DNA of 64,000 nt, taken from positions 538,919-602,918 of the forward strand of contig OX437086.1 of NCBI GenBank assembly GCA_949299565.1, in the 5' to 3' direction. A program made the translations under genes and the position numbers. The notes beneath the pieces are model-generated. The model worked only from the letters and a program-made list of their open reading frames with translations. It made no database searches and was not told the DNA's origin. Shown piece after piece: positions 1 to 64,000 of this stretch. Numbering within the stretch: position 1 is the stretch's first letter; every line of letters begins with the position of its first letter. The stretch comes from an uncultured Bacillota bacterium. GTDB taxonomy: Bacteria; Bacillota_I; Bacilli_A; RFN20; CAG-826.

Positions 1-1
1 C

Positions 2-685
2 TTAAAACGCGCTTTAAGAGGCGCTGATTGTTTTTCGATGGCCGATCGCCAAGACGATGTTTTGACGCAACCGGGCGATGGCTATGCCACATATGTAGCC
101 GGAATCAAGAAATTCAGCACGGATGCGCAAGGAAGCTGGGTCGGCGTCAAAGGAATGGGAACGATGCCGCATGCTCTCATCGCCTTAGCCGGAGGCGATA
201 TTGTCAAGGCATCTAAACTTTATGCGGAGAGTTATCCAAAAGAAAAAGTAACGGCCCTTGTCGATTATCATAATAACGTCATCCGCGATTCTTTGAAAGT
301 TGCTATGAGCTTAGGCGAACGTTTAGGAGCGGTTCGTGTCGATACTTCGAAAGCCTTGATTGACCATTATTTTGACGATAAAGACACAAGCACTTTCGAT
401 CCGCACGGCGTTTGCAGGGAAATTATATACGCTCTTAGAGATGCGCTTACAAAAAATGGTTACCCTTTCGTTAAAATCGTTGTTTCCAGCGGTTTCACCG
501 CGGCGAAAATCGATGAATGGACGAAAGAAGGGGTGCCGGTTGATACTTACGGGGTCGGAAGCTCCCTCGTTATCAACAACACCTGTGGTTTCACGGGCGA
601 TTTAGTGATGCTGGACGGCAAGCCGCAAGCGAAAGAAGGAAGAGGAGATATCCCGAGCACAAGATTAAAAATTGTAAAATATTAG
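2..685 (+). CDS. pncB: Nicotinate phosphoribosyltransferase, C-terminal part (cut by window start)
   Basis: The frame is open from base 2, so the gene begins outside the window; the ATG at 38 is internal. The protein would convert nicotinate and PRPP to nicotinate mononucleotide in NAD salvage, in the cytoplasm. Seen: a GVKGMGTMPHAL segment, a conserved VRVDTSK strand, the VVSSGFTAAKI segment and the glycine-rich VDTYGVGSSLV loop near the end, all in the order expected for the C-terminal half of the NAPRTase barrel. It ends in TAG at 683-685. No clear terminator follows before the lacI-type gene at 830. Family assignment is firm; the missing N-terminus cannot be judged. Confidence 0.85.
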   Translation, partial: LKRALRGADCFSMADRQDDVLTQPGDGYATYVAGIKKFSTDAQGSWVGVKGMGTMPHALIALAGGDIVKASKLYAESYPKEKVTALVDYHNNVIRDSLKVAMSLGERLGAVRVDTSKALIDHYFDDKDTSTFDPHGVCREIIYALRDALTKNGYPFVKIVVSSGFTAAKIDEWTKEGVPVDTYGVGSSLVINNTCGFTGDLVMLDGKPQAKEGRGDIPSTRLKIVKY

Positions 686-783
686 TTCGGATTTAAACTT
701 TCTCATGAAAAAACTTTCTTTCATTTTCCTTAGATAGAAGGCTTACTTTTTTCTTGTTTTTGAAAATTAAGAAAACTTCTTCA

Positions 784-811
784 TTGAAAATGACAAATAG
801 AATTTTAAAAT
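784..811 (+). promoter_or_regulatory. Putative sigma-A promoter of the LacI/CcpA-like gene
   Basis: TTGAAA at 784-789 and TAAAAT at 806-811 are separated by 16 bases. They lie just upstream of the strong ribosome binding site (GGGAGGAG, about 815-823) of the gene at 830. Confidence 0.45.
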
Positions 812-829
812 GCAAGGGAGGAGATTGGT

Positions 830-1837
830 ATGAAAAATCTTAAAGACCGCGTCACTATCTATCAGGTCGCTCAAGCATCTGGCGTCTCCTTAGCTACTGT
901 CTCGCGCGTTATCAACAAAAAAGGTAATGTGACTGAGGAAACACGTAAACGTGTCGAAGACACTATCAAACAGATGGGATATAAGCCATCAGGTTTAGCG
1001 CAGGCTCTCGCTACTAATAAGTCAACGAACATCGGTCTTATTATTCCGAGCGCGAACTATGTTTATATCGCAAACATGCTGAACGGAATTACGGAAGTCG
1101 CTAAAGAAAAGGGCTTCGTTATTTCCCTTTTTACAACGTCACACACGCGTTCAGAAGCGCTTTCGACAATTGAGAAAGTTATTATTTCGCATGTTGATGG
1201 GGCGATTATTTTCGATGATGAGTTAGATGAGGAGGACGTCATGACGATTTCCTCTTATTCGGTGCCGACTGTAGTTATCAATAATGCGATCGTCAGCGAA
1301 AAAGTTGCCTCCGTTACTTTTTCTTACGAAAGCGTATTGGAGAAAACGATTCTCGATCACTATAAACTAAATGATCCGAAGGAGATGGTGTTTCTTCATG
1401 TCCATGATGGAGGGCGTCTTTTAGCGCATTTCGAGAAAACTTTCGTCGAGACACATGTCAAGATCGGGAAGTCATATCACATCATCAATTGCGGAGATTC
1501 CTATACGCGTACTTATAGCGATTTCCTTGAATATTTTAAGAGTCATCATCGTGGATATTTTGTGGCCTATCGCGATTCGATTGCGGCTGCGATTGAAAAT
1601 GCGGCGACTGACTCTGGACTTAAAGTCCCGGAGGATGTTGAAGTTCTCTCTCTTGTCGGCACTAAATATGCTAATATTGTGCGGCCAACGATCACTGCGA
1701 TGCACATCGACATGGCAGAAGTCGGTAAGCGCAGCATGTATATGCTGATTGATCTTTTGAATGAAGATTTAGTGGAGAAGACATATAAATTCGAGGCTTC
1801 TCTTACTGAACGTTCTTCGACCTTGCGTCTTAAATAA
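830..1837 (+). CDS. LacI-family transcriptional regulator, CcpA-like
   Basis: A 335-residue cytoplasmic DNA-binding repressor. Residues about 9-30 form the LacI helix-turn-helix (VAQASGVSLATVSRVINKKG), followed by the hinge (KPSGLAQALA) and a periplasmic-binding-protein-like effector domain. The start is fixed by GGGAGGAG seven bases upstream. Unlike sugar-specific LacI genes it has no sugar operon beside it; its neighbours are pncB and a tRNA. That, and the hinge sequence, fit a global regulator such as CcpA, but orthology is inferred. If it is CcpA, the cre-like site at 59539 would be one of its targets. The tRNA-Arg gene begins only 11 bases after the stop codon, with no promoter visible between them. 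Confidence 0.85.
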   Translation: MKNLKDRVTIYQVAQASGVSLATVSRVINKKGNVTEETRKRVEDTIKQMGYKPSGLAQALATNKSTNIGLIIPSANYVYIANMLNGITEVAKEKGFVISLFTTSHTRSEALSTIEKVIISHVDGAIIFDDELDEEDVMTISSYSVPTVVINNAIVSEKVASVTFSYESVLEKTILDHYKLNDPKEMVFLHVHDGGRLLAHFEKTFVETHVKIGKSYHIINCGDSYTRTYSDFLEYFKSHHRGYFVAYRDSIAAAIENAATDSGLKVPEDVEVLSLVGTKYANIVRPTITAMHIDMAEVGKRSMYMLIDLLNEDLVEKTYKFEASLTERSSTLRLK

Positions 1838-1848
1838 AATAGACGCTT

Positions 1849-1925
1849 GCCTCGATAGCGCAATTGGATAGAGCATCGGACTTCGAATCCGAAGGCTGCG
1901 GGTTCGAATCCTGCTCGGGGCGCCA
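1849..1925 (+). tRNA. tRNA-Arg (anticodon TCG)
   Basis: A 77-base cloverleaf with encoded CCA. The acceptor stem GCCTCGA pairs with TCGGGGC. The anticodon loop CTTCGAA in the stem TCGGA/TCCGA gives TCG at 1883-1885 (reads CGA/CGG). The T-loop is TTCGAAT. It is probably transcribed from the upstream regulator gene's promoter, since only 11 bases separate them. Confidence 0.95.
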
Positions 1926-1939
1926 TATTTGTACGACTT

Positions 1940-1982
1940 GTCTGACACAAACTTAGAACTTCTAAGGGTGTGCAGACTTTTT
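1940..1982 (+). terminator. Rho-independent terminator after tRNA-Arg
   Basis: A long stem with outer arms GTCTG and CAGAC and an inner CTTAGAA/TTCTAAG stem, followed by a run of T. The same outer arms are used by the terminator after tRNA-Thr at 56306. Confidence 0.75.
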
Positions 1983-2007
1983 GTTTTATGCAATAAATAG
2001 GCACTAT

Positions 2008-2127
2008 TTAAAAATAGCCGTGTAACAATTTATTGATAAGAGAAGAAAATTCATCATGAACCGTATTCTTATTATGACTTTGGAGATAAGATTCAATCTG
2101 AATTAAATGATTATAATATTTATTCAT
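2008..2127 (-). CDS. Possible small protein (39 residues), unknown
   Basis: A short reverse-strand ORF starting MNKYYNHLIQIES and ending LLHGYF. An AAGAAAGG ribosome-binding-like sequence sits about nine bases before the ATG. It has no signal peptide or membrane segment and is rich in Asn, His and Leu. I recognise no family. It lies between the tRNA-Arg terminator and the divergent lipoprotein gene. It may be a real small protein or the leftover end of a decayed gene. Confidence 0.35.
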   Translation of the reverse strand: MNKYYNHLIQIESYLQSHNKNTVHDEFSSLINKLLHGYF

Positions 2128-2239
2128 TTGTTTATTCCTTTCTTTAACTTAGCTAAGACTTATATGGAGATAATCATTGTAAAAGAAATGGAGATGAGTT
2201 TTTTATTTAAGCGAAATCAACATTATTTAACTCTTTCAA

Positions 2240-2267
2240 TTGAAAATACCTGATAAATCTTTACAAT
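2240..2267 (+). promoter_or_regulatory. Putative promoter of the lipoprotein gene at 2290
   Basis: TTGAAA at 2240-2245 and TACAAT at 2262-2267 with a 16-base spacer, followed directly by the AAGGAG ribosome binding site. Confidence 0.45.
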
Positions 2268-2289
2268 TTAAGGAGATAGGGGATGAATT

Positions 2290-3195
2290 ATGAGAAAAAT
2301 TTCAGTTTTGGCTTTATTTTGTCTAGTTGGTTTGGCGTTACCGAGTTGCGGAACTAGCGATCAAAACGCCGATTTTCCATGGCTGGAACTGACCGGCGAT
2401 TTAGATTACGGGGAGAAGATTTCCAACGTGGAGGCCCAAGATATTTATGAAGACATTGTGGATTTTATAAGCGAGATGGGCGAAGGATATTCGGCTTTGG
2501 ATTTTCCGTTTTTTAGTTATGAAAATTATTCATATGTTGAAACTGACGATTATGACACTACTACGACCATGGAAAGCCAATATTCGTTAGAGGATTTCTT
2601 TTGTCACTCTTCCAGCTCCCTCATTTCCAACGGCAAGTTAGCGACAAAAATTACTGTTGATGGAGTGGAAAGAGATGTTTACATTTCGGAGGGTTATAGT
2701 AAGTTTGAAGACTGGTCTTTCAAAAATGATGATCGCTTAATTAATGTGTCTCATGATAATTCAAGTGCGCTGTATTATTACGATGCAGAGGACGATTCTA
2801 TTGTCGATTACGTCGAACCTCGAAACGAAAGCGATGTCTATGATGAAAATTTTGATGAAGAAGCATATTTAGAAGACATTTCTTCTACTTTTGATTCTCA
2901 AATTAGTGTCGCCATGAATCTTATGTCGATGTTTTCTACATATATAGATTTTTCTACTTCGAGCACTTCCGTTCCTGGTATTGAATTTTATAGTAGCGGA
3001 GAAGGAAACCTCCTTCTCTATATTTCCATGAATTTAGCTGGGCAGGATATGAAAAGTGCCTACTACATAAGAAACAATTTGCCAAGCATGTCTTATAGTT
3101 ATATTGATTCTTCTTCTACTGGGATTCTTGAAAGTTGCATGACTTGGGACTTTTCTTCCTTTGAAATAGTTTATCCTTCATATTCCTTAGACTAA
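2290..3195 (+). CDS. Lipoprotein of unknown function (301 aa)
   Basis: Begins with a lipoprotein signal peptide: MRK, then a hydrophobic stretch ending LALPSC, with Cys-20 as the expected lipid-modified residue. The mature part is very acidic and rich in Ser, Tyr and Asp, typical of a protein anchored on the outside of the membrane. I recognise no domain. An AAGGAG ribosome binding site supports the start. A terminator follows at 3224, so it is probably a single-gene transcript. Confidence 0.8.
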   Translation: MRKISVLALFCLVGLALPSCGTSDQNADFPWLELTGDLDYGEKISNVEAQDIYEDIVDFISEMGEGYSALDFPFFSYENYSYVETDDYDTTTTMESQYSLEDFFCHSSSSLISNGKLATKITVDGVERDVYISEGYSKFEDWSFKNDDRLINVSHDNSSALYYYDAEDDSIVDYVEPRNESDVYDENFDEEAYLEDISSTFDSQISVAMNLMSMFSTYIDFSTSSTSVPGIEFYSSGEGNLLLYISMNLAGQDMKSAYYIRNNLPSMSYSYIDSSSTGILESCMTWDFSSFEIVYPSYSLD

Positions 3196-3223
3196 ATTAT
3201 TCTTTAGATTAACATTTGAGATA

Positions 3224-3246
3224 AGCCCTTCAATCAAGGGCTTTTT
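3224..3246 (+). terminator. Rho-independent terminator
   Basis: AGCCCTT and AAGGGCT arms around a five-base loop, followed by a run of T, 28 bases after the lipoprotein stop codon. Confidence 0.85.
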
Positions 3247-3271
3247 AAATTAGTTGGCCATTTCAAACTTT

Positions 3272-3600
3272 TAAAAGGAAAGTTTTGTCTTTTTTAGTGA
3301 ACGCATAAAATGTTTCGGGGGCAGCATCATCGAAAATCGGAATGGATACCTGGTTATTGCTTCAATATTCAATGGTGACCACCTTCAAAAAAATCAAAGA
3401 ATTAGAAGTGTTGCGTTTCAAATGTCATGCAAATATCGATGGAAAGACAGATATTAAGAGAAAAGAATGGCAGCTATTCAGTAAATGCTCCTATTGAGAA
3501 GCAAAACTCCCTTGAAAAAGCGTAAGAAGTTTTACTGCGATGTTGAAAATAGAATTTGGAAAGGCCTTGTTAAAAAACATCTTTTGCAGTGAAAATACAT
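3272..3600 (+). pseudogene. Decayed coding DNA, family not recognised
   Basis: The 3247-3740 interval holds no intact gene. On the plus strand one frame stays open for about 60 codons (it includes SIIENRNGYLVIAS) and then continues past stops into further protein-like stretches (KKRKKFYCDVENRIWKGL). This looks like a relic with several stops, but I could not assign it to a family. Confidence 0.25.
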
Positions 3601-3740
3601 TAACAGTCTTTTTGTGGGTCTATTTTCTTTTTCTATTCCATGCAGGTTTTTATTTGAGTGTCATTAGGCAACGAGTCGTGTCTTGTTTTTTCATTAAAAA
3701 GTTATAGAACTTATAATGAAAAAACATGGAGGAAGCATTG

Positions 3741-4589
3741 ATGAAAAAGTTGATCAAATTTTTAGGATTATTTGTTTTTGCTGCCAGCGTGGCTGGCTGT
3801 TCAACTGGCGCGGCAGACACTAGTTTAGATTCTGACAGCGATAGCGACGATATTGATAGTAGTGAAGTTGATGACTATCCGTTGAGGGATCAATACGTTT
3901 CGACTTCCTCACTAACGATGGCAAAAGGCGTCGATATGGACAAAATTGAAGCCTATGCGGAGGCTCATCTTGCTGATGATGGTTGGCCACGCGTTAGAAA
4001 ATATCAATACAACGAACTCGATTCTTACGATGATGAATGGTACGTTATGGGCAATTATAATGCTACCTATTGTTATAAGTACTACGATGGAAGAACTTAC
4101 TCTAACGGCAATACTTTTTATATGAAAGAGTTTTATGTTTTACCAGAATTTGATCGATTCGTTTTTAATTACACGTTATATGAATATCCGGTAATTGAAA
4201 TTGGTTCATTAACACTTTCAGCCATCAGAGCTTACACTGCGACGTTTACCTTTACTATTGACGAATCGGCAAGCGATGTTAACTTTGGCGGCAGCTATTA
4301 CTATCAAGCGGTGGATGTTTCTTCATTAGAAATTACTTCTTGGGCTAATATCGCATTTTTGTTCGACTTTGACTACATGATCCCGTCCGCTAGTTTGCCT
4401 TATATGGTAGATGCGAGTTTTACTTACGCTATAGGCGATTGTTCTGGAGACGAAATTACAAATGCATTTTTAAACGAGACCGCATCGACTATTTATTCGT
4501 ATTTAAATGGGCAGATGAGTTTTGCAAATGAGTTCTTAGAATTAGTTGATTTTCTTATAAACTTGTTTCAGAATAAGCTTGTTCATTAG
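3741..4589 (+). CDS. Lipoprotein of unknown function (282 aa)
   Basis: The start is taken at 3741, not at the upstream in-frame ATG 3726, because GGAGG at 3728-3732 is correctly spaced for 3741. The signal peptide ends VAGC, so the mature protein begins at a lipid-modified Cys about residue 20. An Asp/Ser-rich linker follows (DSDSDSDDIDSS), then a beta-rich, Tyr-rich domain with no recognised family. A good -10 (TATAAT, 3712-3717) lies just upstream, with a poor -35. The overall build resembles the lipoprotein at 2290, but no clear homology is visible. Confidence 0.75.
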   Translation: MKKLIKFLGLFVFAASVAGCSTGAADTSLDSDSDSDDIDSSEVDDYPLRDQYVSTSSLTMAKGVDMDKIEAYAEAHLADDGWPRVRKYQYNELDSYDDEWYVMGNYNATYCYKYYDGRTYSNGNTFYMKEFYVLPEFDRFVFNYTLYEYPVIEIGSLTLSAIRAYTATFTFTIDESASDVNFGGSYYYQAVDVSSLEITSWANIAFLFDFDYMIPSASLPYMVDASFTYAIGDCSGDEITNAFLNETASTIYSYLNGQMSFANEFLELVDFLINLFQNKLVH

Positions 4590-4766
4590 CCTATTTGGTA
4601 CAGATCTTAGTTTATTAAATTAACGACGTCTTGCTTCATAAACGTATTTTTTCTCGTGGTTAATAATTTTTTAATAAAAATGAACATTTAATTAGCAGTC
4701 TTGTCTTTCTTAATAAAAAGGCTTGTACGTTGATTAAGATAGTTTCTTAAACGATAAAACTAATTA

Positions 4767-5048
4767 TCATTTTTTCTTCTTTTTATATAGCCAAATGCAG
4801 CTTATCAAATAAAGAAAAATCAGAGACCCGCATATTGAACTCAGATAGACGCCGGCTAAAAACAAATCGTTATTGTAAAGAAAAACAATTCCGACAATTA
4901 ATCCGAAAAAAGCAAGAGACGCAATAATTATAATGATAGCTTTGATAACGTCTTCATATTTACCGAGTTTCTTAAGCGAGAGACAATCAAAAAAAGAGAG
5001 AAAGGGCAGCAATAGCAATTCGCCTAAAAATTCAATGAGGAAGTCCAT
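4767..5048 (-). CDS. Small membrane protein, unknown (93 aa)
   Basis: Two predicted membrane segments (an Ile-rich helix about residues 35-57 and a second about 65-88) separated by a short loop, with a basic KKKKK tail. The N-terminal part (LGELLLLPFLSFFDCL) may be a third, amphipathic helix. No family is recognised. The ribosome binding site is weak. It lies alone, next to decayed sequence on both sides, and could itself be a remnant. Confidence 0.5.
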   Translation of the reverse strand: MDFLIEFLGELLLLPFLSFFDCLSLKKLGKYEDVIKAIIIIIASLAFFGLIVGIVFLYNNDLFLAGVYLSSICGSLIFLYLISCIWLYKKKKK

Positions 5049-5074
5049 ATCCTATTAGATAATAATATTTGAAC

Positions 5075-5233
5075 TTAATACTGCCAATTTAAGATTCCGG
5101 AGATGACGACTATTTGAATAACGAAAGATGGATTTATGCCGTATTTTGTTTGAGCCTCTTTCAATAAGGCTTCGGTCGTCTCTTCTAATGTTTTTTTGAA
5201 TTGAGGCAAAGATAATTTCCTTCCGGCAGCGTT
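5075..5233 (-). pseudogene. ORF fragment without a start codon
   Basis: A 52-codon reverse-strand frame bounded by stops, reading LSLPQFKKTLEETTEALL and ending GILNWQY. It has no ATG and no ribosome binding site. It reads like a genuine C-terminal piece of a protein whose 5' part is gone. Family unknown. Confidence 0.3.
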
Positions 5234-5497
5234 TTAAGATTTAAAAAACCTATATGTTTATTACAAATAGTAAAAAATGCTCGCGTCTTTTTTTGAATAA
5301 AATATCAAAAGCGAAAGCAACCTTCCCTCATTGAAAGAAGAAGGCACCAAATCTTTAACCATCGATTGCAATAACGGGAACGTGGATATCGATTTTTTAG
5401 CTTAAGTGCTTTTATGTCTTAGAAAGCGTAATCATTTTCTAACGTTTTTGTTATATTAAAACTAACTTCATAAAAGAAACGAGGCGAAAGAGAAAAT
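5234..5497. other. Gene-free, decayed interval
   Basis: No intact gene. Around 5335-5405 a plus-strand frame reads SLTIDCNNGNVDIDFLA and then stops, resembling the repetitive beta strands of DUF4097-type adhesin-like proteins. The rest is AT-rich. A TATATT-like -10 near 5450 may serve the GH13 gene. Confidence 0.3.
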
Positions 5498-6799
5498 ATG
5501 GATTACGCGAATAAATTGATTTATCAAGTTTTTGTAAGGAATCATACAAAAGAAGGAACGTTAAAAGCCTTAATTCCCGATTTAAAGAGAATCCGCTCAT
5601 TGGGGACAGATATTCTTTATTTGATGCCGCTTCAGCCGATCGGACAAAAAGGGAGAAAAGGGAAACTAGGTTCGCCTTATGCAATTTCTGATTATTGTGA
5701 GATTAATCCCGAATTAGGCACATGGGATGATTTTCGCTCAGTGGCAGAAGTTGCTCATCAGTTGGGGATGAAAGTAATAGTCGATCAAGTTTTCAACCAC
5801 ACTTCGCGTGATGCGAAATTATTGAATGAACATCCGGAATATTATTGGCATGATCAAAACAATCATTTTGGAAATAAGGTGGGAGATTGGTCGGATGTTT
5901 ATGATTTAGATTATCGAAATCCGGGTCTGACTGATTATTTGTTGAATGTTTTAGATTTATTTTTGGCAGCCGGAGCGGATGGTTTTCGTTTCGATGTTGC
6001 CTCATTGATTCCTGTTTCTTTCTTCGCTTCTTTAAAAGCGCATCTATCCAATGTCTGGAAAGAGAAAGAGGTCATTTTATTAGCGGAAGCAATTGAGGCA
6101 TCGTTCGCGTTAGAAACCCGGTCTCACGGATATAACGCTCTCGCGAACGCTGAACTTTCCTTCAACGGTTTCTCGTTATTTTATTCATATTTTTCCTTTC
6201 CGTGGTTACGTGAATATCTTGCAAAACATAACCGCGACGACTTGGTTTCATATCGCGTGGCTTGCCTTTTAGAAGAGAGCGCTCTCCCGTCTTCTAATTC
6301 TTGGATCACAAGGGCTTTAGAAAATCATGATCAGAGACGTCTTGCTTCCTATGGCTGTAATAATCCTTTGCATCATAATCTTTTGGCTTATTCTTTCTTC
6401 ACGAAGGGACCGGCTTTTCTTTACGCCGGGGAGGAGTATGGCGTCAGTCATCAGCCATCGCTTTTCGACGAAGACAAAATTGAATGGAAACAAGAAAAAG
6501 GAGAAGAAGTATTTGAATATGTCTCGCGTTTGATCATCCTTAAAAAGCGTGAAGAAAATCTGATGCTTCGCACAAGCTTATTCTTAGATACCGGCTCTGA
6601 AGTTTTTGTAGTTGAGAATCGCTTTAGTGGTTATTCGGAATGGGGAATCTTTAACTTTTCTTCTAAGCCATTACCTTTCCCGCATCAAGTTATTTCCGAT
6701 GGCTTATATTTAGACTTATTAAGCGAAAAAGAAATAAATGTCGATAGCAAGAAAGAAACAATGGTTGTAGAGCCGTTATGGTTGAGGAAAAAACAATAA
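5498..6799 (+). CDS. GH13 alpha-amylase-family glycosidase, cytoplasmic (433 aa)
   Basis: A retaining alpha-glucan hydrolase of the GH13 (beta/alpha)8 type. There is no signal peptide, so it should act on imported maltodextrins. Catalytic residues are visible: nucleophile Asp-166 in DGFRFD, acid/base Glu-197 in LLAEAIE and the third Asp-278 in ENHDQR. The conserved DQVFNHTS region is at about residues 96-103. At 433 residues it is compact, with a short C-terminal beta domain. The exact specificity (alpha-glucosidase, maltogenic or neopullulanase-like) cannot be told from sequence. It stands alone and faces the helicase gene with 128 bases between. It would work with the secreted amylase at 10441 and MalQ at 52487. 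Confidence 0.88.
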   Translation: MDYANKLIYQVFVRNHTKEGTLKALIPDLKRIRSLGTDILYLMPLQPIGQKGRKGKLGSPYAISDYCEINPELGTWDDFRSVAEVAHQLGMKVIVDQVFNHTSRDAKLLNEHPEYYWHDQNNHFGNKVGDWSDVYDLDYRNPGLTDYLLNVLDLFLAAGADGFRFDVASLIPVSFFASLKAHLSNVWKEKEVILLAEAIEASFALETRSHGYNALANAELSFNGFSLFYSYFSFPWLREYLAKHNRDDLVSYRVACLLEESALPSSNSWITRALENHDQRRLASYGCNNPLHHNLLAYSFFTKGPAFLYAGEEYGVSHQPSLFDEDKIEWKQEKGEEVFEYVSRLIILKKREENLMLRTSLFLDTGSEVFVVENRFSGYSEWGIFNFSSKPLPFPHQVISDGLYLDLLSEKEINVDSKKETMVVEPLWLRKKQ

Positions 6800-6927
6800 G
6801 TAGGGCTTTTTATTCTTGATGTTGCTATGGGAGCAAAATTTTTATTCACTTTCCTTATCTATTAAAAACAAAGAGCGCCTTGCGCAATCAGTATAAAAAT
6901 TAAGTTAATATGTGCTAAACTTTTTTC

Positions 6928-9900
6928 ATGTCATTCTTTTTTAAAAGAAAGAGTAATACTAATAATCCCCATTTTGTTTCACTTCAAAAGTTTTATAATT
7001 TTTTAAATTCTCTTTTAGCGAATGACAAATACATTGCACATTCAGATTATAAAAAGCAAGAAGATAAAATTGTTTCACTTATTGAGGAAATTAAAAGTTT
7101 TGAAAAGGCTGATGTTCTTACTAGTTACGCTTCTAAACAACATCTAAATATTAAAGATCTAAAAAGACTTGTCGATTATTATGAAAAACATGACGAATTA
7201 GTTAAAAAACATAATGAAGAATATTTGAAGCGTCATTTGATTGAAGATAATTTTAAGCTTACAAATTTATTGTCTAAAGTTGATTCTAACGTCCGTTTGG
7301 ATGCTGAACAAAAAGAGGTTGTTTTACGAGACGCGGACCATACGTTGGTGGTGGCGGGAGCCGGAAGCGGAAAAACAACGGTTTTGGAAGCTAAGGCTAA
7401 ATATCTTGTAGACTTTCAAAAAGTTGATCCTGAGAGAATTTTGATTGTTTCTTTTACTCGTAAGGCAACCGGCGAATTAAAGAGCCGTTTCAAAAAGCTT
7501 AATCTTCCATGCCATATTTCCACTTTTCATAGTATCGGGAATCAGCTCATAACTAGGCGCGAAGAAAAACAAAATGTTGTTGACGAAAGCTTTTTATATG
7601 TGAACATCAAGAATTACTTAGAAGAGGCTTGTAAAAACGAAGATTTCAAAGCGAAAATTCTATTGTTTTTGGCGTCATATCTAGAACCAGTTGAACGATA
7701 CAATGATTTGAAAAACTGGCAAAAAGCTCTTGAAAACAATAACATCACAACACTCAAAAATGACGAAGAATTTTTAAAAGCTTGCAAAAACTACAAAAGC
7801 GAACTGACGAAGAGCAGGAATACTTTTCGTGGAGAAAAAGTTAAATCACAATCAGAATGTCGTATCGCGAATTATCTTTTTCTTCGAGGCATTGATTACG
7901 TTTACGAGCCGGTTTATCCATATAACTTCATTAATTCGACAAAATTTTATCGACCAGACTTTTTATTAAGACAAGGCGATAAGCGAGTTTATCTAGAGCA
8001 CTTCGGCATTAATGAAGATTTGACCAATCCTCTTTATGTTCAAGAAGATCTTGATAAATATGTGCGCAGTATGCGCGATAAAATCGCTCTTCATAAAGCA
8101 CATGGCACAACGCTGATTTATACATTTCAAAATTATCGTGACGGACACGACTATTTAAAGCATTTAGAGGTACAACTACGAAGGCTAGGATTTGTGTTTT
8201 CAGATAGCAATAACGAAAAAGCATTTGATATTGTGATTCATGGTCTCCAAAACAAATACTTTGATAAACTTGTTGTTTTAATCGCCCATTTTATATCTTT
8301 ATTTAAAACTAACAACTTTAAGATTAGTAAATTCGATGAGTGGGATGTCAGCATTCATGATGAAAGAACACGCCTTTTTCTTAGCATTGCAAAAGTTTGT
8401 TTTTTGAGATATACGCAAGCATTAAAAGAGCAAAAAAGCGTAGATTTTAACGACATGATTAACAACGCGATTGATGTGTTGAAAGAAAAAGAGAAAAACG
8501 GAGAGAAGTTACCGTATGACTATATTTTCATTGATGAGTATCAAGATATTTCATTGCAGCGCTTTGATTTAGCACAGGAATTAAAAAAGTGCAGCAATGC
8601 AAAAATTTTAGCCGTCGGAGATGACTGGCAAAGTATTTTTCGTTTTGCTGGAAGTCGCGTTAATCTTTTCACTCATTTTCAAGAGGCAATGGGTGGCGAA
8701 GCTGAAATTTTAAAAATTAATAATACCTATAGAAATAGCCAGGAGTTGCTGAATATCGTTGGAAATTTCATCATGAAAAATGAACAGCAACTTAAGAAAA
8801 AACTAAAATCCAATAAAACGCTTGAAGACCCTGTTCTTATTTATAGTTTTAGTGACGAAAACGCTGGTCAGTCCCAAGAAAACTGGGTGAACACTATTGA
8901 AAAAACTCTCGATGACATTGTTTTAAGAAACGGAGATGAAAGGAGTGTGCTTTTAATCGGAAGGTTTGGTTTCGAAGCATATAGTCTTACCCGTTTCCCT
9001 AGCAAATTTAGAATGTCTACGAGTGATAAAAGAAAGATATACTCAGTTAAATATCCGCATTTGAAAATAACTTTTTTGACCGCTCATAGTAGCAAAGGGC
9101 TTGGTTTTGACGACGTCATCATCATAAATACTCGTGATGGGAAATACGGTTTCCCTAGTAAAATTCAAGAAGATCCAATAATAAAATTGGTAACTCTTGA
9201 TAATAACGAGCAAGAATATGGTGAAGAGAGACGACTTTTCTATGTAGCAATGACACGTACTAAAAATCGCGTTTATTTAGTGACGCCAGAAAGCCGCCCG
9301 TCTCCCTTTGTTAGTGAACTGATGAAAGAATACACAAGTATTAGGATTCGTGGGAACAAACCAGAAAGTAGTTTTGCCGAAAAGAGAAAACTAAAATGCC
9401 CGATTTGTGGATTTCCCCTTCAAAAAAGAGCTGCCCGTGAAGGACTTGGAAAAAAGGTTTTATCACTTTACGTTTGTTCGAACGAACCCGAGATTTGCGG
9501 CTTTGTAACGAATGATTTAAGCGGTGGCAAAATGGCAATTAGTAAATGTCCTGCCTGTGGAGACGGATATTTGATTGTTAAGGCAATTAAAAAAGGAAAT
9601 GAAGCTGGGAAAAGAATACTCGGATGTAGCAATTATAAGGAGGATGGGACAGGCTGTAATTTTCTTTTGGATGAGAGGACGTATACCCAAGATCTTAGAG
9701 AATTAAAACAAGATTTTTCTATTACTAAAGATGAAAATTTCCTTTTCCTTGGCAAGTCTCTCAAAAAAATAATTCAAATGATCGACGCTTCTTTTGATGA
9801 ATTGAAACCTTTTCTTGCTGACCACGGACCTTTGACTTTCAATCAGACTGTCGAATTTTTTAAGGGAGAAGAAAGCCCTACAAGCAGACGATTTTCGTTT

Positions 9901-10086
9901 CAAAATTACAAAAGTTATGGACTTTTTGCTGACATGGAAAAGAACGAAATTAAAAAATTATTTAGAGCTTTATTAGAAGTGGATTATTTAGAGAAGGTTT
10001 CCATAGGCGAGTATAAAAAAGTTGTCTATAAAGGTGTTTTAGAAGATAAGAATTTTTATAGGAATTTGCGTTTATTGCTAGAATAA
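6928..10086 (+). CDS. UvrD/HelD-like superfamily 1 helicase with inserted nuclease-like domain and zinc ribbons (1052 aa)
   Basis: Residues 144-150 are the Walker A motif GAGSGKT; motif Ia is FTRKAT; Walker B is FIDEYQD (about 534-540); motif III is GDDWQSIFRF (564-573); later come TAHSSKGLGFDDV and the RRLFYVAMTR motif. Between the helicase motifs, residues about 308-400 contain a PD-(D/E)XK-like arrangement: Glu-310 in SECRIANYL, Asp-344 in YRPDFLL and Glu-357 in YLEHFG. The C-terminus has two four-cysteine zinc ribbons (about 822-860 and 873-915), like topoisomerase I zinc fingers, then a helical or winged-helix-like tail. Expected role: unwinding, and possibly cutting, DNA in repair or defence. 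It has no partner genes. ATP-dependent helicase identity is firm; nuclease activity is inferred. Confidence 0.85.
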   Translation: MSFFFKRKSNTNNPHFVSLQKFYNFLNSLLANDKYIAHSDYKKQEDKIVSLIEEIKSFEKADVLTSYASKQHLNIKDLKRLVDYYEKHDELVKKHNEEYLKRHLIEDNFKLTNLLSKVDSNVRLDAEQKEVVLRDADHTLVVAGAGSGKTTVLEAKAKYLVDFQKVDPERILIVSFTRKATGELKSRFKKLNLPCHISTFHSIGNQLITRREEKQNVVDESFLYVNIKNYLEEACKNEDFKAKILLFLASYLEPVERYNDLKNWQKALENNNITTLKNDEEFLKACKNYKSELTKSRNTFRGEKVKSQSECRIANYLFLRGIDYVYEPVYPYNFINSTKFYRPDFLLRQGDKRVYLEHFGINEDLTNPLYVQEDLDKYVRSMRDKIALHKAHGTTLIYTFQNYRDGHDYLKHLEVQLRRLGFVFSDSNNEKAFDIVIHGLQNKYFDKLVVLIAHFISLFKTNNFKISKFDEWDVSIHDERTRLFLSIAKVCFLRYTQALKEQKSVDFNDMINNAIDVLKEKEKNGEKLPYDYIFIDEYQDISLQRFDLAQELKKCSNAKILAVGDDWQSIFRFAGSRVNLFTHFQEAMGGEAEILKINNTYRNSQELLNIVGNFIMKNEQQLKKKLKSNKTLEDPVLIYSFSDENAGQSQENWVNTIEKTLDDIVLRNGDERSVLLIGRFGFEAYSLTRFPSKFRMSTSDKRKIYSVKYPHLKITFLTAHSSKGLGFDDVIIINTRDGKYGFPSKIQEDPIIKLVTLDNNEQEYGEERRLFYVAMTRTKNRVYLVTPESRPSPFVSELMKEYTSIRIRGNKPESSFAEKRKLKCPICGFPLQKRAAREGLGKKVLSLYVCSNEPEICGFVTNDLSGGKMAISKCPACGDGYLIVKAIKKGNEAGKRILGCSNYKEDGTGCNFLLDERTYTQDLRELKQDFSITKDENFLFLGKSLKKIIQMIDASFDELKPFLADHGPLTFNQTVEFFKGEESPTSRRFSFQNYKSYGLFADMEKNEIKKLFRALLEVDYLEKVSIGEYKKVVYKGVLEDKNFYRNLRLLLE

Positions 10087-10123
10087 ATTAGATTAAGGTT
10101 AATTATGATGACTGAAATTAACA

Positions 10124-10444
10124 ATGCTCAAGAAATGCAAAATCAGAATTCTTAAAACTACTTTCCAAAGCGAATTGGCGAAAGAATATGGCATTGAAAG
10201 CTTATCCGTTTGCCCTCTTATGAAAGAAGGGCAGGTTTTCTATACCGAATACGAGAAGCCTCTAGGCTTTTGCGATGAAGCGTGGAAAGCTATTTATCAA
10301 TATGTTTTTGCTTTAGTCAACGGGAGCGACAATTGGTATTACGATGATTGGATTGATACGAAAAAGCATCCGGGTGTCGCGATTGTTTCTTGCAATGACG
10401 GATTACGGCCAGTCATCATCAAAATTGAGCGGATTGCCGATTAA
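10124..10444 (+). CDS. TIGR04076-family protein (106 aa)
   Basis: Matches the TIGR04076 pattern: CKIRILKTTF near the start, CPLMKEGQ in the middle, GFCDEAW, and a CNDGLRPVIIKIER ending. Members are small cytoplasmic proteins of unknown function with conserved cysteines. Only one ATG (10124) fits the frame, and its ribosome binding site is poor. Its stop codon overlaps the stop codon of the convergent amylase gene by four bases, so the two transcripts collide here. Confidence 0.75.
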   Translation: MLKKCKIRILKTTFQSELAKEYGIESLSVCPLMKEGQVFYTEYEKPLGFCDEAWKAIYQYVFALVNGSDNWYYDDWIDTKKHPGVAIVSCNDGLRPVIIKIERIAD

Positions 10445-12504
10445 TGATTCCGCCACTGAAAGTTATTTCCGTCGTAAACGTTTCCGAGAATTATTGTTTG
10501 ATCATCAGTTTGAGAAAGACATAAGTCCCAACTGGGATTCGTGGTATTTTCCGTAAAAGTCGCTAAGAGGAAATTTGTGTCATCCTCTGCCACCAGAAAG
10601 GAGAAACTATCGTTATTAAGCGTTCCGTTCACAAAATGCGAACCATTTTCGCCGCCCCAAACCCAAGCATAAATTCTCCGATTTTCTCTTTGCTCCTCTG
10701 GAATGTTATCAACAGTCAATAAAAGGGGATTTTCTTCGCCGAAACGATAAATGAATTCTCTTTCGACAACGTTTTCTCCGTTTCTTGCGCTTATAAAAAG
10801 CGTTATATTCCCTTCTTCGATTCCCTTACCCAGAAGGAGTGTTGTTTCATCTTCAAAATAAACACGTTCTCCTCCATCGATTTGATAGAAGGCCTCCTCA
10901 GCGTTCATTACCTCAATCGTTAATGAGAAGGGCGCTGAATGAATAGAATTTCCGTCATCTGAAACTCTAATTGCGGGTCTTGGTTCATAGTCTTCTAGAT
11001 TGTAGAGAGTAGCGATCCCGGAGGAGTCCATCGTCCCTTCTAATTGTCCTTCATTAACGGTAAAAAGGTTGCCGCTTAATGAGTCTAAATAATTTCCGTC
11101 TGGCAACGAGACATTTGAAAGCGAGATGTTATTATTTCCTTCATCAAAGTTGATGAGCATGAAACCTCTAGCGGTTTCATTCTCTTTATAATTGATGAAA
11201 TAACTGCCGTTTGCGGAGATTTCGTTTTCGCTTCCGAGAAAGTTGTTATGGAAATCATTGACGTTTTTAATCGCGGGATTCAAGAAATTATCGCTTCCTC
11301 TTGCCCCTAGAATCGTTTGTTCCTCCGGTCTTACAAAATAAAGCGCGGTCGTGTTATTGAAAGAAGCAGCCACGGCATAGGCTTTATCGATCTCGCTTTG
11401 CGCAATGTAGGTTGTTTCGTGAGAGTCGTTCGCATAGGTATCATGCGACTCTCCCCACAGGACGAGACTATGAGCCGGGAGTTCGTAGTTATAAAAATCC
11501 TCATCGACAAGGACAGAAGGGTCGTTATTTTCTACGCAATCAAGGATCCTTGCACTGGCAACGTTATCAGTCACATCCATCAGTTCTACATATTGACGAA
11601 TATCGCGTCCTAAACCCGGAGTATTAAGAATTTCTCCATAGTAGTAGAGCGTTTTGCCATATGTTTCTTCTGCATATGTTTCAGCGTTAGAAAGAACATA
11701 GTTCCAATAATTTGAAGCGTATTCTCCATCGTAAGACGTTTCGATGTGTTTGGCAGCATCGAAGCGAAAGCCCGAGACGCCGCAATCGACGTACTCTTTT
11801 AATAAGTCGAGAACCGCGTTTTGGACGATGGGATTTTCAGTGGCTAAATCTGGATAATCGCCAAGATGACCTCTCACTAGTTGTTCAAGATTGTTGTCGT
11901 TTACGAGTCCCACGCCTTGATGGAGCAAATTGTTTTCATAGATTTCAGGTTCGTATTCTTGAACTCCAGAATTGAAGCTTTCGCTTGAGCCGCCACCGAG
12001 GTGATTGCTTACAACATCAACGATGATTTTGATGTTGTAACGTTCAGCTTCTTCGCAAAGCGCGATTAAATCATCCTTTGTTCCAAGCGCGTTGTTCTTT
12101 GTCGCCACTGATAAGCCAAGCGGCTGATAGAGTTTCCACCATTCGCCTCGCCAGTTGCCATTTGAATAATAATCTTTTTGCGGTTGCATCGGCGATGTTT
12201 GAATAGTGGTGAAACCAGCTTCGGCGATAAGAGGCAGGTTTTCTCTGATGGTTTCCATCGACCAATTCCAAGCATGGAGAATCACGCCTTCTTCAATCTC
12301 TGTCGGGAGGCGAGCAGGAAGATCGATTGAACTGGAAGAGCTGTTGGAGGAAGTTGCGTCATTGCTTGCCTCACTTGATGATGAAGAAGAAAAACTTTCA
12401 TTGCTTGAATAGGAAGAACTGCTAGAAGAGACGTTCCCGCATCCTAAAAGCGCAAAGAGCACACAACTCAAAAGGAGGGACAATTTAATTAAATTTTTTC
12501 GCAT
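10441..12504 (-). CDS. Extracellular AmyE-like alpha-amylase lipoprotein, GH13 (687 aa)
   Basis: A secreted, membrane-anchored starch hydrolase. The signal peptide ends ALLGC, so Cys-22 is lipidated; a serine-rich linker (about 26-60) carries the catalytic barrel away from the surface. Catalytic residues: nucleophile Asp-249 (SGFRFDAAKH), acid Glu-291 (YYGEILNT) and Asp-355. The last lies in WGESHDTYAND, the variant typical of Bacillus subtilis AmyE (GH13_28) rather than the usual NHD. The AmyE-like RPEE and RGSDNFLNP segments follow. The last about 100 residues (IYAWVWGGENG onward) look like a CBM26-type starch-binding domain. A hydrophilic beta domain lies before it. The gene is divergent from the XRE gene at 12720 with 215 bases between. 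Confidence 0.93.
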   Translation of the reverse strand: MRKNLIKLSLLLSCVLFALLGCGNVSSSSSSYSSNESFSSSSSSEASNDATSSNSSSSSIDLPARLPTEIEEGVILHAWNWSMETIRENLPLIAEAGFTTIQTSPMQPQKDYYSNGNWRGEWWKLYQPLGLSVATKNNALGTKDDLIALCEEAERYNIKIIVDVVSNHLGGGSSESFNSGVQEYEPEIYENNLLHQGVGLVNDNNLEQLVRGHLGDYPDLATENPIVQNAVLDLLKEYVDCGVSGFRFDAAKHIETSYDGEYASNYWNYVLSNAETYAEETYGKTLYYYGEILNTPGLGRDIRQYVELMDVTDNVASARILDCVENNDPSVLVDEDFYNYELPAHSLVLWGESHDTYANDSHETTYIAQSEIDKAYAVAASFNNTTALYFVRPEEQTILGARGSDNFLNPAIKNVNDFHNNFLGSENEISANGSYFINYKENETARGFMLINFDEGNNNISLSNVSLPDGNYLDSLSGNLFTVNEGQLEGTMDSSGIATLYNLEDYEPRPAIRVSDDGNSIHSAPFSLTIEVMNAEEAFYQIDGGERVYFEDETTLLLGKGIEEGNITLFISARNGENVVEREFIYRFGEENPLLLTVDNIPEEQRENRRIYAWVWGGENGSHFVNGTLNNDSFSFLVAEDDTNFLLATFTENTTNPSWDLCLSQTDDQTIILGNVYDGNNFQWRNH

Positions 12505-12719
12505 GAAGATATTTTTTCATTCTCGAAAAGAAAAACAAGGACTTTTCTCTACTTTCAAAAGAAAAGACGAGATTATTAAAATATTTATTTCCAAACAAGA
12601 GAAAACTGAGCAAAAAGGACTCCAAAAGCCAGGGCAACCGATAGTTGCGGCCCATGAAAAGCAAAGTTGGTGGTCGCCTAAATCTTTCTTTAAGATAATG
12701 GGGTCAGGAGAGAAAAGAT

Positions 12720-13430
12720 ATGAACATCAAATTTGCCGAACGTCTCACTGAACTAAGAAAGAAGAAGGGTTTATCACAAGAACAATTGGCGGAAATTTTA
12801 GGAGTTTCAAGGCAAGCGGTCTCTAAATGGGAACGCGCGGAAGCAACGCCGGATTTAGATAATTTAATTCTTCTTTCACGCCTTTATGAAATCTCCTTAG
12901 ATGAATTGGTTAAGGAAGAAAGCGAAAGAAAGGAAGATTCTTCTAACGCTCAAATTCTAGACGATAAAGACGAGATTCGCATTTCTTCAGAGGGCATTGA
13001 AATTAAGAGTAGCGATGAAGTAGTCAAAATAACGAGCGATCAAATAAAAATCGAAACGCAAGATAAAAAGAAAGAAAGACATAAAGCCTCAACAAAAATC
13101 GGAAATCTAATTTCTGTCATTTATCTTTTTCTCGCTTTTCTCGGCTTTTTGCTCATGGGATTTTTATTGGAGAATGGCTGGTATTATAGTTGGGCGTTCC
13201 TTGTTTCGGTGCCGGTCGTGATGAGCTTTTTCACTGCTTTAGAAAAGAAGAAAGTTTCTGATTTTTGTTATCCGGTTCTTATTGTCATTATTTATTGCCT
13301 AGTCGGTGTGCTTTCAAATATTTGGCACCCGACATGGGTCATCTTTCTTACAATTCCTCTTTTCTACATCATCAGTTCTCCGCTTGATGAATATCTCTTG
13401 AAAAAGAATGAGAAGCTTTCTAACTATTAA
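12720..13430 (+). CDS. Membrane-anchored XRE-family regulator (236 aa)
   Basis: Residues 5-60 are a Cro/C1-type helix-turn-helix (SQEQLAEILGVSRQAVSKWE). The middle (about 75-125) is a run of alternating acidic/hydrophobic strands (EIRISSEGIEIK, then VVKITSDQIKIE) that looks like a small beta repeat. The C-terminal half has three to four membrane segments. A good AGGAG lies before the ATG. This build, a DNA-binding domain tethered to the membrane, is common in Firmicutes next to stress or transport genes, but no target is obvious here; the next gene is the OYE flavoenzyme 64 bases downstream. Confidence 0.85.
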   Translation: MNIKFAERLTELRKKKGLSQEQLAEILGVSRQAVSKWERAEATPDLDNLILLSRLYEISLDELVKEESERKEDSSNAQILDDKDEIRISSEGIEIKSSDEVVKITSDQIKIETQDKKKERHKASTKIGNLISVIYLFLAFLGFLLMGFLLENGWYYSWAFLVSVPVVMSFFTALEKKKVSDFCYPVLIVIIYCLVGVLSNIWHPTWVIFLTIPLFYIISSPLDEYLLKKNEKLSNY

Positions 13431-13494
13431 AAGTTGAAAAGCGCTTTCTTGTCTTTAATGGGAGGTGCTATATTAAAGACACGAGGTAATATTT

Positions 13495-15546
13495 ATGGAC
13501 GAGCAATTGATGCCTTTGTTCACACCTTGGAAGATTAAAGATGTGGAGATGAAAAACCGCATTGTTTTGACTTCGATGGGTGGAACATCACTTTTAGGTT
13601 GGATGGAGATCAACCATTTCGACAAAGAAGCCGCGAATTTCATTCTCGAGCGGGCGAAGAACAATGTCGGATTGATTCTTCCGGGAATTCAGCCGGTTTA
13701 TAACCCGATGTTAGGCCAGTGGTTATACCGGAAAAAGGGAATGTATCGGAAATTGAAAGAGTTCATGGCGGAAGTTCATAAAACGGGAGCGAAACTCTTT
13801 GTGCAGTTAACAGCCGGTTTTGGTCGCAGTTTCACGATTTCTCCGATGATGGAAAAGTTACACACCAATCAGTTCTTGCGTTTTTTATCGAAACCTTTCA
13901 TGAATTTTGATAAGATTTGCGCTTCTTCATCACCGAGTCCGAACGTTTGGTCAGACAAAGTGCCGTCGCGCGAGATGACGATTAAAGAGATTCGCCATTT
14001 CGTCGAGGCTTTTGCCAAAACGGCTAAGTTATTGCAGGAAGCTGATGTTGATGGCATTGAAATCCACGCGGTTCATGAGGGTTATCTCCTCGATCAATTC
14101 ACACTTCGTTACATCAATAAGCGGACTGACGAATATGGCGGAAGTTTTGAGAATCGTTATCGCTTCCCCGTAGAAATCGTAAAGGCTATCAAAAAAGCGT
14201 GCGGTGAAGATTTCCCCGTATCGCTTCGCTTCTCGGTTTTATCGAAAACGAAAGGTTTCCGTGCGGGCGCTTTGCCGGGTGAAGATTATGTAGAAGCGGG
14301 ACGCGACATGGAGGAAGCCGAAAAGGCCGCCAAATATTTAGAGGATGCTGGTTATGACATGCTCAACTGCGATAACGGCACTTATGATGCTTGGTATTGG
14401 GCGCATCCGCCGATCTATATGCCGGAGAACTGCAACTTGGCCGATGTCGAACACATTAAGAAATTTGTGACGATTCCGGTTGTGGCGGCTGGGCGGATGA
14501 ACATTTATAGCGGTGCCGAAGCAGTTAAAGACGGCAAAATTGATGGAGTTGGTTTTGCAAGGCCCTTCTTAGCTGATCCTGAATGGGTCACTAAGGTTTT
14601 AGAGGGACGGATGGAAGAGATTCGGCCGTGCATTTGCTGTCATAACGGTTGTTTCACGATGGCGCGTTATAAGGACAGCGCGAACGATCAACCTCTTGAA
14701 GATTCTTTGCACATGGCGCGCTGCGCTGTCAATGCTGAAACGATGCAAACGAATAAGCATTACATTAAGAAAACAAAGAAACCGAAGACAGTCGCGATTA
14801 TCGGCGGCGGCATCGGGGGAATGGAGACGGCTCGTGTTTTATCTCTCCGCGGACATCATCCTGTCATCTATGAGAAAAGCGGACGACTTGGAGGCATCTT
14901 CGTGGCCGCAAGCGCTGCCTCTTTTAAAGGCAAGATGCGTGAACTCCTTTCGTGGTACGAAAATGAGATGAAGCGATTGAACATCGAAATTCACCTCAAT
15001 CACGAAGTTCATGATTTGAGCGAATTAAAAGAAGAAGTTCATGTGATTGCAACCGGGGCTAAAGCAAAGAAATTAAACGTTAAAGGAATCGAACGTGCTT
15101 TAGAGGCTTGCGAATATTTAAACGGCAAAGAAGTCGGCGAGAACGTCGTCGTGATCGGCGGAGGCTTAACAGGCTCTGAAATCGCTTATGAATTGGCGTT
15201 AGAAGGCAAGAAGCCAAGCATCGTCGAGATGAAAAATGACTTGATTGCTCAGCCGGGCGTTTGCATGGCGAATTCTCAATATTTGCGTGATTATTTCGCT
15301 CTCCACAAAATCCCGGTTTATTTGCAAACTAAGCTTAAGGAAATCAGAGAGAAAGAAGTTATTTGCCTCAACGAGAAAAATGAAGAAGTGCGGATTCCCT
15401 ATGATAGCGTCATCGTTTCAGCCGGGTATAATCCAGCTCCTTTAGTCAAGGAGAGTCACAATACTTATCTTGTGGGCGATTGCCGTTATGTCGGCAATCT
15501 CCGGCACGTCATTTGGCGAGCTTACGAAGTAGCGATGAAGATATAG
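13495..15546 (+). CDS. OYE-family Fe-S flavoenzyme, 2,4-dienoyl-CoA / 2-enoate reductase type (683 aa)
   Basis: An N-terminal FMN barrel of the old-yellow-enzyme family (residues about 5-370), with the active-site region IEIHAVHEGYLLDQF and the RTDEYGGS motif. A [4Fe-4S] site follows: CICCHNGC near residue 379 plus a later Cys in MARCAVN. A C-terminal FAD/NAD(P)-binding half has the dinucleotide motif IIGGGIGGMETA (about 434) and a second one, VVIGGGLTGSEIA. This is the architecture of 2,4-dienoyl-CoA reductase, 2-enoate reductase and BaiCD/BaiH: it would reduce an activated C=C bond. It is eight bases upstream of the aconitase X genes and probably in one operon, which suggests that it reduces the alkene made by that dehydratase. 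Substrate unknown. Confidence 0.9.
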   Translation: MDEQLMPLFTPWKIKDVEMKNRIVLTSMGGTSLLGWMEINHFDKEAANFILERAKNNVGLILPGIQPVYNPMLGQWLYRKKGMYRKLKEFMAEVHKTGAKLFVQLTAGFGRSFTISPMMEKLHTNQFLRFLSKPFMNFDKICASSSPSPNVWSDKVPSREMTIKEIRHFVEAFAKTAKLLQEADVDGIEIHAVHEGYLLDQFTLRYINKRTDEYGGSFENRYRFPVEIVKAIKKACGEDFPVSLRFSVLSKTKGFRAGALPGEDYVEAGRDMEEAEKAAKYLEDAGYDMLNCDNGTYDAWYWAHPPIYMPENCNLADVEHIKKFVTIPVVAAGRMNIYSGAEAVKDGKIDGVGFARPFLADPEWVTKVLEGRMEEIRPCICCHNGCFTMARYKDSANDQPLEDSLHMARCAVNAETMQTNKHYIKKTKKPKTVAIIGGGIGGMETARVLSLRGHHPVIYEKSGRLGGIFVAASAASFKGKMRELLSWYENEMKRLNIEIHLNHEVHDLSELKEEVHVIATGAKAKKLNVKGIERALEACEYLNGKEVGENVVVIGGGLTGSEIAYELALEGKKPSIVEMKNDLIAQPGVCMANSQYLRDYFALHKIPVYLQTKLKEIREKEVICLNEKNEEVRIPYDSVIVSAGYNPAPLVKESHNTYLVGDCRYVGNLRHVIWRAYEVAMKI

Positions 15547-15554
15547 GAGCGAAT

Positions 15555-16856
15555 ATGTACACACCGCGTATGAAATTAAAGCCCGAGGAAGAAGCGATTC
15601 TCCGTGGAGATCAGGGCGAAACAAAGCAAAAGATGATGGAAGTGTTGGTCCGTTATGGCGATTTGTTTCATGCGGATTCGCTTGTTCCAGTCACCCATAA
15701 AAAGAGCCATTTCGTCACATCTTTCGGCATTTCGATGTTGAAACCGGTTTATCCGTTGATGGATGAATTGATCGCCAACGGCTTGAAGGTTGAAGAAGGA
15801 TTCACGATGGATCCGCGCCCTCTTGATTACCAAAACGTTTCTTGCGGTCCTTTAGAACGCTTTGTTTTCTCAAAGATTATGTACGGGAAACAAAAGGATT
15901 ACGAGACTCAATTAGAAAAGATTGGTTTAACTGACAAGGATGGCTTTAGTTGCGCTTGCTATTTAAAAGAAGTCGGGAACACGCCGAAAGAAGGCGACAT
16001 TCTTTCGTGGTCTGAATCTTCAGCGGTTGTTTTCGCCAACTCAGTTTTAGGAGCGCGTTGCAATCGCAATTCCGGGATTGTGGATACCTTCGGAGCGATC
16101 TTGGGAGTCGTTCCGCGTTTTGGCTTTTTGACCGATGAAGGACGAAAGGCCACTTGGAAAGTCGTTGTCAAAACAAGCAAGCGTCCAGAGGCGCAAATTC
16201 TCGGAAGCGCCATCGGAATGAAGGTCATTGCAGAAGTTCCTTACGTTGAAGGCTTAGAAGAATTTTTAGAGCCTTTGCCTAACGAAAGCACGATCGCCTA
16301 TCTTAAAGATTTCGGAGCCGCGACAGCCTCTAATGGAGCGGTGGGTCTATATCACATCGCTGGCATTACGCCCGAAGCCAAAAAGGAAAAAGAAGCGCTT
16401 CTCAAAGAAGGCTATAAAACCTATGTCATCGATGATGAAGAGCTCGAGCGTGTTTATAAAAATTATCCGGTGATGTGGAAGAAGAAAAACGCTAAACCGC
16501 ATAAGGCTTTCATCGGTTGTCCGCATTTGACATTGGAACAACTCAAAGATTGGACCCACAAACTCGAGAAAGCGTTAAAGGAAACCGGACGCAAGAAATT
16601 AGCGGTTAAAACAATCTTCACGAGCGCTCCAGCCGTTCTTAAAGCTTTTAAAGAAACGCCTGAATATCAAACGTTCCAAAAGATAGGCAACGCTCATCTC
16701 AGTTATATTTGTCCTTTGATGTATGTTGATAATCCCGTTGCCGGCGGGAAGCCGATCATTACGAATTCGAACAAGTTAAGAACCTATTCGGAAGCACGTT
16801 ATTACAAAGACGAAGAAATTCTCGCGATTATTTCCGGAAAGGAGCAGACACGATGA
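15555..16856 (+). CDS. Aconitase X catalytic (large) subunit, DUF521 (433 aa)
   Basis: The start at 15555 follows AGGAGCG; the frame extends upstream into the OYE gene but that part is not used. The protein matches the AcnX large subunit: the ESSAVVFANSVLGARCNRNS segment (about 152-172), a GCPH motif, and a C-terminal NSNKLRTYSEA region. AcnX enzymes are Fe-S dehydratases: cis/trans-3-hydroxy-L-proline dehydratase in bacteria, mevalonate 5-phosphate dehydratase in archaea. In this window the partner is the DUF126 swivelling subunit, overlapping by four bases, and the upstream gene is a C=C reductase. Substrate cannot be decided from sequence; a mevalonate role is unsupported since no mevalonate genes are near. 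Confidence 0.88.
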   Translation: MYTPRMKLKPEEEAILRGDQGETKQKMMEVLVRYGDLFHADSLVPVTHKKSHFVTSFGISMLKPVYPLMDELIANGLKVEEGFTMDPRPLDYQNVSCGPLERFVFSKIMYGKQKDYETQLEKIGLTDKDGFSCACYLKEVGNTPKEGDILSWSESSAVVFANSVLGARCNRNSGIVDTFGAILGVVPRFGFLTDEGRKATWKVVVKTSKRPEAQILGSAIGMKVIAEVPYVEGLEEFLEPLPNESTIAYLKDFGAATASNGAVGLYHIAGITPEAKKEKEALLKEGYKTYVIDDEELERVYKNYPVMWKKKNAKPHKAFIGCPHLTLEQLKDWTHKLEKALKETGRKKLAVKTIFTSAPAVLKAFKETPEYQTFQKIGNAHLSYICPLMYVDNPVAGGKPIITNSNKLRTYSEARYYKDEEILAIISGKEQTR

Positions 16857-17299
16857 AAGAATTTAAGGGCCGTGTGATTTTCGGTGGCCGCTTTAAGGGC
16901 GAAGCGGTTGTTTCGCGTTATGGCGTCAACACCTTGGCAAGTTTTCAAAATAGCGCCTTGCTCCCGACTGCGAAAAAAATTATCGTGGGCGATCAAAATA
17001 ATCCCGATCTTTATAAGAAAAACATCACAGGCAAAATCCTTTGCTTGCCGGAAACGATTGGTTCAACGACCGGCGGAATGGTCATTCAGACCGTCGCGGT
17101 TCGCGATTTAGCCCCGAAGGTTTGGCTCTTCAGCAAAGAAATCGATCCTCTAGCCGCTTCCGGATTAATTCTTTCAAACGTTTGGAACAAAGTCGGTCTC
17201 ATCGCGATCGACAGTCTCGGAGATGAATTTCTTGAGACTGTGAAAGATGGGATGGAATTAGAAATTCGAGAAGACGGAACCGTTGTTGTCCCGGCTTAA
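16853..17299 (+). CDS. Aconitase X small (swivelling) subunit, DUF126 (148 aa)
   Basis: Starts within the stop of the large subunit (ATGA), the usual sign of coupled translation. It matches DUF126: the GKILCLPETIGSTTGG loop carries the Ser/Thr that in this family caps the active site, followed by APKVWLFSKEIDPLAASG. It closes over the large subunit to form the dehydratase. A strong terminator follows at 17308, ending the OYE-AcnX operon. Confidence 0.88.
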   Translation: MKEFKGRVIFGGRFKGEAVVSRYGVNTLASFQNSALLPTAKKIIVGDQNNPDLYKKNITGKILCLPETIGSTTGGMVIQTVAVRDLAPKVWLFSKEIDPLAASGLILSNVWNKVGLIAIDSLGDEFLETVKDGMELEIREDGTVVVPA

Positions 17300-17307
17300 T
17301 TTAAAAG

Positions 17308-17336
17308 AGCCTTTCCTTAACAGGAAGGCTTTTTTT
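17308..17336 (+). terminator. Rho-independent terminator of the OYE-AcnX operon
   Basis: AGCCTTTCC and GGAAGGCT arms around TTAACA, then seven T. Confidence 0.9.
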
Positions 17337-17369
17337 CATGTATAGTTTTAGAAGCGAGGTAAATAAAAT

Positions 17370-19187
17370 ATGTACAGTCCGCGTTTAGTTCAAAAAGATA
17401 CTTATTATGTCGGGGCTTCTGAAAGACGTTTAGCCCTTTTCGAGAACATTTATCCTTTAAGCGATGGCGTCAGTTATAACTCTTATCTCATTCTTGATGA
17501 AAAAACGTGTCTTTTGGACACGGTTGATCAAAGCGTGCAAGAGAGTTTTGTTGAAAAAGTTCAAGAAACGCTTAAAGGTCGTCCGCTGGATTATCTAGTA
17601 ATCCAACACATGGAACCCGATCACGCCGGCTCGCTTAGAAGGATTTTAGAACTTCATCCAGAAGTAACTTTGGTGCTCAACAACAAAACGCTTCTGATGT
17701 TTAAGAATTATTTGGCGGATCTCGAGTGGAAGAAAATAGAAATCGTAAAAGAATTAGACACTTTAACGCTCGGAAAACATATTTTGAACTTTGCGATGGC
17801 CCCGATGGTTCATTGGCCTGAAGTGATGGTCACCTATGATAGTTACACAAAAACTCTTTTCAGCGCGGACGCCTTCGGGACGTTCGGAGCCTTAAGCGGC
17901 AATTTGTTCGCGGATCGCGTCAAATTCGAAAAAAAGTTTGAAGATGAAGCGCGGCGTTATTACACGAACATCGTTGGAAAATATGGCGATCAAGTGCAGG
18001 CTTTGCTCAAGAAAGCCAGTTTATTGAACATTGAGACAATTTGCCCGCTTCACGGACCGATTTGGCGGCAGGATCTCAATTACCTTTTAAGCCTTTACGA
18101 CAAGTGGTCGCGTTATGAGGCGGAAGTGCAGGGCGTCCTCATTGTTTATGGCAGCATCTACGGACATGGCGAAGTGGCCGCGAACATTGTGGCCGATCAA
18201 TTAGCGGAATTAGGGCTCCGGGAAATCGCTTTGTACGACGCGAGCAAAACCGATAAATCATATTTAGTGTCTGAGGCTTTTAAATATTCCCATCTTGTCG
18301 TCATTGCCTCAACTTATAACGCGGGCATTTTTACGCCCGTTAAAGAATTCCTTGAGGATTTAAAAGAACACAATCTCAAGAATCGTCAGTTCGCGGTCGT
18401 TGAAAACGGGAGCTGGGCTCCAATGAGCGGAAAACTTATTGAGGATTTCTTAAAAACGCTTCCGGGATTCCAAGAAATTAAAGAAAAGATCACGATCAAA
18501 TCGGCGGTTAAAGAGAGTGATGCTACCCTCCTTAAAGCTTTGGCGGAGACGATTTTTGCTTCTTTGGCGCGTCGGAAAGAAGATGACAATCCTCTCTTTA
18601 AAATCCCTTATGGACTCTTCGCTTTATCGACTTTCGACGGGAAAAAACAAAACGCATGCATCATCAATACGGTAATGCAGGTTTCAAGCAATCCCAATCA
18701 ACTTTTGGTGACTTTAAACAAGCAAAATTACAGCGCTTCGCTTTTAAAGAAAGGGAGCGCCCTCAATCTTTCGATTCTAACGAAGCACACGCCTTTTTCT
18801 TTGATTCAGCGCTTCGGCTATCAATCGGGACGGGACGTCGATAAATTCGAAGCTTATAGCGATTTCTCTATCGCCGATAATGGCGTTAATTACCTCAATA
18901 AATACGTCAATGCCTACTTTGAACTAGAAGTGGTCGAGGTCTTTGATTTCCAAAGTCATTTCGGCTATCTCCTTAAAATTAAAAAGACACGCGTTTTAAA
19001 TAACGAAGAGAGTCTCACTTACGATTATTACATGAATAACATCAAGCCGCTTCCAAAAGTAGAAACGAAGAAAAAAGGCTGGATTTGCAAGATTTGCGGC
19101 TATATTTATGAGGGAGAAGACTTGCCCGCTGATTTCATCTGTCCGATTTGCAAACACGGTGCTTCCGATTTTGAGAAATTATCATGA
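17370..19187 (+). CDS. Four-domain flavodiiron protein with flavin reductase and rubredoxin domains (605 aa)
   Basis: Reduces oxygen to water (or NO to N2O) in anaerobes. Domain 1, a metallo-beta-lactamase-like diiron site, keeps all ligands: His-80, Glu-82, Asp-84 (HMEPDHAG), His-148, Asp-167 and His-228. Domain 2 is flavodoxin (from about 254, VYGSIYGHGEVAANIV) for FMN. Domain 3 is a flavin reductase-like domain (about 410-550, with FALSTFDGKKQN). Domain 4 is a C-terminal rubredoxin (570-605) with CKIC and CPIC iron ligands. The fusion would let NAD(P)H electrons pass to the diiron site in one chain. A GCGAGG sequence supports the start. The next gene overlaps by four bases. Confidence 0.93.
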   Translation: MYSPRLVQKDTYYVGASERRLALFENIYPLSDGVSYNSYLILDEKTCLLDTVDQSVQESFVEKVQETLKGRPLDYLVIQHMEPDHAGSLRRILELHPEVTLVLNNKTLLMFKNYLADLEWKKIEIVKELDTLTLGKHILNFAMAPMVHWPEVMVTYDSYTKTLFSADAFGTFGALSGNLFADRVKFEKKFEDEARRYYTNIVGKYGDQVQALLKKASLLNIETICPLHGPIWRQDLNYLLSLYDKWSRYEAEVQGVLIVYGSIYGHGEVAANIVADQLAELGLREIALYDASKTDKSYLVSEAFKYSHLVVIASTYNAGIFTPVKEFLEDLKEHNLKNRQFAVVENGSWAPMSGKLIEDFLKTLPGFQEIKEKITIKSAVKESDATLLKALAETIFASLARRKEDDNPLFKIPYGLFALSTFDGKKQNACIINTVMQVSSNPNQLLVTLNKQNYSASLLKKGSALNLSILTKHTPFSLIQRFGYQSGRDVDKFEAYSDFSIADNGVNYLNKYVNAYFELEVVEVFDFQSHFGYLLKIKKTRVLNNEESLTYDYYMNNIKPLPKVETKKKGWICKICGYIYEGEDLPADFICPICKHGASDFEKLS

Positions 19188-19435
19188 ATCTCCGAGAAGA
19201 AATAAAAGAAGATGGAATCTTCCTTAAAGACGAAAACGGGGAAGTGCTTGCTAAAATCCTTTTTCATAAGACACCGAAAAAGGAATTAGTGATCACGCGA
19301 ACGCTTGTCTCGCCCACTTTAAGAGGTCAAGGCATCGGGCAAAAACTCGTGTCGATGGTAAAAGAAATTGCTGATAGGGATGGCTATAGTCTCAAATCGC
19401 ATTGTTCGTTTGCCAGTCGCTTGTTGAATCTTTGA
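19184..19435 (+). CDS. Small GNAT-like acetyltransferase, COG2388/YjdJ type (83 aa)
   Basis: Starts inside the stop codon of the flavodiiron gene (ATGA overlap), so it is translated with it. The sequence has the short GNAT fold of the YjdJ group: ITRTLVSPTLRGQGIGQKLV carries the acetyl-CoA binding R-G-Q-G-I-G, and the end GYSLKSHCSFASRLL matches the family's C-terminal strand. Substrate unknown. Length is normal for the family. Confidence 0.8.
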   Translation: MNLREEIKEDGIFLKDENGEVLAKILFHKTPKKELVITRTLVSPTLRGQGIGQKLVSMVKEIADRDGYSLKSHCSFASRLLNL

Positions 19436-19487
19436 TGCGTCTCTTCCTTTTTATTGATGCTGTTTGTGGGCTGAGTAGAATATCCTT

Positions 19488-20471
19488 ATGGAATTTTTAG
19501 AAGTTATTATTCTTGGAATTATTGAGGGTTTGACCGAATGGTTGCCGATTTCTTCAACCGGACATTTGATCATCGCCGAGAGCCTTTTCTCATATTTCAA
19601 TCTATCATTGGGCGGTCCTAATTTTTGGAATTTCTTTCTCGTCTTTATCCAATTTGCGGCAATTTTAGCAGTTATTGTCTACTTTTTCCGTGAACTTTGG
19701 CCTTGGAGCAAGAGCAAAAGCAAGGAGCAAAGAAAAGAAATTTATTGGACGTGGCTTTATATTTTAATTGCTTGTTTACCGGCCGGGATTTTAGGCTTGA
19801 TTCTCAATGATTTGCTTGATCAGTATCTTTATAACTACATTACAGTTACAGTCACGCTCATCGTTTATGGCGTTGCTTTTATCGTTATTGAGTTGCTTTT
19901 GAAGAAGTTTCATAAAGCTCCGACTGTTTCCTCGCTTAAAGATTTTACATGGAAGACTGCTCTTATCATCGGTATCGCTCAGGTTCTTTCTTTAATTCCC
20001 GGAACTTCGCGGAGCGGGATCACAATTCTTGCTGCTCTATTGATCGGCTGTAACCGCGAGACCTCTGCCAAATTCAGTTTCTATGTCTCGATTCCGATTA
20101 TGGTTGCCGCTTCTCTTTTCGAAGGAATTAAGTTTTTTGTCAGTGAAGAACCGATTTCTTCAATGCAGTGGGGCTATTTGGCGGTTGGGGCTGTTGTTGC
20201 CTTCATCGTCTCTTTATTGGCAATCAAATTCCTCACCGCGTTTGTTAAGAAACATACTTTCATCGGCTTTGGCGTTTACCGTATCGTCTTAGGCGTTGTT
20301 TTAGTGATTCTCTTTGTGACTTTGTTTAATAATCCGGGACAAATGCCGCTCATGAGCAGCTATCTCCTTCTTTCTTTTGACGGTCTTAAGGAAGCGGGTG
20401 AACGTTTGGATTTAATTCCTTCTAACTTTAGTCCTTCTAACTTCTTGCCATTACAAGTTATACTTAATTGA
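19488..20471 (+). CDS. uppP: Undecaprenyl-diphosphatase UppP (BacA)
   Basis: An integral membrane phosphatase that recycles undecaprenyl pyrophosphate for cell-wall synthesis. The N-terminal signature is present (GIIEGLTEWLPISSTGHLII, Glu-13/Glu-17 region and Ser/Thr/His), as is the second conserved loop PGTSRSGITILAAL. About eight membrane segments. At 327 residues it is longer than usual: some 45 extra residues after the last helix (from MPLMSSYLLL) have no known role. The last codons overlap the ATG of the DUF3137-like gene. The ribosome binding site is weak. Confidence 0.92.
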   Translation: MEFLEVIILGIIEGLTEWLPISSTGHLIIAESLFSYFNLSLGGPNFWNFFLVFIQFAAILAVIVYFFRELWPWSKSKSKEQRKEIYWTWLYILIACLPAGILGLILNDLLDQYLYNYITVTVTLIVYGVAFIVIELLLKKFHKAPTVSSLKDFTWKTALIIGIAQVLSLIPGTSRSGITILAALLIGCNRETSAKFSFYVSIPIMVAASLFEGIKFFVSEEPISSMQWGYLAVGAVVAFIVSLLAIKFLTAFVKKHTFIGFGVYRIVLGVVLVILFVTLFNNPGQMPLMSSYLLLSFDGLKEAGERLDLIPSNFSPSNFLPLQVILN

Positions 20472-21448
20472 TGAAACAAGAAAAGATTCCGAATTTTGTC
20501 GATGCGCAGGAATTTATTGCTTTCATTAACCGCAAGCGCGTTTTTGCTTTGATTCGTGTTGTTTTCTACATCATTTTCGCTTCAATTTCGGGTGCTGGCG
20601 GATTCGCGCTTATCATAACTGGCGCGATTCTTGGAAGCGATTCTAACCTTATGCCGATTTTTCTTCCGGTTGGCTTCATCCTTTTCATCCCTGGCATTTC
20701 GCTTTTTGTGTCTTTGATTTTTCATGATATTTCTTCCTTTAAACGTCTTTTTCTTGATGCGTGGGCAAATAGGGCCGTTGAAGGGAAGTATCAAGAATTT
20801 CATTATGCATATCGAGTCAAAAATTTAGCGCCTTTTGTGATGGAGATTCGGAAATTCACAAAAAAGAATTTCGACCCTCTCAACGCTTCTTTTTGTAACG
20901 GCAAAGCTTTTGGTTACGGCTTCAGCAGCTTCGGCTATGAAACGCAAGGGAACCCAAATAAATATCGTTCGGCTTTGAGCGTTGATGAAAAGCGAAAAGG
21001 AAGCGCTAAAAGGCAATACGGCATTGTCGATTTAGGCGGACGTTTTATCTTGATTGACCATCCAAACATTGATTTCAAGTTGTCGATTGTTGATCGTCGG
21101 GCCTCGCTTCGTTTAAAGAAAGACCTTTGCCCGAATGAATTGAGAAGCGAATCGGTGGAATTTGATTCTACTTACAAGGTGAGCTATGAAGGAACTTCGC
21201 TCGAAAAGATTTATGAAGTTTTAACGCCGTCTTTAATCGCGGGCATTTTGCATTTAAAAGCCCTCTATAACGGGCAAATAAGTCTCTTCTTTAACGAGAA
21301 GAAAGTACAAGTTTATTTCGATCACTACAATTCCGGTTTCCGCCTCTCGCTTGTTAGAAAAATAAACGAGAAAACGTTAGAACAATTCCGTTTTGAGATG
21401 TTGATCCCTTATTACTTTTTGCGGATTATTTATAACGTCGATAACTGA
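20471..21448 (+). CDS. DUF3137-like membrane protein (325 aa)
   Basis: Start chosen at ATG 20471, which overlaps the uppP stop by one base; a TTG precedes it in frame. Two N-terminal membrane segments (about residues 27-52 and 62-84) are followed by a soluble domain with FILIDHPNIDFKLSIVDRR, resembling the DUF3137 fold. Function unknown. The overlap suggests coexpression with uppP, so a cell-envelope role is possible but not shown. Confidence 0.65.
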   Translation: MKQEKIPNFVDAQEFIAFINRKRVFALIRVVFYIIFASISGAGGFALIITGAILGSDSNLMPIFLPVGFILFIPGISLFVSLIFHDISSFKRLFLDAWANRAVEGKYQEFHYAYRVKNLAPFVMEIRKFTKKNFDPLNASFCNGKAFGYGFSSFGYETQGNPNKYRSALSVDEKRKGSAKRQYGIVDLGGRFILIDHPNIDFKLSIVDRRASLRLKKDLCPNELRSESVEFDSTYKVSYEGTSLEKIYEVLTPSLIAGILHLKALYNGQISLFFNEKKVQVYFDHYNSGFRLSLVRKINEKTLEQFRFEMLIPYYFLRIIYNVDN

Positions 21449-21557
21449 AAGATGTTTTTGCTATAAATAAAGAAATACTGATAGAGTTTAAAGTGGTAAT
21501 CTAATACTGATATCCGAGTGAAATCATTTCGAAATATTTTTATTATCAAACAGAATT

Positions 21558-21587
21558 TTGTTAGTTAAGTGCTTACTAAAATATAAA
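21558..21587 (+). promoter_or_regulatory. Putative promoter of the rnf operon
   Basis: TTGTTA at 21558-21563 and TATAAA at 21582-21587 with an 18-base spacer, just upstream of the leader ORF. A TATAAT at 21672 is too close to the rnfC start to be used for a normal leader. Confidence 0.4.
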
Positions 21588-21605
21588 AAGTAAAGGTGTT
21601 ATCTG

Positions 21606-21689
21606 ATGCGTTCATTTTCTTTGCTTGTTGCGCAACTTCGCGCGCAATCTTTTTTAAAATTACCGATTGGTTATAATCAAGAGGCATGA
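21606..21689 (+). CDS. Putative 27-residue leader ORF coupled to rnfC
   Basis: ATG at 21606 has AAAGGTG seven bases upstream. The ORF reads MRSFSLLVAQLRAQSFLK and on to NQEA, and its TGA overlaps the rnfC ATG (ATGA), the arrangement of translational coupling. A terminator-like hairpin with a T-run (21628-21655) is embedded in the reading frame. It could be a regulatory leader peptide or a small subunit; the sequence has no membrane helix of normal length. Being a chance ORF is not excluded. Confidence 0.45.
   Translation: MRSFSLLVAQLRAQSFLKLPIGYNQEA
21628..21655 (+). terminator. Terminator-like hairpin in the rnf leader (possible attenuator)
   Basis: TTGCGC (21628-21633) pairs with GCGCAA (21642-21647) around an eight-base loop, and is followed by TC and a run of T. 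It lies between the putative promoter and rnfC and inside the leader ORF, so ribosomes translating the leader would disrupt it. Confidence 0.5.
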
Positions 21690-22987
21690 TTAAAAAAGTC
21701 CGGCAAATTGAAAACGGCAAAAAGACATTGGGTCTTTTGCCAACGATTCAAGTTCCGCCTCCTCCGATAATTTATTTAGCAGTCACAAACGCGCGTGCGG
21801 GCAAAGGCGAGATTTACGTCAAGCCTGGTGAACGGGTTTTGATGGGACAGGTAATCGGCAAGCGCAGCGGTCCTTTCTTTGAACAAAATATTCATTCAAC
21901 GGTTTCCGGGACTGTGAAAGGCTATTCCAAACATTATCATCGCTCGGGCAAGGAAGTGGAATTTTTAGAGATTGCGAACGATTATCTTGATGAAAAAGTT
22001 CCAAGCATTCATGACCGGAGCGAGGAGGAGATTGCCTCTCTTACACAAGAAGAAATTGTTGAGATTGCCAAAGAAACTTCTCTTGTCGGTTTAGGAGGTT
22101 CTTCTTTCCCGACTTATATTAAGCTCGCTAGCAAAAATCAGATTCATACATTGGTGATCAACGGCGTTGAATGCGAGCCCTTTATAAGCGCCGATCATCG
22201 TTACATGCTTGAAAATCCTTTGAAGGTCTTAGAGGGGTGTCGCATTCTCCAACGTTGCTTTAATTGTCATAACTTAATTATCGGAATCAAAAAGAAATAT
22301 AAAGATATTGAGACGGTTTATCAGGAAGTCCTTCGCCGTTACGATAAACAAGGAATCCGCCTTATGAAAGTCGGAAATTTCTATCCTCAGGGTTGGGAGA
22401 ACGCTTTGATCAAAGCGACAACCGGAATCCAAATTGAAGCTGGCAAGCGTCCTCTGGATTATGGCGTTTTGGAGTTCAACGTTTCGACAACCGCCGGCCT
22501 TTATGAAGCGGTTAAACACAATGAACCGGTTTTTGAACGTTATGTCTCGTTTGCTGGCGACGGATTAAAATATCCATCGAATCTTAAAGTGCGAATCGGC
22601 ATGCCTATTCGTTATATCTTGCCTTATTGCGGTGGTTATAAAGACGAAACAACACCTAAGGTTTTTATTTTAGGCGGCCCGATGATGGGAGCATCTTTGC
22701 CAAGCGACGATGCGATTTTTACAAAGACCGTCACTTCTATTTTGGTTTTAGAGAAAAAAGAGAATAAAGAAGAGACGTGCATCCGTTGCGGCTCATGCGT
22801 TTTATCGTGCCCGACAGGATTAAATCCAGCCCAAATCATGCGGGCAGTCAAAAGTGCAAACCGTGCGAGAGTTAAGGCTTTGCACCCAGAAAAATGCATT
22901 GAATGCGGGCTTTGCACTTACGCATGCACAAGTCATTTAAGCGTTACGGATTATGTGAGAAGAGGAAAGCTTTTAGCCAAATTATGA
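21686..22987 (+). CDS. rnfC: Rnf electron transport complex subunit RnfC
   Basis: The cytoplasmic NADH-side subunit of the ferredoxin:NAD oxidoreductase, which couples electron transfer to ion pumping. Seen: the barrel-sandwich segment (VKPGERVLMGQVIG), the Rossmann region with GLGGSSFPTYIKL and VINGVECEPFISADHRYM (NADH/FMN binding), and two C-terminal [4Fe-4S] motifs (CIRCGSCVLSCP and CIECGLCTYAC). 433 residues is normal. It has GAGG just before ATG and overlaps the leader ORF. It opens the order C-D-G-E-A-B found in Firmicutes. rnfD overlaps by four bases. Confidence 0.95.
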   Translation: MIKKVRQIENGKKTLGLLPTIQVPPPPIIYLAVTNARAGKGEIYVKPGERVLMGQVIGKRSGPFFEQNIHSTVSGTVKGYSKHYHRSGKEVEFLEIANDYLDEKVPSIHDRSEEEIASLTQEEIVEIAKETSLVGLGGSSFPTYIKLASKNQIHTLVINGVECEPFISADHRYMLENPLKVLEGCRILQRCFNCHNLIIGIKKKYKDIETVYQEVLRRYDKQGIRLMKVGNFYPQGWENALIKATTGIQIEAGKRPLDYGVLEFNVSTTAGLYEAVKHNEPVFERYVSFAGDGLKYPSNLKVRIGMPIRYILPYCGGYKDETTPKVFILGGPMMGASLPSDDAIFTKTVTSILVLEKKENKEETCIRCGSCVLSCPTGLNPAQIMRAVKSANRARVKALHPEKCIECGLCTYACTSHLSVTDYVRRGKLLAKL

Positions 22988-24096
22988 GCAACTTAAGTTT
23001 AGTGAAAGAAAATAGCCCGCATCTTCGTCGTCATGACTCTATTGAGCGGATGATGATTGATGTTTTGATTGCTTTGGCGCCCCTCGTCATTTGGTCTTTA
23101 GTCATTTACCAACTGCAAGCTTTTTTAATGTTCCTCGTCTCGTTAATCACAATGTTAATTTCTGAATTCGTTTTCGTTTTGCTTCGTTATAAACCCGCCT
23201 TAAGCGATGGCAAAATCAGTTTTAAAAAGCGGATGAAAGAAGCGCTTAAGGGTTATAAATTGAACAATGCTTTGACGCCCGCGATCAGTGCTTTGATTAT
23301 GTGTTTATGCCTTCCTTCGTCAATGCCGCTTTACGGAGTCTTTGTCGGAGCCTTTATCGGAATTGTCTTTGGTAAGCTGGCGTTTGGAGGTCTCGGCCAC
23401 AACATTTTTAATCCAGCAGCAGTGGCGGTTGTCGTTGCGAAGATTTGTTTTGGCTCTTCTTTGACTCATGAGAGCACGCCGTTTTTTGATGTTGTCGGCG
23501 GCGGAACTGCTCTCGGCAATTTAACAAATTCCATTTCAGCCCATCTATATGATTATTCATATCAGGAACTGATTTTTGGTTTGATGCCCGGAAGTTTAGG
23601 AGAAACTCCCAAAATCCTTATTCTCATCTCCTTGGTTTATCTTCTTGTTCGTCACACGATTGACTGGCGAATTCCTCTCACATACTTTTCAACATTTTAT
23701 TTTTTGATGCTTTTCGCGGGCGTTGCCATATATACGCAAGTACCAAGCATCAATCCCTTTGATTTTGCGACACGCGAGTTTTTGATGGGTGGTCTTCTGT
23801 TTGGCGGCGTTTTAATGCTGACTGATCCAGTAACGATGCCTCTCGGTTCGAATCAACGTTATTTATATGCATCTTTTGCGGGGATTATTGTAGTTTTAAT
23901 CCGCTTATTTGCCGCTCTTCCTGAAGGGGTGGCTTTCTCGATTCTTCTAGCGAACATGATCGCTCCGGCTTTAGAACGAATCCCTTATTTGTCGCCGCGC
24001 TTTTCGTGGAAAGGGGCAATCACTTTGATTTCAAGCGAAAGTTTCGCTCTTATGATCGTCCTTTTAGGATCGTTTTTTGGAGGTTTGAGTTTATGA
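22984..24096 (+). CDS. rnfD: Rnf complex subunit RnfD
   Basis: A polytopic membrane subunit (370 residues) that carries covalently bound FMN. Start at ATG 22984, overlapping the rnfC stop; the longer in-frame extension is inside rnfC and unlikely. The family motif GGLGHNIFNPAAVA is at about 135-148. The flavinylation site is probably Thr-175 in DVVGGGTALGN, a variant of the usual S-[GA]-A-T. The C-terminal half has the DPVTMPLG loop. ApbE, the flavin transferase, is encoded downstream in the same operon. Confidence 0.93.
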   Translation: MSNLSLVKENSPHLRRHDSIERMMIDVLIALAPLVIWSLVIYQLQAFLMFLVSLITMLISEFVFVLLRYKPALSDGKISFKKRMKEALKGYKLNNALTPAISALIMCLCLPSSMPLYGVFVGAFIGIVFGKLAFGGLGHNIFNPAAVAVVVAKICFGSSLTHESTPFFDVVGGGTALGNLTNSISAHLYDYSYQELIFGLMPGSLGETPKILILISLVYLLVRHTIDWRIPLTYFSTFYFLMLFAGVAIYTQVPSINPFDFATREFLMGGLLFGGVLMLTDPVTMPLGSNQRYLYASFAGIIVVLIRLFAALPEGVAFSILLANMIAPALERIPYLSPRFSWKGAITLISSESFALMIVLLGSFFGGLSL

Positions 24097-24608
24097 AAAA
24101 ACTTCCGAAGTGGCTGCAAGTTTCGTTGACCCTTTCTTTAATCGGCGGGGTGGCGGCCCTTTTGATTTCAAGCGTCAATCTTTTAACTTCCCCGATCATT
24201 GAGTCCGCGCAAAAAGAAAATGCCGAAAAAAAGTTAAAAGAAGTTTATCCAGAAGCGACTTCTTTCGGTGAGGCTCAGGAATTAGATGGTTACACATATG
24301 TTGTTCAAGTGACTCAAGCCTTTCAGGGAGAAAACACGTTAGGCTATATCTATGAGGCTAATGGCCAAAATAATTACGGAGTTATTTCCTTGCTTGTTGG
24401 TTTTAACGATGAAGGATGTGGACGTGTTGTTCTATTAGAGAACGGACAATCATATGGTCAAGTTTTAGAGGACAATTATCTTGGTCCTTTAAATAATGGC
24501 GAAATCGGCCTAGATGAGGTTAATTGCGGGGCTACTTACGGCGCTTCGTTAATTCGCGATATGGTAGAGGAGGCGGCGACTATTTATGAGCAGCAGTTTG
24601 AAGAGTGA
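24093..24608 (+). CDS. rnfG: Rnf complex subunit RnfG
   Basis: One N-terminal membrane helix (about 10-32) and an extracytoplasmic FMN-binding domain. The covalent FMN site is Thr-148 in DEVNCGATYGAS, where the usual Ser is Cys. 171 residues is at the short end for RnfG. It starts in the rnfD stop (ATGA) and overlaps rnfE by 23 bases, which supports one tightly coupled polycistronic message. Confidence 0.92.
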   Translation: MKKLPKWLQVSLTLSLIGGVAALLISSVNLLTSPIIESAQKENAEKKLKEVYPEATSFGEAQELDGYTYVVQVTQAFQGENTLGYIYEANGQNNYGVISLLVGFNDEGCGRVVLLENGQSYGQVLEDNYLGPLNNGEIGLDEVNCGATYGASLIRDMVEEAATIYEQQFEE

Positions 24609-25317
24609 AGAACGCACGCTTCGGATGGCGAAGATGAAGGAGAGCTTTTTAGCCGGCATCATCAAAGAAAATCCACTCCTTGTTTCGCTATTGGGTTTAT
24701 GTCCTTCTTTAGCAGTCACACGGAATGTTGAATCAGCGATAGGGATGGGCTTGCTCTTCCTTTTTGTTCTCGTCTGTTCGAATGTTTTAGTTTCTTTGAC
24801 GAGAAAAATTGTGCCGGAAGAAATTGCAACGCCGTGCCGCATCATTATTATCGCGGCTTTCGTTACGATCACGAAGATGTTGGCAGAGGCTTTTTTGCCG
24901 GCGTTATATTCTTCCTTAGGCGTTTTCTTGTCCTTATTAGTCGTTAATTGCATCGTGTTAGGACGGGCAGAAGCATTTGCTTCCTCGCATGGTCCTTTTC
25001 TTTCTTTTCTCGACGGCGTCGGGAACGGCATCGGTTTCACTTTAGCTCTTCTTCTAATCTCCTTTATACGTGAAGTTTTAGGGACTGGTTTTTTGACGAT
25101 TGGTGCGGTTTTCGATTTCCTTCCTTATTATCAAGTGCCTTTTTTGAAAGCTTATAGTGGAGATGGGACGCTTCTATTCGATTATTCGATTTCACTTTTC
25201 CAGAATCCGGCGGGCGCTTTCTTGGTCTTAGGCGTCATTCTCGCCGTGATTCAAGCTTTTCGAAATTACAAGAAGCGTAAAGCGTTGCTCAAGAAAAAGA
25301 TGGAGGCCCAAAAATGA
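24586..25317 (+). CDS. rnfE: Rnf complex subunit RnfE
   Basis: An integral membrane subunit with six or so helices. Key segments are NPLLVSLLGLCPSLAVT near the start and NCIVLGRAEAFAS in the middle, both typical of RnfE/NqrD. The RnfA/RnfE pair together hold an iron-sulfur site through conserved Cys in the membrane: LGLCP and VNCIVLG are those here. The 24586 start overlaps rnfG by 23 bases and has GGAGG upstream. The sequence before NPLLV is some 25 residues; a later Met at 24625 is an alternative start. Confidence 0.92.
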   Translation: MSSSLKSEERTLRMAKMKESFLAGIIKENPLLVSLLGLCPSLAVTRNVESAIGMGLLFLFVLVCSNVLVSLTRKIVPEEIATPCRIIIIAAFVTITKMLAEAFLPALYSSLGVFLSLLVVNCIVLGRAEAFASSHGPFLSFLDGVGNGIGFTLALLLISFIREVLGTGFLTIGAVFDFLPYYQVPFLKAYSGDGTLLFDYSISLFQNPAGAFLVLGVILAVIQAFRNYKKRKALLKKKMEAQK

Positions 25318-25898
25318 CTTATTTTGTTGCTTTTCTTCTCGCGATCGTTTCCAGCGGTCTCATGGATAACGTCGTTCTTTCGCGTTTCTACGGCATTTGT
25401 TCTTTTGTCGGTGTCGGAAACAAAATCAAATCAGCGTTTTCGATGGGTTTGGCAGTCAGTTTTGTCATCATCCTTGCCTCTTTAGTTTGTTGGCCGCTTT
25501 ATCATTATTTATTGGTGCCAGCCGGTTTGCCTTATTTAGATACCCTCGTCTATATTTTGGTGATTGCTTCTTTAGTCCAATTGGTGGCTCTTTTCATCCG
25601 TAAAAAAGCTCCATCTCTTCATAAGAGTCTTGGTTTATATTTGCCGTTAATCACGACGAACTGTGCTGTTTTAGGGGTTGCGCAAGGAAACACCGACAGC
25701 GGTTTAGATTTTTTGATGTCGATGGCTAATGCGATTGGGACAAGCCTCGGATATCTATTGGTGATTGTTTTATTCGCTGCTTTACGCGAACGCTTGGAAA
25801 GCGATGAAGTTCCGGGCGCCTTCAAAGGTTTACCGATAGCTTTGATCAGCGCGGCCTTAATGGCGGTCGCTTTTATGGGACTGCAGGGGTTAGTTTGA
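25314..25898 (+). CDS. rnfA: Rnf complex subunit RnfA
   Basis: A six-helix membrane subunit, 194 residues, the normal length. The DNVVLSRFYGICSFVGV and TTNCAVLGVA segments are family hallmarks and contain the two intramembrane cysteines that pair with those of RnfE. It overlaps the rnfE stop by four bases (ATGA). Unusually, a small Cys-rich membrane protein gene lies between it and rnfB. Confidence 0.94.
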   Translation: MTYFVAFLLAIVSSGLMDNVVLSRFYGICSFVGVGNKIKSAFSMGLAVSFVIILASLVCWPLYHYLLVPAGLPYLDTLVYILVIASLVQLVALFIRKKAPSLHKSLGLYLPLITTNCAVLGVAQGNTDSGLDFLMSMANAIGTSLGYLLVIVLFAALRERLESDEVPGAFKGLPIALISAALMAVAFMGLQGLV

Positions 25899-25900
25899 AA

Positions 25901-26068
25901 ATGGAACAGTGGGTTTACATTTTATTAGTGGTCTTGCTTATCGTTTTCTTGGTAGGTCTCAGCGTTTTCCTTTTTCTTTATAACCGTCGTGGCGAGAAGC
26001 GTTATCGTTTATTCCACGCTTGTATGAACTGCAAAGAAAAATGTGATAACCGGGAGGGAGAAAAATGA
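25901..26068 (+). CDS. Small Cys-rich membrane protein between rnfA and rnfB (55 aa)
   Basis: ATG 25901 begins two bases after the rnfA stop; the stop codon overlaps the ATG of rnfB (ATGA), so it is translated with the operon. Residues about 5-27 form one membrane helix (WVYILLVVLLIVFLVGLSVF), followed by basic residues and a cytoplasmic-type tail with CMNCKEKC (Cys-41, 44 and 48, CxxCxxxC). The build resembles FeoB-associated Cys-rich membrane proteins, but it could equally be an added Fe-S or metal subunit of Rnf. No standard Rnf subunit looks like this. Coding status is strongly supported by the two tight junctions. Confidence 0.75.
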   Translation: MEQWVYILLVVLLIVFLVGLSVFLFLYNRRGEKRYRLFHACMNCKEKCDNREGEK

Positions 26069-26382
26069 ACGTTCTTTATGCCTTTCTTGTTCTTATCGTT
26101 CTAGGGTTTTTGCTTGGGTTACTTTTATATTTCGCTTCGCGCTTTTTTAGGGTTGAGGAGGATCCGCGAATTAAGGAAGTCGCTCGTCTTTTGCCTAACT
26201 ATAATTGCGGGGCTTGCGGAGAGGCTGGCTGCAACGCGATGGCAGAAGCGATTGTAAACGGGAAAGTTAAAAAGCTCAGCCAATGCAAACCTGGCAAAAA
26301 AGACGCGAATTTCGAGCCGATCATCACTTATTTAAAGGAACATCCTAATCAAGATGGCACGTATACAATTCCAGAAATTTAA
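26065..26382 (+). CDS. rnfB: RnfB, short form lacking the ferredoxin domains
   Basis: One N-terminal helix (about 5-25) and the [4Fe-4S] domain of RnfB with Cys-48, 51, 56 and 74 (NYNCGACGEAGCNAMAEAI, then SQCKPG). It then ends at residue 105. Usual RnfB proteins continue with at least two ferredoxin-type [4Fe-4S] motifs, which are absent here and not present in another frame downstream: apbE begins immediately, overlapping by 29 bases. It therefore looks like a genuine short form or an old truncation, not a fresh frameshift. Confidence 0.88.
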   Translation: MNVLYAFLVLIVLGFLLGLLLYFASRFFRVEEDPRIKEVARLLPNYNCGACGEAGCNAMAEAIVNGKVKKLSQCKPGKKDANFEPIITYLKEHPNQDGTYTIPEI

Positions 26383-27322
26383 AGGGCTTTTGCCGTTACT
26401 TTTTCTCTTTTCTCTTTTCTCTTGTCGGCAAGAAGAAGCTTTTGTCAGTCGCCAAGAATATCTTTTCGGCACCTATGTTGAGATTCGCTTATTCGATGGC
26501 ACGGAAGAAGATTTAGAGGCTGTTTTTAAACTCCTGGAAACATATGATGATATCGCTTCAAAAGAAGAAAATAGCCAAAACGGAAACGGAGTTTACGAAT
26601 TGAATGAAAGCCGTCATTTAAGCAATCCTTCGCCTTATTTATTGGAACTTCTTGAATTTGCTGAAAATGTCAAAGAGGAAACTGGTGGTTACGTCAATAT
26701 CTTGTCCGGGCGCTTAAGCGATCTTTGGAAAGAAGTGATTAACGATGATTTAGCGTTGCCTTCAACGGAGCTTTTAGAAGAGGAAGTCGCGATCATTGAA
26801 AATTCCTCCCTCTTTTTTAATGATGATGGTTCTTTAACGCTTCTTGGCGAGGCTGAGGTGGATTTAGGGTCGTTAGCGAAAGGCTATGCGATTATGAAAG
26901 GCGAAGAACTCCTCAAGGAAAGAGGAGTTACCTCCTATCTTTTAAACGGCGGAACTTCGTCTTTAGCGTTAGGCGAATATGAAGATAACTTTAAAGTACG
27001 AATCCGAAACGGCAACGGATATTATTTGGAGCTTAAGGAAACTTCTTTGGGAATTTCCAGCGTTTATGAACAAAGCATTCTCCGCGATGGAATATATTAT
27101 TCGCATATCGTGAACCCTTTTACCGGGAGCGCGACTCCAAAACATCAATTGGCGCTTGTAACAGGCTCTTCTTGCGCTTTGGCGGATGCTTATTCGACTT
27201 ATCTTCTTTTATTGGGAGAAGAAGTCATTGAAACGATTGAAGAGAATGATTATCAAGTGCTTCTCCTCAACAATGGTGAAATTACTTATCAAAGCCCTGA
27301 TCTCGAGGTTAAAAGAGGATGA
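26354..27322 (+). CDS. apbE: FAD:protein FMN transferase ApbE, lipoprotein
   Basis: Transfers FMN from FAD to Thr in RnfG and RnfD on the outer face of the membrane. A signal peptide ends LFSLFSC (Cys-24 lipidated). ApbE hallmarks: FGTYVEIRLF near the N-terminus, VDLGSLAKGYA (about 173-183), the YLLNGGTSSLALGE strand, and SHIVNPFTG near the C-terminus, where His and Asp/Thr shape the Mg-FAD site. 322 residues is normal. The start overlaps rnfB by 29 bases; no clear ribosome binding site is seen, so coupling is likely. Confidence 0.92.
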   Translation: MARIQFQKFKGLLPLLFLFSLFSCRQEEAFVSRQEYLFGTYVEIRLFDGTEEDLEAVFKLLETYDDIASKEENSQNGNGVYELNESRHLSNPSPYLLELLEFAENVKEETGGYVNILSGRLSDLWKEVINDDLALPSTELLEEEVAIIENSSLFFNDDGSLTLLGEAEVDLGSLAKGYAIMKGEELLKERGVTSYLLNGGTSSLALGEYEDNFKVRIRNGNGYYLELKETSLGISSVYEQSILRDGIYYSHIVNPFTGSATPKHQLALVTGSSCALADAYSTYLLLLGEEVIETIEENDYQVLLLNNGEITYQSPDLEVKRG

Positions 27323-27699
27323 AAGAGTTTGTTATCAAACATCGTTATGATTTTTTGATTTTCTTTCTTCTTCTTTCGCTTGGCTTTTTGATTGGCGGAT
27401 TAGCGTTTTTGCCTGTTCAAACGATAGAGGTGCCGGGAGTTCATGTTTATCGAGACGGCGCGTTGATTTCTTCCTTCTCTTTAAACGATGAAGGGTATCA
27501 TGAAATTGAAGGGCATGACGGAATCCTTAAAATAGAAATCAAGGAAGAAAAAGTCGCGATTGTTTCTTCGCCGTGTCCATCTCAGACATGCGTGGAATGC
27601 GGTTTTATCGAGGCGGAAGAAGGACCGCTCATCTGTTTATTTGAGGGGATTTTGATCTCCATTGAAGGAGGGGCGGAAAATGAAGTCACGATCGGCTAA
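27319..27699 (+). CDS. NusG domain II-type membrane-anchored protein (126 aa)
   Basis: One N-terminal helix (about 11-32) and an extracytoplasmic beta domain of the NusG-II type, with SSPCPSQTCVECGFI carrying three cysteines. Proteins like this accompany ApbE and Gx-transporter genes in flavinylation and Rnf-like clusters, and are thought to act in extracytoplasmic redox, though the exact role is not established. It starts in the apbE stop (ATGA). Confidence 0.82.
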   Translation: MKEFVIKHRYDFLIFFLLLSLGFLIGGLAFLPVQTIEVPGVHVYRDGALISSFSLNDEGYHEIEGHDGILKIEIKEEKVAIVSSPCPSQTCVECGFIEAEEGPLICLFEGILISIEGGAENEVTIG

Positions 27700-28261
27700 T
27701 CAGCGTTTAAAAACCCTGACGACTTTAGCTTTTTTATTAGCCCTTGAAATCATTCTCAGTTATTTAGAGGGATTTCTTCCGACTTTCTTGCCGGGGGTCA
27801 AACTTGGACTAGCGAACGCTATTACGTTGTTCCTTTTAGTTCTCGGTTATTTTAAGGAATCGTTCTTTTTGCTCTTGACGCGCGTGTTTGTTGTTTCTTT
27901 TTTGCGGGGCACTTTCTTGTCTTATCCTTTCTATATGTCATTAGCCTCCGCTTTAACTTCTTATAGCGTGATGCTTCTCTTATCGGGAACCAAGAAGCGC
28001 GTTTCTTATGTTTCAATTTCGTTAATTAGTGGCTTTTTTCATAGTCTCACACAGATGGTTGTTATAGCCTCTCTTCTTTCTTCCGTTTTGGTTTTTGCTT
28101 ACTTTCCTCTTTTGCTTTTACTTTCGCTTACGGCTTCTTTCTTGACGGGCTTATTGGTAGAGACGCTTCTAAAGAAAGAGTTTATCAAGCGATATTTGAA
28201 TGAAGAGAGAAAATCATATACTCCTCTTTTCGTCTTAGCAAAACGACCACTTGAGAAATAA
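27680..28261 (+). CDS. Gx transporter-family membrane protein (HepS1-like, PF07456)
   Basis: Start set at ATG 27680 behind GGAGGGG; a TTG at 27662 also lies in frame but is upstream of that site. About five membrane segments, with VKLGLANAITLFLLVLGY, the family's substrate-binding-like signature. Often annotated as heptaprenyl diphosphate synthase component I, but it resembles an ECF-type S component. In this context it probably supplies a flavin or related precursor; that is inference from gene neighbourhoods. It overlaps the NusG-II gene by 20 bases and ends the operon. The tRNA-Ala promoter lies partly within its 3' end. Confidence 0.85.
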   Translation: MKSRSANQRLKTLTTLAFLLALEIILSYLEGFLPTFLPGVKLGLANAITLFLLVLGYFKESFFLLLTRVFVVSFLRGTFLSYPFYMSLASALTSYSVMLLLSGTKKRVSYVSISLISGFFHSLTQMVVIASLLSSVLVFAYFPLLLLLSLTASFLTGLLVETLLKKEFIKRYLNEERKSYTPLFVLAKRPLEK

Positions 28262-28278
28262 AAGTCCTTTGCTATAAT
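28251..28278 (+). promoter_or_regulatory. Sigma-A promoter of tRNA-Ala
   Basis: TTGAGA at 28251-28256 (inside the last codons of the Gx gene), a 16-base spacer, and TATAAT at 28273-28278, ending 23 bases before the tRNA. Confidence 0.75.
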
Positions 28279-28301
28279 AGCAAAGCCGCGTTTTGCGGAA
28301 C

Positions 28302-28376
28302 GGGGCTTTAGCTCAGAGGGAGAGCATCTGCTTTGCAAGCAGAGGGTCGGGGGTTCGAGTCCCCTAAGCTCCACCA
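28302..28376 (+). tRNA. tRNA-Ala (anticodon TGC)
   Basis: A 75-base cloverleaf with encoded CCA. Acceptor GGGGCTT pairs with AAGCTCC. The anticodon stem TCTGC/GCAGA holds loop TTTGCAA, anticodon TGC. T-loop TTCGAGT. Confidence 0.97.
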
Positions 28377-28384
28377 GAGCAAAT

Positions 28385-28461
28385 GGCTGAGTAGCCCAGT
28401 TGGTCAGAGCGAGCGGCTCATACCCGCTATGTCGAGGGTTCGAATCCCCCCTCAGCCACCA
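28385..28461 (+). tRNA. tRNA-Met, elongator type (anticodon CAT)
   Basis: A 77-base cloverleaf eight bases after tRNA-Ala. Acceptor GGCTGAG pairs with CTCAGCC, so position 1-72 is paired, unlike an initiator. Anticodon loop CTCATAC. A CAT anticodon can also mark tRNA-Ile2 (lysidine), but the body resembles elongator tRNA-Met and a separate tRNA-Ile2-like gene exists at 40016. Confidence 0.9.
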
Positions 28462-28474
28462 TTTGCCTTCTTGT

Positions 28475-28507
28475 CTTGACGTTGTATATGACGTCAAGAT
28501 TTTTTTG
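28475..28507 (+). terminator. Terminator of the tRNA-Ala/Met unit
   Basis: CTTGACGT and ACGTCAAG arms with an eight-base loop, followed by a run of T. Confidence 0.9.
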
Positions 28508-28593
28508 TTATTTTTAAAGCTAAATTAATAGATAATTCAGCAGTTAATATGCTAATCTTTTCTTAGATTTTAAAGAATGATTAGGGAACATTT

Positions 28594-29877
28594 ATGATAA
28601 ATAACTACCCGAAAAACGTATTAGTTTTAGTTAAGAAGGCTTTATACGAAGATGATGGCGATGCCGCGATGACTTTAGGTCATATGTATGACTTCGGTCA
28701 AAACGGGGTTTCAATCGATTATAGCGAAGCGATTTATTGGTATAACAAAGCCTATGATTTTAACCGCAGCCGTGAAGCGCAGATGAGACTCGGCTATTTC
28801 TATTTAAACGGCATCGGAACAAAGAAAAATTTAAGACGGGCCATCTCCTATTTTGATTATGTTGTTAAATATCATCAAAATGATGATCAAATTCTTGCTT
28901 ATTCTAAATGGGCTTTAGAAGAAGCAAAAAGGCAATTGGAAGAAGATAAACAAGCTTCTTATAAAAAATATTTAGCCGGCGACGGGGAGGCAGCTTATCA
29001 CTTAGCCCGCTTAGTTTATGACATGTTTGAGATGGATGAACGCTTCGGAGATTGGCAGGAACTCCTGATTAAAGGAGCGAAGCTTGGTTCGGGAGAGGCT
29101 AATTATTTTGTCTATTACTACAAATGGGGCAATGATGACAGAGACAACTGGGAATATTTATTGAAGGCTGCTTCTTTAAATTATTACGAATCCTATTTTG
29201 ATCTATATTGCGCTTATCACTACGGCAACGAATTTGTTAAGAAAGATGAAAAGCTCGCTCTTTATTACCTAAAGAAATTAGTAGAAGCATCGAAGGATAA
29301 TGTTAACAGCGGTATCGGTTATAGTTCTTTAGCGGAGGCTTATCAAAATGGTGAATTGGGCTTAGCCAAAGATTATCAGAAGGCTCTTTATTATTATGGC
29401 GAGTACTTAAAAATCAATAAGTTGAATCATTTAACGCTTCATTTAATTGGCGAAATGTATTTTGAAGGCGGCTATGGCTTAAATGAAAACAAAGTTTTAG
29501 CCTTCAATTATTTTCTTGAAGCCGCGACTTCGCATCCTAAATCTTCCGGCTATTCGGGCTATACGGGCGCGCAAGTGAGAGTGGGCGACTTTTATGAGCA
29601 CGGCTATGGCGTGGTGAATAAAGACTATGCTAAAGCCTTCGCGTATTATCGAACGGCTGCGGATGATGTCTATTCTGATGTCGAAGGATGTTATAACACG
29701 GCTAGATGTTATCAACACGGCATCGGCACCAAAATTGATAACGATAAAGCATATGAATACGCCTCAAGAGGGTATGAAAAATGCGGAGATGCGCCCTGTT
29801 ATCAAAAAACAAAAGAAAAACTCCAATCGATTATGGATACGACAAACCCCAGTCCTTTCGGCGATTTTGAAATTTGA
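28594..29877 (+). CDS. Sel1-like repeat protein (427 aa)
   Basis: A cytoplasmic helical repeat protein with no signal peptide. It contains repeated Sel1-type motifs of the form A-x2-LG-x-[MF]Y-x-[GN]G, for example MTLGHMYDFGQNG, MRLGYFYLNGIGTKK, LIGEMYFEGGYGLNEN and RVGDFYEHGYGVVNKD, followed by A-x-x-YY pairs. At least five repeats can be counted, more closely spaced in the C-terminal half. Such proteins act as scaffolds. No partner is obvious. The last residues (TTNPSPFGDFEI) are unstructured. Confidence 0.85.
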   Translation: MINNYPKNVLVLVKKALYEDDGDAAMTLGHMYDFGQNGVSIDYSEAIYWYNKAYDFNRSREAQMRLGYFYLNGIGTKKNLRRAISYFDYVVKYHQNDDQILAYSKWALEEAKRQLEEDKQASYKKYLAGDGEAAYHLARLVYDMFEMDERFGDWQELLIKGAKLGSGEANYFVYYYKWGNDDRDNWEYLLKAASLNYYESYFDLYCAYHYGNEFVKKDEKLALYYLKKLVEASKDNVNSGIGYSSLAEAYQNGELGLAKDYQKALYYYGEYLKINKLNHLTLHLIGEMYFEGGYGLNENKVLAFNYFLEAATSHPKSSGYSGYTGAQVRVGDFYEHGYGVVNKDYAKAFAYYRTAADDVYSDVEGCYNTARCYQHGIGTKIDNDKAYEYASRGYEKCGDAPCYQKTKEKLQSIMDTTNPSPFGDFEI

Positions 29878-29881
29878 ATTT

Positions 29882-30298
29882 TCAATTTAAATTTTTCTTC
29901 ATAAAAAGTTCAAATGGTTGGTCGTAGGGCGTATTTTCAAGAACGAGCCCTCCGCAGTCTAAATAGCCGAGTCTCCGATAAAGAAATTGAGCTTTTTCAT
30001 CAACCTGGGTTGAAAGAAGAAGCATTTTATAGCCTTTCTCTTTCATCAATTTTTCAAATTCGGAGAGAGCTTTTCCTCCATAGCCGCGATTTCTAAAGTT
30101 CTCTTCGATGATTAAATGTTCGATAAAGGGAAATTTCTCCCATAAAAGGACATAAAAAATGAGTCCAACGTCCTTTCCTTCTTCATGGACGCGGTAAGCT
30201 TTTTTAGAGGCGACCAAAGAGAGAAATTCCTCATAATCTAAGCGTGGGAGCAGGCGCTTGTATAATTCAAGGTCGTTTTTCTCAATCAGAATAAGCAT
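29882..30298 (-). CDS. GNAT-family N-acetyltransferase (138 aa)
   Basis: Acetyl-CoA binding motif A is visible: IIEENFRNRGYGGKALSEFE (about 68-87), followed by the typical LLSTQVDEKAQFLYRRLGY (motif B). 138 residues is normal. It may acetylate a small molecule or peptide amine; substrate unknown. Downstream of the LysR gene on the same strand, with 38 bases between, so possibly cotranscribed. It converges on the Sel1 gene with four bases between. Confidence 0.85.
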   Translation of the reverse strand: MLILIEKNDLELYKRLLPRLDYEEFLSLVASKKAYRVHEEGKDVGLIFYVLLWEKFPFIEHLIIEENFRNRGYGGKALSEFEKLMKEKGYKMLLLSTQVDEKAQFLYRRLGYLDCGGLVLENTPYDQPFELFMKKNLN

Positions 30299-30336
30299 AT
30301 AGTTTGCATTTTCTCTGTAAATAAAGCATGAGACTT

Positions 30337-31176
30337 CTAATTGCCGTTGAGTTTTAGGTTCTTCAAAAGAGAACTGTTTTTCTTCTTGATGATGATATAG
30401 AAAGAAATCGTGGCTTTATCATCTAAAAACGGAAGGAAGACGCGATCCGACGAACGATGATCCTCAATGGTGACGTCGGTGACAAAAGAAGGAATAGAAG
30501 AGGCTGAAACAATCTCATCCAAATTATCTAAATCCTGTCTAAATAAGCGTGAATTAGGGAGTTCTTCTTCTAATATTTTGTCCCAGACGCCGAGCTCCTT
30601 CGCCAAAAGAAAAGATTGGCCGTCAACATCATGAAAATAAAGGCCTTTTTTCGCGTTTGAAAGAAAGTGTGTCTTTGGAAGAGAAATATATAGATGTTCA
30701 TCCATTATATGTTGAGTTAGAAGCTCATCATCTTGATAATCTTCGGTGATGAACGCTAAATCGAGAAGGCCGTTTTTCACTTTGGCAATCAAAGCTTTTT
30801 CTTCTTCGATAGTGGTGATGACTTTTTGATATTTAGCGTTGCTTAAAAGGATTGATGAATATCTGAAAAGCGGTCCGGGAGCGCTCAAGCCGATACGTAA
30901 ACTGTTTTCGCTCTCTTTAAGTTCTTTTGCTTTTTCTTCTAACCGCCGCTCTAAAGATAGTAGGTCACGAGCATATTCTTCGATTATTTTTCCTTGGGAA
31001 TTGAGAATGAGACGATTACGTTCGCGTGTAAAAAGAGTAAGTGATAATTCTTCTTCTAACTTTTGAATCGCACGCGTCAATGAGGGTTGAGAGATATGGA
31101 GCACTTCGCTTGCTTTCAAAAGGCTTTTGTTCTCGATCACGGCAATAAAATATTCTAGAAGGTAAGTTTCAATCAT
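30337..31176 (-). CDS. LysR-family transcriptional regulator (279 aa)
   Basis: A winged helix-turn-helix at residues about 18-37 (LLKASEVLHISQPSLTRAIQKLEEELSLTLF), a linker helix, then the periplasmic-binding-like effector domain. Divergent from the flavodoxin/aldo-keto reductase pair at 31269, the classic LysR layout, so it probably controls that pair. A perfect inverted repeat at 31185-31201 lies between them and overlaps its own -10. Confidence 0.92.
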   Translation of the reverse strand: MIETYLLEYFIAVIENKSLLKASEVLHISQPSLTRAIQKLEEELSLTLFTRERNRLILNSQGKIIEEYARDLLSLERRLEEKAKELKESENSLRIGLSAPGPLFRYSSILLSNAKYQKVITTIEEEKALIAKVKNGLLDLAFITEDYQDDELLTQHIMDEHLYISLPKTHFLSNAKKGLYFHDVDGQSFLLAKELGVWDKILEEELPNSRLFRQDLDNLDEIVSASSIPSFVTDVTIEDHRSSDRVFLPFLDDKATISFYIIIKKKNSSLLKNLKLNGN

Positions 31177-31182
31177 ATTTTA

Positions 31183-31212
31183 ATTATACGTTTTACGTAT
31201 AGATAATTGCAA
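31183..31212 (-). promoter_or_regulatory. Promoter of the LysR gene with overlapping inverted repeat (LysR operator)
   Basis: On the minus strand TTGCAA (31207-31212) and TATAAT (31183-31188) are 18 bases apart. The inverted repeat TATACG-TTTTA-CGTATA at 31185-31201 overlaps the -10, as expected for a LysR autoregulatory site (T-N11-A type). Confidence 0.6.
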
Positions 31213-31268
31213 AACTTCTATAAGATTTTCGTTCTTTAAATGCTTTAAATTATAAAAGGAGGCGAAAT

Positions 31269-31736
31269 ATGAAACGCGCGATTGTTTACTTCAGTTGGTC
31301 AAATAATACCAAACACCTCGTCAGGCAAATTAACGAGGACTTGCATTTAGACATTTATCGCATTGAAAAGAAAAAACCGTATTCAAGCGATTATCATGAA
31401 TGCGCTTATGTGGAGGCGAAGCATGAATGGGAAAAGCGTCTTCGTCCTGAAATTGTTGAATTCAATGTCGACTGGTCTCAATATGAGGAGATTCTCTTAT
31501 TTTTCCCGATTTGGTGGTACACCTTCCCGATGCCCATCGCGACTTTTATTGTGAGTCTAAAAGGCTATCAAGGGTTGATTCGAGTGTTCGCGAACAGTTA
31601 CACGAACGATCCGCAATATATGGTGAACGTCATGAATGATTTGAAGGCTATCGACTCCGAACTTAGATTTGAGGAAGGGTTATTCAATAGAAGCGTCCAC
31701 GAGCATTTAAAACTTTTAGAAGGAGAGAAGAGATGA
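31269..31736 (+). CDS. Flavodoxin-like FMN protein (155 aa)
   Basis: The N-terminal strand and phosphate loop RAIVYFSWSNNTKHLVRQI is typical of flavodoxins, and the IWWYTFPMPIATF segment (about 79-92) provides the aromatic flavin-stacking region. Length fits. It is probably an electron carrier or quinone reductase. An AGGAGGCG site precedes the ATG. It overlaps the aldo/keto reductase gene by four bases and is divergent from lysR, suggesting stress-inducible control. Confidence 0.85.
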   Translation: MKRAIVYFSWSNNTKHLVRQINEDLHLDIYRIEKKKPYSSDYHECAYVEAKHEWEKRLRPEIVEFNVDWSQYEEILLFFPIWWYTFPMPIATFIVSLKGYQGLIRVFANSYTNDPQYMVNVMNDLKAIDSELRFEEGLFNRSVHEHLKLLEGEKR

Positions 31737-32602
31737 GAGACGATACAAGAACGATTGCTCTAAATTCCAATTATCAAATCCCGCGTCTCGGGATCGGTGT
31801 TTTCTTAGCGACGCCAGAAGTTTGCGAGGAAAGCGTTTTGCGCGCTTTGAAGCTCGGCATTCGCCATATCGATACCGCGGTCGCTTATATGAATGAACGG
31901 GCTGTCGGCCGGGCGATTAAAAGAAGCGGAGTCAAACGCGAAGAGATTTTTTTGACCACAAAACTTTGGCCTACTCAATATCAAAAAGTTGAAGAAGCCA
32001 TCGACGATCTTTTAAAAAGGCTTGATACAAATTACATCGATCTCTTGCTCCTTCATCAACCATATGGCGCGTATCTAGAAGCTTATAAAGCGATGGAAAA
32101 GGCGGTGGAAGAAGGAAAGGTACGGAGCATCGGTCTTTCAAATTTTGATTTAGAATTCTTCAAATTTGAAGAGATCGTTAAGGAAGCGAATATTCTCCCT
32201 GCCGTCCTTCAAGTTGAGTGTCATCCGTATTATCAGCAAAGAGGATTAAAGGAAAAAATCGCGAAATACGGAACGCGTTTAGAAGCCTGGTATCCATTAG
32301 GTCATGGTGACAAAACTCTTTTTGAGGAAGAGACGTTAAAGAGATTGTCTAACAAATATCAAAAGAGCGTTCCGCAGATTATCTTGCGTTGGCATCTACA
32401 AGAAGGGAACATTATTTTTCCGAGCGCCAACAATCCTCAACACCTCCAAGAAAATAGCGAGATCTTCGACTTCGAACTTTTGGATTCCGAGATTGAAGAA
32501 ATTAGAAAATTAGATTGCGGGAAACGCTATTATTATTTGGAACCCGAGGTGGCTGCCAATCGATATCTAGGAATGGATATTGATTTCAATGCTCAGAAGT
32601 AA
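31733..32602 (+). CDS. Aldo/keto reductase (289 aa)
   Basis: An NADPH-dependent carbonyl reductase with the catalytic tetrad in place: Asp-47 (RHIDTA), Tyr-52 (AYMNE), Lys-77 (TTKLW) and His-108 (LLHQP). The later GLSNF and C-terminal cofactor-binding FPSANNPQHL segments fit. A cytoplasmic (beta/alpha)8 barrel; substrate unknown, perhaps methylglyoxal or other aldehydes. It starts within the flavodoxin stop (ATGA) and is followed by a terminator. Confidence 0.93.
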   Translation: MRDDTRTIALNSNYQIPRLGIGVFLATPEVCEESVLRALKLGIRHIDTAVAYMNERAVGRAIKRSGVKREEIFLTTKLWPTQYQKVEEAIDDLLKRLDTNYIDLLLLHQPYGAYLEAYKAMEKAVEEGKVRSIGLSNFDLEFFKFEEIVKEANILPAVLQVECHPYYQQRGLKEKIAKYGTRLEAWYPLGHGDKTLFEEETLKRLSNKYQKSVPQIILRWHLQEGNIIFPSANNPQHLQENSEIFDFELLDSEIEEIRKLDCGKRYYYLEPEVAANRYLGMDIDFNAQK

Positions 32603-32621
32603 GAAAAAATAAGTTTAAAAG

Positions 32622-32645
32622 GAGGCAGTTTGTCTGCCTCTTTTT
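32622..32645 (+). terminator. Rho-independent terminator
   Basis: GAGGCAG and CTGCCTC arms around a short loop, followed by TTTTT. Confidence 0.9.
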
Positions 32646-32694
32646 CTTTCTTTTCTAGTAGCAATTATTCTCTAGATAAGTAAGATATCTCTCG

Positions 32695-34272
32695 ATGTCA
32701 GAAAATGAAGCGAAAACGCAAATAACAAGCGAGCACAAAGTCAGCCAGCATCCGCATTTATGGATTCTCTTTTTTGCGATTCTTTTTGCTGTTCTTTCAG
32801 TTATTTTCTGTTCAACTTCGACTTCCTTTTTATATCCTAAAACCAACCTTGACAATATTGATATCGATTCGAATTATTTTCTATATTCAGGTTATTTGTT
32901 GTTAGAAGGACGTATCCCTTATTTAGAAATTTTTGATCATAAAGGCCTTTATCATGTCGCCATCAACGCTTTAGGCGTTCTTTTAGGCGGTCGTTACGGC
33001 GTTTTCTTTTTGCAGATCGTTTTCAATAGCGTCGGACTCTTCTTCCTTTTTGAAACGATTTATCGATTAGGAATTAAAAGTCGCTTTTATACCTTTATGG
33101 CCGGTCTTTTTTATCTCGTTTTGCGTTTCAGTTCAATGGCGGGCAATCAAGAAGGAGAATGGGTATTTCCCTTCATGGCAATGGGGCTTTATTTCTTTTT
33201 GCCTTCGCTTTTAAATGAAAACAAACGAGATTTATACATCGGATCTCTGATTTTAGGATTAGAGATGGGTTTATCTTTAAACGCCAGACCATTAGACGCC
33301 TTAGCCGCCGGCAGCCTTTTTATCGCATATTTTGTTTATTGGTGCCATTCTTGCCGTGATTTTAAGAGATTGCTGATCGTTGTTTCTTTAGCGATTTTCG
33401 GTCTTTTTGTCCCCTTTTTCTTCATCATTCCTTTCGCGGTTCGCAATGGCTATTTAGAGATTATGTTCCTAGCCATTTTTGTCCAAGGCGGACATTACAT
33501 CGATGAAAGCCTCGTCAGTCTTGAAAGGCTTTTGCCGATTCTTCTAATTGTTCTTTTGTTTGCTTTGACTATTTTCTTCTATTTTCATGAACGGAAGCAT
33601 AAAAACATCAATCAAGTTTTAAACGAGATTCTTTTTGTTCATTTTCTCGTTTTTGAATTAGTCTTTCTTTTAGTTTTTCGTTACATGGACTATCTTTGGG
33701 TTTATTATCCGTCCTTTATCATTACCTTCGTCCTCTATTTGAATGGCATTAAAATCGAAGAACGGTTGAGAGGGCGGCGAGCGCTTCTGCTAGGAACAAG
33801 TTCATACGTCTCGCTTTTTGTTGTTGTTTTTCTCAGCATTTATTATACGAGCGGTGCATACCTTTTTGGCTATTACGAGCAGGAAAAAATTGAAAACGAT
33901 ATCTCGCTTATTCCTTATGAATATCGCCGGACGCCGGGAGCGGTGTACGCACTGGGAGTTGATCCCGGAATTTATATCGTCGGTGAAATTGAAGTCGGAC
34001 CTTGCCCGTATTTTGCTTATCAGCATTGGTGGCTTCCGAACAATTCAACGGTTCTACCACGCATTAATGAATATTTAGGAGATTCGGAGGAACAACCGCA
34101 TTATTTATTAGTATCAATTCTTGAAGAAGAACAAAAAGCATTAGAGCCTTTTATGGAAGTGGTAGAAGAAAATTATGTCCGTCAAGCGCCGGAATATTTA
34201 CCGCGTTGGGACAACAATCAGCAATTTGAAATTTGGACAAAAATCGGTTTCGAGGCTGAGTGGGCAATATAA
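32695..34272 (+). CDS. GT-C-like polytopic membrane protein (525 aa)
   Basis: About ten or more membrane segments. The first extracytoplasmic loop has DIDSNYFLYSGYLLLEGRIP and YLEIFDHKGLYHVAINALG, the acidic DHKG pattern shared by GT-C-type (lipid-phosphate-sugar) glycosyltransferase-like proteins in Firmicutes. The C-terminal about 120 residues are a soluble domain with ALGVDPGIYIVGEI and YFAYQHWWLPN. The protein at 44196 is clearly a paralogue (DIVDHKGPFLFYWG, QSWWDESG). A role in glycosylating an envelope polymer or protein is inferred. The ribosome binding site is weak. Confidence 0.7.
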   Translation: MSENEAKTQITSEHKVSQHPHLWILFFAILFAVLSVIFCSTSTSFLYPKTNLDNIDIDSNYFLYSGYLLLEGRIPYLEIFDHKGLYHVAINALGVLLGGRYGVFFLQIVFNSVGLFFLFETIYRLGIKSRFYTFMAGLFYLVLRFSSMAGNQEGEWVFPFMAMGLYFFLPSLLNENKRDLYIGSLILGLEMGLSLNARPLDALAAGSLFIAYFVYWCHSCRDFKRLLIVVSLAIFGLFVPFFFIIPFAVRNGYLEIMFLAIFVQGGHYIDESLVSLERLLPILLIVLLFALTIFFYFHERKHKNINQVLNEILFVHFLVFELVFLLVFRYMDYLWVYYPSFIITFVLYLNGIKIEERLRGRRALLLGTSSYVSLFVVVFLSIYYTSGAYLFGYYEQEKIENDISLIPYEYRRTPGAVYALGVDPGIYIVGEIEVGPCPYFAYQHWWLPNNSTVLPRINEYLGDSEEQPHYLLVSILEEEQKALEPFMEVVEENYVRQAPEYLPRWDNNQQFEIWTKIGFEAEWAI

Positions 34273-34273
34273 A

Positions 34274-34306
34274 AACGGGTGTGGTTTGAAACCGGGCACC
34301 CGTTTC
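34274..34306 (+). terminator. Terminator-like hairpin
   Basis: ACGGGTG and CACCCGT arms around a 15-base loop. Only a short T-run follows, so termination would be weak. Confidence 0.5.
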
Positions 34307-34315
34307 TAAGATTGA

Positions 34316-34879
34316 TTACTCGAATTGACTATTATATAAGGACGCGTAAGCCCCGTTCTTTTTTAGAAGTTCAAGATGACTTTCTTGCTCGGTGTTAGTG
34401 TCGACGCTAGAGGCGTCTTCATTGAGAATTAAAATTGAGGGATTTGCAAGAAACACACGAGCAATCGTCGATTTCTAGCTTCCATTTTGCCAGTAATCGC
34501 GGTGGTTGCTCCTCTTTTACAGGAGGAGTTTAAGTTTTAAGCGTCATCACTATCAAGCTGAAACCAGACTTTTTTCAATGTTGTCTTTAATGGTTGGGTG
34601 AAATTGAGAACGGCTTCGACGCGGTTAGCGCATTCTAAAGCACGCGGAAACCCGTCAATGAATAAACGATGATCACGAAAATGTTAATCACGAAAAGGGA
34701 AAGACCGTTGAGATTTGTGAAATACGGTTTACTTTGATTGAAGTTGTGGCGTAGTTCTCGAAGGTTTTATTGAGGCGCGTCTCTTCATAATTTTCCTTAT
34801 TGAAAGTGCGAACAACGCGAACGTTGGTGATGTTTTCAAGAACGATAGTCTCATGCGGTCGAGCAATTTTTAATGTCAA
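34316..34879 (-). pseudogene. Relic of an ABC-type multidrug exporter (permease-ATPase)
   Basis: Reverse-strand fragments in several frames reproduce the order of one ABC exporter: a membrane-domain piece (PHETIVLENITNVRVVRTF, then NKENYEETRLNKTFENYA), the segment before the ATPase (ALECANRVEAVLNFTQP), a damaged Walker A region (GATTAITGKMEARN, lacking GSGKS), an ABC Walker B-like LANPSILILNEDASSVDTNT, and the C-terminus KKNGAYASLYNSQFE followed by a stop. Large parts are missing and the frame changes several times. Clearly not functional; an old decay. Confidence 0.88.
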
Positions 34880-34960
34880 GGCATCGAAATTAAATTTAAT
34901 GCCTTTTATTCAATAGTCATTTTCGTTATTTTAAAGGTAATTAAAGGGAGAACTCGCTTC

Positions 34961-35560
34961 ATGGAAAGAATCATCACCATCAGCCGCGAATTCGGCAGTG
35001 GCGGACGCGAACTTGGAAGGCGTTTGGCGGATAAACTTAGCTATGCTTATTATGATCGTGAAATCATTGAGGAAATCGCTAAACGCACTTCTCTTTCTGA
35101 GCGATATGTTCAATCGATTATCGATGGACATAATAGTTTTTCCTTTCCGATTCATATCGGACATAGTTTTTATTTACCGAGCAGTCCTTTATCTGAACAA
35201 GCGACTCGTATTTTTGAAGAGCAAAGGACGATTGTTGAGGAATTAACTAGAAAAGCGCCTTGTGTAATCGTCGGGCGTTGTGCTGATTATTTATTAAGGG
35301 AGACTAAGCCGTTTTCGATTTTCGTATATGCTGATATCGAAAGCAAAATAATTAGATGCCGCAAAAGAGCGCCCGTAAATGAAAAATTAACTGATCGTGA
35401 ACTGGAGAAGAAAATTAAGCGCATCGATAAAAAGCGAGCCAAATATTATGAATTTTATACAGGTCGTTCCTGGGGTCAAAAATTGAATTTCGATTTATGC
35501 ATCAATACGAGCCGTTTGGATTTAGACGTGCTGGCGACCGCTCTTTCCCGTTTATTTTAA
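34961..35560 (+). CDS. Cytidylate kinase-like family protein (199 aa)
   Basis: Resembles the Cytidylate_kin2 family: the P-loop-like N-terminus ITISREFGSGGRELGRRLA (residues 5-23), DREII, an IVGRCADYLL segment and CRKRAPVNEKLTDRELEKKI, with FDLCINTSRLDLD near the end. The glycine-rich loop lacks the K of a classical Walker A, as is usual in this family. Substrate uncertain. GGGAG precedes the ATG by ten bases. It converges on the lipoprotein gene at 35580. Confidence 0.8.
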   Translation: MERIITISREFGSGGRELGRRLADKLSYAYYDREIIEEIAKRTSLSERYVQSIIDGHNSFSFPIHIGHSFYLPSSPLSEQATRIFEEQRTIVEELTRKAPCVIVGRCADYLLRETKPFSIFVYADIESKIIRCRKRAPVNEKLTDRELEKKIKRIDKKRAKYYEFYTGRSWGQKLNFDLCINTSRLDLDVLATALSRLF

Positions 35561-35579
35561 AGAAGAGCAGCAGTTAAAG

Positions 35580-37838
35580 TTAAGCTAATTTAGAGATAAA
35601 AATGCCGCCGGTTAAATCTTTTGCCAACCTTATTTCGATATTATCTTTCGTATATATTTCAGCGCCCGGCAAATCCGGAGTTAAATCTAATTCATAGCCT
35701 TGTTTTGTTAAGATATCTTTGTAGTTCGCATAATATTCATCGTCATTCACTGTTTCTGAAGATGAGGAAATAGTTATCGTGTCGTACAGAAGCGTTGATT
35801 CGAATTGGCAATAAGTCTCCTCGTTATAAAGATAGGGGATGGTTGTAGCGACTTCTTCTCCGAATAAACTGACAAGTTTCTCGTGAATTTCCAGCGATTC
35901 ATCCTTCCAAGAAGTAGGCTCAACGAAATCAGTCATCTGTTCTATTTTCGTCAATATTTCTTGAGGGATTTCAAGATTTTCATAACGATATTCAACGATT
36001 TCGCTTCCTTGTTGGAATAAGCCATCATCATAATCGTAGCTGATTTGCGTGATGTGCTGATCATCCACTGTCATTTCGAAAGTATCTATTAATAAATTGT
36101 TCCCCTCGTTTCCTAAGATTAAGGAGTCAGAGACACTTTTTAGAACCAAAGGGTTCAGAGTATAAGTTGTAGTGTCGATTTTATTGAAGATATTTGTAGA
36201 GACGTGCATTCCTACAAAATCTGATAAGAGACCATCCGCTTTAAGATAGCCATTTTCTTTTGCTACTCCGTTTTTGTCTATCAGGAAGCGCTGAACTCCG
36301 TCAGTTTCTTTCTTATATCCGGTCACATAGGAACTGACGGTGCCTGAGAAAGTTAATTCCTTTTGCTCAAATATCAACAAATCATCGACTAAGTAAGTAT
36401 TCTTTTCTCTTTCATTCGTTCTTGTGTCATATGAATTGGCAATGAAATTTTCGTTGCTGTTTAAATGATTTATCTTATCTTGTAATTCAAAATTAGCGTC
36501 CTCTAGAGGCATCAATGTCGGTATTTTCCGATCAGAAACTAGTGTTGAGACGATTTGAATCTTGAAATAATCTATTGTGGCGCCATTTTGAACGCCCATT
36601 TCAGGGAAGGTTGCGGTTAGTTCAAGAGCGTCCTCCTCAATCGTTAAAAATAAACTCTCTGGTTGACTATTAACGTCGATATAGGAAAAGTTTTTATAAA
36701 TTTGTTCACCATTAAAGCCAAAATATTGATATTGATTATCTTGACTGTTCGTTGAACGAAAAGCGTTTAGATCGTTCAGCAATAAGTTATAAGCGAGAGG
36801 GTATTCTTCTTCAAAGAGATAATATTCGCCGATTGGCATTGTCGCGACTTGGTTTAAAGCGTTGATTCCCTCTTTTAAAACTTTACCGTTGCCGTTTTTG
36901 AAATATTCTTCGTTACCGCCCTCGACAGTGTGCACTCTAGATGAACTTCTATCGTAACTAAACGAATCGATAAGAGTTTTATCGCCGGTTGTGGAAGATG
37001 ATATATAGATTTGACTATCTACTGAAATAACATCGTTATCATCTATTAAATTCAGCTTAACGATTTTCTCGCTTGATAATGGAAATTCAGGAATTTCGAA
37101 ATCGGCGATATATTCATCGCATGCAGCGATTGCGGTTTCGCCGATATTAAAGATGGTTCCGCTAGCGTCAACGACATCAACATATTCAAAAGAGTCATAA
37201 TCGATGGTTTGTAGGGCAAACGAAAATGAATCAATGTCCGTGCTTTCAAGTCTAACTCTTGTGAAAGTGCCGTTTTCAGCATCTTCGTAATAACCTAACG
37301 TATTGGCCAAACTGTTGATTAGATTCTTATTGTCCGAATAGTAGTGGCCATCTTCTCCTTCTAGAGTAGAAGGAACAGCCTTAAGGTTCGCTAGATAATT
37401 AAATGACTGGCATGAAACTATTTTTTCTTCATGAGGATAGGCTAAAGTGAACTTATCCTCGGAATCAAAATAATAGTTATAGACTAGAGTGTCTCCTATC
37501 GATGAATCGAAAGATTCGAGGTTGATATACCCTAAATTTGTTTCGGAAAAATAAATGTAGTTTTTTGTATAGTAGGAGACGTAACTTTGGCCTTGATAGC
37601 TATATTCGAGAGTGTAGTTAGAGCTTTCTTTAATCCTTTTTAAAGCTTCAACGATTCGTTCTTCTTCAGTTAAGGAGACGGATGAACTAGAAGAAGAACT
37701 AGAACTCTCACTAGAAGCGTTTGAAGAAGAGCTGGATGAAATGGATGAAGACGAAGACGCTGCTTGAGATGAATCAAGAGCGCCTCCGCAACTCGCTAAT
37801 AAGAAAATTGGCAAAAGCAGAGGAACTGTTTTCTTCAT
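35580..37838 (-). CDS. Large lipoprotein of unknown function (752 aa)
   Basis: A lipoprotein signal peptide ends LLASC (Cys-17), followed by a serine-rich linker (about 24-55: SSSSSSSS-type). The rest is a long beta-rich, Tyr/Asp-rich extracellular region with no recognised domain. It is three bases downstream of the second lipoprotein gene on the same strand, and its ribosome binding site must lie inside that gene. The pair is probably one operon. Confidence 0.82.
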   Translation of the reverse strand: MKKTVPLLLPIFLLASCGGALDSSQAASSSSSISSSSSSNASSESSSSSSSSSVSLTEEERIVEALKRIKESSNYTLEYSYQGQSYVSYYTKNYIYFSETNLGYINLESFDSSIGDTLVYNYYFDSEDKFTLAYPHEEKIVSCQSFNYLANLKAVPSTLEGEDGHYYSDNKNLINSLANTLGYYEDAENGTFTRVRLESTDIDSFSFALQTIDYDSFEYVDVVDASGTIFNIGETAIAACDEYIADFEIPEFPLSSEKIVKLNLIDDNDVISVDSQIYISSSTTGDKTLIDSFSYDRSSSRVHTVEGGNEEYFKNGNGKVLKEGINALNQVATMPIGEYYLFEEEYPLAYNLLLNDLNAFRSTNSQDNQYQYFGFNGEQIYKNFSYIDVNSQPESLFLTIEEDALELTATFPEMGVQNGATIDYFKIQIVSTLVSDRKIPTLMPLEDANFELQDKINHLNSNENFIANSYDTRTNEREKNTYLVDDLLIFEQKELTFSGTVSSYVTGYKKETDGVQRFLIDKNGVAKENGYLKADGLLSDFVGMHVSTNIFNKIDTTTYTLNPLVLKSVSDSLILGNEGNNLLIDTFEMTVDDQHITQISYDYDDGLFQQGSEIVEYRYENLEIPQEILTKIEQMTDFVEPTSWKDESLEIHEKLVSLFGEEVATTIPYLYNEETYCQFESTLLYDTITISSSSETVNDDEYYANYKDILTKQGYELDLTPDLPGAEIYTKDNIEIRLAKDLTGGIFISKLA

Positions 37839-37841
37839 ACA

Positions 37842-39425
37842 TTACTGCAACTCGGCAGGCAAAACGTTAAATGAAAGACCAACGCCAGAGAAGAAAGAAT
37901 TGTAGCCATTGAAGACTTCCATATAGTATCCGTTGTGCAAATTGAAAATTAAAAGATTTACCTCATCATAAGGCATGATATCCCAACTATCTAGATAAGG
38001 CTGGAGTTCTTCTCTTGTGAATTTTGTAAATTCGGTATTCATCAATTCTGCAAGGTAAGATTGGATAATGCCATCAGCCCTATTGGATGGCACATCTTCC
38101 GATATGAGGTCTAAGTAATCGGTGTCTTGATCAACGATTGACCAAGTGTATCCGGTATTAAAGTAAGGAATTTCAATCTCTGTTCCTAAAAGAGTTTCTA
38201 TTGCTTCTAAGATACTAGGATCTTGGCTTGTCCAATCTTCTTTTACGACATAGTTATCGAAATCAACTTGAATTTCTGTTGAACCGATATTTTTAAATAC
38301 GAATGCATACTCTTCCGATGTAATCGTCAGTTCGTCATTAGCGATAGAGAAGATGAGCGCGCTATTGGTTAAATAGTCGCAGCCAACTAATTCGAAAGAA
38401 GCGTCGACATCTGCTATCTCAGCTAAGGGCGTGTAGCCGTTTGAAGTTTCTTTTAGCACGCGTCCATCAACTTCAAAATCAGCTTGTAAATTAAGATAAT
38501 CATCTTCAACGGTGGAACTCAATGTAGCCTCCGTTTCATCGCTAGAAATTGTGAGGACGAGATAGCCGGTTTCTTGTTTTAAATATCCTCTTCTGTCTTC
38601 TTTAAAATATAATCGGTCATCCATCGATTGAACCGTTTGAATGATTTCATTATTTTCTTTGATTTCTAAGGTGAAATTCTGTTCTTTTAATTTTGTCGTC
38701 AGTTCGTTGAATGAATTAGAGAATTCGCTTTCAGCAGGGATTTCGATTTTCTCTTCGCGTTCGTCGCTTTTTGCGCTGAAAGTTGTGTCTAAAGTCAAAG
38801 TGATGCCATTACTAACATAGCGAGCATTATAAGTTAGGAGATTGTTTTCTCTTGAGAAACTAGCTTCGACAATGGTATCTAAAGCGCCCGTTAAAGCCCC
38901 GGATAATTGGTAATTGAGAATCATCAAATCGTCGAGATATGTATCGACAGCAATTTCGTATGTTTTATTTTCAGTAATTTGAAGATCGAAATGAGAAAGA
39001 ACATTAGTCAAGTAGTTGAAATCAGCGACGTCTTCAGAAGAAATTGTCGCTTTTTTTGTTAATGCTTTCTTGACGATTTTGTCATTTTCTTTTTCGTAGT
39101 ACTGCGTTCTAAAAACCTCGCCGTCGCTGGATATTGCATACATAGTGAGGTAATCATCAGCTAAAAATGTTTGATACTCATTCGAGAGGACGTCCGTGCT
39201 TCCCTCTTCTTGCGTTGAGACAATAGTCCTGGCGTTGAAGGAAGATTCGTAATCTTTTAAAAGATCGGTAGCCGGAAGAGAGGAAGAAGTGTTTTCTGTG
39301 CTTGATTCGCTTGATGTGCTGGATTCACTCGATTGATGCGAGGAAGATGTGGTGGATGAGCCGGTTTCTGCGCAAGAAACTAACGGCAAAACAATTAACA
39401 ACGGAAGTAGGATTTTTGTTTTCAT
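37842..39425 (-). CDS. Lipoprotein of unknown function (527 aa)
   Basis: Signal peptide ending VLPLVSC (Cys-18) and a Ser/Thr-rich linker (about 24-50). AAGAGGA lies about seven bases before ATG. The mature part has repeated beta segments and resembles the downstream lipoprotein in style (for example TFLADDYLTMYAISSDGE), but no domain is recognised. Its leader sequence is repeated at 39563. First gene of the pair. Confidence 0.82.
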   Translation of the reverse strand: MKTKILLPLLIVLPLVSCAETGSSTTSSSHQSSESSTSSESSTENTSSSLPATDLLKDYESSFNARTIVSTQEEGSTDVLSNEYQTFLADDYLTMYAISSDGEVFRTQYYEKENDKIVKKALTKKATISSEDVADFNYLTNVLSHFDLQITENKTYEIAVDTYLDDLMILNYQLSGALTGALDTIVEASFSRENNLLTYNARYVSNGITLTLDTTFSAKSDEREEKIEIPAESEFSNSFNELTTKLKEQNFTLEIKENNEIIQTVQSMDDRLYFKEDRRGYLKQETGYLVLTISSDETEATLSSTVEDDYLNLQADFEVDGRVLKETSNGYTPLAEIADVDASFELVGCDYLTNSALIFSIANDELTITSEEYAFVFKNIGSTEIQVDFDNYVVKEDWTSQDPSILEAIETLLGTEIEIPYFNTGYTWSIVDQDTDYLDLISEDVPSNRADGIIQSYLAELMNTEFTKFTREELQPYLDSWDIMPYDEVNLLIFNLHNGYYMEVFNGYNSFFSGVGLSFNVLPAELQ

Positions 39426-39432
39426 TTTAATT

Positions 39433-39579
39433 TCCTCTTAAAAATTAATTTTAGCATCAAGAGAAAAATACACAAATTGCTGCTCAAATGCAAAATTAAA
39501 TCTTTAGAAAAGAACTAAACGAAAAAAACAATAGCGATGACGTTATGTTAAAGATTTATAAATCCTCTTAAAAATTAAT
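39433..39579 (-). repeat. Duplicated 17-base leader/ribosome-binding sequence
   Basis: TCCTCTTAAAAATTAAT occurs identically at 39433-39449, where it is the ribosome binding region of the lipoprotein gene (AAGAGGA on the minus strand), and at 39563-39579, where no gene follows. It may mark a lost duplicate of the lipoprotein gene's start. Confidence 0.5.
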
Positions 39580-39851
39580 CACTGCATGTCTGCGGCTTGA
39601 AATGCGCATCTTTCTATTCTTCAAATGTTTATAGAGCAGAAGTTTCAGCAATTAGTTGCCTTCTTCTATAAGATTTTTCATTCAGTCATTAACTTCTTGT
39701 TTGAATTTCTCAATTCTTGCTCTATTTGTTTTAATCTTTCGTTTTTATTCATGCTTTTTGCCAATCGTTTAGGCCTTTAAGCGATTTAAATATATTTGGG
39801 AAAAGAAATTTAGATTCTCAATTCATAAAGAAGCCCGAACCAAAGAATGCA

Positions 39852-39879
39852 TAAAGAAAAATCAACCACCGGGGTTGAT
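39852..39879 (-). terminator. Terminator of the tRNA-Ile/tRNA-Ser unit
   Basis: ATCAACC and GGTTGAT arms around a five-base loop; on the minus strand it is followed by TTTTCTTT. It lies 33 bases after tRNA-Ser. Between 39580 and 39851 I see only a short decayed reverse-strand frame (MNKNERLKQIEQELRN, then a stop). Confidence 0.85.
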
Positions 39880-39911
39880 GTTCTTCTATCGCTAGCAAGT
39901 TATCTTTAATT

Positions 39912-40003
39912 TGGCGGAGGCATAGGGATTCGAACCCTAGCCGGAGTATGACCCCGCTTCCGGTTTTCAAGACCGGTCCCTTCAACCACTTGGGTATGCC
40001 TCC
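39912..40003 (-). tRNA. tRNA-Ser (anticodon TGA)
   Basis: A 92-base class II tRNA with encoded CCA and long variable arm. Acceptor GGAGGCA pairs with TGCCTCC. Anticodon stem CCGGT/ACCGG holds loop CTTGAAA, anticodon TGA. Confidence 0.96.
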
Positions 40004-40015
40004 GTTTCAAATACG

Positions 40016-40091
40016 TGGTGGACCATGTAGGATTTGAACCTACGACCTAGCTCTTATAAGGGGCCCGCTCTAACCTCTGAGCTAATGGTCC
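40016..40091 (-). tRNA. tRNA-Ile with anticodon TAT (UAU) on a tRNA-Ile2-like body
   Basis: A 76-base cloverleaf with encoded CCA. Acceptor GGACCAT pairs with ATGGTCC; the D arm is GCTC/GAGC; the T arm is GTAGG/CCTAC. The loop CTTATAA (positions 32-38) puts anticodon TAT after T33. The anticodon stem GGCCC/GAGCT has one G-U pair and one C-A mismatch at 30-40. The acceptor, D and T arms closely resemble the minor Bacillus tRNA-Ile2, which normally carries CAT with lysidine. A second reading (ATA, Tyr) is unlikely because it needs unmodified A34. Cotranscribed with tRNA-Ser. Confidence 0.85.
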
Positions 40092-40116
40092 GACGAGCAC
40101 ATATTATAAACATTTT

Positions 40117-42450
40117 TTAATCAATGGCGAGTATAAGCTTGTCTTTTCCGTTTTCATGGACAATTTCAATTTCACCATATTCACGTTGTTTTACTGGTAG
40201 TGAAGCGATGTAAATTGTTGTACTGCCTCCGATTAAAGAGACAACGTCAGGCCCCAATAAGCGCAACGGACCATTCAAATTGATTTTGATGCTGCGGTTT
40301 GCGTAACGCATTAAATTATCGTTTTCATCGACATATTTAATATGAAGCGTCGTGGTATCGTAGGTATCTTCGTTCTGCAAATTGTTGCTTGTTAAGAAAT
40401 AGGAATAATGACAATGAGTCGTGTTATTGATTTGGCGTTCTAAAACACAAGTTCCGTTACGATAACCCTTAAAGTGATAGGTGAGGCTCTTCTCACCCCA
40501 GGAGTTTACATGCTTTTGATAAAGAGAGATGAAATCTGAGATTTTTAAATTCTTTTTAAGCATAACCCCCAATAGAGGAATAAAAGGCAAAGGAGATATA
40601 AAACCGCCGAGGCCTTTTGCGTTTAAATATGTGAAAGCGCGTCTTACTTTCTCTCCATCTTTAGCGTTATAACCCTCATCTTTTAAAAGCGCGCCGACAA
40701 AGTCATCGATGATGATAGGGGGATGTTTGAGATTCTTATATTTTTTGTGGTTTGGATAGAAAGTATTGACGTAGTTCTCGCCTTTAAAAAATTCGATATA
40801 ATCGCAATTCGTGAAAATATAAAGAGGCTTTAATAGACCTCCTTCGTTGTCGCCGGGAACGGGAGGATTGATGATTTCCATCACCGGCGTCATTTCGCTT
40901 TGTGAGAGATAAGCATAAGCGGCCGGTTTTGGATTGCGGAAAAGATCAAAGAGTCCGTGATAACAGACTTTATCTCCAGAACCGAAATCGCGATGCGTGT
41001 GATAATCCGCGAAAGACCAGCCGATAACTCCGGATGTGTGAGAATGACTTAAAGCTTCATCAATGACTTTCAAGTGACGCAATCCTTGCTCCAATAAACG
41101 TTCCGAACGATCGAAAGACTTAGTCGGGAACATGTGGCCGTTATGTTCAGTGATGAGAAGCGGTTTCTTCTTCCTTCCTTTGAAATTTTCCTTGCTCAAA
41201 GCTTTTCCACGAAGAGAAGAAAGGCGGAAATCGTTATAACCATAGATGTCCTCAAGGCATTCACTATTTTTAAAGTTACGAACGCCGATCGTTTGGCGGG
41301 AAGGATCTAATTCATGTACGCGTTTTAAAATCTTAGTGTAGAGCTCGTGATCGTCTTTCGATTCATCGATACGTGTGCCATAGGCGATGAGCGACGGGTG
41401 GTGGTTTTCTTTTAATACCATCCGTTCAGCGAAAGAAAGAAGATTGTTTCGCCACTCTTTGGAGGCTCCTATGTGTTGCCAGCCAGGCACTTCATTAATA
41501 TATAAAATTCCAAGTTCATCAAGACGCGTTAAAAAGTCTTCGCTTTGGGGATAATGAGAAGTACGAACGATATTAACCCCAAGTTGAAGTTTCAATAAAT
41601 CAGCTTCCTCTCTTTCTAAAGAAGCAGTGGCGGCCATTCCGATATAGGGATAATCTTGATGACGATTCGCGCCGATTAAGAACAGCTTCTCGCCGTTTAA
41701 ATAGAAACCATTCTCCCGAAATTCAACATCGCGGAAGCCGATGCGTCTTTCGATGATTTGGGAAGTATCTCCTATTTGGAATTCGCTGATTAAATGATAG
41801 ATATGCGGAGTTTTCGTCGAATAGACATCAACATTCTCCACTTGATAATGAAGGCCTTCAAATTCATATTTCTCGCCGCTTGGAGAATATAATGTGTTTT
41901 TGAGTTGGTAACTAGTTTCCCCGACAAAAAGAGGTTTTAAAGATAGCTCACCGGATTTTTTGGCTTGAATAATCAATCCTTCAACATATACGGATGGTCT
42001 TTCTTCAAGATAGACCGGGCGATAGATGCCGGAAGGGCTCAAATAATCGACAACGCCTCCGAAGGGGGGGATATCGGGATCTTCATCGTTGATCAAATGG
42101 ACATAGAGAAGGTTCTTTCCCTTTTTTAAATATTTGCTCAATTCAAACTCAATCGGGAGATATCCAGAAATTTGCTCCCCTAAATCCACATTATTCAAAT
42201 AAAGATGAACCTTAAGCATCGCGCCTTGAAAGACAATGAAAAGGCGTCTATTTTCTGGCAGGAATGGGTATTCAAATTCCTTCCAGTAGGAGAACTCGCC
42301 CAAATAAAGGCTTTCATCGAAGGCGTTGACGCTTAATGGCACGGCATTATGCGGCAAATCGACTATTTCAGCGTCTTTAACGATTGCCTCTTTATAATCG
42401 GCTTCAGCCCCCTTTTTAAAGAACCAATGGAAGTTTAAAGATTTCTTCAT
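40117..42450 (-). CDS. Glycoside hydrolase family 2, beta-galactosidase-like (777 aa)
   Basis: Start set at 42450; a TTG one codon upstream also fits. No signal peptide, so cytoplasmic. The N-terminal sugar-binding domain has the GH2 signature GIYRPVYLEERP, and the active-site barrel has NIVRTSHYPQSEDFLTRLDE. The acid/base Glu-363 lies in YGTRIDES (most GH2 enzymes have Asn before this Glu; here it is Asp) and the nucleophile Glu-435 in LLITEHNGH. Substrate probably beta-galactosides, feeding galT/galK at 49877-52437, but beta-glucuronide or beta-mannoside activity is possible in GH2. It stands alone between tRNA genes. Confidence 0.88.
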   Translation of the reverse strand: MKKSLNFHWFFKKGAEADYKEAIVKDAEIVDLPHNAVPLSVNAFDESLYLGEFSYWKEFEYPFLPENRRLFIVFQGAMLKVHLYLNNVDLGEQISGYLPIEFELSKYLKKGKNLLYVHLINDEDPDIPPFGGVVDYLSPSGIYRPVYLEERPSVYVEGLIIQAKKSGELSLKPLFVGETSYQLKNTLYSPSGEKYEFEGLHYQVENVDVYSTKTPHIYHLISEFQIGDTSQIIERRIGFRDVEFRENGFYLNGEKLFLIGANRHQDYPYIGMAATASLEREEADLLKLQLGVNIVRTSHYPQSEDFLTRLDELGILYINEVPGWQHIGASKEWRNNLLSFAERMVLKENHHPSLIAYGTRIDESKDDHELYTKILKRVHELDPSRQTIGVRNFKNSECLEDIYGYNDFRLSSLRGKALSKENFKGRKKKPLLITEHNGHMFPTKSFDRSERLLEQGLRHLKVIDEALSHSHTSGVIGWSFADYHTHRDFGSGDKVCYHGLFDLFRNPKPAAYAYLSQSEMTPVMEIINPPVPGDNEGGLLKPLYIFTNCDYIEFFKGENYVNTFYPNHKKYKNLKHPPIIIDDFVGALLKDEGYNAKDGEKVRRAFTYLNAKGLGGFISPLPFIPLLGVMLKKNLKISDFISLYQKHVNSWGEKSLTYHFKGYRNGTCVLERQINNTTHCHYSYFLTSNNLQNEDTYDTTTLHIKYVDENDNLMRYANRSIKINLNGPLRLLGPDVVSLIGGSTTIYIASLPVKQREYGEIEIVHENGKDKLILAID

Positions 42451-42496
42451 CAAACAATAGAATAGAAAAATGGATGGCCGAGGTCAAATTGATATC

Positions 42497-42525
42497 TTGC
42501 ATCTTTATGATTTGCTGTCTATAGT
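42497..42525 (+). promoter_or_regulatory. Sigma-A promoter of tRNA-fMet
   Basis: TTGCAT at 42497-42502, a 17-base spacer and TATAGT at 42520-42525, 23 bases before the tRNA. Confidence 0.6.
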
Positions 42526-42548
42526 TATGGGGCTCTAAACAAATAGAT

Positions 42549-42625
42549 CGCGGGGTAGAGCAGCCTGGTAGCTCGTCAGGCCCATAACCTGAAGGCCGGT
42601 GGTTCAAATCCATCCCCCGCAACCA
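42549..42625 (+). tRNA. tRNA-fMet, initiator (anticodon CAT)
   Basis: 77 bases with encoded CCA. The acceptor begins with C1 opposite A72 (unpaired), then GCGGGG/CCCCGC, the hallmark of the initiator. Anticodon loop CCCATAA. T-loop TTCAAAT. Confidence 0.95.
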
Positions 42626-42635
42626 AGAAAATGTT

Positions 42636-42659
42636 GCCTGATTCTAAGTCAGGCTTTTT
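42636..42659 (+). terminator. Terminator of tRNA-fMet
   Basis: GCCTGA and TCAGGC around a seven-base loop, followed by TTTTT. Confidence 0.9.
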
Positions 42660-42686
42660 ATTTATAAAAGACGGAGTTTTAACAAT

Positions 42687-43240
42687 ATGGATGACAAAAT
42701 CGAATATTTAAGTAAAGACAAATATCGAGGTTATCGTTTACCGATGGATTATACGACTGAAGAATATTTTGATGTTTCTTTAGTGATGAAGGATAACTAT
42801 TTTAAGATTGAAATGGAGAAAAAAGATTCAAGCAGCCAGTTATCCACCGTGAAGAAGAATATGATTTCCCCGATCAATTATATGCCGAACACTATCCAAA
42901 GGCTGAAGCTTACGGGATTCTTAAAAACGAGAAGCTTTTAGCGGCCATTGAAGTTGTTTTAGAGGAGTGGTCGAATCGTCTAAGAATTACGGAACTTTAT
43001 GTTGAGGCGAACGAAAGAAGACGAGGGCTTGCAACAACGATGATGAATTTTGTGAAAAGAAAGGCTAAAGAAGAAGGGAGACGCGCTTTGATTTTAGAAA
43101 CGCAATCCTCTAACGTAGCGGCAATTTCCTTTTATTTGAAGCAAGGCTTTCAACTCGGAGGTTTTGATCTTTCTGCCTATCACAATGATGATGTTGCGCG
43201 GCATGAAGTGCGGTTGGAATTTGTCTATTTTCTTGAATAG
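42687..43240 (+). pseudogene. GNAT-family acetyltransferase, broken by one frameshift
   Basis: The first frame reads from MDDKIEYLSKDKYRGYRLP to FKIEMEKK, then the homology moves to another frame: REEEYDFPDQLYAEHYPKAE, LKNEKLLAAIEVVLEEWSN, LRITELYVEANERRRGLATT (motif A) and SNVAAISFYLKQGFQLGGFD. The shift falls at or near the AAAAAA run at 42819-42824 (one base missing or added). Restored, it would be about 184 residues, a normal GNAT with no other lesion. Either a recent mutation, a phase-variable tract or a sequencing error at the homopolymer. Confidence 0.88.
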
Positions 43241-43360
43241 AGAAAATGCGCTTAAATGCTAAATAGTTTCATTATCGGTACTTCAGCACTTTTAAGTGCG
43301 TACTATATCTTTTTTCCTCGATGACTTACTTTATCGTTGTCGTTGAGGAGGAAGAAAAAA

Positions 43361-44152
43361 ATGAACGACCATAAAATCATTGAACTCAAGAAAGGGAAGT
43401 TATATTCCTACAAGAAAGGTGACTACGAATTGCTCTTATATTCCACGAACGATCCTTTAAATGACCAAGTGGTTCTTTTTCGCAATAAGAGGGCGTTAAT
43501 TTCGATTGAAGTCCCGTTATTTAAAGAAAACGTCAGAGAATTGAACGAATATATTCGTTCCTTAAAATTAGACAATCTCTACGTTCTTTTATCTAGTCAC
43601 GTTTCGCCCAAAAATTATTTAAGCGAGGCCGCTTTATATACAAGTGAATGCGCATTAGAGGCGTTACGTCATGGTGGACCGAAAACGCTTTTTGAGGGCT
43701 TTTTAAAAACTTTCGGAGGAGAAATCGATAAGGAATTACGCGATGACTATCACTTAATTGGCGACGAAATTTCTCTTGATGGATTAGAGATGAAAATTGT
43801 GCGCCATAACGGAGATTTCAATGTAGAAATTCCTTTATTTAAAGCCGTTTATACTCATATGTTAGGTCACGATGTCCACTCGATTGTAATGGGATTAGAG
43901 CACGCTGATGCGTTAATCAATGAGTTAGAAGGTTTTCTAAGCGGTGGTTATGAACTTATCTTGACGAGTCATTATCAGCCAGAAACAAGAGAGGATGTTG
44001 AAACGAAAATTGCATATTTAAAGACATTAAAATCTATAGCGACACAAGAAAAAACTCGCGATGAGTTTATTAAGAAAGTTAAAGAGCGTTACCCCGATTA
44101 TCAAGGGCTCAATTATTTAGAGATGAGCGCCTCCGCTCTCTTTAAAGAGTAG
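43361..44152 (+). CDS. MBL-fold-like hydrolase (263 aa)
   Basis: The start at 43361 is fixed by GAGGAGGAAG; an upstream in-frame ATG at 43337 is less likely. The length and order of segments suggest a metallo-beta-lactamase fold (VLLSSHVSPKNYLSE, then HDVHSIVMGLEHADALINELEG and YELILTSHYQPE), but the classic HxHxDH metal motif is absent, so metal binding may be altered or lost. Function unknown. Followed by a terminator at 44174. Confidence 0.5.
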   Translation: MNDHKIIELKKGKLYSYKKGDYELLLYSTNDPLNDQVVLFRNKRALISIEVPLFKENVRELNEYIRSLKLDNLYVLLSSHVSPKNYLSEAALYTSECALEALRHGGPKTLFEGFLKTFGGEIDKELRDDYHLIGDEISLDGLEMKIVRHNGDFNVEIPLFKAVYTHMLGHDVHSIVMGLEHADALINELEGFLSGGYELILTSHYQPETREDVETKIAYLKTLKSIATQEKTRDEFIKKVKERYPDYQGLNYLEMSASALFKE

Positions 44153-44173
44153 CTAATTACTAAAAAATCAAAG

Positions 44174-44197
44174 ACTATAGCTATGGCTGTAGTTTTT
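44174..44197 (+). terminator. Terminator
   Basis: ACTATAGC pairs with GCTGTAGT (G-U allowed) around a short loop, followed by TTTTT. Confidence 0.6.
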
Positions 44198-45716
44198 AAT
44201 TTATGCGTTCATAAAAATAATAGATATTTGAATTGCGGAGGCTAATAACCTCATTAAATTCGTTGGAGAGAACGTCTAGAAAACTCGCGAGTTTTAAAAA
44301 ATTTGATTGTTGGTTGATGAATAAGTAATCGACTTCATCTTCAACATAAGAAATGATGCTGAAAGCATCTTGATAAACTCCGCTTTCATCCCACCAACTT
44401 TGGAGAGTGAAAACTGGAAAATCGGGAACCTCTCCTAAGTTTAAATAAATGTTAGCGTTGCAATCGATTGCGTAAATTACTGGATTCTCTTTTGTGGTGT
44501 GCTCCTCAATATATTCCTTCGCCAAATGTTGCATCGTTATATTTTGAGGTCCAAATTCCCCATCAACCATTGTGCGATAAACTCCTTGAAAAACAGCGAT
44601 ATAAACTACGATGCTCAGCGATTCTAAACTGCTGATGATAGGCAATAATTTACGATGGTTTTCGAGAACTTTTTTCTCCTCCAAAAGCAAAAAACTATAT
44701 GCAGTTAAAAGGAAATAAACCACATACGACATCGTGAGATGATGGAAGAAGAAAGAGAAAAGAAGATTGAAAAGAGTAATGATGACTAAAGATGAACATA
44801 GAAAAGGATAAAGTGTTAAATTCTTTTCTTTGAGGAATTTCTTCTCGATATGGAGAAAGAAAATAAATATAGCGGCAAGAACGAGCACCAAAATCATCAC
44901 GAGGATGCGTTGAAGATCAAAGGATGCCGTGCTTCCGCTGTAATTGAAATTTTTTAGGAATGTCCAAGTGAGCATTTCGTTTAGATAGCCGCCAAGATAT
45001 GACGAGACTAGAGCGATAGTTGAAGAAACAAGAATGCCTGAAACACCAATCAAAACATAAAGAGGCAATTGCCGGAGTTTCCTCTCCTTGACAGTGTAAA
45101 TCACAATCCCTAAAGCGATTAAACACTGAATAATCGAGTTATTGGCTCTTGTAAAAAGCATAATGCCAAGTAGAAACCCATCGATAAAAATTGTTATTGA
45201 GAAGTGCAGCACGCTCGGCTTATACAAGGAGAAAACAAAGAGATAAAAAGGGATAAAAGCGCATGGCAAGAAGCTATAATCAGTCGCAGCGCCTTCATGG
45301 TTAATGAAAAGAAAAATGCTTGCAAAAAGGGCATAAATTAAAAGATAACCCTTCTTTAAGCCGATGATTCTGCCTGTATCAAAAACGCAAAAGAAGACGA
45401 TAGCGTTCATTAGAGACTGCAAAACATAAAAGCCGTAAGCAGGGTGAATGACAGCTCCTAAATATCCCCAATAAAATAAAAATGGTCCCTTGTGATCGAC
45501 AATATCAACATAAGGCGTTTTGCCATCAGCAATTGCTTGTCCAATAACTTGAAGGATATTGGAATCGACTCCTAGACCATTATTTTGTGGAAAAAGAGGA
45601 GACAAGGAATAAGAAAAAAGCAAAGTTCCGAGGAAGCCAACAAGAAGCGAAAGAAGAACGAGCAAAGAATAATAGAGACTCTTTTGATGTTTCTTGACAA
45701 AAGAAGGGCAATCCAT
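44196..45716 (-). CDS. GT-C-like polytopic membrane protein, paralogue of 32695 (506 aa)
   Basis: Same build as the protein at 32695: an N-terminal helix, a loop with LGVDSNILQVIGQAIADGK and the shared PYVDIVDHKGPFLFYWG, many membrane segments, then a soluble tail with PVIYAIDCNANIYLNLG and FTLQSWWDESG. The shared DHKG loop and the terminal QxWW motif make homology clear. No neighbour gene tells its substrate. It converges on the MBL-like gene. Confidence 0.7.
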   Translation of the reverse strand: MDCPSFVKKHQKSLYYSLLVLLSLLVGFLGTLLFSYSLSPLFPQNNGLGVDSNILQVIGQAIADGKTPYVDIVDHKGPFLFYWGYLGAVIHPAYGFYVLQSLMNAIVFFCVFDTGRIIGLKKGYLLIYALFASIFLFINHEGAATDYSFLPCAFIPFYLFVFSLYKPSVLHFSITIFIDGFLLGIMLFTRANNSIIQCLIALGIVIYTVKERKLRQLPLYVLIGVSGILVSSTIALVSSYLGGYLNEMLTWTFLKNFNYSGSTASFDLQRILVMILVLVLAAIFIFFLHIEKKFLKEKNLTLYPFLCSSLVIITLFNLLFSFFFHHLTMSYVVYFLLTAYSFLLLEEKKVLENHRKLLPIISSLESLSIVVYIAVFQGVYRTMVDGEFGPQNITMQHLAKEYIEEHTTKENPVIYAIDCNANIYLNLGEVPDFPVFTLQSWWDESGVYQDAFSIISYVEDEVDYLFINQQSNFLKLASFLDVLSNEFNEVISLRNSNIYYFYERIN

Positions 45717-45878
45717 AAATCATCCATTCTTATACACGCATAAATGAGTTGATGCAAGTTGTCTAAATAATTTCCTTTATCTTTAAGATTTAAATTTTAG
45801 TCAGTATTTTCCTTCTTTTTTTCTTTTTAATAACGATAGACTCTTATTCATTTTCCTTCCTTCTTTTATAATCAACGT

Positions 45879-47290
45879 ATGGAAAAAGTTATTGATAGCG
45901 GCTTTAAGCTCAACTGGAAGCGTACTTTTATTATTGGTTTAGCTTTCTTTGGCATTCTTTTGCTTTGGCAGGTATATGACAGTTGGTGTCCAACCTTCCT
46001 TACCGAGCTTTTTATAGAAACGATACCGGGCATTCAAGAAGAAAGCGAAGTCGAAGTTCAATTTTTCGTCGGCTTAATGATGGCGCTTGATAATCTTGTG
46101 GCGCTTATCATGTTACCGATTTTCGGGCGCCTTTCTGATAAAACGAAGACGCCGATTGGAAAGCGAATGCCTTTCATTTTGATAGGAACGCTCGTGAGCG
46201 CGATGGCCTTCCCTTTTATTCCGGTCCTTTTCCATTATCTCACAATTTAGCCGGTGTTATCTCTTTGATGGCGATTGTGATTTTCTTCATGATGATGTAT
46301 CGAAGTCCGGCAGTGGCCTTAATGCCTGATATTACTCCTAAGCCCTTACGTGCTAAGGCGAACGGAATTATCAATATCATGGGATATCTCGGCGGGGCTT
46401 GTGCGACAATTCTCGGCCTGTTCCTTGTCTTAAGCGATTATTTGAACGTTCCCGGCTCGTGGGCTTATGGCAATATTTGGGCAATTGAATTGCCATTTCT
46501 TTTAGCTTCTATTTTGATGGTGATCACTTGCTTGATCCTTTTCTTCTCGATCCGCGAAAATAAGGTTCTTAAAGAAGTAGAAGGCGAACTTAAAAGAGGA
46601 GAAGAAGTATCAGAAGTCATCGACGAAGTCAAAGATGATAAGCCGCTTTCTCGCGCGAACAAAGTGATGCTCCTTTTGATTTTGATCGCTGAAGTTTTTT
46701 GGTTCATGGCAGATAACGGTCTCTCGACTTACATTTCAAATTACACAATCTATTATCTTCATTCCGCCTCTTCCAACGTGATGATTATGACAATCGTTGG
46801 TGGCGTCTTTTCGGTGATTGGTTTTGCTCTCGGCGGCTTGATAGCGGATAAAATCGGGAGAAAATATACAATCATCAGCGGTCTAGCCATTTATTTAATA
46901 GGGATTTTCATCATGTGTTTTGCCTTCCCTAACGAGATTCCATCTGGCGAAGATTACGCGCCTTTCCCGTATCTTTTCTATATTGTTTTTATTTTTAAGG
47001 GATTTGGGATCGCGCTTGTGAATACGTGTTCTTTCCCGATGGTTGTTGAACTTTGCAATCGCGATAAAATCGGAGCCTATACTGGATATTATTACGCTGC
47101 TTCAATGGGCGCTCAAACATTGACGCCGATTATTCTTGGGGCATTATTATCATTCGTGGGCGTGTGGTGGCTTTTGCCGATTTATTGCACGATTGCCATT
47201 GCAATCTCGCTTATCGTTTTCCTCTTCGTGAAGAATGTTCGTCACTCTTCGCCGAGTAAAAAAGGCTTAGAAGCCATGGATGAAATTTAA
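45879..47290 (+). pseudogene. MFS sugar transporter (GPH/SLC45-like), broken by one frameshift
   Basis: The first frame (45879-46250) encodes the first helices and the cytoplasmic signature IFGRLSDKTKTPIGKRMPF, ending MAFPFIPVLFHYLTI with a stop. The second frame resumes in homology just before that stop (SHNLAGVISLMAIVIFF, then PDITPKPLRAKANGI) and runs to 47290. The shift lies near CATTATCTCAC, about 46232-46244. Restored, the protein would be about 470 residues with 12 helices. It heads a run with phospholipase, cls, galT and galK, so it is a candidate galactose or disaccharide importer. No second lesion is visible, so a sequencing error or recent mutation is plausible. Confidence 0.85.
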
Positions 47291-47308
47291 TTACTGAGGT
47301 GAAAATTC

Positions 47309-48286
47309 ATGCCGGCAATCGAAACGCATTATTGCTTCGCTTTAGATGAAGGAGTACTAAAGAAAAAATATCCTTTCGCTTATTTTTTGGGAACCCAGGG
47401 ACCTGATCCTTTCTTTTTCTTCGGTCAAAGGCCGTGGAAAAGGCAACCTTTTTGGCGAAATGTCGTCAGTTTCGGCATTGAACTACACCATAGCGATCTC
47501 ACAAATCCATATTTTTTGATGTTAGAGGAAATTAAAAGGAGACCAAGCGAGGATCAAGAACTTCTTTATTCTTATATGGAAGGGCTTTTCTATCATTACG
47601 TTTTGGACCGTAACTGCCATCCCTATATCATCTCGCGAGCTGGTTACGCTTTGGAAAATGACGATAAAAAGATGAAAAAGCAGTGGCAAGCCTCACACAC
47701 ATATCTTGAGACGTTAATCGACTTATTAATCGCTGAGGAACATCATGTTTTCACACGCAAGGCCTATCGATATTTAGAGGCACCCTATCAAGAATTGGTA
47801 AAAATCTCTTCCCTTTGGTTGGCGGCCAATCAAGCTCTAAAAAAAGAGGGAATTGACGAGCATTCTTACCTTTTGGCCTTGAATGATTATCGCAAAGTCT
47901 TGAAATTAACAAACGTTCCACACTTTTATTCATTGTTTTTAACAACGATTCTGATGGGCAAAAAGAGTCAAGTGCGGGCGATGAATTATCCTTTGAAGAT
48001 GCCAAAGAAATATCGCGATGTCGATTTCTTGAATAAGAATCACACCACTTGGCTAGACCCCGTGAGCGGCAAAAAGCGCGATGAAAGTTTTCTTGATCTC
48101 ATGCAAAAGGCTCATGAAGAAGCTAGCTACATTTCTGGATTTTTAAAGCGTTATCGGCAAAATGAATCTAACAAAGAAGAACTGAGGAAGTTTGTAAACG
48201 GTATTGATCACGAAGGCTTTTCGCCTTCCTCGACTAAGAAATATAGAAGCGTCATTTGGCCTGCATATCAAAAAGAGAGAAGATGA
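47309..48286 (+). CDS. Zinc-dependent phospholipase C-family protein (325 aa)
   Basis: Fits the Zn_dep_PLPC family: the N-terminal METHxxF-like AIETHYCFALDE, the GTQGPDPFFF segment, the FGIELHH region, and YMEGLFYHYVLDRNCHPY with several candidate zinc-binding His/Asp residues. No signal peptide, so unlike secreted phospholipases it seems cytoplasmic. GAGGTG precedes the ATG. It is followed 17 bases later by cls, and both may concern phospholipid turnover. Confidence 0.8.
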   Translation: MPAIETHYCFALDEGVLKKKYPFAYFLGTQGPDPFFFFGQRPWKRQPFWRNVVSFGIELHHSDLTNPYFLMLEEIKRRPSEDQELLYSYMEGLFYHYVLDRNCHPYIISRAGYALENDDKKMKKQWQASHTYLETLIDLLIAEEHHVFTRKAYRYLEAPYQELVKISSLWLAANQALKKEGIDEHSYLLALNDYRKVLKLTNVPHFYSLFLTTILMGKKSQVRAMNYPLKMPKKYRDVDFLNKNHTTWLDPVSGKKRDESFLDLMQKAHEEASYISGFLKRYRQNESNKEELRKFVNGIDHEGFSPSSTKKYRSVIWPAYQKERR

Positions 48287-48303
48287 AAGTATAATATCGA
48301 TAT

Positions 48304-49866
48304 ATGAAATTCTTTCATAAAGGCTATTGGCAAAAAATCGTCACCATTCTTCTCGTCCTTCTTGAGTTTATCGCCGCGATTGGATTCATCGTCGTTGTCG
48401 TATTGGGACTTTTGAATTCGGCTTATGCCTTAGTGACCTTTATCGTCCTTTATGTTCTTTCTTTCTTGATTCTTCTCTTCATCAATTACAGTTCTTCCAT
48501 CAGCGAATATCGCATTTCTTGGATGTTTTTAGTGGGGGGACTGCCGCTTATTGGCCCGCTTTTTTACCTTTTGTTCGCTCATAAAGTTCGCACAGGGTCG
48601 CAGACCCGCTTTCTTGAAAAATATTTTGCGATTCTTAAGGAAAATGATTTAGACGAGAAGGCACGCACGAGCTTAGAAGAATATTCAAAATCTGCAAAAT
48701 GCGTTTCTGATTATATCTTGAGGACTTCAAATGGCGGCCCTTATCAAAATAGCAGCGTTCAATATTTCCCGCTAGGCGATGAGGCATGGCCGTTAATGCT
48801 TCAAGAATTAGAGAAAGCCAAACATTACATTTACATTGAGTTTTTCATCATCAAACCCGGCAAAATGTGGGATTCGATTTTGGCGATCCTTGAAAGGAAA
48901 GCGAAAGAAGGTGTCGACGTGCGCCTTATTTATGACGATTTCGGAAATCTTGGTTCTTTACCGACACATTATGATCGGAAATTGAATAAGAAGGGGATTA
49001 AAGCGCGGATTTTCATGCCGATTCGTCCGCTTATCGATGTGCGGATGAACAACCGTGATCACAGGAAAATCATGGTGATTGACGGTCATACATGCTTTAC
49101 GGGCGGGATCAATTTAGCTGACGAATATGTGAATGTCATCGAACGATTCGGTCACTGGAAAGACAACGCGATTTTAGTGATCGGCGAGGCGGTTTATTCT
49201 TATACGCTTCTTTTCTTATCGAACTGGATCACTTCTTTTGAACCGCGCGCCAAAATCGATTTTTCATATTATCACCCAAACACTTTCATCGATGAGATCG
49301 GCGGCTTTCCGGAAGGGGACGGTTTCGTTCAGCCGTATGGAGATTTGCCGTACGCGGATTATGCGGTTGGGATTGGCACCTATCAAGCGATCCTTTCGAA
49401 GTCACGGCATTACACTTACATTTCAACGCCTTATCTCATTCTCGACGAAAAGATGAAAGAGTCGCTTATTTCGGCCGCTCTTCAGGGAGTTGATGTGCGG
49501 ATCATCACGCCTCATATTCCCGATAAAAAAGCGGTCTTTGCTTTGACGCGATATAACTATGGCATGCTTTTGAAAAATGGAGTCAAAATCTATGAATACA
49601 CGCCAGGTTTCATTCATCAAAAAATGTTCGTGAGCGATGATAAGATGGCGACAGTCGGAACGATCAATCTAGATTATCGTTCTTTATATCTGCATATGGA
49701 AAACGGCACCTTCATCGTTGGCGGGCAGGCGATCAAATTGATGAAACAAGATTTTTTGAATACGTTAGAAGTCTCTGAAGAAATCACCTACGATAAATGG
49801 CTCAAATGGCAGAAGAGGCAGTGGCTCAAATGGTTCTTCCTGCGGTTGTTCGCGCCTCTTTTATAA
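48304..49866 (+). CDS. cls: Cardiolipin synthase
   Basis: A phospholipase D-type enzyme that joins two phosphatidylglycerols. Two N-terminal membrane helices (about 8-32 and 36-58) precede the PLDNF region. Two HKD motifs are present: the first in NRDHRKIMVIDG (about 250-260), where His-Lys-Asp are seen, and the second in FIHQKMFVSDD (about 437-447). 520 residues is normal. Between the PLC-like gene and galT, with a 10-base gap to galT. Confidence 0.93.
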   Translation: MKFFHKGYWQKIVTILLVLLEFIAAIGFIVVVVLGLLNSAYALVTFIVLYVLSFLILLFINYSSSISEYRISWMFLVGGLPLIGPLFYLLFAHKVRTGSQTRFLEKYFAILKENDLDEKARTSLEEYSKSAKCVSDYILRTSNGGPYQNSSVQYFPLGDEAWPLMLQELEKAKHYIYIEFFIIKPGKMWDSILAILERKAKEGVDVRLIYDDFGNLGSLPTHYDRKLNKKGIKARIFMPIRPLIDVRMNNRDHRKIMVIDGHTCFTGGINLADEYVNVIERFGHWKDNAILVIGEAVYSYTLLFLSNWITSFEPRAKIDFSYYHPNTFIDEIGGFPEGDGFVQPYGDLPYADYAVGIGTYQAILSKSRHYTYISTPYLILDEKMKESLISAALQGVDVRIITPHIPDKKAVFALTRYNYGMLLKNGVKIYEYTPGFIHQKMFVSDDKMATVGTINLDYRSLYLHMENGTFIVGGQAIKLMKQDFLNTLEVSEEITYDKWLKWQKRQWLKWFFLRLFAPLL

Positions 49867-49876
49867 GGGAGAAAAG

Positions 49877-51310
49877 ATGGATAACGGAAGAGAATTTGAA
49901 ACTTTTATTTCCGCTCTTTTGTCGTATGTTTCGCGTTTTCAGAAACTCAATCGATTTTCATATCCTTACGCACGAAATTTAGCTTTTTCTATTTTTGAGA
50001 TTGAGCCTTTTCCCGATTCATCTAACGCAAAACAAGTGTTTAAAGGAGATTTCTCTTCTCTTCTTCTTTTGACTAGAAGTTATTTTCCGCGAATTGATCC
50101 GTCTTTAATCGAAGAGCGTCTCAAAATATATTTAGCCCATTTTCTTCCTAGTTTTGAAAATGTAGAGAACATCTTTTGGAAATTGTTGAAGAAAGAAGGG
50201 GCCATGACTGCCTTTTCTTTTTATCGAGAACTTCATTTATGGAGCGGCTATAACGCCTATCCTCCAAAGCGTCATGATGTTCTTGATTCAGAGGGGCATT
50301 TTCTTGCTTATACGATTAACGAAGCAAAACCCGAAAAGAAAAATCAAGATATCGCAAAGGCGAAAAACGATGTCGCTCACTATCCATTTTGTCCATTGTG
50401 CTTGGAGAATCTTGGTTTATTAAAACCTTTTCGTTTAAATCTTCGACCATTGCCTTTTGATGATGATTGGTTTTTTCAATTATCGCCTCATCCCTATATG
50501 CTGAATCACGGGGTTTTAGTTAGTGATGAACATCGTTTTTTGACGTTAGAAATTTCAGATCTTCCCATCGCTTTCAAATTTCTTGATCTTTTTCCTTCCT
50601 TTTTCATCGGACTCAACGCTGATCTTCCGCGCGTCGGCGGTTCGATCCTCGGACATATGCACTTTCAATTCGCGGAAGGAGTTTTACCGCTTTTCTCAGT
50701 TAAAAAGAAAGAACTTTTAAAAAAAGATGAAATAAATTTTTATCGCCCGGATTTTTCGCCGAATACAGTTCTTTTAGTTTCTTCTAATGTTTCAAAAATT
50801 ATTGCTTGGATCAAAAAAATAAAAGATTATTGGTATTCCTATGAAAATCAAAAACTCGGAATCTATAATTCTTTAACGTTTAGAAATAACGCCATAAGCC
50901 TCCTTTTTCGTAAGAGCGAGGGACAATATTATGCCTATCTCATCTTCCGAAATGCCGCCTGCAATCGAGAATTTCCCGAGGGGATTTTTCATGTGCGTCC
51001 TTCGCTTCTCTCTTTTAAAAAAGAAAGCATCGGTCTTATTGAAGCAGGGGGCTTTTTCATTTATCCGGGGCGCTTAAAAAGCGAATTGCCCTTGTTATTT
51101 AAAGCGAATAAAGAAGGAAAAAGTATATCCTCTCTTTTAAAAGAACACCCGGGATTATCTATTTACGAGGGGTCTTATGATCTTTTCTCAAAATTTAAGG
51201 ATGAAGGAGAGTTATTGACTTACGTTTCAAGTGAAATCCTTAAAGATATTCGTGTTTTCAAATTAGAGGAAGATTTTCTATCCTTTCTTAAGAAGGCAAT
51301 CGACGAATGA
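49877..51310 (+). CDS. galT: Galactose-1-phosphate uridylyltransferase, type 2
   Basis: The Leloir enzyme that swaps UDP between glucose and galactose-1-phosphate, in the long Firmicutes form. Seen: an N-terminal helical part, GYNAYPPKRHDVL, a Cys-containing YPFCPLCLENLG, the family SPHPYMLNHGVLVSDEH and the histidine-rich GGSILGHMHFQ, which carries the uridylylated-His region. 477 residues is normal. AGGGAG precedes the ATG. The galactokinase gene overlaps by four bases. Confidence 0.9.
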   Translation: MDNGREFETFISALLSYVSRFQKLNRFSYPYARNLAFSIFEIEPFPDSSNAKQVFKGDFSSLLLLTRSYFPRIDPSLIEERLKIYLAHFLPSFENVENIFWKLLKKEGAMTAFSFYRELHLWSGYNAYPPKRHDVLDSEGHFLAYTINEAKPEKKNQDIAKAKNDVAHYPFCPLCLENLGLLKPFRLNLRPLPFDDDWFFQLSPHPYMLNHGVLVSDEHRFLTLEISDLPIAFKFLDLFPSFFIGLNADLPRVGGSILGHMHFQFAEGVLPLFSVKKKELLKKDEINFYRPDFSPNTVLLVSSNVSKIIAWIKKIKDYWYSYENQKLGIYNSLTFRNNAISLLFRKSEGQYYAYLIFRNAACNREFPEGIFHVRPSLLSFKKESIGLIEAGGFFIYPGRLKSELPLLFKANKEGKSISSLLKEHPGLSIYEGSYDLFSKFKDEGELLTYVSSEILKDIRVFKLEEDFLSFLKKAIDE

Positions 51311-52437
51311 AGAAGGTTTATATCGAGGCTCCGGCTCGCTTAGAAATTATCGGCAATCACCAAGATCATCAAAAAGGCTTAGTTTTGACCGCGACGATTG
51401 ATTTAGCGCTTCGAGGCGAAAGCACACCTCGTGACGACAACATCTGTCGTATTGAAAGCGAAGGCTATGGCTTAATTGAATTTAAAATTGGTGAAGAAGG
51501 AGAGAAAAAGAAATCATTTGTTGCTTTAGCTTTAGGAGTCATCGACTATTTTAAGAAACACAATTATTTCGTCAGAGGTTTTGAAGCTAAAATTCAAAGC
51601 ACGATCAAAGAAGGAAGCGGTCTTTCCTCAAGCGCGGCTTATAGCCTTTTTATCGGCGAGACGTTAAACGCTTTGTTTAACGGAGGAACGATCTCTAAGT
51701 CTTTCCTTATTGAGGCTTCGCGTCATGCGGAAAATTTCTATCTCCATAAAGCCTCTGGCTTTCTAGATCCATCCGCGATTGCTTATGGAGGCTTTAATCT
51801 TTTTGATTTCAAAAAGGAAAAAGTTGAAGAAATGGTTACGCCTCTAACTCTTCCTTCTTTCCCGTTTAAAGTTTTTCTTTTCTTTACGCCTATCGGTCAT
51901 CAAGGATTAGAGGAAGAATATTCGCGTATCCCTTTAACGATGAAAAAGGTGGCTGAAAAACTTAACGGAGTCGAAACGCTTGGTGAACTCTCTTATCAAG
52001 GATTCGATGAGATTGAAGAGAAAAAGTTAAAACTTCTTTCTCCTTTAGAACGCGATTATTTGAAGTTTTTCTTTGAAGAGCGAAAGCGAGTCAAAATCGC
52101 TTTATCATCACTTCGAGAAGGAAAATTTCTAACTTTTTTAAAGATGATTGAAGAGAGCGAAAAAGGACAACTCATTTTGCTTAAAAATCAAAATTCAGAG
52201 CACGATTCTTATGAAAATTCTTTAGCATTTTTGCAAGAAAAAGTTGCGCCTTTCCTTAATGATATCGGGGCTTCACGCGGGATGGGTGGTGGCTTTTCCG
52301 GGAGTTTATTAGTGTTTGTCGAAGAGAGATTTGCTCAAGAATTTGAAGAAAAAGTTCAGAAATTTCTCCCGAATTTAGCAAAAAGAGAAGTTGATTTTTC
52401 TTTTCGCGGATTAACTTCATTAACTCTCGAAAAATAA
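51307..52437 (+). CDS. galK: Galactokinase
   Basis: A GHMP kinase that phosphorylates galactose. The signature APARLEIIGNHQDHQKG is near residues 5-21 (normally R-x-N-L-I-G-E-H-T-D-Y; here E to N and Y to H are changed). The ATP loop is GSGLSSSAAYSLFIGE and the third motif is GASRGMGGGFSGSLL. 376 residues is normal. It starts in the galT stop. The changed residues in motif 1 make galactose specificity slightly less sure; another sugar is possible. Confidence 0.82.
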   Translation: MKKVYIEAPARLEIIGNHQDHQKGLVLTATIDLALRGESTPRDDNICRIESEGYGLIEFKIGEEGEKKKSFVALALGVIDYFKKHNYFVRGFEAKIQSTIKEGSGLSSSAAYSLFIGETLNALFNGGTISKSFLIEASRHAENFYLHKASGFLDPSAIAYGGFNLFDFKKEKVEEMVTPLTLPSFPFKVFLFFTPIGHQGLEEEYSRIPLTMKKVAEKLNGVETLGELSYQGFDEIEEKKLKLLSPLERDYLKFFFEERKRVKIALSSLREGKFLTFLKMIEESEKGQLILLKNQNSEHDSYENSLAFLQEKVAPFLNDIGASRGMGGGFSGSLLVFVEERFAQEFEEKVQKFLPNLAKREVDFSFRGLTSLTLEK

Positions 52438-52486
52438 AAGAAGAATGGTAAAATAATTTCAGTTATCAAAAGGAGTAATGCAGTAA

Positions 52487-53956
52487 ATGGAACGCAAAGC
52501 CGGTATCTTGTTGCCCATCAGTGCCCTCCCCTCAAAATATGGTGTCGGTGATTTCGGGCGCAAAGCCTATCAATTCATTGATTTATTGAAACAAGGCGGT
52601 TATTCAATTTGGCAAGTTTTGCCGCTTAATCCCCTTGGTTATGGTCATTCGCCTTATCAGCCTTTTTCTTCTTATGCTTTGGAAGAACTTTACATCGATT
52701 TAGATGATTTAGTGGCGCGGCATCTGATCCCGCGGGTTCCTAAATACCTTTCGAAGAGCGAGAAGGTTCATTATGAGGAAGTCCGTTCCTACAAGAACGC
52801 TTTTTTGGAGAAGGCATATCATAAAGACATGGAGCTTCATCCGGCTGAACTTTATTATTTCATCGATCTTCATCCGTGGGTTAAAGATTGGGCGCTTTTC
52901 ATGATGCTCAAGCGGAAAAACGAGATGCGGAGTTGGCTTGAGTGGCCGGAAGAAGATAAAAACCGCATCAACGAGAAATTATCTTTAAACAGTGAAGAAC
53001 GCGAACGTTATAAATATGAAGTCTGGTTGCAGATGGTTTTATATCGGCAGTGGGGGAAACTTCATCGTTACGCGAAGAGAAAAGGCATTGAAATCATGGG
53101 CGATATCCCGTTCTATGTCGGTCAAGATTCCGCGGACGTTTGGGCTCATCAAGATTGTTTCCTTTTAGATCCAATCACGAAAGAACCGACATGGATTGCC
53201 GGCGTTCCTCCCGATTATTTCTCAGCGACTGGTCAACGATGGGGCAACCCGATGTATAACTGGGAACATTTAGAGGCTACGGGCTTCCGTTTCCTTTTAG
53301 ATCGTTTGAAGGCAAATGGCGAACTCTACGATTATTTGAGAATCGATCACTTTAGAGCGTTCGATACGTATTGGAAAATCCCAGCTTCTTGTCCGACCGC
53401 TGTTGAAGGAAGTTGGATTGAAGCTCCTGGCTATGCTTTCTTCGACAAACTTTTAGAAGAAGCTCCGGAACTCAAGATCATCGCTGAAGATTTAGGAGAT
53501 TTAAGACCCGAAGTTTTAACTTTGCGCGATCATTATAATTTCCCGGGAATGAATGTTGTGGAATTTACTTTTGAGGATGCGGAAATCAATCGCAACGACA
53601 ATCATAACCGCGAGAACATGGTCGCCTATATCGGGACACATGATAACGATACGGCGGTTGGATATTATGAGAAACTTTCGCCCGAGCAAAAAGAGAAGTG
53701 GGATTTAACGCTTGTGAACTTAGGATTTGACTCCGTTTCGATTGCTAAGCGACTCCTTCTTTACACATTGTCCCTCAAATGCAACTTTACGATTATTGCG
53801 ATGCAAGATATTTTAGGACTCGGAAGCGAAGCTCGGATGAACGTGCCCGGCGTTGTCGATGATGTCAATTGGACGTGGCGCCTTCCGGATTTCTTGCCGT
53901 TCAAGCGCAAATTGACCTTCCTTAAGAACGCGAATCGCCGTTACTTCCGGAAATGA
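52487..53956 (+). CDS. malQ: 4-alpha-glucanotransferase (GH77)
   Basis: Transfers maltodextrin segments between chains inside the cell. The GH77 N-terminus AGILLPISALPSKYGVGDFG is clear. Catalytic residues lie in RIDHFRAFDTYW (nucleophile Asp about 286), IIAEDLGDL (acid Glu about 331) and GTHDNDT (Asp about 385). 489 residues is normal. AAGGAG precedes the ATG. It sits after galK with a 49-base gap and before rimO, overlapping by four bases. It fits with the two GH13 enzymes in this window. Confidence 0.95.
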   Translation: MERKAGILLPISALPSKYGVGDFGRKAYQFIDLLKQGGYSIWQVLPLNPLGYGHSPYQPFSSYALEELYIDLDDLVARHLIPRVPKYLSKSEKVHYEEVRSYKNAFLEKAYHKDMELHPAELYYFIDLHPWVKDWALFMMLKRKNEMRSWLEWPEEDKNRINEKLSLNSEERERYKYEVWLQMVLYRQWGKLHRYAKRKGIEIMGDIPFYVGQDSADVWAHQDCFLLDPITKEPTWIAGVPPDYFSATGQRWGNPMYNWEHLEATGFRFLLDRLKANGELYDYLRIDHFRAFDTYWKIPASCPTAVEGSWIEAPGYAFFDKLLEEAPELKIIAEDLGDLRPEVLTLRDHYNFPGMNVVEFTFEDAEINRNDNHNRENMVAYIGTHDNDTAVGYYEKLSPEQKEKWDLTLVNLGFDSVSIAKRLLLYTLSLKCNFTIIAMQDILGLGSEARMNVPGVVDDVNWTWRLPDFLPFKRKLTFLKNANRRYFRK

Positions 53957-55254
53957 AGAAAACAAAAATCGGTTTAGTTTCTTTAGGCTGCAGCAAAAAC
54001 CTCATTGATTCAGAGGCGGTTTTGGCAATGTTTCCTTTGGATCGCTTCGCTTTGACGAATAGTCCAGAGGAGGCCGATGTTTTATTGTTAAATACATGCG
54101 GATTTATCGCTTCGGCGAAAGAAGAGGCGATTGCGAATATTCTTGATTTGGTCAAATATAAAGCGCCTTTAGTCGTTTTCGGCTGCTTTGTTGAACGGAA
54201 TCTTGAAGAATTAAAGAGTGCCTTGCCGGAAGTTAAACTTTGGATTCCTTTGCGCGATTATCCGCGGATGCACAAGATTTTTGCCGAGGTTTTGGGTTTA
54301 GAAGGTTTATTGCCTTTCAATCCGATGCGGAGAGTCATTTCAACTTCTTCCTCTTCTTTAGCGTATCTAAGAATTTCAGAAGGCTGCGATCATTTCTGCA
54401 ATTTCTGCGCGATTCCTTATATTCGCGGTCGTTATCGTTCGCGGAGGATGGATGAGATTCTTTTAGAAGCACGAAATCTTAAAGAAAAAGGCATTAAAGA
54501 GCTTGATGTCATCGGGCAAGACACGGCTATTTATGGAACGGATTTTAAAGACGGCACGTCGCTTGTAACTCTCCTTAAGGAATTAGACAAATTAGGCTTT
54601 TGGGGTATTCGCCTCTTCTATTTATATCCCGAGGAAATCACTTCTTCGCTCATTGATTTCATCGCGGAGAGCAAAAGCATTCTTCCATATTTTGACATCC
54701 CGATTCAAAGCGCCTCCGATCATGTTTTGCGTCTCATGAATCGTCATAACAATGTCCACGATATGTATCTTCTTTTCGATGAAATCAGGAGAAAGATTCC
54801 TCATGCGACATTAAGGACGACGATGATATCTGGTTTTCCGGGGGAGACGAGCGAAGATCAGAAAAAAACGCTTAAATTTATCGAAAACATCGCTTTTGAT
54901 CATTTGGGCGTCTTCAGATATTCGCGAGAAGAAGGAACTCCGGCCTATGAGTTTCCTCATCAAGTGCGAGAAAGTACAAAAAAGCGTCGGCGCGATGAAA
55001 TCATGGAGCGTCAACGTCTCATTTCCAAAGAACGACTTTCATCATATGTCGGCAAGACGATGAAAGCGCTCGTCCACGCCAAAATCAATAGTTCGCTTTA
55101 TTCGTTATTGAGTGCGTGGAATGCTCCGGATGACTTAGATGGCAAATTGTTGCTTCATAGCGATAAAGCCTTATCGGTCGGAGATGAAATAAAAGTTAGA
55201 ATTAAAAAAAGCTTCGTCTACGATTTGGAGGCGGAGCTTTTGGAGATTCTTTGA
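53953..55254 (+). CDS. rimO: Ribosomal protein uS12 methylthiotransferase RimO
   Basis: A radical-SAM enzyme that methylthiolates Asp in ribosomal protein S12. The N-terminal UPF0004 domain has GLVSLGCSKNLIDSEAVL with Cys-13, a second Cys in NTCGF and a third in VFGCFVERN. The radical-SAM [4Fe-4S] Cys triad is CDHFCNFCAIP (about 143-150). The C-terminal TRAM domain includes VHAKINSSLY. 433 residues is normal. It starts in the malQ stop. Convergent with the GDPD gene, two bases apart. Confidence 0.95.
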   Translation: MKKTKIGLVSLGCSKNLIDSEAVLAMFPLDRFALTNSPEEADVLLLNTCGFIASAKEEAIANILDLVKYKAPLVVFGCFVERNLEELKSALPEVKLWIPLRDYPRMHKIFAEVLGLEGLLPFNPMRRVISTSSSSLAYLRISEGCDHFCNFCAIPYIRGRYRSRRMDEILLEARNLKEKGIKELDVIGQDTAIYGTDFKDGTSLVTLLKELDKLGFWGIRLFYLYPEEITSSLIDFIAESKSILPYFDIPIQSASDHVLRLMNRHNNVHDMYLLFDEIRRKIPHATLRTTMISGFPGETSEDQKKTLKFIENIAFDHLGVFRYSREEGTPAYEFPHQVRESTKKRRRDEIMERQRLISKERLSSYVGKTMKALVHAKINSSLYSLLSAWNAPDDLDGKLLLHSDKALSVGDEIKVRIKKSFVYDLEAELLEIL

Positions 55255-55256
55255 TC

Positions 55257-56063
55257 TTAGAGTTTTGGAATGAAATTTTCGAAAGTGTAGGAGTCGGCGT
55301 GCTCTTTATGGAGATTGAGCTGTTCTTGATTGGCGAAAGTCCAGCCGCTTATGATGCCGCCTCTTTCACGATATGTCCTAACTTCCTCAGTGCCCAATAA
55401 ACTTAAAGAGAGAGAATAAAATTCGAAGTGGGGCGAGTCGTTTTGATAAAGGCTCATAAACATTCCGCGATCTTCAGAATCGAGAAGTCCTCGGGGATAT
55501 GGAGCGTCATCGAGTTCCGCCAAGAAACTGAGATCGAAAGAGATGATTGCAAAGACAGTCGGATCGGGATATTTGGCTAAACATTCTTTAAGGACGCTTG
55601 CGAAACGTTCAACGTCGACGCCATGGTCGCATTTAGCTTCAATCGACATCAAGACGCGTCCGTCAACAGCTTGAATCGCTTCATCAAGAGATGGGAGAAC
55701 TTCGCCGTTACTCAGATGATAACCATTCCGAATTTCATCGAACGTCAACGATTCGATATAGCCAAGCCCGTTATCGAGAAGAGTATCATGACGGATAATC
55801 AATTTTTCGTCTTTTGTCAGATGAACATCAAGTTCAATGGCATAGCCAGCCTCGGCGGCTTTGCGGAAGGCGGCCAGAGAATTCTCCGGCGCTTCATTAT
55901 CGTGCAAGCCGCGGTGCGCCACGGGTCCATAGAAAGAACTATGAAGCGAGGACATTGGGATTTTTGCGACTGCGGAAGATGAAGAGCCGCTTGTAGCGCC
56001 TCCTCCTGCGCAGGAAGACAAAGATGTGAGAAGAATGAGAGGTAAAATACTTAATTTGTTCAT
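55257..56063 (-). CDS. Glycerophosphodiester phosphodiesterase lipoprotein (268 aa)
   Basis: Start set at ATG 56063, because the signal peptide MNKLSILPLILLTSLSSC begins there (Cys-18 lipidated). A Ser-rich linker follows. GDPD-family motifs: VAHRGLHDNEAPENSLAAF (His, Asn and Glu), YAIELDVHLTKDEKLIIRHD and SIEAKCDHG. It is expected to hydrolyse glycerophosphodiesters, probably from teichoic acids or lipids, outside the membrane. A longer in-frame upstream extension (to 56150) is not used. Confidence 0.9.
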   Translation of the reverse strand: MNKLSILPLILLTSLSSCAGGGATSGSSSSAVAKIPMSSLHSSFYGPVAHRGLHDNEAPENSLAAFRKAAEAGYAIELDVHLTKDEKLIIRHDTLLDNGLGYIESLTFDEIRNGYHLSNGEVLPSLDEAIQAVDGRVLMSIEAKCDHGVDVERFASVLKECLAKYPDPTVFAIISFDLSFLAELDDAPYPRGLLDSEDRGMFMSLYQNDSPHFEFYSLSLSLLGTEEVRTYRERGGIISGWTFANQEQLNLHKEHADSYTFENFIPKL

Positions 56064-56179
56064 ACTTCTATTATCGTTCGTAGGCGAAGAAAAGTAAGAA
56101 GCATAAGCATAATGAAAAGATTGTTGCCAAATGCGCAAAAGAACAATCAAATAAACATTTGGACTTTTTCCTTCTTCTC

Positions 56180-56208
56180 TTGCGAAGAAGTTATCTCTCG
56201 CCTATAAT
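56180..56208 (+). promoter_or_regulatory. Sigma-A promoter of tRNA-Thr
   Basis: TTGCGA (56180-56185), a 17-base spacer and TATAAT (56203-56208), 11 bases before the tRNA. Confidence 0.8.
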
Positions 56209-56219
56209 CTCTTTCGCCT

Positions 56220-56293
56220 GCCCCGCTAGTTAAATGGTATAACGGGTCCATGGTAAGGACCAATCCGTAGTTCGATTCTGCGGCGGGGCACCA
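56220..56293 (+). tRNA. tRNA-Thr (anticodon GGT)
   Basis: 74 bases with encoded CCA. Acceptor GCCCCGC pairs with GCGGGGC. The D arm is GTTA/TAAC, an arrangement more familiar from tRNA-Gly. The anticodon stem GGTCC/GGACC holds loop ATGGTAA, anticodon GGT. A73 and G35-U36 suit Thr; Gly identity is excluded by the anticodon. Confidence 0.85.
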
Positions 56294-56305
56294 TTAAAGT
56301 AGATT

Positions 56306-56339
56306 GTCTGATGCTTCTAAGAGTATTCAGACTTTTTTT
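56306..56339 (+). terminator. Terminator of tRNA-Thr
   Basis: GTCTGA and TCAGAC outer arms with a longer inner part, followed by a run of T. It resembles the tRNA-Arg terminator at 1940. Confidence 0.85.
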
Positions 56340-56340
56340 G

Positions 56341-56672
56341 TGCCAAATTAAAGCTAAAAGGAAGATCCTCTCTTTGAAGAATTTCATTTTTTGAGAGTGA
56401 CGACATTCTGACGATTACTACTCTTCCGGCTAGAGACTTGGTGACATCTTTCATCGGTTCATAGACTTAAGAACCAGTCAAAATATACATTCCCGAGTTG
56501 TCTCCCTTTTTCATTTTCATGGCATTTACTTCTTTTTCGATGTATGGAAAAAGTTTAGGAGCACGCTGCACTTCATCGAGAATGAGAGGAGACTAAAAAG
56601 GCTTGCGGATCAGTTTTAGCCTTTCTGAGCGCCAAAAGATCATCGAAAGTTATTAAGCATTAGACTTAATTA
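56341..56672 (-). pseudogene. Relic of a DUF4143-type AAA ATPase
   Basis: Reverse-strand fragments match the N-terminal ATPase half of this family: LITFDDLLALRKAKTDPQAF, then after a frameshift PLILDEVQRAPKLFPYIEKE and KGDNSGMYILTGS, an in-frame TAA where GSQ is usual, then VYEPMKDVTKSLAGRVVIVR. The Walker A and the C-terminal DUF4143 part are missing. Not functional. Nothing else is recognised from 56673 to 56848. Confidence 0.85.
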
Positions 56673-56848
56673 GACAAAAATGGAATTGAACTCCGAAAAA
56701 TAATCTATCTAAGTCTTGCGCTATGATGATTAATTATTAGGAAAAAGACTTAAAATTAAATTCAAGCATCGAAAAAATGTTACAAGAACGATTTAGTATC
56801 ATGATTGTCAAGCTTGATTGCGATTTTGCTCGTTGTTAATCTGAATAC

Positions 56849-58096
56849 ATGCAAGAATCTTTTCAATATATTTTAGATCATTATCTTGAGCACAATGGCA
56901 GGGCTACAAAAGCTGACCCTTCATATAAAGTTTTGTGCGTTGATTTAAAACACGAAATTGAAAGCTTTCTTTCGTCTTATGGTGATTTAAAAGTAAAAGG
57001 ATCAATCGGCAACGGGAATCGTGCGCTATGTCCATGGCTCGCGGTGATGAATCGCAAAATTGGCACATCAACCACGCACGGCCTGTATATAGCTTATTTA
57101 TTTTGTTCTGACATGAAAGGATTCTATCTGTCCTTGAATCAAGGAATTACATATTTTGCTAGGCAGTATAAGAACAAAAAGTATATTTATGCAGAAAAAG
57201 TTGCGCAATATTTTCAGAAGGAAATTCCTTCATCGCCTTTTTCTGCCGATCCAATTAGTCTCGGGTCTTCTCGTGGCGAATTGGGATACGGTTATGAAAA
57301 GACTAACATTATCTCAAAGCATTATTCTTCGCATAATTTTAGTGACAACGAATTAAAAAGGGATTTAGAGAAAATGATGGAAATCTATTCTTATCTTCTC
57401 TCGTATTTTCCGTCTTTCTCATACGAAAAAATCGTAGAAGATATTTTGAATTACATTTCCTTAAATGGCGACGAAGGTAGAAAGAAACGCTTTTTGGTTA
57501 AAGGCGAAGAAGCTGAAAAAATCTTAAAAGATGTTCTAGAAGAAAAGAACGCTTTTGACGATCTAGAACTTCAATTAGAAGAAGTGGAGCCTAGATGTGA
57601 AATCTCCCACCATTTAAAAGCCCTTGATTTAGAAAAAACGATTCACAAAAAAGTCGATTATATTGCACAAGCATCAAAAAACGCAGAGGACGGCGCGCGC
57701 GGGGAAGCGCTCGCTCTTGAGTATGAGAGAAAGCGTTTAGCAAATATAGGCCTTTCCGATTATATCGATAAAATTTCCTGGGTATCTGTCGAATCAGATT
57801 CATTTGGCTATGACATAGCCTCATACGATTTAATTGATGGCAAGGTAAAGAAAATTCAAATCGAGGTTAAAACAACATCTTCGAAAATCGATCGTGAATT
57901 TTTTGTTTCTAAAGCGGAGGTCGAAACATCAAAGAGATTGTCAAATACGTATTATATTTATCGCATTTATCATCTCTACAGCCTTCATCCTAAAATTTAT
58001 CGTGTCCGCGGGGCGCTTACTGATAATTTTGAGATTGATCCAATATCTTATGTTGCCTATTATCGTGGTCCAGCATCAATCGCACTTAGAAAATAG
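56849..58096 (+). CDS. MrcB-N/DUF3883 protein, restriction-like (415 aa)
   Basis: The N-terminal half (about 1-190) matches the MrcB_N-type domain (for example [36 protein letters not shown] and YFARQYK), thought to bind DNA. The C-terminal half is DUF3883: [14 protein letters not shown], then [12 protein letters not shown] and [13 protein letters not shown], giving the D-x(n)-E-V-K of a PD-(D/E)XK nuclease. It probably cuts certain DNA, for example modified or invading DNA, but no methyltransferase or helicase partner is seen. The start lacks a good ribosome binding site. The gene ends overlapping the broken ABC gene by 11 bases on the other strand. Confidence 0.75.
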
Positions 58097-59473
58097 CCTT
58101 CGTAGAAATCGGATCAAAAATGTGGGCTTTTTCTTGATCGAAGGTAAAGCCAACTTCGTATCCAACGAGAACTCTTTCGCGGGCATCGGTTTTCGCGATC
58201 ACTTCTTTGCCGCCGAAAGAGAAGTGGAGATCATATTCGCGACCCATTAGTTCAGCGACGTCGATTTTTGCACTGAAAAGAGGAGTCTCGCTTTTTCTGA
58301 CATCCTCAGGACGGATGCCGTAATAGATTTTCATCGCATCCTTCTTTCTTTCGCTTCGGATTTGCACGAGGGTTTCTTCTAGTTTTTGGAGATGCTCACT
58401 TGTCGTATTTTCTTCAATTTTTCTGCGTGGATGCTTTTTCTTTGCTTCTAAGAATTCCTCGTGAAGGAAATCTTTTTCCATGCTGATTTCTTTTTCGAGT
58501 TTTTCTTCGTATCGATCATAGAAATTTTCGATAGCGGCAATCTCCTCTTTCTTTAATTTAATGGAGGAATTTCCTTTGAAATGAATTGTTCCGATCTTTC
58601 GATATTCAGCTTCCAAAATATTCATCGCCGGCGCGCCGATGAAAGTGGCGACGAAGATATTTGCCGGGTGATCGAAAATCTCCTGAGGCGTTCCGATTTG
58701 TTGAATCTTTCCGTCCTTCATAACGACGATCCGACTCGCCATCGTCATCGCTTCAGTTTGGTCGTGAGTAACATAAATCGTTGTGGCGTTCAGTTCGTTA
58801 TGGAGACGGACAATCGAGGAGCGCATCTGAACGCGGAGTTTCGCGTCTAAGTTCGAGAGCGGCTCGTCCATCAAGAAGACTTTGGCGTTTCTGACAATCG
58901 CCCGTCCGAGCGCGACTCTCGATCTAAATAGTCACCGAGCTCCAGGATTTTGGCCGCGATTTTTACGCGTTTATAGATTTCATCCTTATCTTCATGACGG
59001 ATTTTTAAGGAGAAAGCCATATTTTCATAGACGTTGAGGTGAGGGTAGAGAGCGTAGCTCTGGAAGACCATCGCCATATCGCGATTTTTCGGCGCGCGAT
59101 TGTTCGCGTATTCTCCGTTGATGTATAAATCGCCGGTTGTGATGTCTTCAAGACCCGCGATCATCCGAAGGGTTGTCGATTTACCACATCCGGACGGACC
59201 GACGAAAACGATGAATTCATGTTCTTTAATCTTTAAAGAGAAGTCAGAGACGGCCTGGACGTAGCCATCATAAACTTTATTGACGTGATATAACTCAAGA
59301 AAAGCTTCCTTATCGGGCGTGTATTTTCCTTCTTTAGTTTGTCTTTCTTCTTCCTCTTTCAATAGACGACGGTACGCGCGTTCCCGCTCCTTATAATTTT
59401 CTTTGCTTTGTTTTTTGGCCAAGCGGCGATTTTGGTAATGTCTTTTGAACCAATTCTCTTTTTTCTCTGCCAT
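58086..59473 (-). pseudogene. msmX: MsmX/UgpC-type sugar ABC ATPase with signature motif deleted
   Basis: Start at 59473 with AGGAG seven bases upstream. The Walker A is VGPSGCGKSTT, the Q-loop is VFQSYALYPHL, and the second half continues [15 protein letters not shown] (Walker B/D-loop) and VTHDQTEAM. Where LSGGQ should stand the frame breaks: the text runs from LGDYLDR directly to what would be [13 protein letters not shown] in another frame. Family spacing gives 39 bases between the Arg codon and the GTC codon; only five are present, so 34 bases are lost, including the whole ABC signature. It also has an unusual charged 65-residue N-terminus and a coiled-coil-like insertion within the C-terminal domain. 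As written it cannot energise an importer. Confidence 0.88.
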
Positions 59474-59484
59474 CTCATTTCTCC

Positions 59485-59498
59485 TGTTATCGATAACA
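59485..59498. promoter_or_regulatory. Operator of the LacI regulator, upstream of the msmX gene
   Basis: TGTTATCGATAACA is a perfect 14-base palindrome, placed between the msmX start and its promoter. A near copy, TGTTAACGTTATCA, lies upstream of the solute-binding protein gene at 60575. Confidence 0.65.
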
Positions 59499-59504
59499 TT
59501 TCCC

Positions 59505-59533
59505 TTGCAAGCGTAATTATACGCGCCTAAAAT
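59505..59533 (+). promoter_or_regulatory. Promoter of the LacI regulator gene
   Basis: TTGCAA (59505-59510), a 17-base spacer and TAAAAT (59528-59533). On the other strand, TATAAT (59516-59521) with a TTTCAA-like -35 (59538-59543) could drive msmX. Confidence 0.5.
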
Positions 59534-59538
59534 ACAAT

Positions 59539-59552
59539 TGAAAGCGGTTTCA
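59539..59552. promoter_or_regulatory. cre-like site (catabolite repression)
   Basis: TGAAAGCGGTTTCA fits the CcpA site consensus TGNAANCGNWNNCW at every position. It lies four bases before the regulator's ATG and over the probable -35 of msmX. It is consistent with glucose repression of this cassette by CcpA. Confidence 0.6.
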
Positions 59553-59556
59553 TAAA

Positions 59557-60525
59557 ATGAATAAGCGTAGCGGGAGATTTCCGACACTCAAAGAAATTGC
59601 AAAGGTCACCGGTTATTCGGTGATGACTGTTTCGCGCGCTTTAAATCACCCGGAAATGGTCCAAAAGGAAACTCGTGAAGCAATTTTAAGAGCCGTTAAA
59701 GAGAAAAACTACAACCCGAATTCCATCGCACGCGCCTTGTCTTCGGGCAAAACTTCAATCATCTATGTTTATATTCCGCAGGATTACGCTGCGACAAACC
59801 CATTCTTCATGCAAGTTGTGGCAGGGATGGGTGAAAGTTTTGGCGAAAAGGGCTATTCGCTTCTCATCCGCCGGAATTGGTATGCCGGAGAGGTTTGTGA
59901 CGGCATCGTCCTTATGGGTCTCCGCGAGAACGACATCGTCAAGGCGCAGGAATTAGCGTCTTCGAAGAATGTGATTCTTTTTGGTCACGTTGAAGGCATT
60001 GATTCTCTCGACGTCAATAATTACGAAGGGATGAAATTGTTGACTGAACATATTTTAAGCCGTGGGAAAAAACGTTTGATGCTTCTTTCAATCGATGAGA
60101 AACGCCCCTTCGTCCATGACCGCGAGAAGGGGTTCCTTGCTGCTTCTTCGTCGGCCTCTTCTCATGATATATATCATTCTGAAAATCAAGCGGAGGCTGC
60201 TTATTCCTTCATGAAGGAAACTTTTGGAAAAGAAGTTTTTCCTTACGATGCAATTTGTTGCAGCTCTGATGATATGGCCCTCGGGGTTTTGCGTTTTTTA
60301 AGAGATCTCGATCTCCGCTGTCCAGAGGACGTCGCCGTTGGCGGCTTCGACGGGCTCGGGAAACATCTTTCTTCTTTGCCGCCTCTAACGACAATCAAAC
60401 AGCCAATATATGAAATCGGGAAGGAATTGGCCAATCGTTTGGAAAAGCGGATTGCCGCAGCTTCTTCCTATGAACCAATCTCACAATTCGTGACACCGAT
60501 ATTGATAGAAGGAGGAACGACATAA
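59557..60525 (+). CDS. LacI-family regulator of the ABC sugar cassette (322 aa)
   Basis: Helix-turn-helix at about 10-32 (TLKEIAKVTGYSVMTVSRAL), hinge NPNSIARALSSGKTS, and a periplasmic-binding-like sensor domain with GGFDGLGKHLSSLPPLTTI. Between the divergent msmX and the SBP-permease operon, so it surely controls both. It has no ribosome binding site in the usual place; the cre-like site occupies it. The two TGTTA-type palindromes flanking it are the likely operators. The inducing sugar is unknown, though the GH30-like gene downstream suggests a beta-glucan fragment. Confidence 0.92.
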   Translation: MNKRSGRFPTLKEIAKVTGYSVMTVSRALNHPEMVQKETREAILRAVKEKNYNPNSIARALSSGKTSIIYVYIPQDYAATNPFFMQVVAGMGESFGEKGYSLLIRRNWYAGEVCDGIVLMGLRENDIVKAQELASSKNVILFGHVEGIDSLDVNNYEGMKLLTEHILSRGKKRLMLLSIDEKRPFVHDREKGFLAASSSASSHDIYHSENQAEAAYSFMKETFGKEVFPYDAICCSSDDMALGVLRFLRDLDLRCPEDVAVGGFDGLGKHLSSLPPLTTIKQPIYEIGKELANRLEKRIAAASSYEPISQFVTPILIEGGTT

Positions 60526-60574
60526 GCATCTAAAATAATCTCTCTTCTGTCACTTAATAATTCGATTTAGCAAA

Positions 60575-60588
60575 TGTTAACGTTATCA
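60575..60588. promoter_or_regulatory. Operator-like site before the solute-binding protein gene
   Basis: TGTTAACGTTATCA agrees with the site at 59485 in 11 of 14 positions and with the cre consensus in all but one. It lies 23 bases before the ATG of the solute-binding protein, overlapping the space where a promoter should be. Confidence 0.6.
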
Positions 60589-60610
60589 ATAATTAAAAAG
60601 GAGATAAATT

Positions 60611-61891
60611 ATGTTAAAAAAGAAAAGCATTCTTCCGCTTACGGCGGTGCTTCTGTTCGGGAGTAGCCTCATCTCGTCCTGCGACTTCAATTATCAGTAT
60701 TCGGGATCGGAGTCGGGAGGAGACATCATCATCAGCGGTGGCGATTCAGTCTCGATGACTGGTGAATCCATCAATTTCATGGTCTATCAGCCCAGTAACC
60801 AAGACCATCAAAGAGCTCTTCAAAATCTTATTGCCGAATTTGTCAACGAGACGGGAATTCAAGTTCGTTTAAACGCGGTTCCGAAAGATTCGTATGACGC
60901 GACTTTCAGAGCCTCTTTCCGCGGACAATATGTTCCTGATTTGGCTTATATGGATCAGCCGTTGATCGCCACTTACGCAAGCGACGGAGAAATCATCGCG
61001 ATCGACGATTATTTAAACGATTTAGATCTTGATTTGACTGCTTTTAATCAAGCGGCATTGGCGACAAACGTCTATGAAGGAAAAACCTATGGCTTGCCTT
61101 TAAATTTGACGGCCTCTGTTTTGTTCTACAACAAGGCTCTTTTAAGCGATGAAGATGCGCCTTCTACCTGGGAAGAGTGGTTGAGCACGGAAGTCCCCGC
61201 TGAAACTGCGCTTTTTGAAGGCGTTGGGGCAGGCGGTTATGCCGGCTGGTATTTCCAAGCTTTCATCGAGAATTGCGGTGGCTCTTTATATGATGAAACA
61301 ACAGGTCAAGTCGCGTTCAATTCCGCGGAAGGAATTGAGGCTGCTCAATTCTTAAAAGATCTTTATCGCAATGATTTAGATTCAACAATCCGCAATAGTT
61401 CTAACGCTTTTATCAACGGCGACATCGTCTATAAAATCGGCTCTTCCTATGATATCGACAATATGCGGGCTCAAAACCCGAATCTCGATTTAGGAGCCGT
61501 AGTGATGCCGTCTAAAGATGGCACGCATCATTATTCGGTAATGGGCGGCGAGAACTTGGTGATTCCGACACGCGGCAAAAATCACGATGCCGCGATGCGT
61601 CTTATGGAATTTTTGTTAGAGGAAGAGAATATGAAACTTCTCGGTTCCTTCACCGGCAATTTCCCTTCAATCACCGAATATCAAGAAACTGATGACCCGG
61701 TTAAACAAGTAATCATCGATCAATTTGATGAACTTTTGATGCGTCCAATCGTTCCGGGCTGGATGGAGGTCAATGACCTTTATTTGGGAGAGGCCATCGG
61801 CGATATTCTTGATCACGAACAACCGCGCGATATTTCGGAGGCTTTGACTTGGGCTGAAGCGGCAGCCAATCAAGTTCTGGCAAGAGCATGA
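60611..61891 (+). CDS. ABC sugar-binding lipoprotein, family 1 (426 aa)
   Basis: The extracellular solute receptor of the importer. The signal peptide ends LISSC (Cys-24 or so is lipidated) and is followed by a short linker. Family features: NFMVYQPSNQDHQRALQNLI at the N-terminus and GLPLNLTASVLFYNKALL, LYRNDLDST and GAVVMPSKDGTHHYSVMGG later. AAGGAG precedes the ATG. It overlaps the permease gene by four bases. Confidence 0.92.
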   Translation: MLKKKSILPLTAVLLFGSSLISSCDFNYQYSGSESGGDIIISGGDSVSMTGESINFMVYQPSNQDHQRALQNLIAEFVNETGIQVRLNAVPKDSYDATFRASFRGQYVPDLAYMDQPLIATYASDGEIIAIDDYLNDLDLDLTAFNQAALATNVYEGKTYGLPLNLTASVLFYNKALLSDEDAPSTWEEWLSTEVPAETALFEGVGAGGYAGWYFQAFIENCGGSLYDETTGQVAFNSAEGIEAAQFLKDLYRNDLDSTIRNSSNAFINGDIVYKIGSSYDIDNMRAQNPNLDLGAVVMPSKDGTHHYSVMGGENLVIPTRGKNHDAAMRLMEFLLEEENMKLLGSFTGNFPSITEYQETDDPVKQVIIDQFDELLMRPIVPGWMEVNDLYLGEAIGDILDHEQPRDISEALTWAEAAANQVLARA

Positions 61892-62853
61892 AACGCATTG
61901 AATTTTCAAGGAAAGCGCGAAATAACTTCAATGGCTGGCTCTTCATTCTGCCTTTAGTCGTCTATTTCATCCTCTTTCAGTTAGCGCCGATCATCCTTTC
62001 CTTCTTTTATTCTTTGACGGATTGGAACGGCTATTCTGATAGTTTCACGATGGTCGGTCTTCAAAATTATTGGGATGCGATTACGAATACGATTCTGTAT
62101 CCTGATTTTTGGCCTTCCATCGGAACAACTTTCCTCTATGTTCTTTACACGGTTCCTTTTTCGATTATCTTGGCTTTATTAGTGGCGGCGCTTCTAAATA
62201 ACAAAATCAAAGGCGAACGTTTCTTTAAAACGTGCTTCTATATTCCTTCGGTCACGGCCGGCGTTGCGGTCTCCGCCATGTGGATTTACATGTTAGATCC
62301 GACATATGGGATTGTCGGGGCAATCAATCATGCTTTTGGAACGGATATCAACCTTTTAAATTCTTATAGCAGTGCCTTGATCACCTTGGCTTTGATGTCG
62401 GTTTGGGGCGGACTCGGTTATAACGTTTTGATCGTCTTATCAGCGATGAAAAACATCAATCCGCAATTATATGAAGCTTGCGAGATTGATGGCGGAGGTT
62501 CAATTCATAAATTCTTCCATGTCACGATTCCCGGTGTCATGCCTACGCTGTTCTTCTTGTTAATCACTTCAACCATCGGGTCTTTGCAGGCTTTTGATCA
62601 GATGTATTTGATGACGAATGGAGCCTATGGCACAACGACGGTCATGCTTGAAATATATAGCCTTTATGCTGACCATTCGCAAGTCGGGATGGCCAGCGCC
62701 ATGAGCTATATCCTCTTCTTGATCATCATGGTTTTTGTTTTCGTCCAATATTCAGTCTTCCCGCAAGGGGATGCATCTGGCAAAAAGAAAAGGAGGAGAG
62801 CGCATGGCGACACGTTACGCCTTATGTTGGAACTTCAAGCGGAGAAAGAGTAG
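61888..62853 (+). CDS. ABC sugar permease, MalF-like (321 aa)
   Basis: Six or so membrane segments. The N-terminus is ARNNFNGWLFILPLVVYFIL; the cytoplasmic EAA motif is near residue 195 (EACEIDGGGSIHKFFHVTIP). It starts in the SBP stop. The C-terminus is long and basic (KKKRRRAHGDTLRLML), overlapping the next permease by 50 bases. Confidence 0.92.
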   Translation: MKRIEFSRKARNNFNGWLFILPLVVYFILFQLAPIILSFFYSLTDWNGYSDSFTMVGLQNYWDAITNTILYPDFWPSIGTTFLYVLYTVPFSIILALLVAALLNNKIKGERFFKTCFYIPSVTAGVAVSAMWIYMLDPTYGIVGAINHAFGTDINLLNSYSSALITLALMSVWGGLGYNVLIVLSAMKNINPQLYEACEIDGGGSIHKFFHVTIPGVMPTLFFLLITSTIGSLQAFDQMYLMTNGAYGTTTVMLEIYSLYADHSQVGMASAMSYILFLIIMVFVFVQYSVFPQGDASGKKKRRRAHGDTLRLMLELQAEKE

Positions 62854-63706
62854 TCCTAAAAAACTTATCGCTCGTTTCTTTGTCTATTTGATTCTGGCGA
62901 TTTTGGCTTTTCTCTTCGTTTTCCCTTACATTTGGTTGATTTTTGCTTCTTTTAAAACGCCGGAAGCGATTTTCCGTCCGGGTTTTCAACTTCTTCCGCG
63001 CGATGAAAACGGCAATCTGCAATTCGTTTTTCTCAATTATTTGAATGCTTTGGAATCTTTGAATTTAGCGCGTGTTTTCTTTAACACGATGGTTGTCTGC
63101 ATCGTCAACACTGCCTTAAATCTTCTTTTAAACGCGATGGCAGGTTATGCTTTCGCACGGATTGATTTTGCCGGGAGACGTTGGCTTTTCCCCTTCGTTT
63201 TAGGCGCGATGATGATTCCGGGCGCAATCATGACGATACCTAATTTAGTGATTTGCCAGTGGCTCGGCGTCATTGATAGTCTCTGGGCTTTGATTCTTCC
63301 TTTCACGATGTCGATTTATAACGTCTTTTTGATGCGTCAACAATTTATCGGCCTCTCGAAGGATTTAGAGGAAGCGGCGACGATGGATGGCGCTTCTTCT
63401 TTCCGCGTCTTCTTCACGATTTGCCTTCCTTTAGTGAGTCCGATGTTGGTCGTTTTGGGGATTACGACCTTCATGTGGAATTACAACAATTTCATGTGGA
63501 CGCTTTTAGCCCTTCCGACGAATTCCGATGTTTGGACTTTGGCGCGCTCTCTCGGCGAATTAGTGTCAGCCGGAAGAAGCGACGCGAACCGTTATCCGCA
63601 GATGCTTGCTGGCTCGGTCATCACCTCTTTACCGCTCATCATCATCTTCTTCGTCTTGCAGAAATACATTTTACAAGGCGTTTCTCTTGGAGGAGTCAAG
63701 GAATAA
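62804..63706 (+). CDS. ABC sugar permease, MalG-like (300 aa)
   Basis: Start at 62804, behind AGGAGGAG. Six membrane segments, with an EAA motif near residue 188 (EEAATMDGASSFRVFFTICLP). Pairs with the MalF-like protein to form the channel. As in many Firmicutes, energy should come from an MsmX-type ATPase; the only one visible here is the broken gene at 58086. Confidence 0.92.
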   Translation: MATRYALCWNFKRRKSSPKKLIARFFVYLILAILAFLFVFPYIWLIFASFKTPEAIFRPGFQLLPRDENGNLQFVFLNYLNALESLNLARVFFNTMVVCIVNTALNLLLNAMAGYAFARIDFAGRRWLFPFVLGAMMIPGAIMTIPNLVICQWLGVIDSLWALILPFTMSIYNVFLMRQQFIGLSKDLEEAATMDGASSFRVFFTICLPLVSPMLVVLGITTFMWNYNNFMWTLLALPTNSDVWTLARSLGELVSAGRSDANRYPQMLAGSVITSLPLIIIFFVLQKYILQGVSLGGVKE

Positions 63707-63709
63707 ACT

Positions 63710-64000
63710 ATGAAAAAAGCAGCAGTCTTACTGGGATTTATCTCTTCATTTTTAGTCTTAGGATCGTGTGGCGGGACAACTAATAGCAGCCTCACTTCCA
63801 ATGAAAGTTCCAACATTGATTCTTCCTCCGTGAGCGGAGGAGAAATCAACATCGCAGAAGTTTATGAAACGACAGGCAGTCGCAGTAAACTCTTCAGCCG
63901 TGCGGATGATATTGAATTAGTGCCTTATGCCTATCAAGGGCATTCTGAGGTCTATGTCTCTAGTGAATCTTTAGCGCCTTTTTATGGCCATGGCGGCGCT
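63710..64000 (+). CDS. GH30-like lipoprotein, start only (cut by window end)
   Basis: Begins three bases after the permease stop. A signal peptide ending VLGSC (Cys-20) and a Ser/Asn-rich linker are followed by INIAEVYETTGSRSKLF and then YVSSESLAPFYGHGGA. The last pattern resembles the GFGGA(L)TDSA region of GH30 (glucosylceramidase/beta-1,6-glucanase) enzymes, but the catalytic residues lie beyond the window. If correct, it would release the sugar taken in by this importer. Confidence 0.6.
   Translation, partial: MKKAAVLLGFISSFLVLGSCGGTTNSSLTSNESSNIDSSSVSGGEINIAEVYETTGSRSKLFSRADDIELVPYAYQGHSEVYVSSESLAPFYGHGGA

Follow-up and report, generated by a model that had tools for sequence, protein, structure and literature searches.

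A UAU isoleucine tRNA and a retained, altered TilS homologue in two genera of small-genome Bacilli

The tRNA-Ile(UAU) gene and AUA decoding

The window, a stretch of 64,000 nucleotides from a Bacilli genome, carries a tRNA-Ile(UAU) gene at 40016..40091 (−). ARAGORN calls the gene as tRNA-Ile(tat), with its anticodon TAT (U34 A35 U36) at 40056..40058 (−). Set out in segments, the gene reads GGACCAT, TA, GCTC..GAGC, G, GGCCC, CTTATAA, GAGCT, AGGTC, GTAGG, TTCAAAT, CCTAC, ATGGTCC, A and CCA. With Rfam model RF00005 it scores 65.9 bits, where the gathering score is 29, and the UAU-bearing tRNA-Ile described in the initial annotation is thus a real tRNA. The anticodon stem, GGCCC/GAGCT, contains a single mismatch, C30–A40 (C30 at 40062, A40 at 40052), which brackets the loop (40052..40062, −). 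This C–A mismatch, likewise noted initially, was confirmed. Of 40 related TAT genes, 8 have it, within two types of stem sequence: one in G052, G072, G080, G082 and G180, the other in G196 and G205. Because it recurs in relatives, the mismatch is not a sequencing error but a trait common to some members. An artefact or pseudogene was ruled out by the good covariance score and the clade-wide conservation of the gene.

The source genome is a single closed contig of 1,061,998 bases (1.06 Mb), is 99.98% complete and has 47 tRNA genes. All 47 were read, and the isoleucine tRNAs among them are tRNA-Ile(GAU) and tRNA-Ile(UAU). Only two genes have a CAT anticodon, those for elongator tRNA-Met(CAU) at 28385-28461 (+) and initiator tRNA-Met(CAU) at 42549..42625 (+), and tRNA-Ile2(CAU) is absent from the 47 tRNAs of this closed genome. 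Therefore, tRNA-Ile(UAU) must read AUA and is the sole tRNA of the genome to do so; the proposal that AUA is read by UAU in place of CAU holds. The codon is in use, occurring 83 times in 34 open reading frames of the window (8.1% of Ile codons). We infer that the ribosome tolerates U34 and that tRNA-Ile(UAU) does not read AUG. Beside the tRNA gene and its neighbor, tRNA-Ser(UGA), two adjoining large Ser-rich putative lipoproteins of 752 and 527 aa occupy 35580-39425 (−).

Distribution and ancestry of the UAU tRNA and the IleRS change

Pattern scans covered 80 genomes of the order: 30 of the source genus (g1), 28 of a second genus (g5) and 22 of other genera and families. A TAT gene was detected in 20 of 30 g1 and 21 of 28 g5 genomes (41/58), while none of these 58 showed an Ile2(CAT) gene by pattern; the remaining 17, which are drafts or have divergent genes, showed neither. 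Among the 22 other genomes, 13 have Ile2(CAT), mostly in the same Ala-Met-Ile-Ser cluster, one has TAT (G075) and the rest show neither. The TAT gene of G075, a 67% complete assembly of another family in 140 contigs, is probably contamination. This gene (L171/L224) is nearly identical to the g5 gene. Relatives with CAT at this gene, which the initial annotation had counted as contrary evidence, therefore exist in other genera but not in g1 or g5, and their distribution dates the switch without refuting it.

In the 394 class genomes covered, only g1 and g5 have TAT genes of this form. Among bacteria at large, a TAT tRNA-Ile gene is no rarity, being present in at least 115 contig stretches, with many Patescibacteria and Planctomycetota among the matches listed. 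The uncultured Bacilli bacterium isolate Reindeer_2_mag_150 (L066) has the same TAT tRNA as G166/G243. In one subclade (L244, L240 and L238, from G154, G192 and G195), the acceptor identity of the TAT tRNA-Ile has been swapped, the stem being CCTCCC/GGGAGG (C1–G72) and not GG.CC. Two Lachnospiraceae contigs (L116, L125) have a TAT tRNA-Ile without encoded CCA in phage-like mixed tRNA arrays. In the genes compared, GC3 is 0.58-0.63 in the switched clade versus 0.23 outside it, and AUA makes up 0.08-0.10 versus 0.20 of Ile codons. The higher GC3 and rarer AUA may have made a change of AUA reader less costly.

Gene order indicates where the tRNA came from. Relatives have tRNA-Ala(TGC)-Met-Ile2(CAT)-Ser(TGA), and the switched clade has (Ala-Met-)Ile(TAT)-Ser(TGA). 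In the source genome, Ile(TAT) is still paired with tRNA-Ser(UGA) at 39912..40003 (−), the ancestral downstream neighbor of tRNA-Ile2; the other half of the cluster, tRNA-Ala(UGC) and elongator tRNA-Met(CAU) at 28302..28461 (+), lies 12 kb away. Alternatively, a tRNA-Ile1(GAU) copy could have given rise to the UAU tRNA, in the way that B. subtilis suppressors lacking tilS recruit tRNA-Ile1. This origin is possible but unlikely: G26, the variable loop AGGTC and the D arm are nearer to the genome's own Ile1 than to relatives' Ile2, whereas the place of the gene is that of Ile2, after tRNA-Met and before tRNA-Ser, and its acceptor GGACCA and C32 are Ile2-like. Overall identity does not decide, reaching at best 0.78 to relatives' Ile2(CAT) and 0.76 to its own Ile1(GAT), in a comparison that disregards a false ARAGORN call of 'Ile1' in G024. 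Gene order is stronger evidence for an Ile2 origin than sequence identity. For the tRNA-Ile2 body claimed in the initial annotation, support from the sequence is thus only partial: gene order, acceptor and C32 favor it, whereas overall identity is indecisive and the D arm is nearer to Ile1.

The switch is accompanied by a change in IleRS. Across 41 aligned IleRS proteins, one of them from E. coli, the site equivalent to E. coli W905 holds Arg in 20/20 g1/g5 proteins, that of the source genome included, and Trp in 20/20 proteins of unswitched genera. A TAT gene was seen directly in 16 of the 20 genomes with Arg, and an Ile2(CAT) gene in 12 of the 20 with Trp; the others were assigned by genus. 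As g1 and g5 form one clade, this concordance counts as one event. An IleRS match in G068 (L329) has an in-frame TGA, reflecting an assembly error or a broken gene. Taniguchi et al. are said to have described, in 2013, Arg865 as the key M. mobile IleRS residue, equivalent to E. coli Trp905. A check of IleRS, suggested at the outset, thus found the M. mobile-type Trp-to-Arg change in the source genome. According to PMC4014445, UAU recognition in M. mobile depends on IleRS changes. Judged by the alignment, the g1/g5 event matches this event known elsewhere, and the Arg-type IleRS is predicted to charge tRNA-Ile(UAU).

A retained and altered TilS homologue

The initial annotation pointed to M. 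mobile, in which UAU replaced lysidine with loss of tilS. Loss does not apply to the source genome, which encodes a full-length TilS homologue of 418 aa (C1:180563-181819; TIGR02432, 121.5 bits versus a cut-off of 93.6). Its locus has the ancestral order pth-mfd-S4-tilS-ftsH-dusB, where the outermost genes are what we take, from their translations, to be pth and dusB. The combination that had been named as speaking against the switch, tilS plus a normal tRNA-Ile2(CAT), is therefore only half present, since the CAT gene is absent. A second PF01171 gene (C1:620043) was rejected as TilS; it is TtcA-like, scoring 172.6 bits with the TtcA model, whose cut-off it does not reach. This TtcA-like PP-loop protein (369 aa; L048:985-2094 (−), about 619.5-620.6 kb of G000:C1) has ~130 residues outside the match to the TtcA model.

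The homologue is kept in 46 of 58 g1/g5 genomes, and its sequence has drifted. Scores to the TilS N-domain model are 134-174 bits in unswitched genera versus 84-129 bits in g1/g5, with no overlap. As a reference, we used 21 TilS proteins of unswitched genera (Ile2(CAT) directly seen in 13), which share 23 invariant residues. All 29 aligned TilS proteins of the switched clade have lost 2-9 of these. The source protein has replaced five (T120N, K156R, N176K, R183G and N184S), among them the RN of the RNxIR motif. In the PP-loop, 24/29 switched-clade proteins have Thr or Asn in place of Ser, and 6 have Glu or Ala in place of Asp. The source protein retains the PP-loop S.GPDS and exceeds the TilS cut-off, so it may still act as an enzyme. 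The form SYGPDS was dismissed as a sign of an inactive TilS, since S-x-G-x-D-S occurs in unswitched relatives too, where the second position is F, Y, H, N, M or A.

The same switched-clade proteins that vary in the catalytic loop hardly vary in the C-part motifs GAEDR and EYH. In TilS of unswitched members of the family, the N-domain has 27 columns conserved at ≥95% and the C-part has 6; in the switched clade, the counts are 25 and 41. This rise is partly due to the younger age of the clade (mean identity 0.47 versus 0.36). The conserved C-terminal motifs are LDFx.GAEDR, DYP.T.R and F.EYH.S. By a counting method that is saturated for distant pairs, tilS has a dN/dS of 0.03-0.22 in close pairs, like the adjoining mfd and ftsH. 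The matched TilS regions of the 46 tilS-keeping g1/g5 genomes contain no stops, and each genome has a long open frame. The tilS gene in g1/g5 is under purifying selection.

Other lineages have dispensed with the gene. In the eight tilS-less genomes inspected (G070, G113, G136, G139, G145, G147, G158 and G160), S4 is followed directly by ftsH, and tilS has therefore been cleanly deleted. Mapped on a quick tree built from parts of Mfd and FtsH, in which some branches are weak, its presence and absence require three changes. The TAT gene is present and tilS absent in G070, G139, G145, G158 and G160; AUA decoding in the clade is therefore independent of TilS. Together, the distribution suggests that the anticodon and IleRS changed first and that TilS loss came later.

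Several roles can be considered for the retained protein. It may have been kept as a regulator of ftsH, in the manner of the B. subtilis TilS-HprT activator of ftsH, an activity that has been described (PMC8152036). Although tilS stands directly before ftsH in the source genome and its relatives, this role seems doubtful: HprT was not found in the source genome or in the TilS-keeping G052, G082, G131, G083 and G164, and tilS-less lineages retain ftsH at the same place. The wider search gave no TIGR01203 match at E 1e-10 in the source genome (G000) and about a dozen relatives, and purine salvage seems patchy in the family. Alternatively, the protein may still modify a tRNA, either U34 of tRNA-Ile(UAU) or another, with changed chemistry. 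The HxxDD, RxxRY and RPL motifs kept in nearly all g1/g5 proteins would fit such an activity, but it is improbable given that the PP-loop Ser, Asp and Gly and the RN motif have been lost in varying ways and that at least three lineages decode AUA without TilS. Neutral decay, in which TilS has been useless since the switch with its deletion merely pending, would account for active-site residues lost differently across lineages and for repeated clean deletions, but is equally improbable against the low dN/dS matching that of the neighboring genes, the open frames wherever tilS is kept and the nearly invariant C-part motifs.

Most likely, the retained TilS no longer makes lysidine and serves another, dispensable function; it persists after its substrate has gone, probably in another role. 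That it was turned in the two genera into a different PP-loop protein, its active site eroded and its C-terminal part presenting a newly conserved surface, with a role other than lysidine formation and not needed for AUA decoding, we consider an even bet.

Proposed switch and comparison with known systems

We propose that, in the ancestor of the two small-genome Bacilli genera, the AUA tRNA changed its anticodon from CAU to UAU. The anticodon-reading Trp of IleRS (E. coli W905) would have become Arg, allowing tRNA-Ile(UAU) to be charged directly with Ile and to read AUA without lysidine. This switch of anticodon and IleRS would have released TilS from its essential task. Several lineages deleted tilS exactly from the mfd-S4-tilS-ftsH locus. 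Most, the source included, have a protein derived from TilS that has drifted at catalytic and substrate-contact positions and is strongly conserved in its C-part. We hold this explanation as a whole, from the switch to the deletion of TilS in some lineages and its altered retention in most, with high confidence.

The clade provides a natural series for the abandonment of an 'essential' tRNA modification, consisting of relatives with CAU, TilS and Trp-IleRS, switched genomes with an altered TilS, and sisters with tilS deleted. Its orphan TilS can moreover be tested for a new role. The findings suggest that a gene annotated as tilS is no proof of lysidine decoding, and that the M. mobile Trp-to-Arg solution evolved again in another lineage. 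A literature search of papers available without subscription returned no report of a UAU switch in these Bacilli or of TilS retained after such a switch.

Compared with the lysidine synthetase TilS (TIGR02432; PDB 3a2k, 1wy5 and 1ni5), the source protein is a full-length homologue at the ancestral mfd-S4-tilS-ftsH locus, but its genome lacks the tRNA-Ile2(CAU) substrate, and it has replaced 5 of the 23 residues that are invariant in unswitched relatives. The B. subtilis TilS-HprT activator (PMC8152036) shares the position of tilS immediately upstream of ftsH and may share a non-tRNA role of TilS, but involves HprT, which was not found in the source genome. In B. subtilis, a tilS deletion suppressor changes tRNA-Ile1 from GAU to UAU (Fabret 2011, as cited in PMC3711424). 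There, as in g1/g5, a UAU tRNA-Ile makes TilS dispensable, whereas the g1/g5 switch is natural, clade-wide, located in the Ile2 slot and coupled to the IleRS change. PMC4014445, PMC3711424 and PMC4013482 describe tRNA-Ile(UAU) and loss of tilS in M. mobile and three hemoplasmas. Like M. mobile, the source genome has an AUA tRNA with UAU instead of CAU, no tRNA-Ile2(CAU) and an IleRS in which Arg stands at the E. coli W905 position, as reported for M. mobile. Unlike M. mobile and the hemoplasmas, g1 and g5 belong to a separate Bacilli lineage, and most members retain a tilS homologue whose active site is altered and whose C-part is conserved. The tRNA/IleRS switch is thus of a known kind in a new lineage; what is new is that TilS has been kept in altered form.
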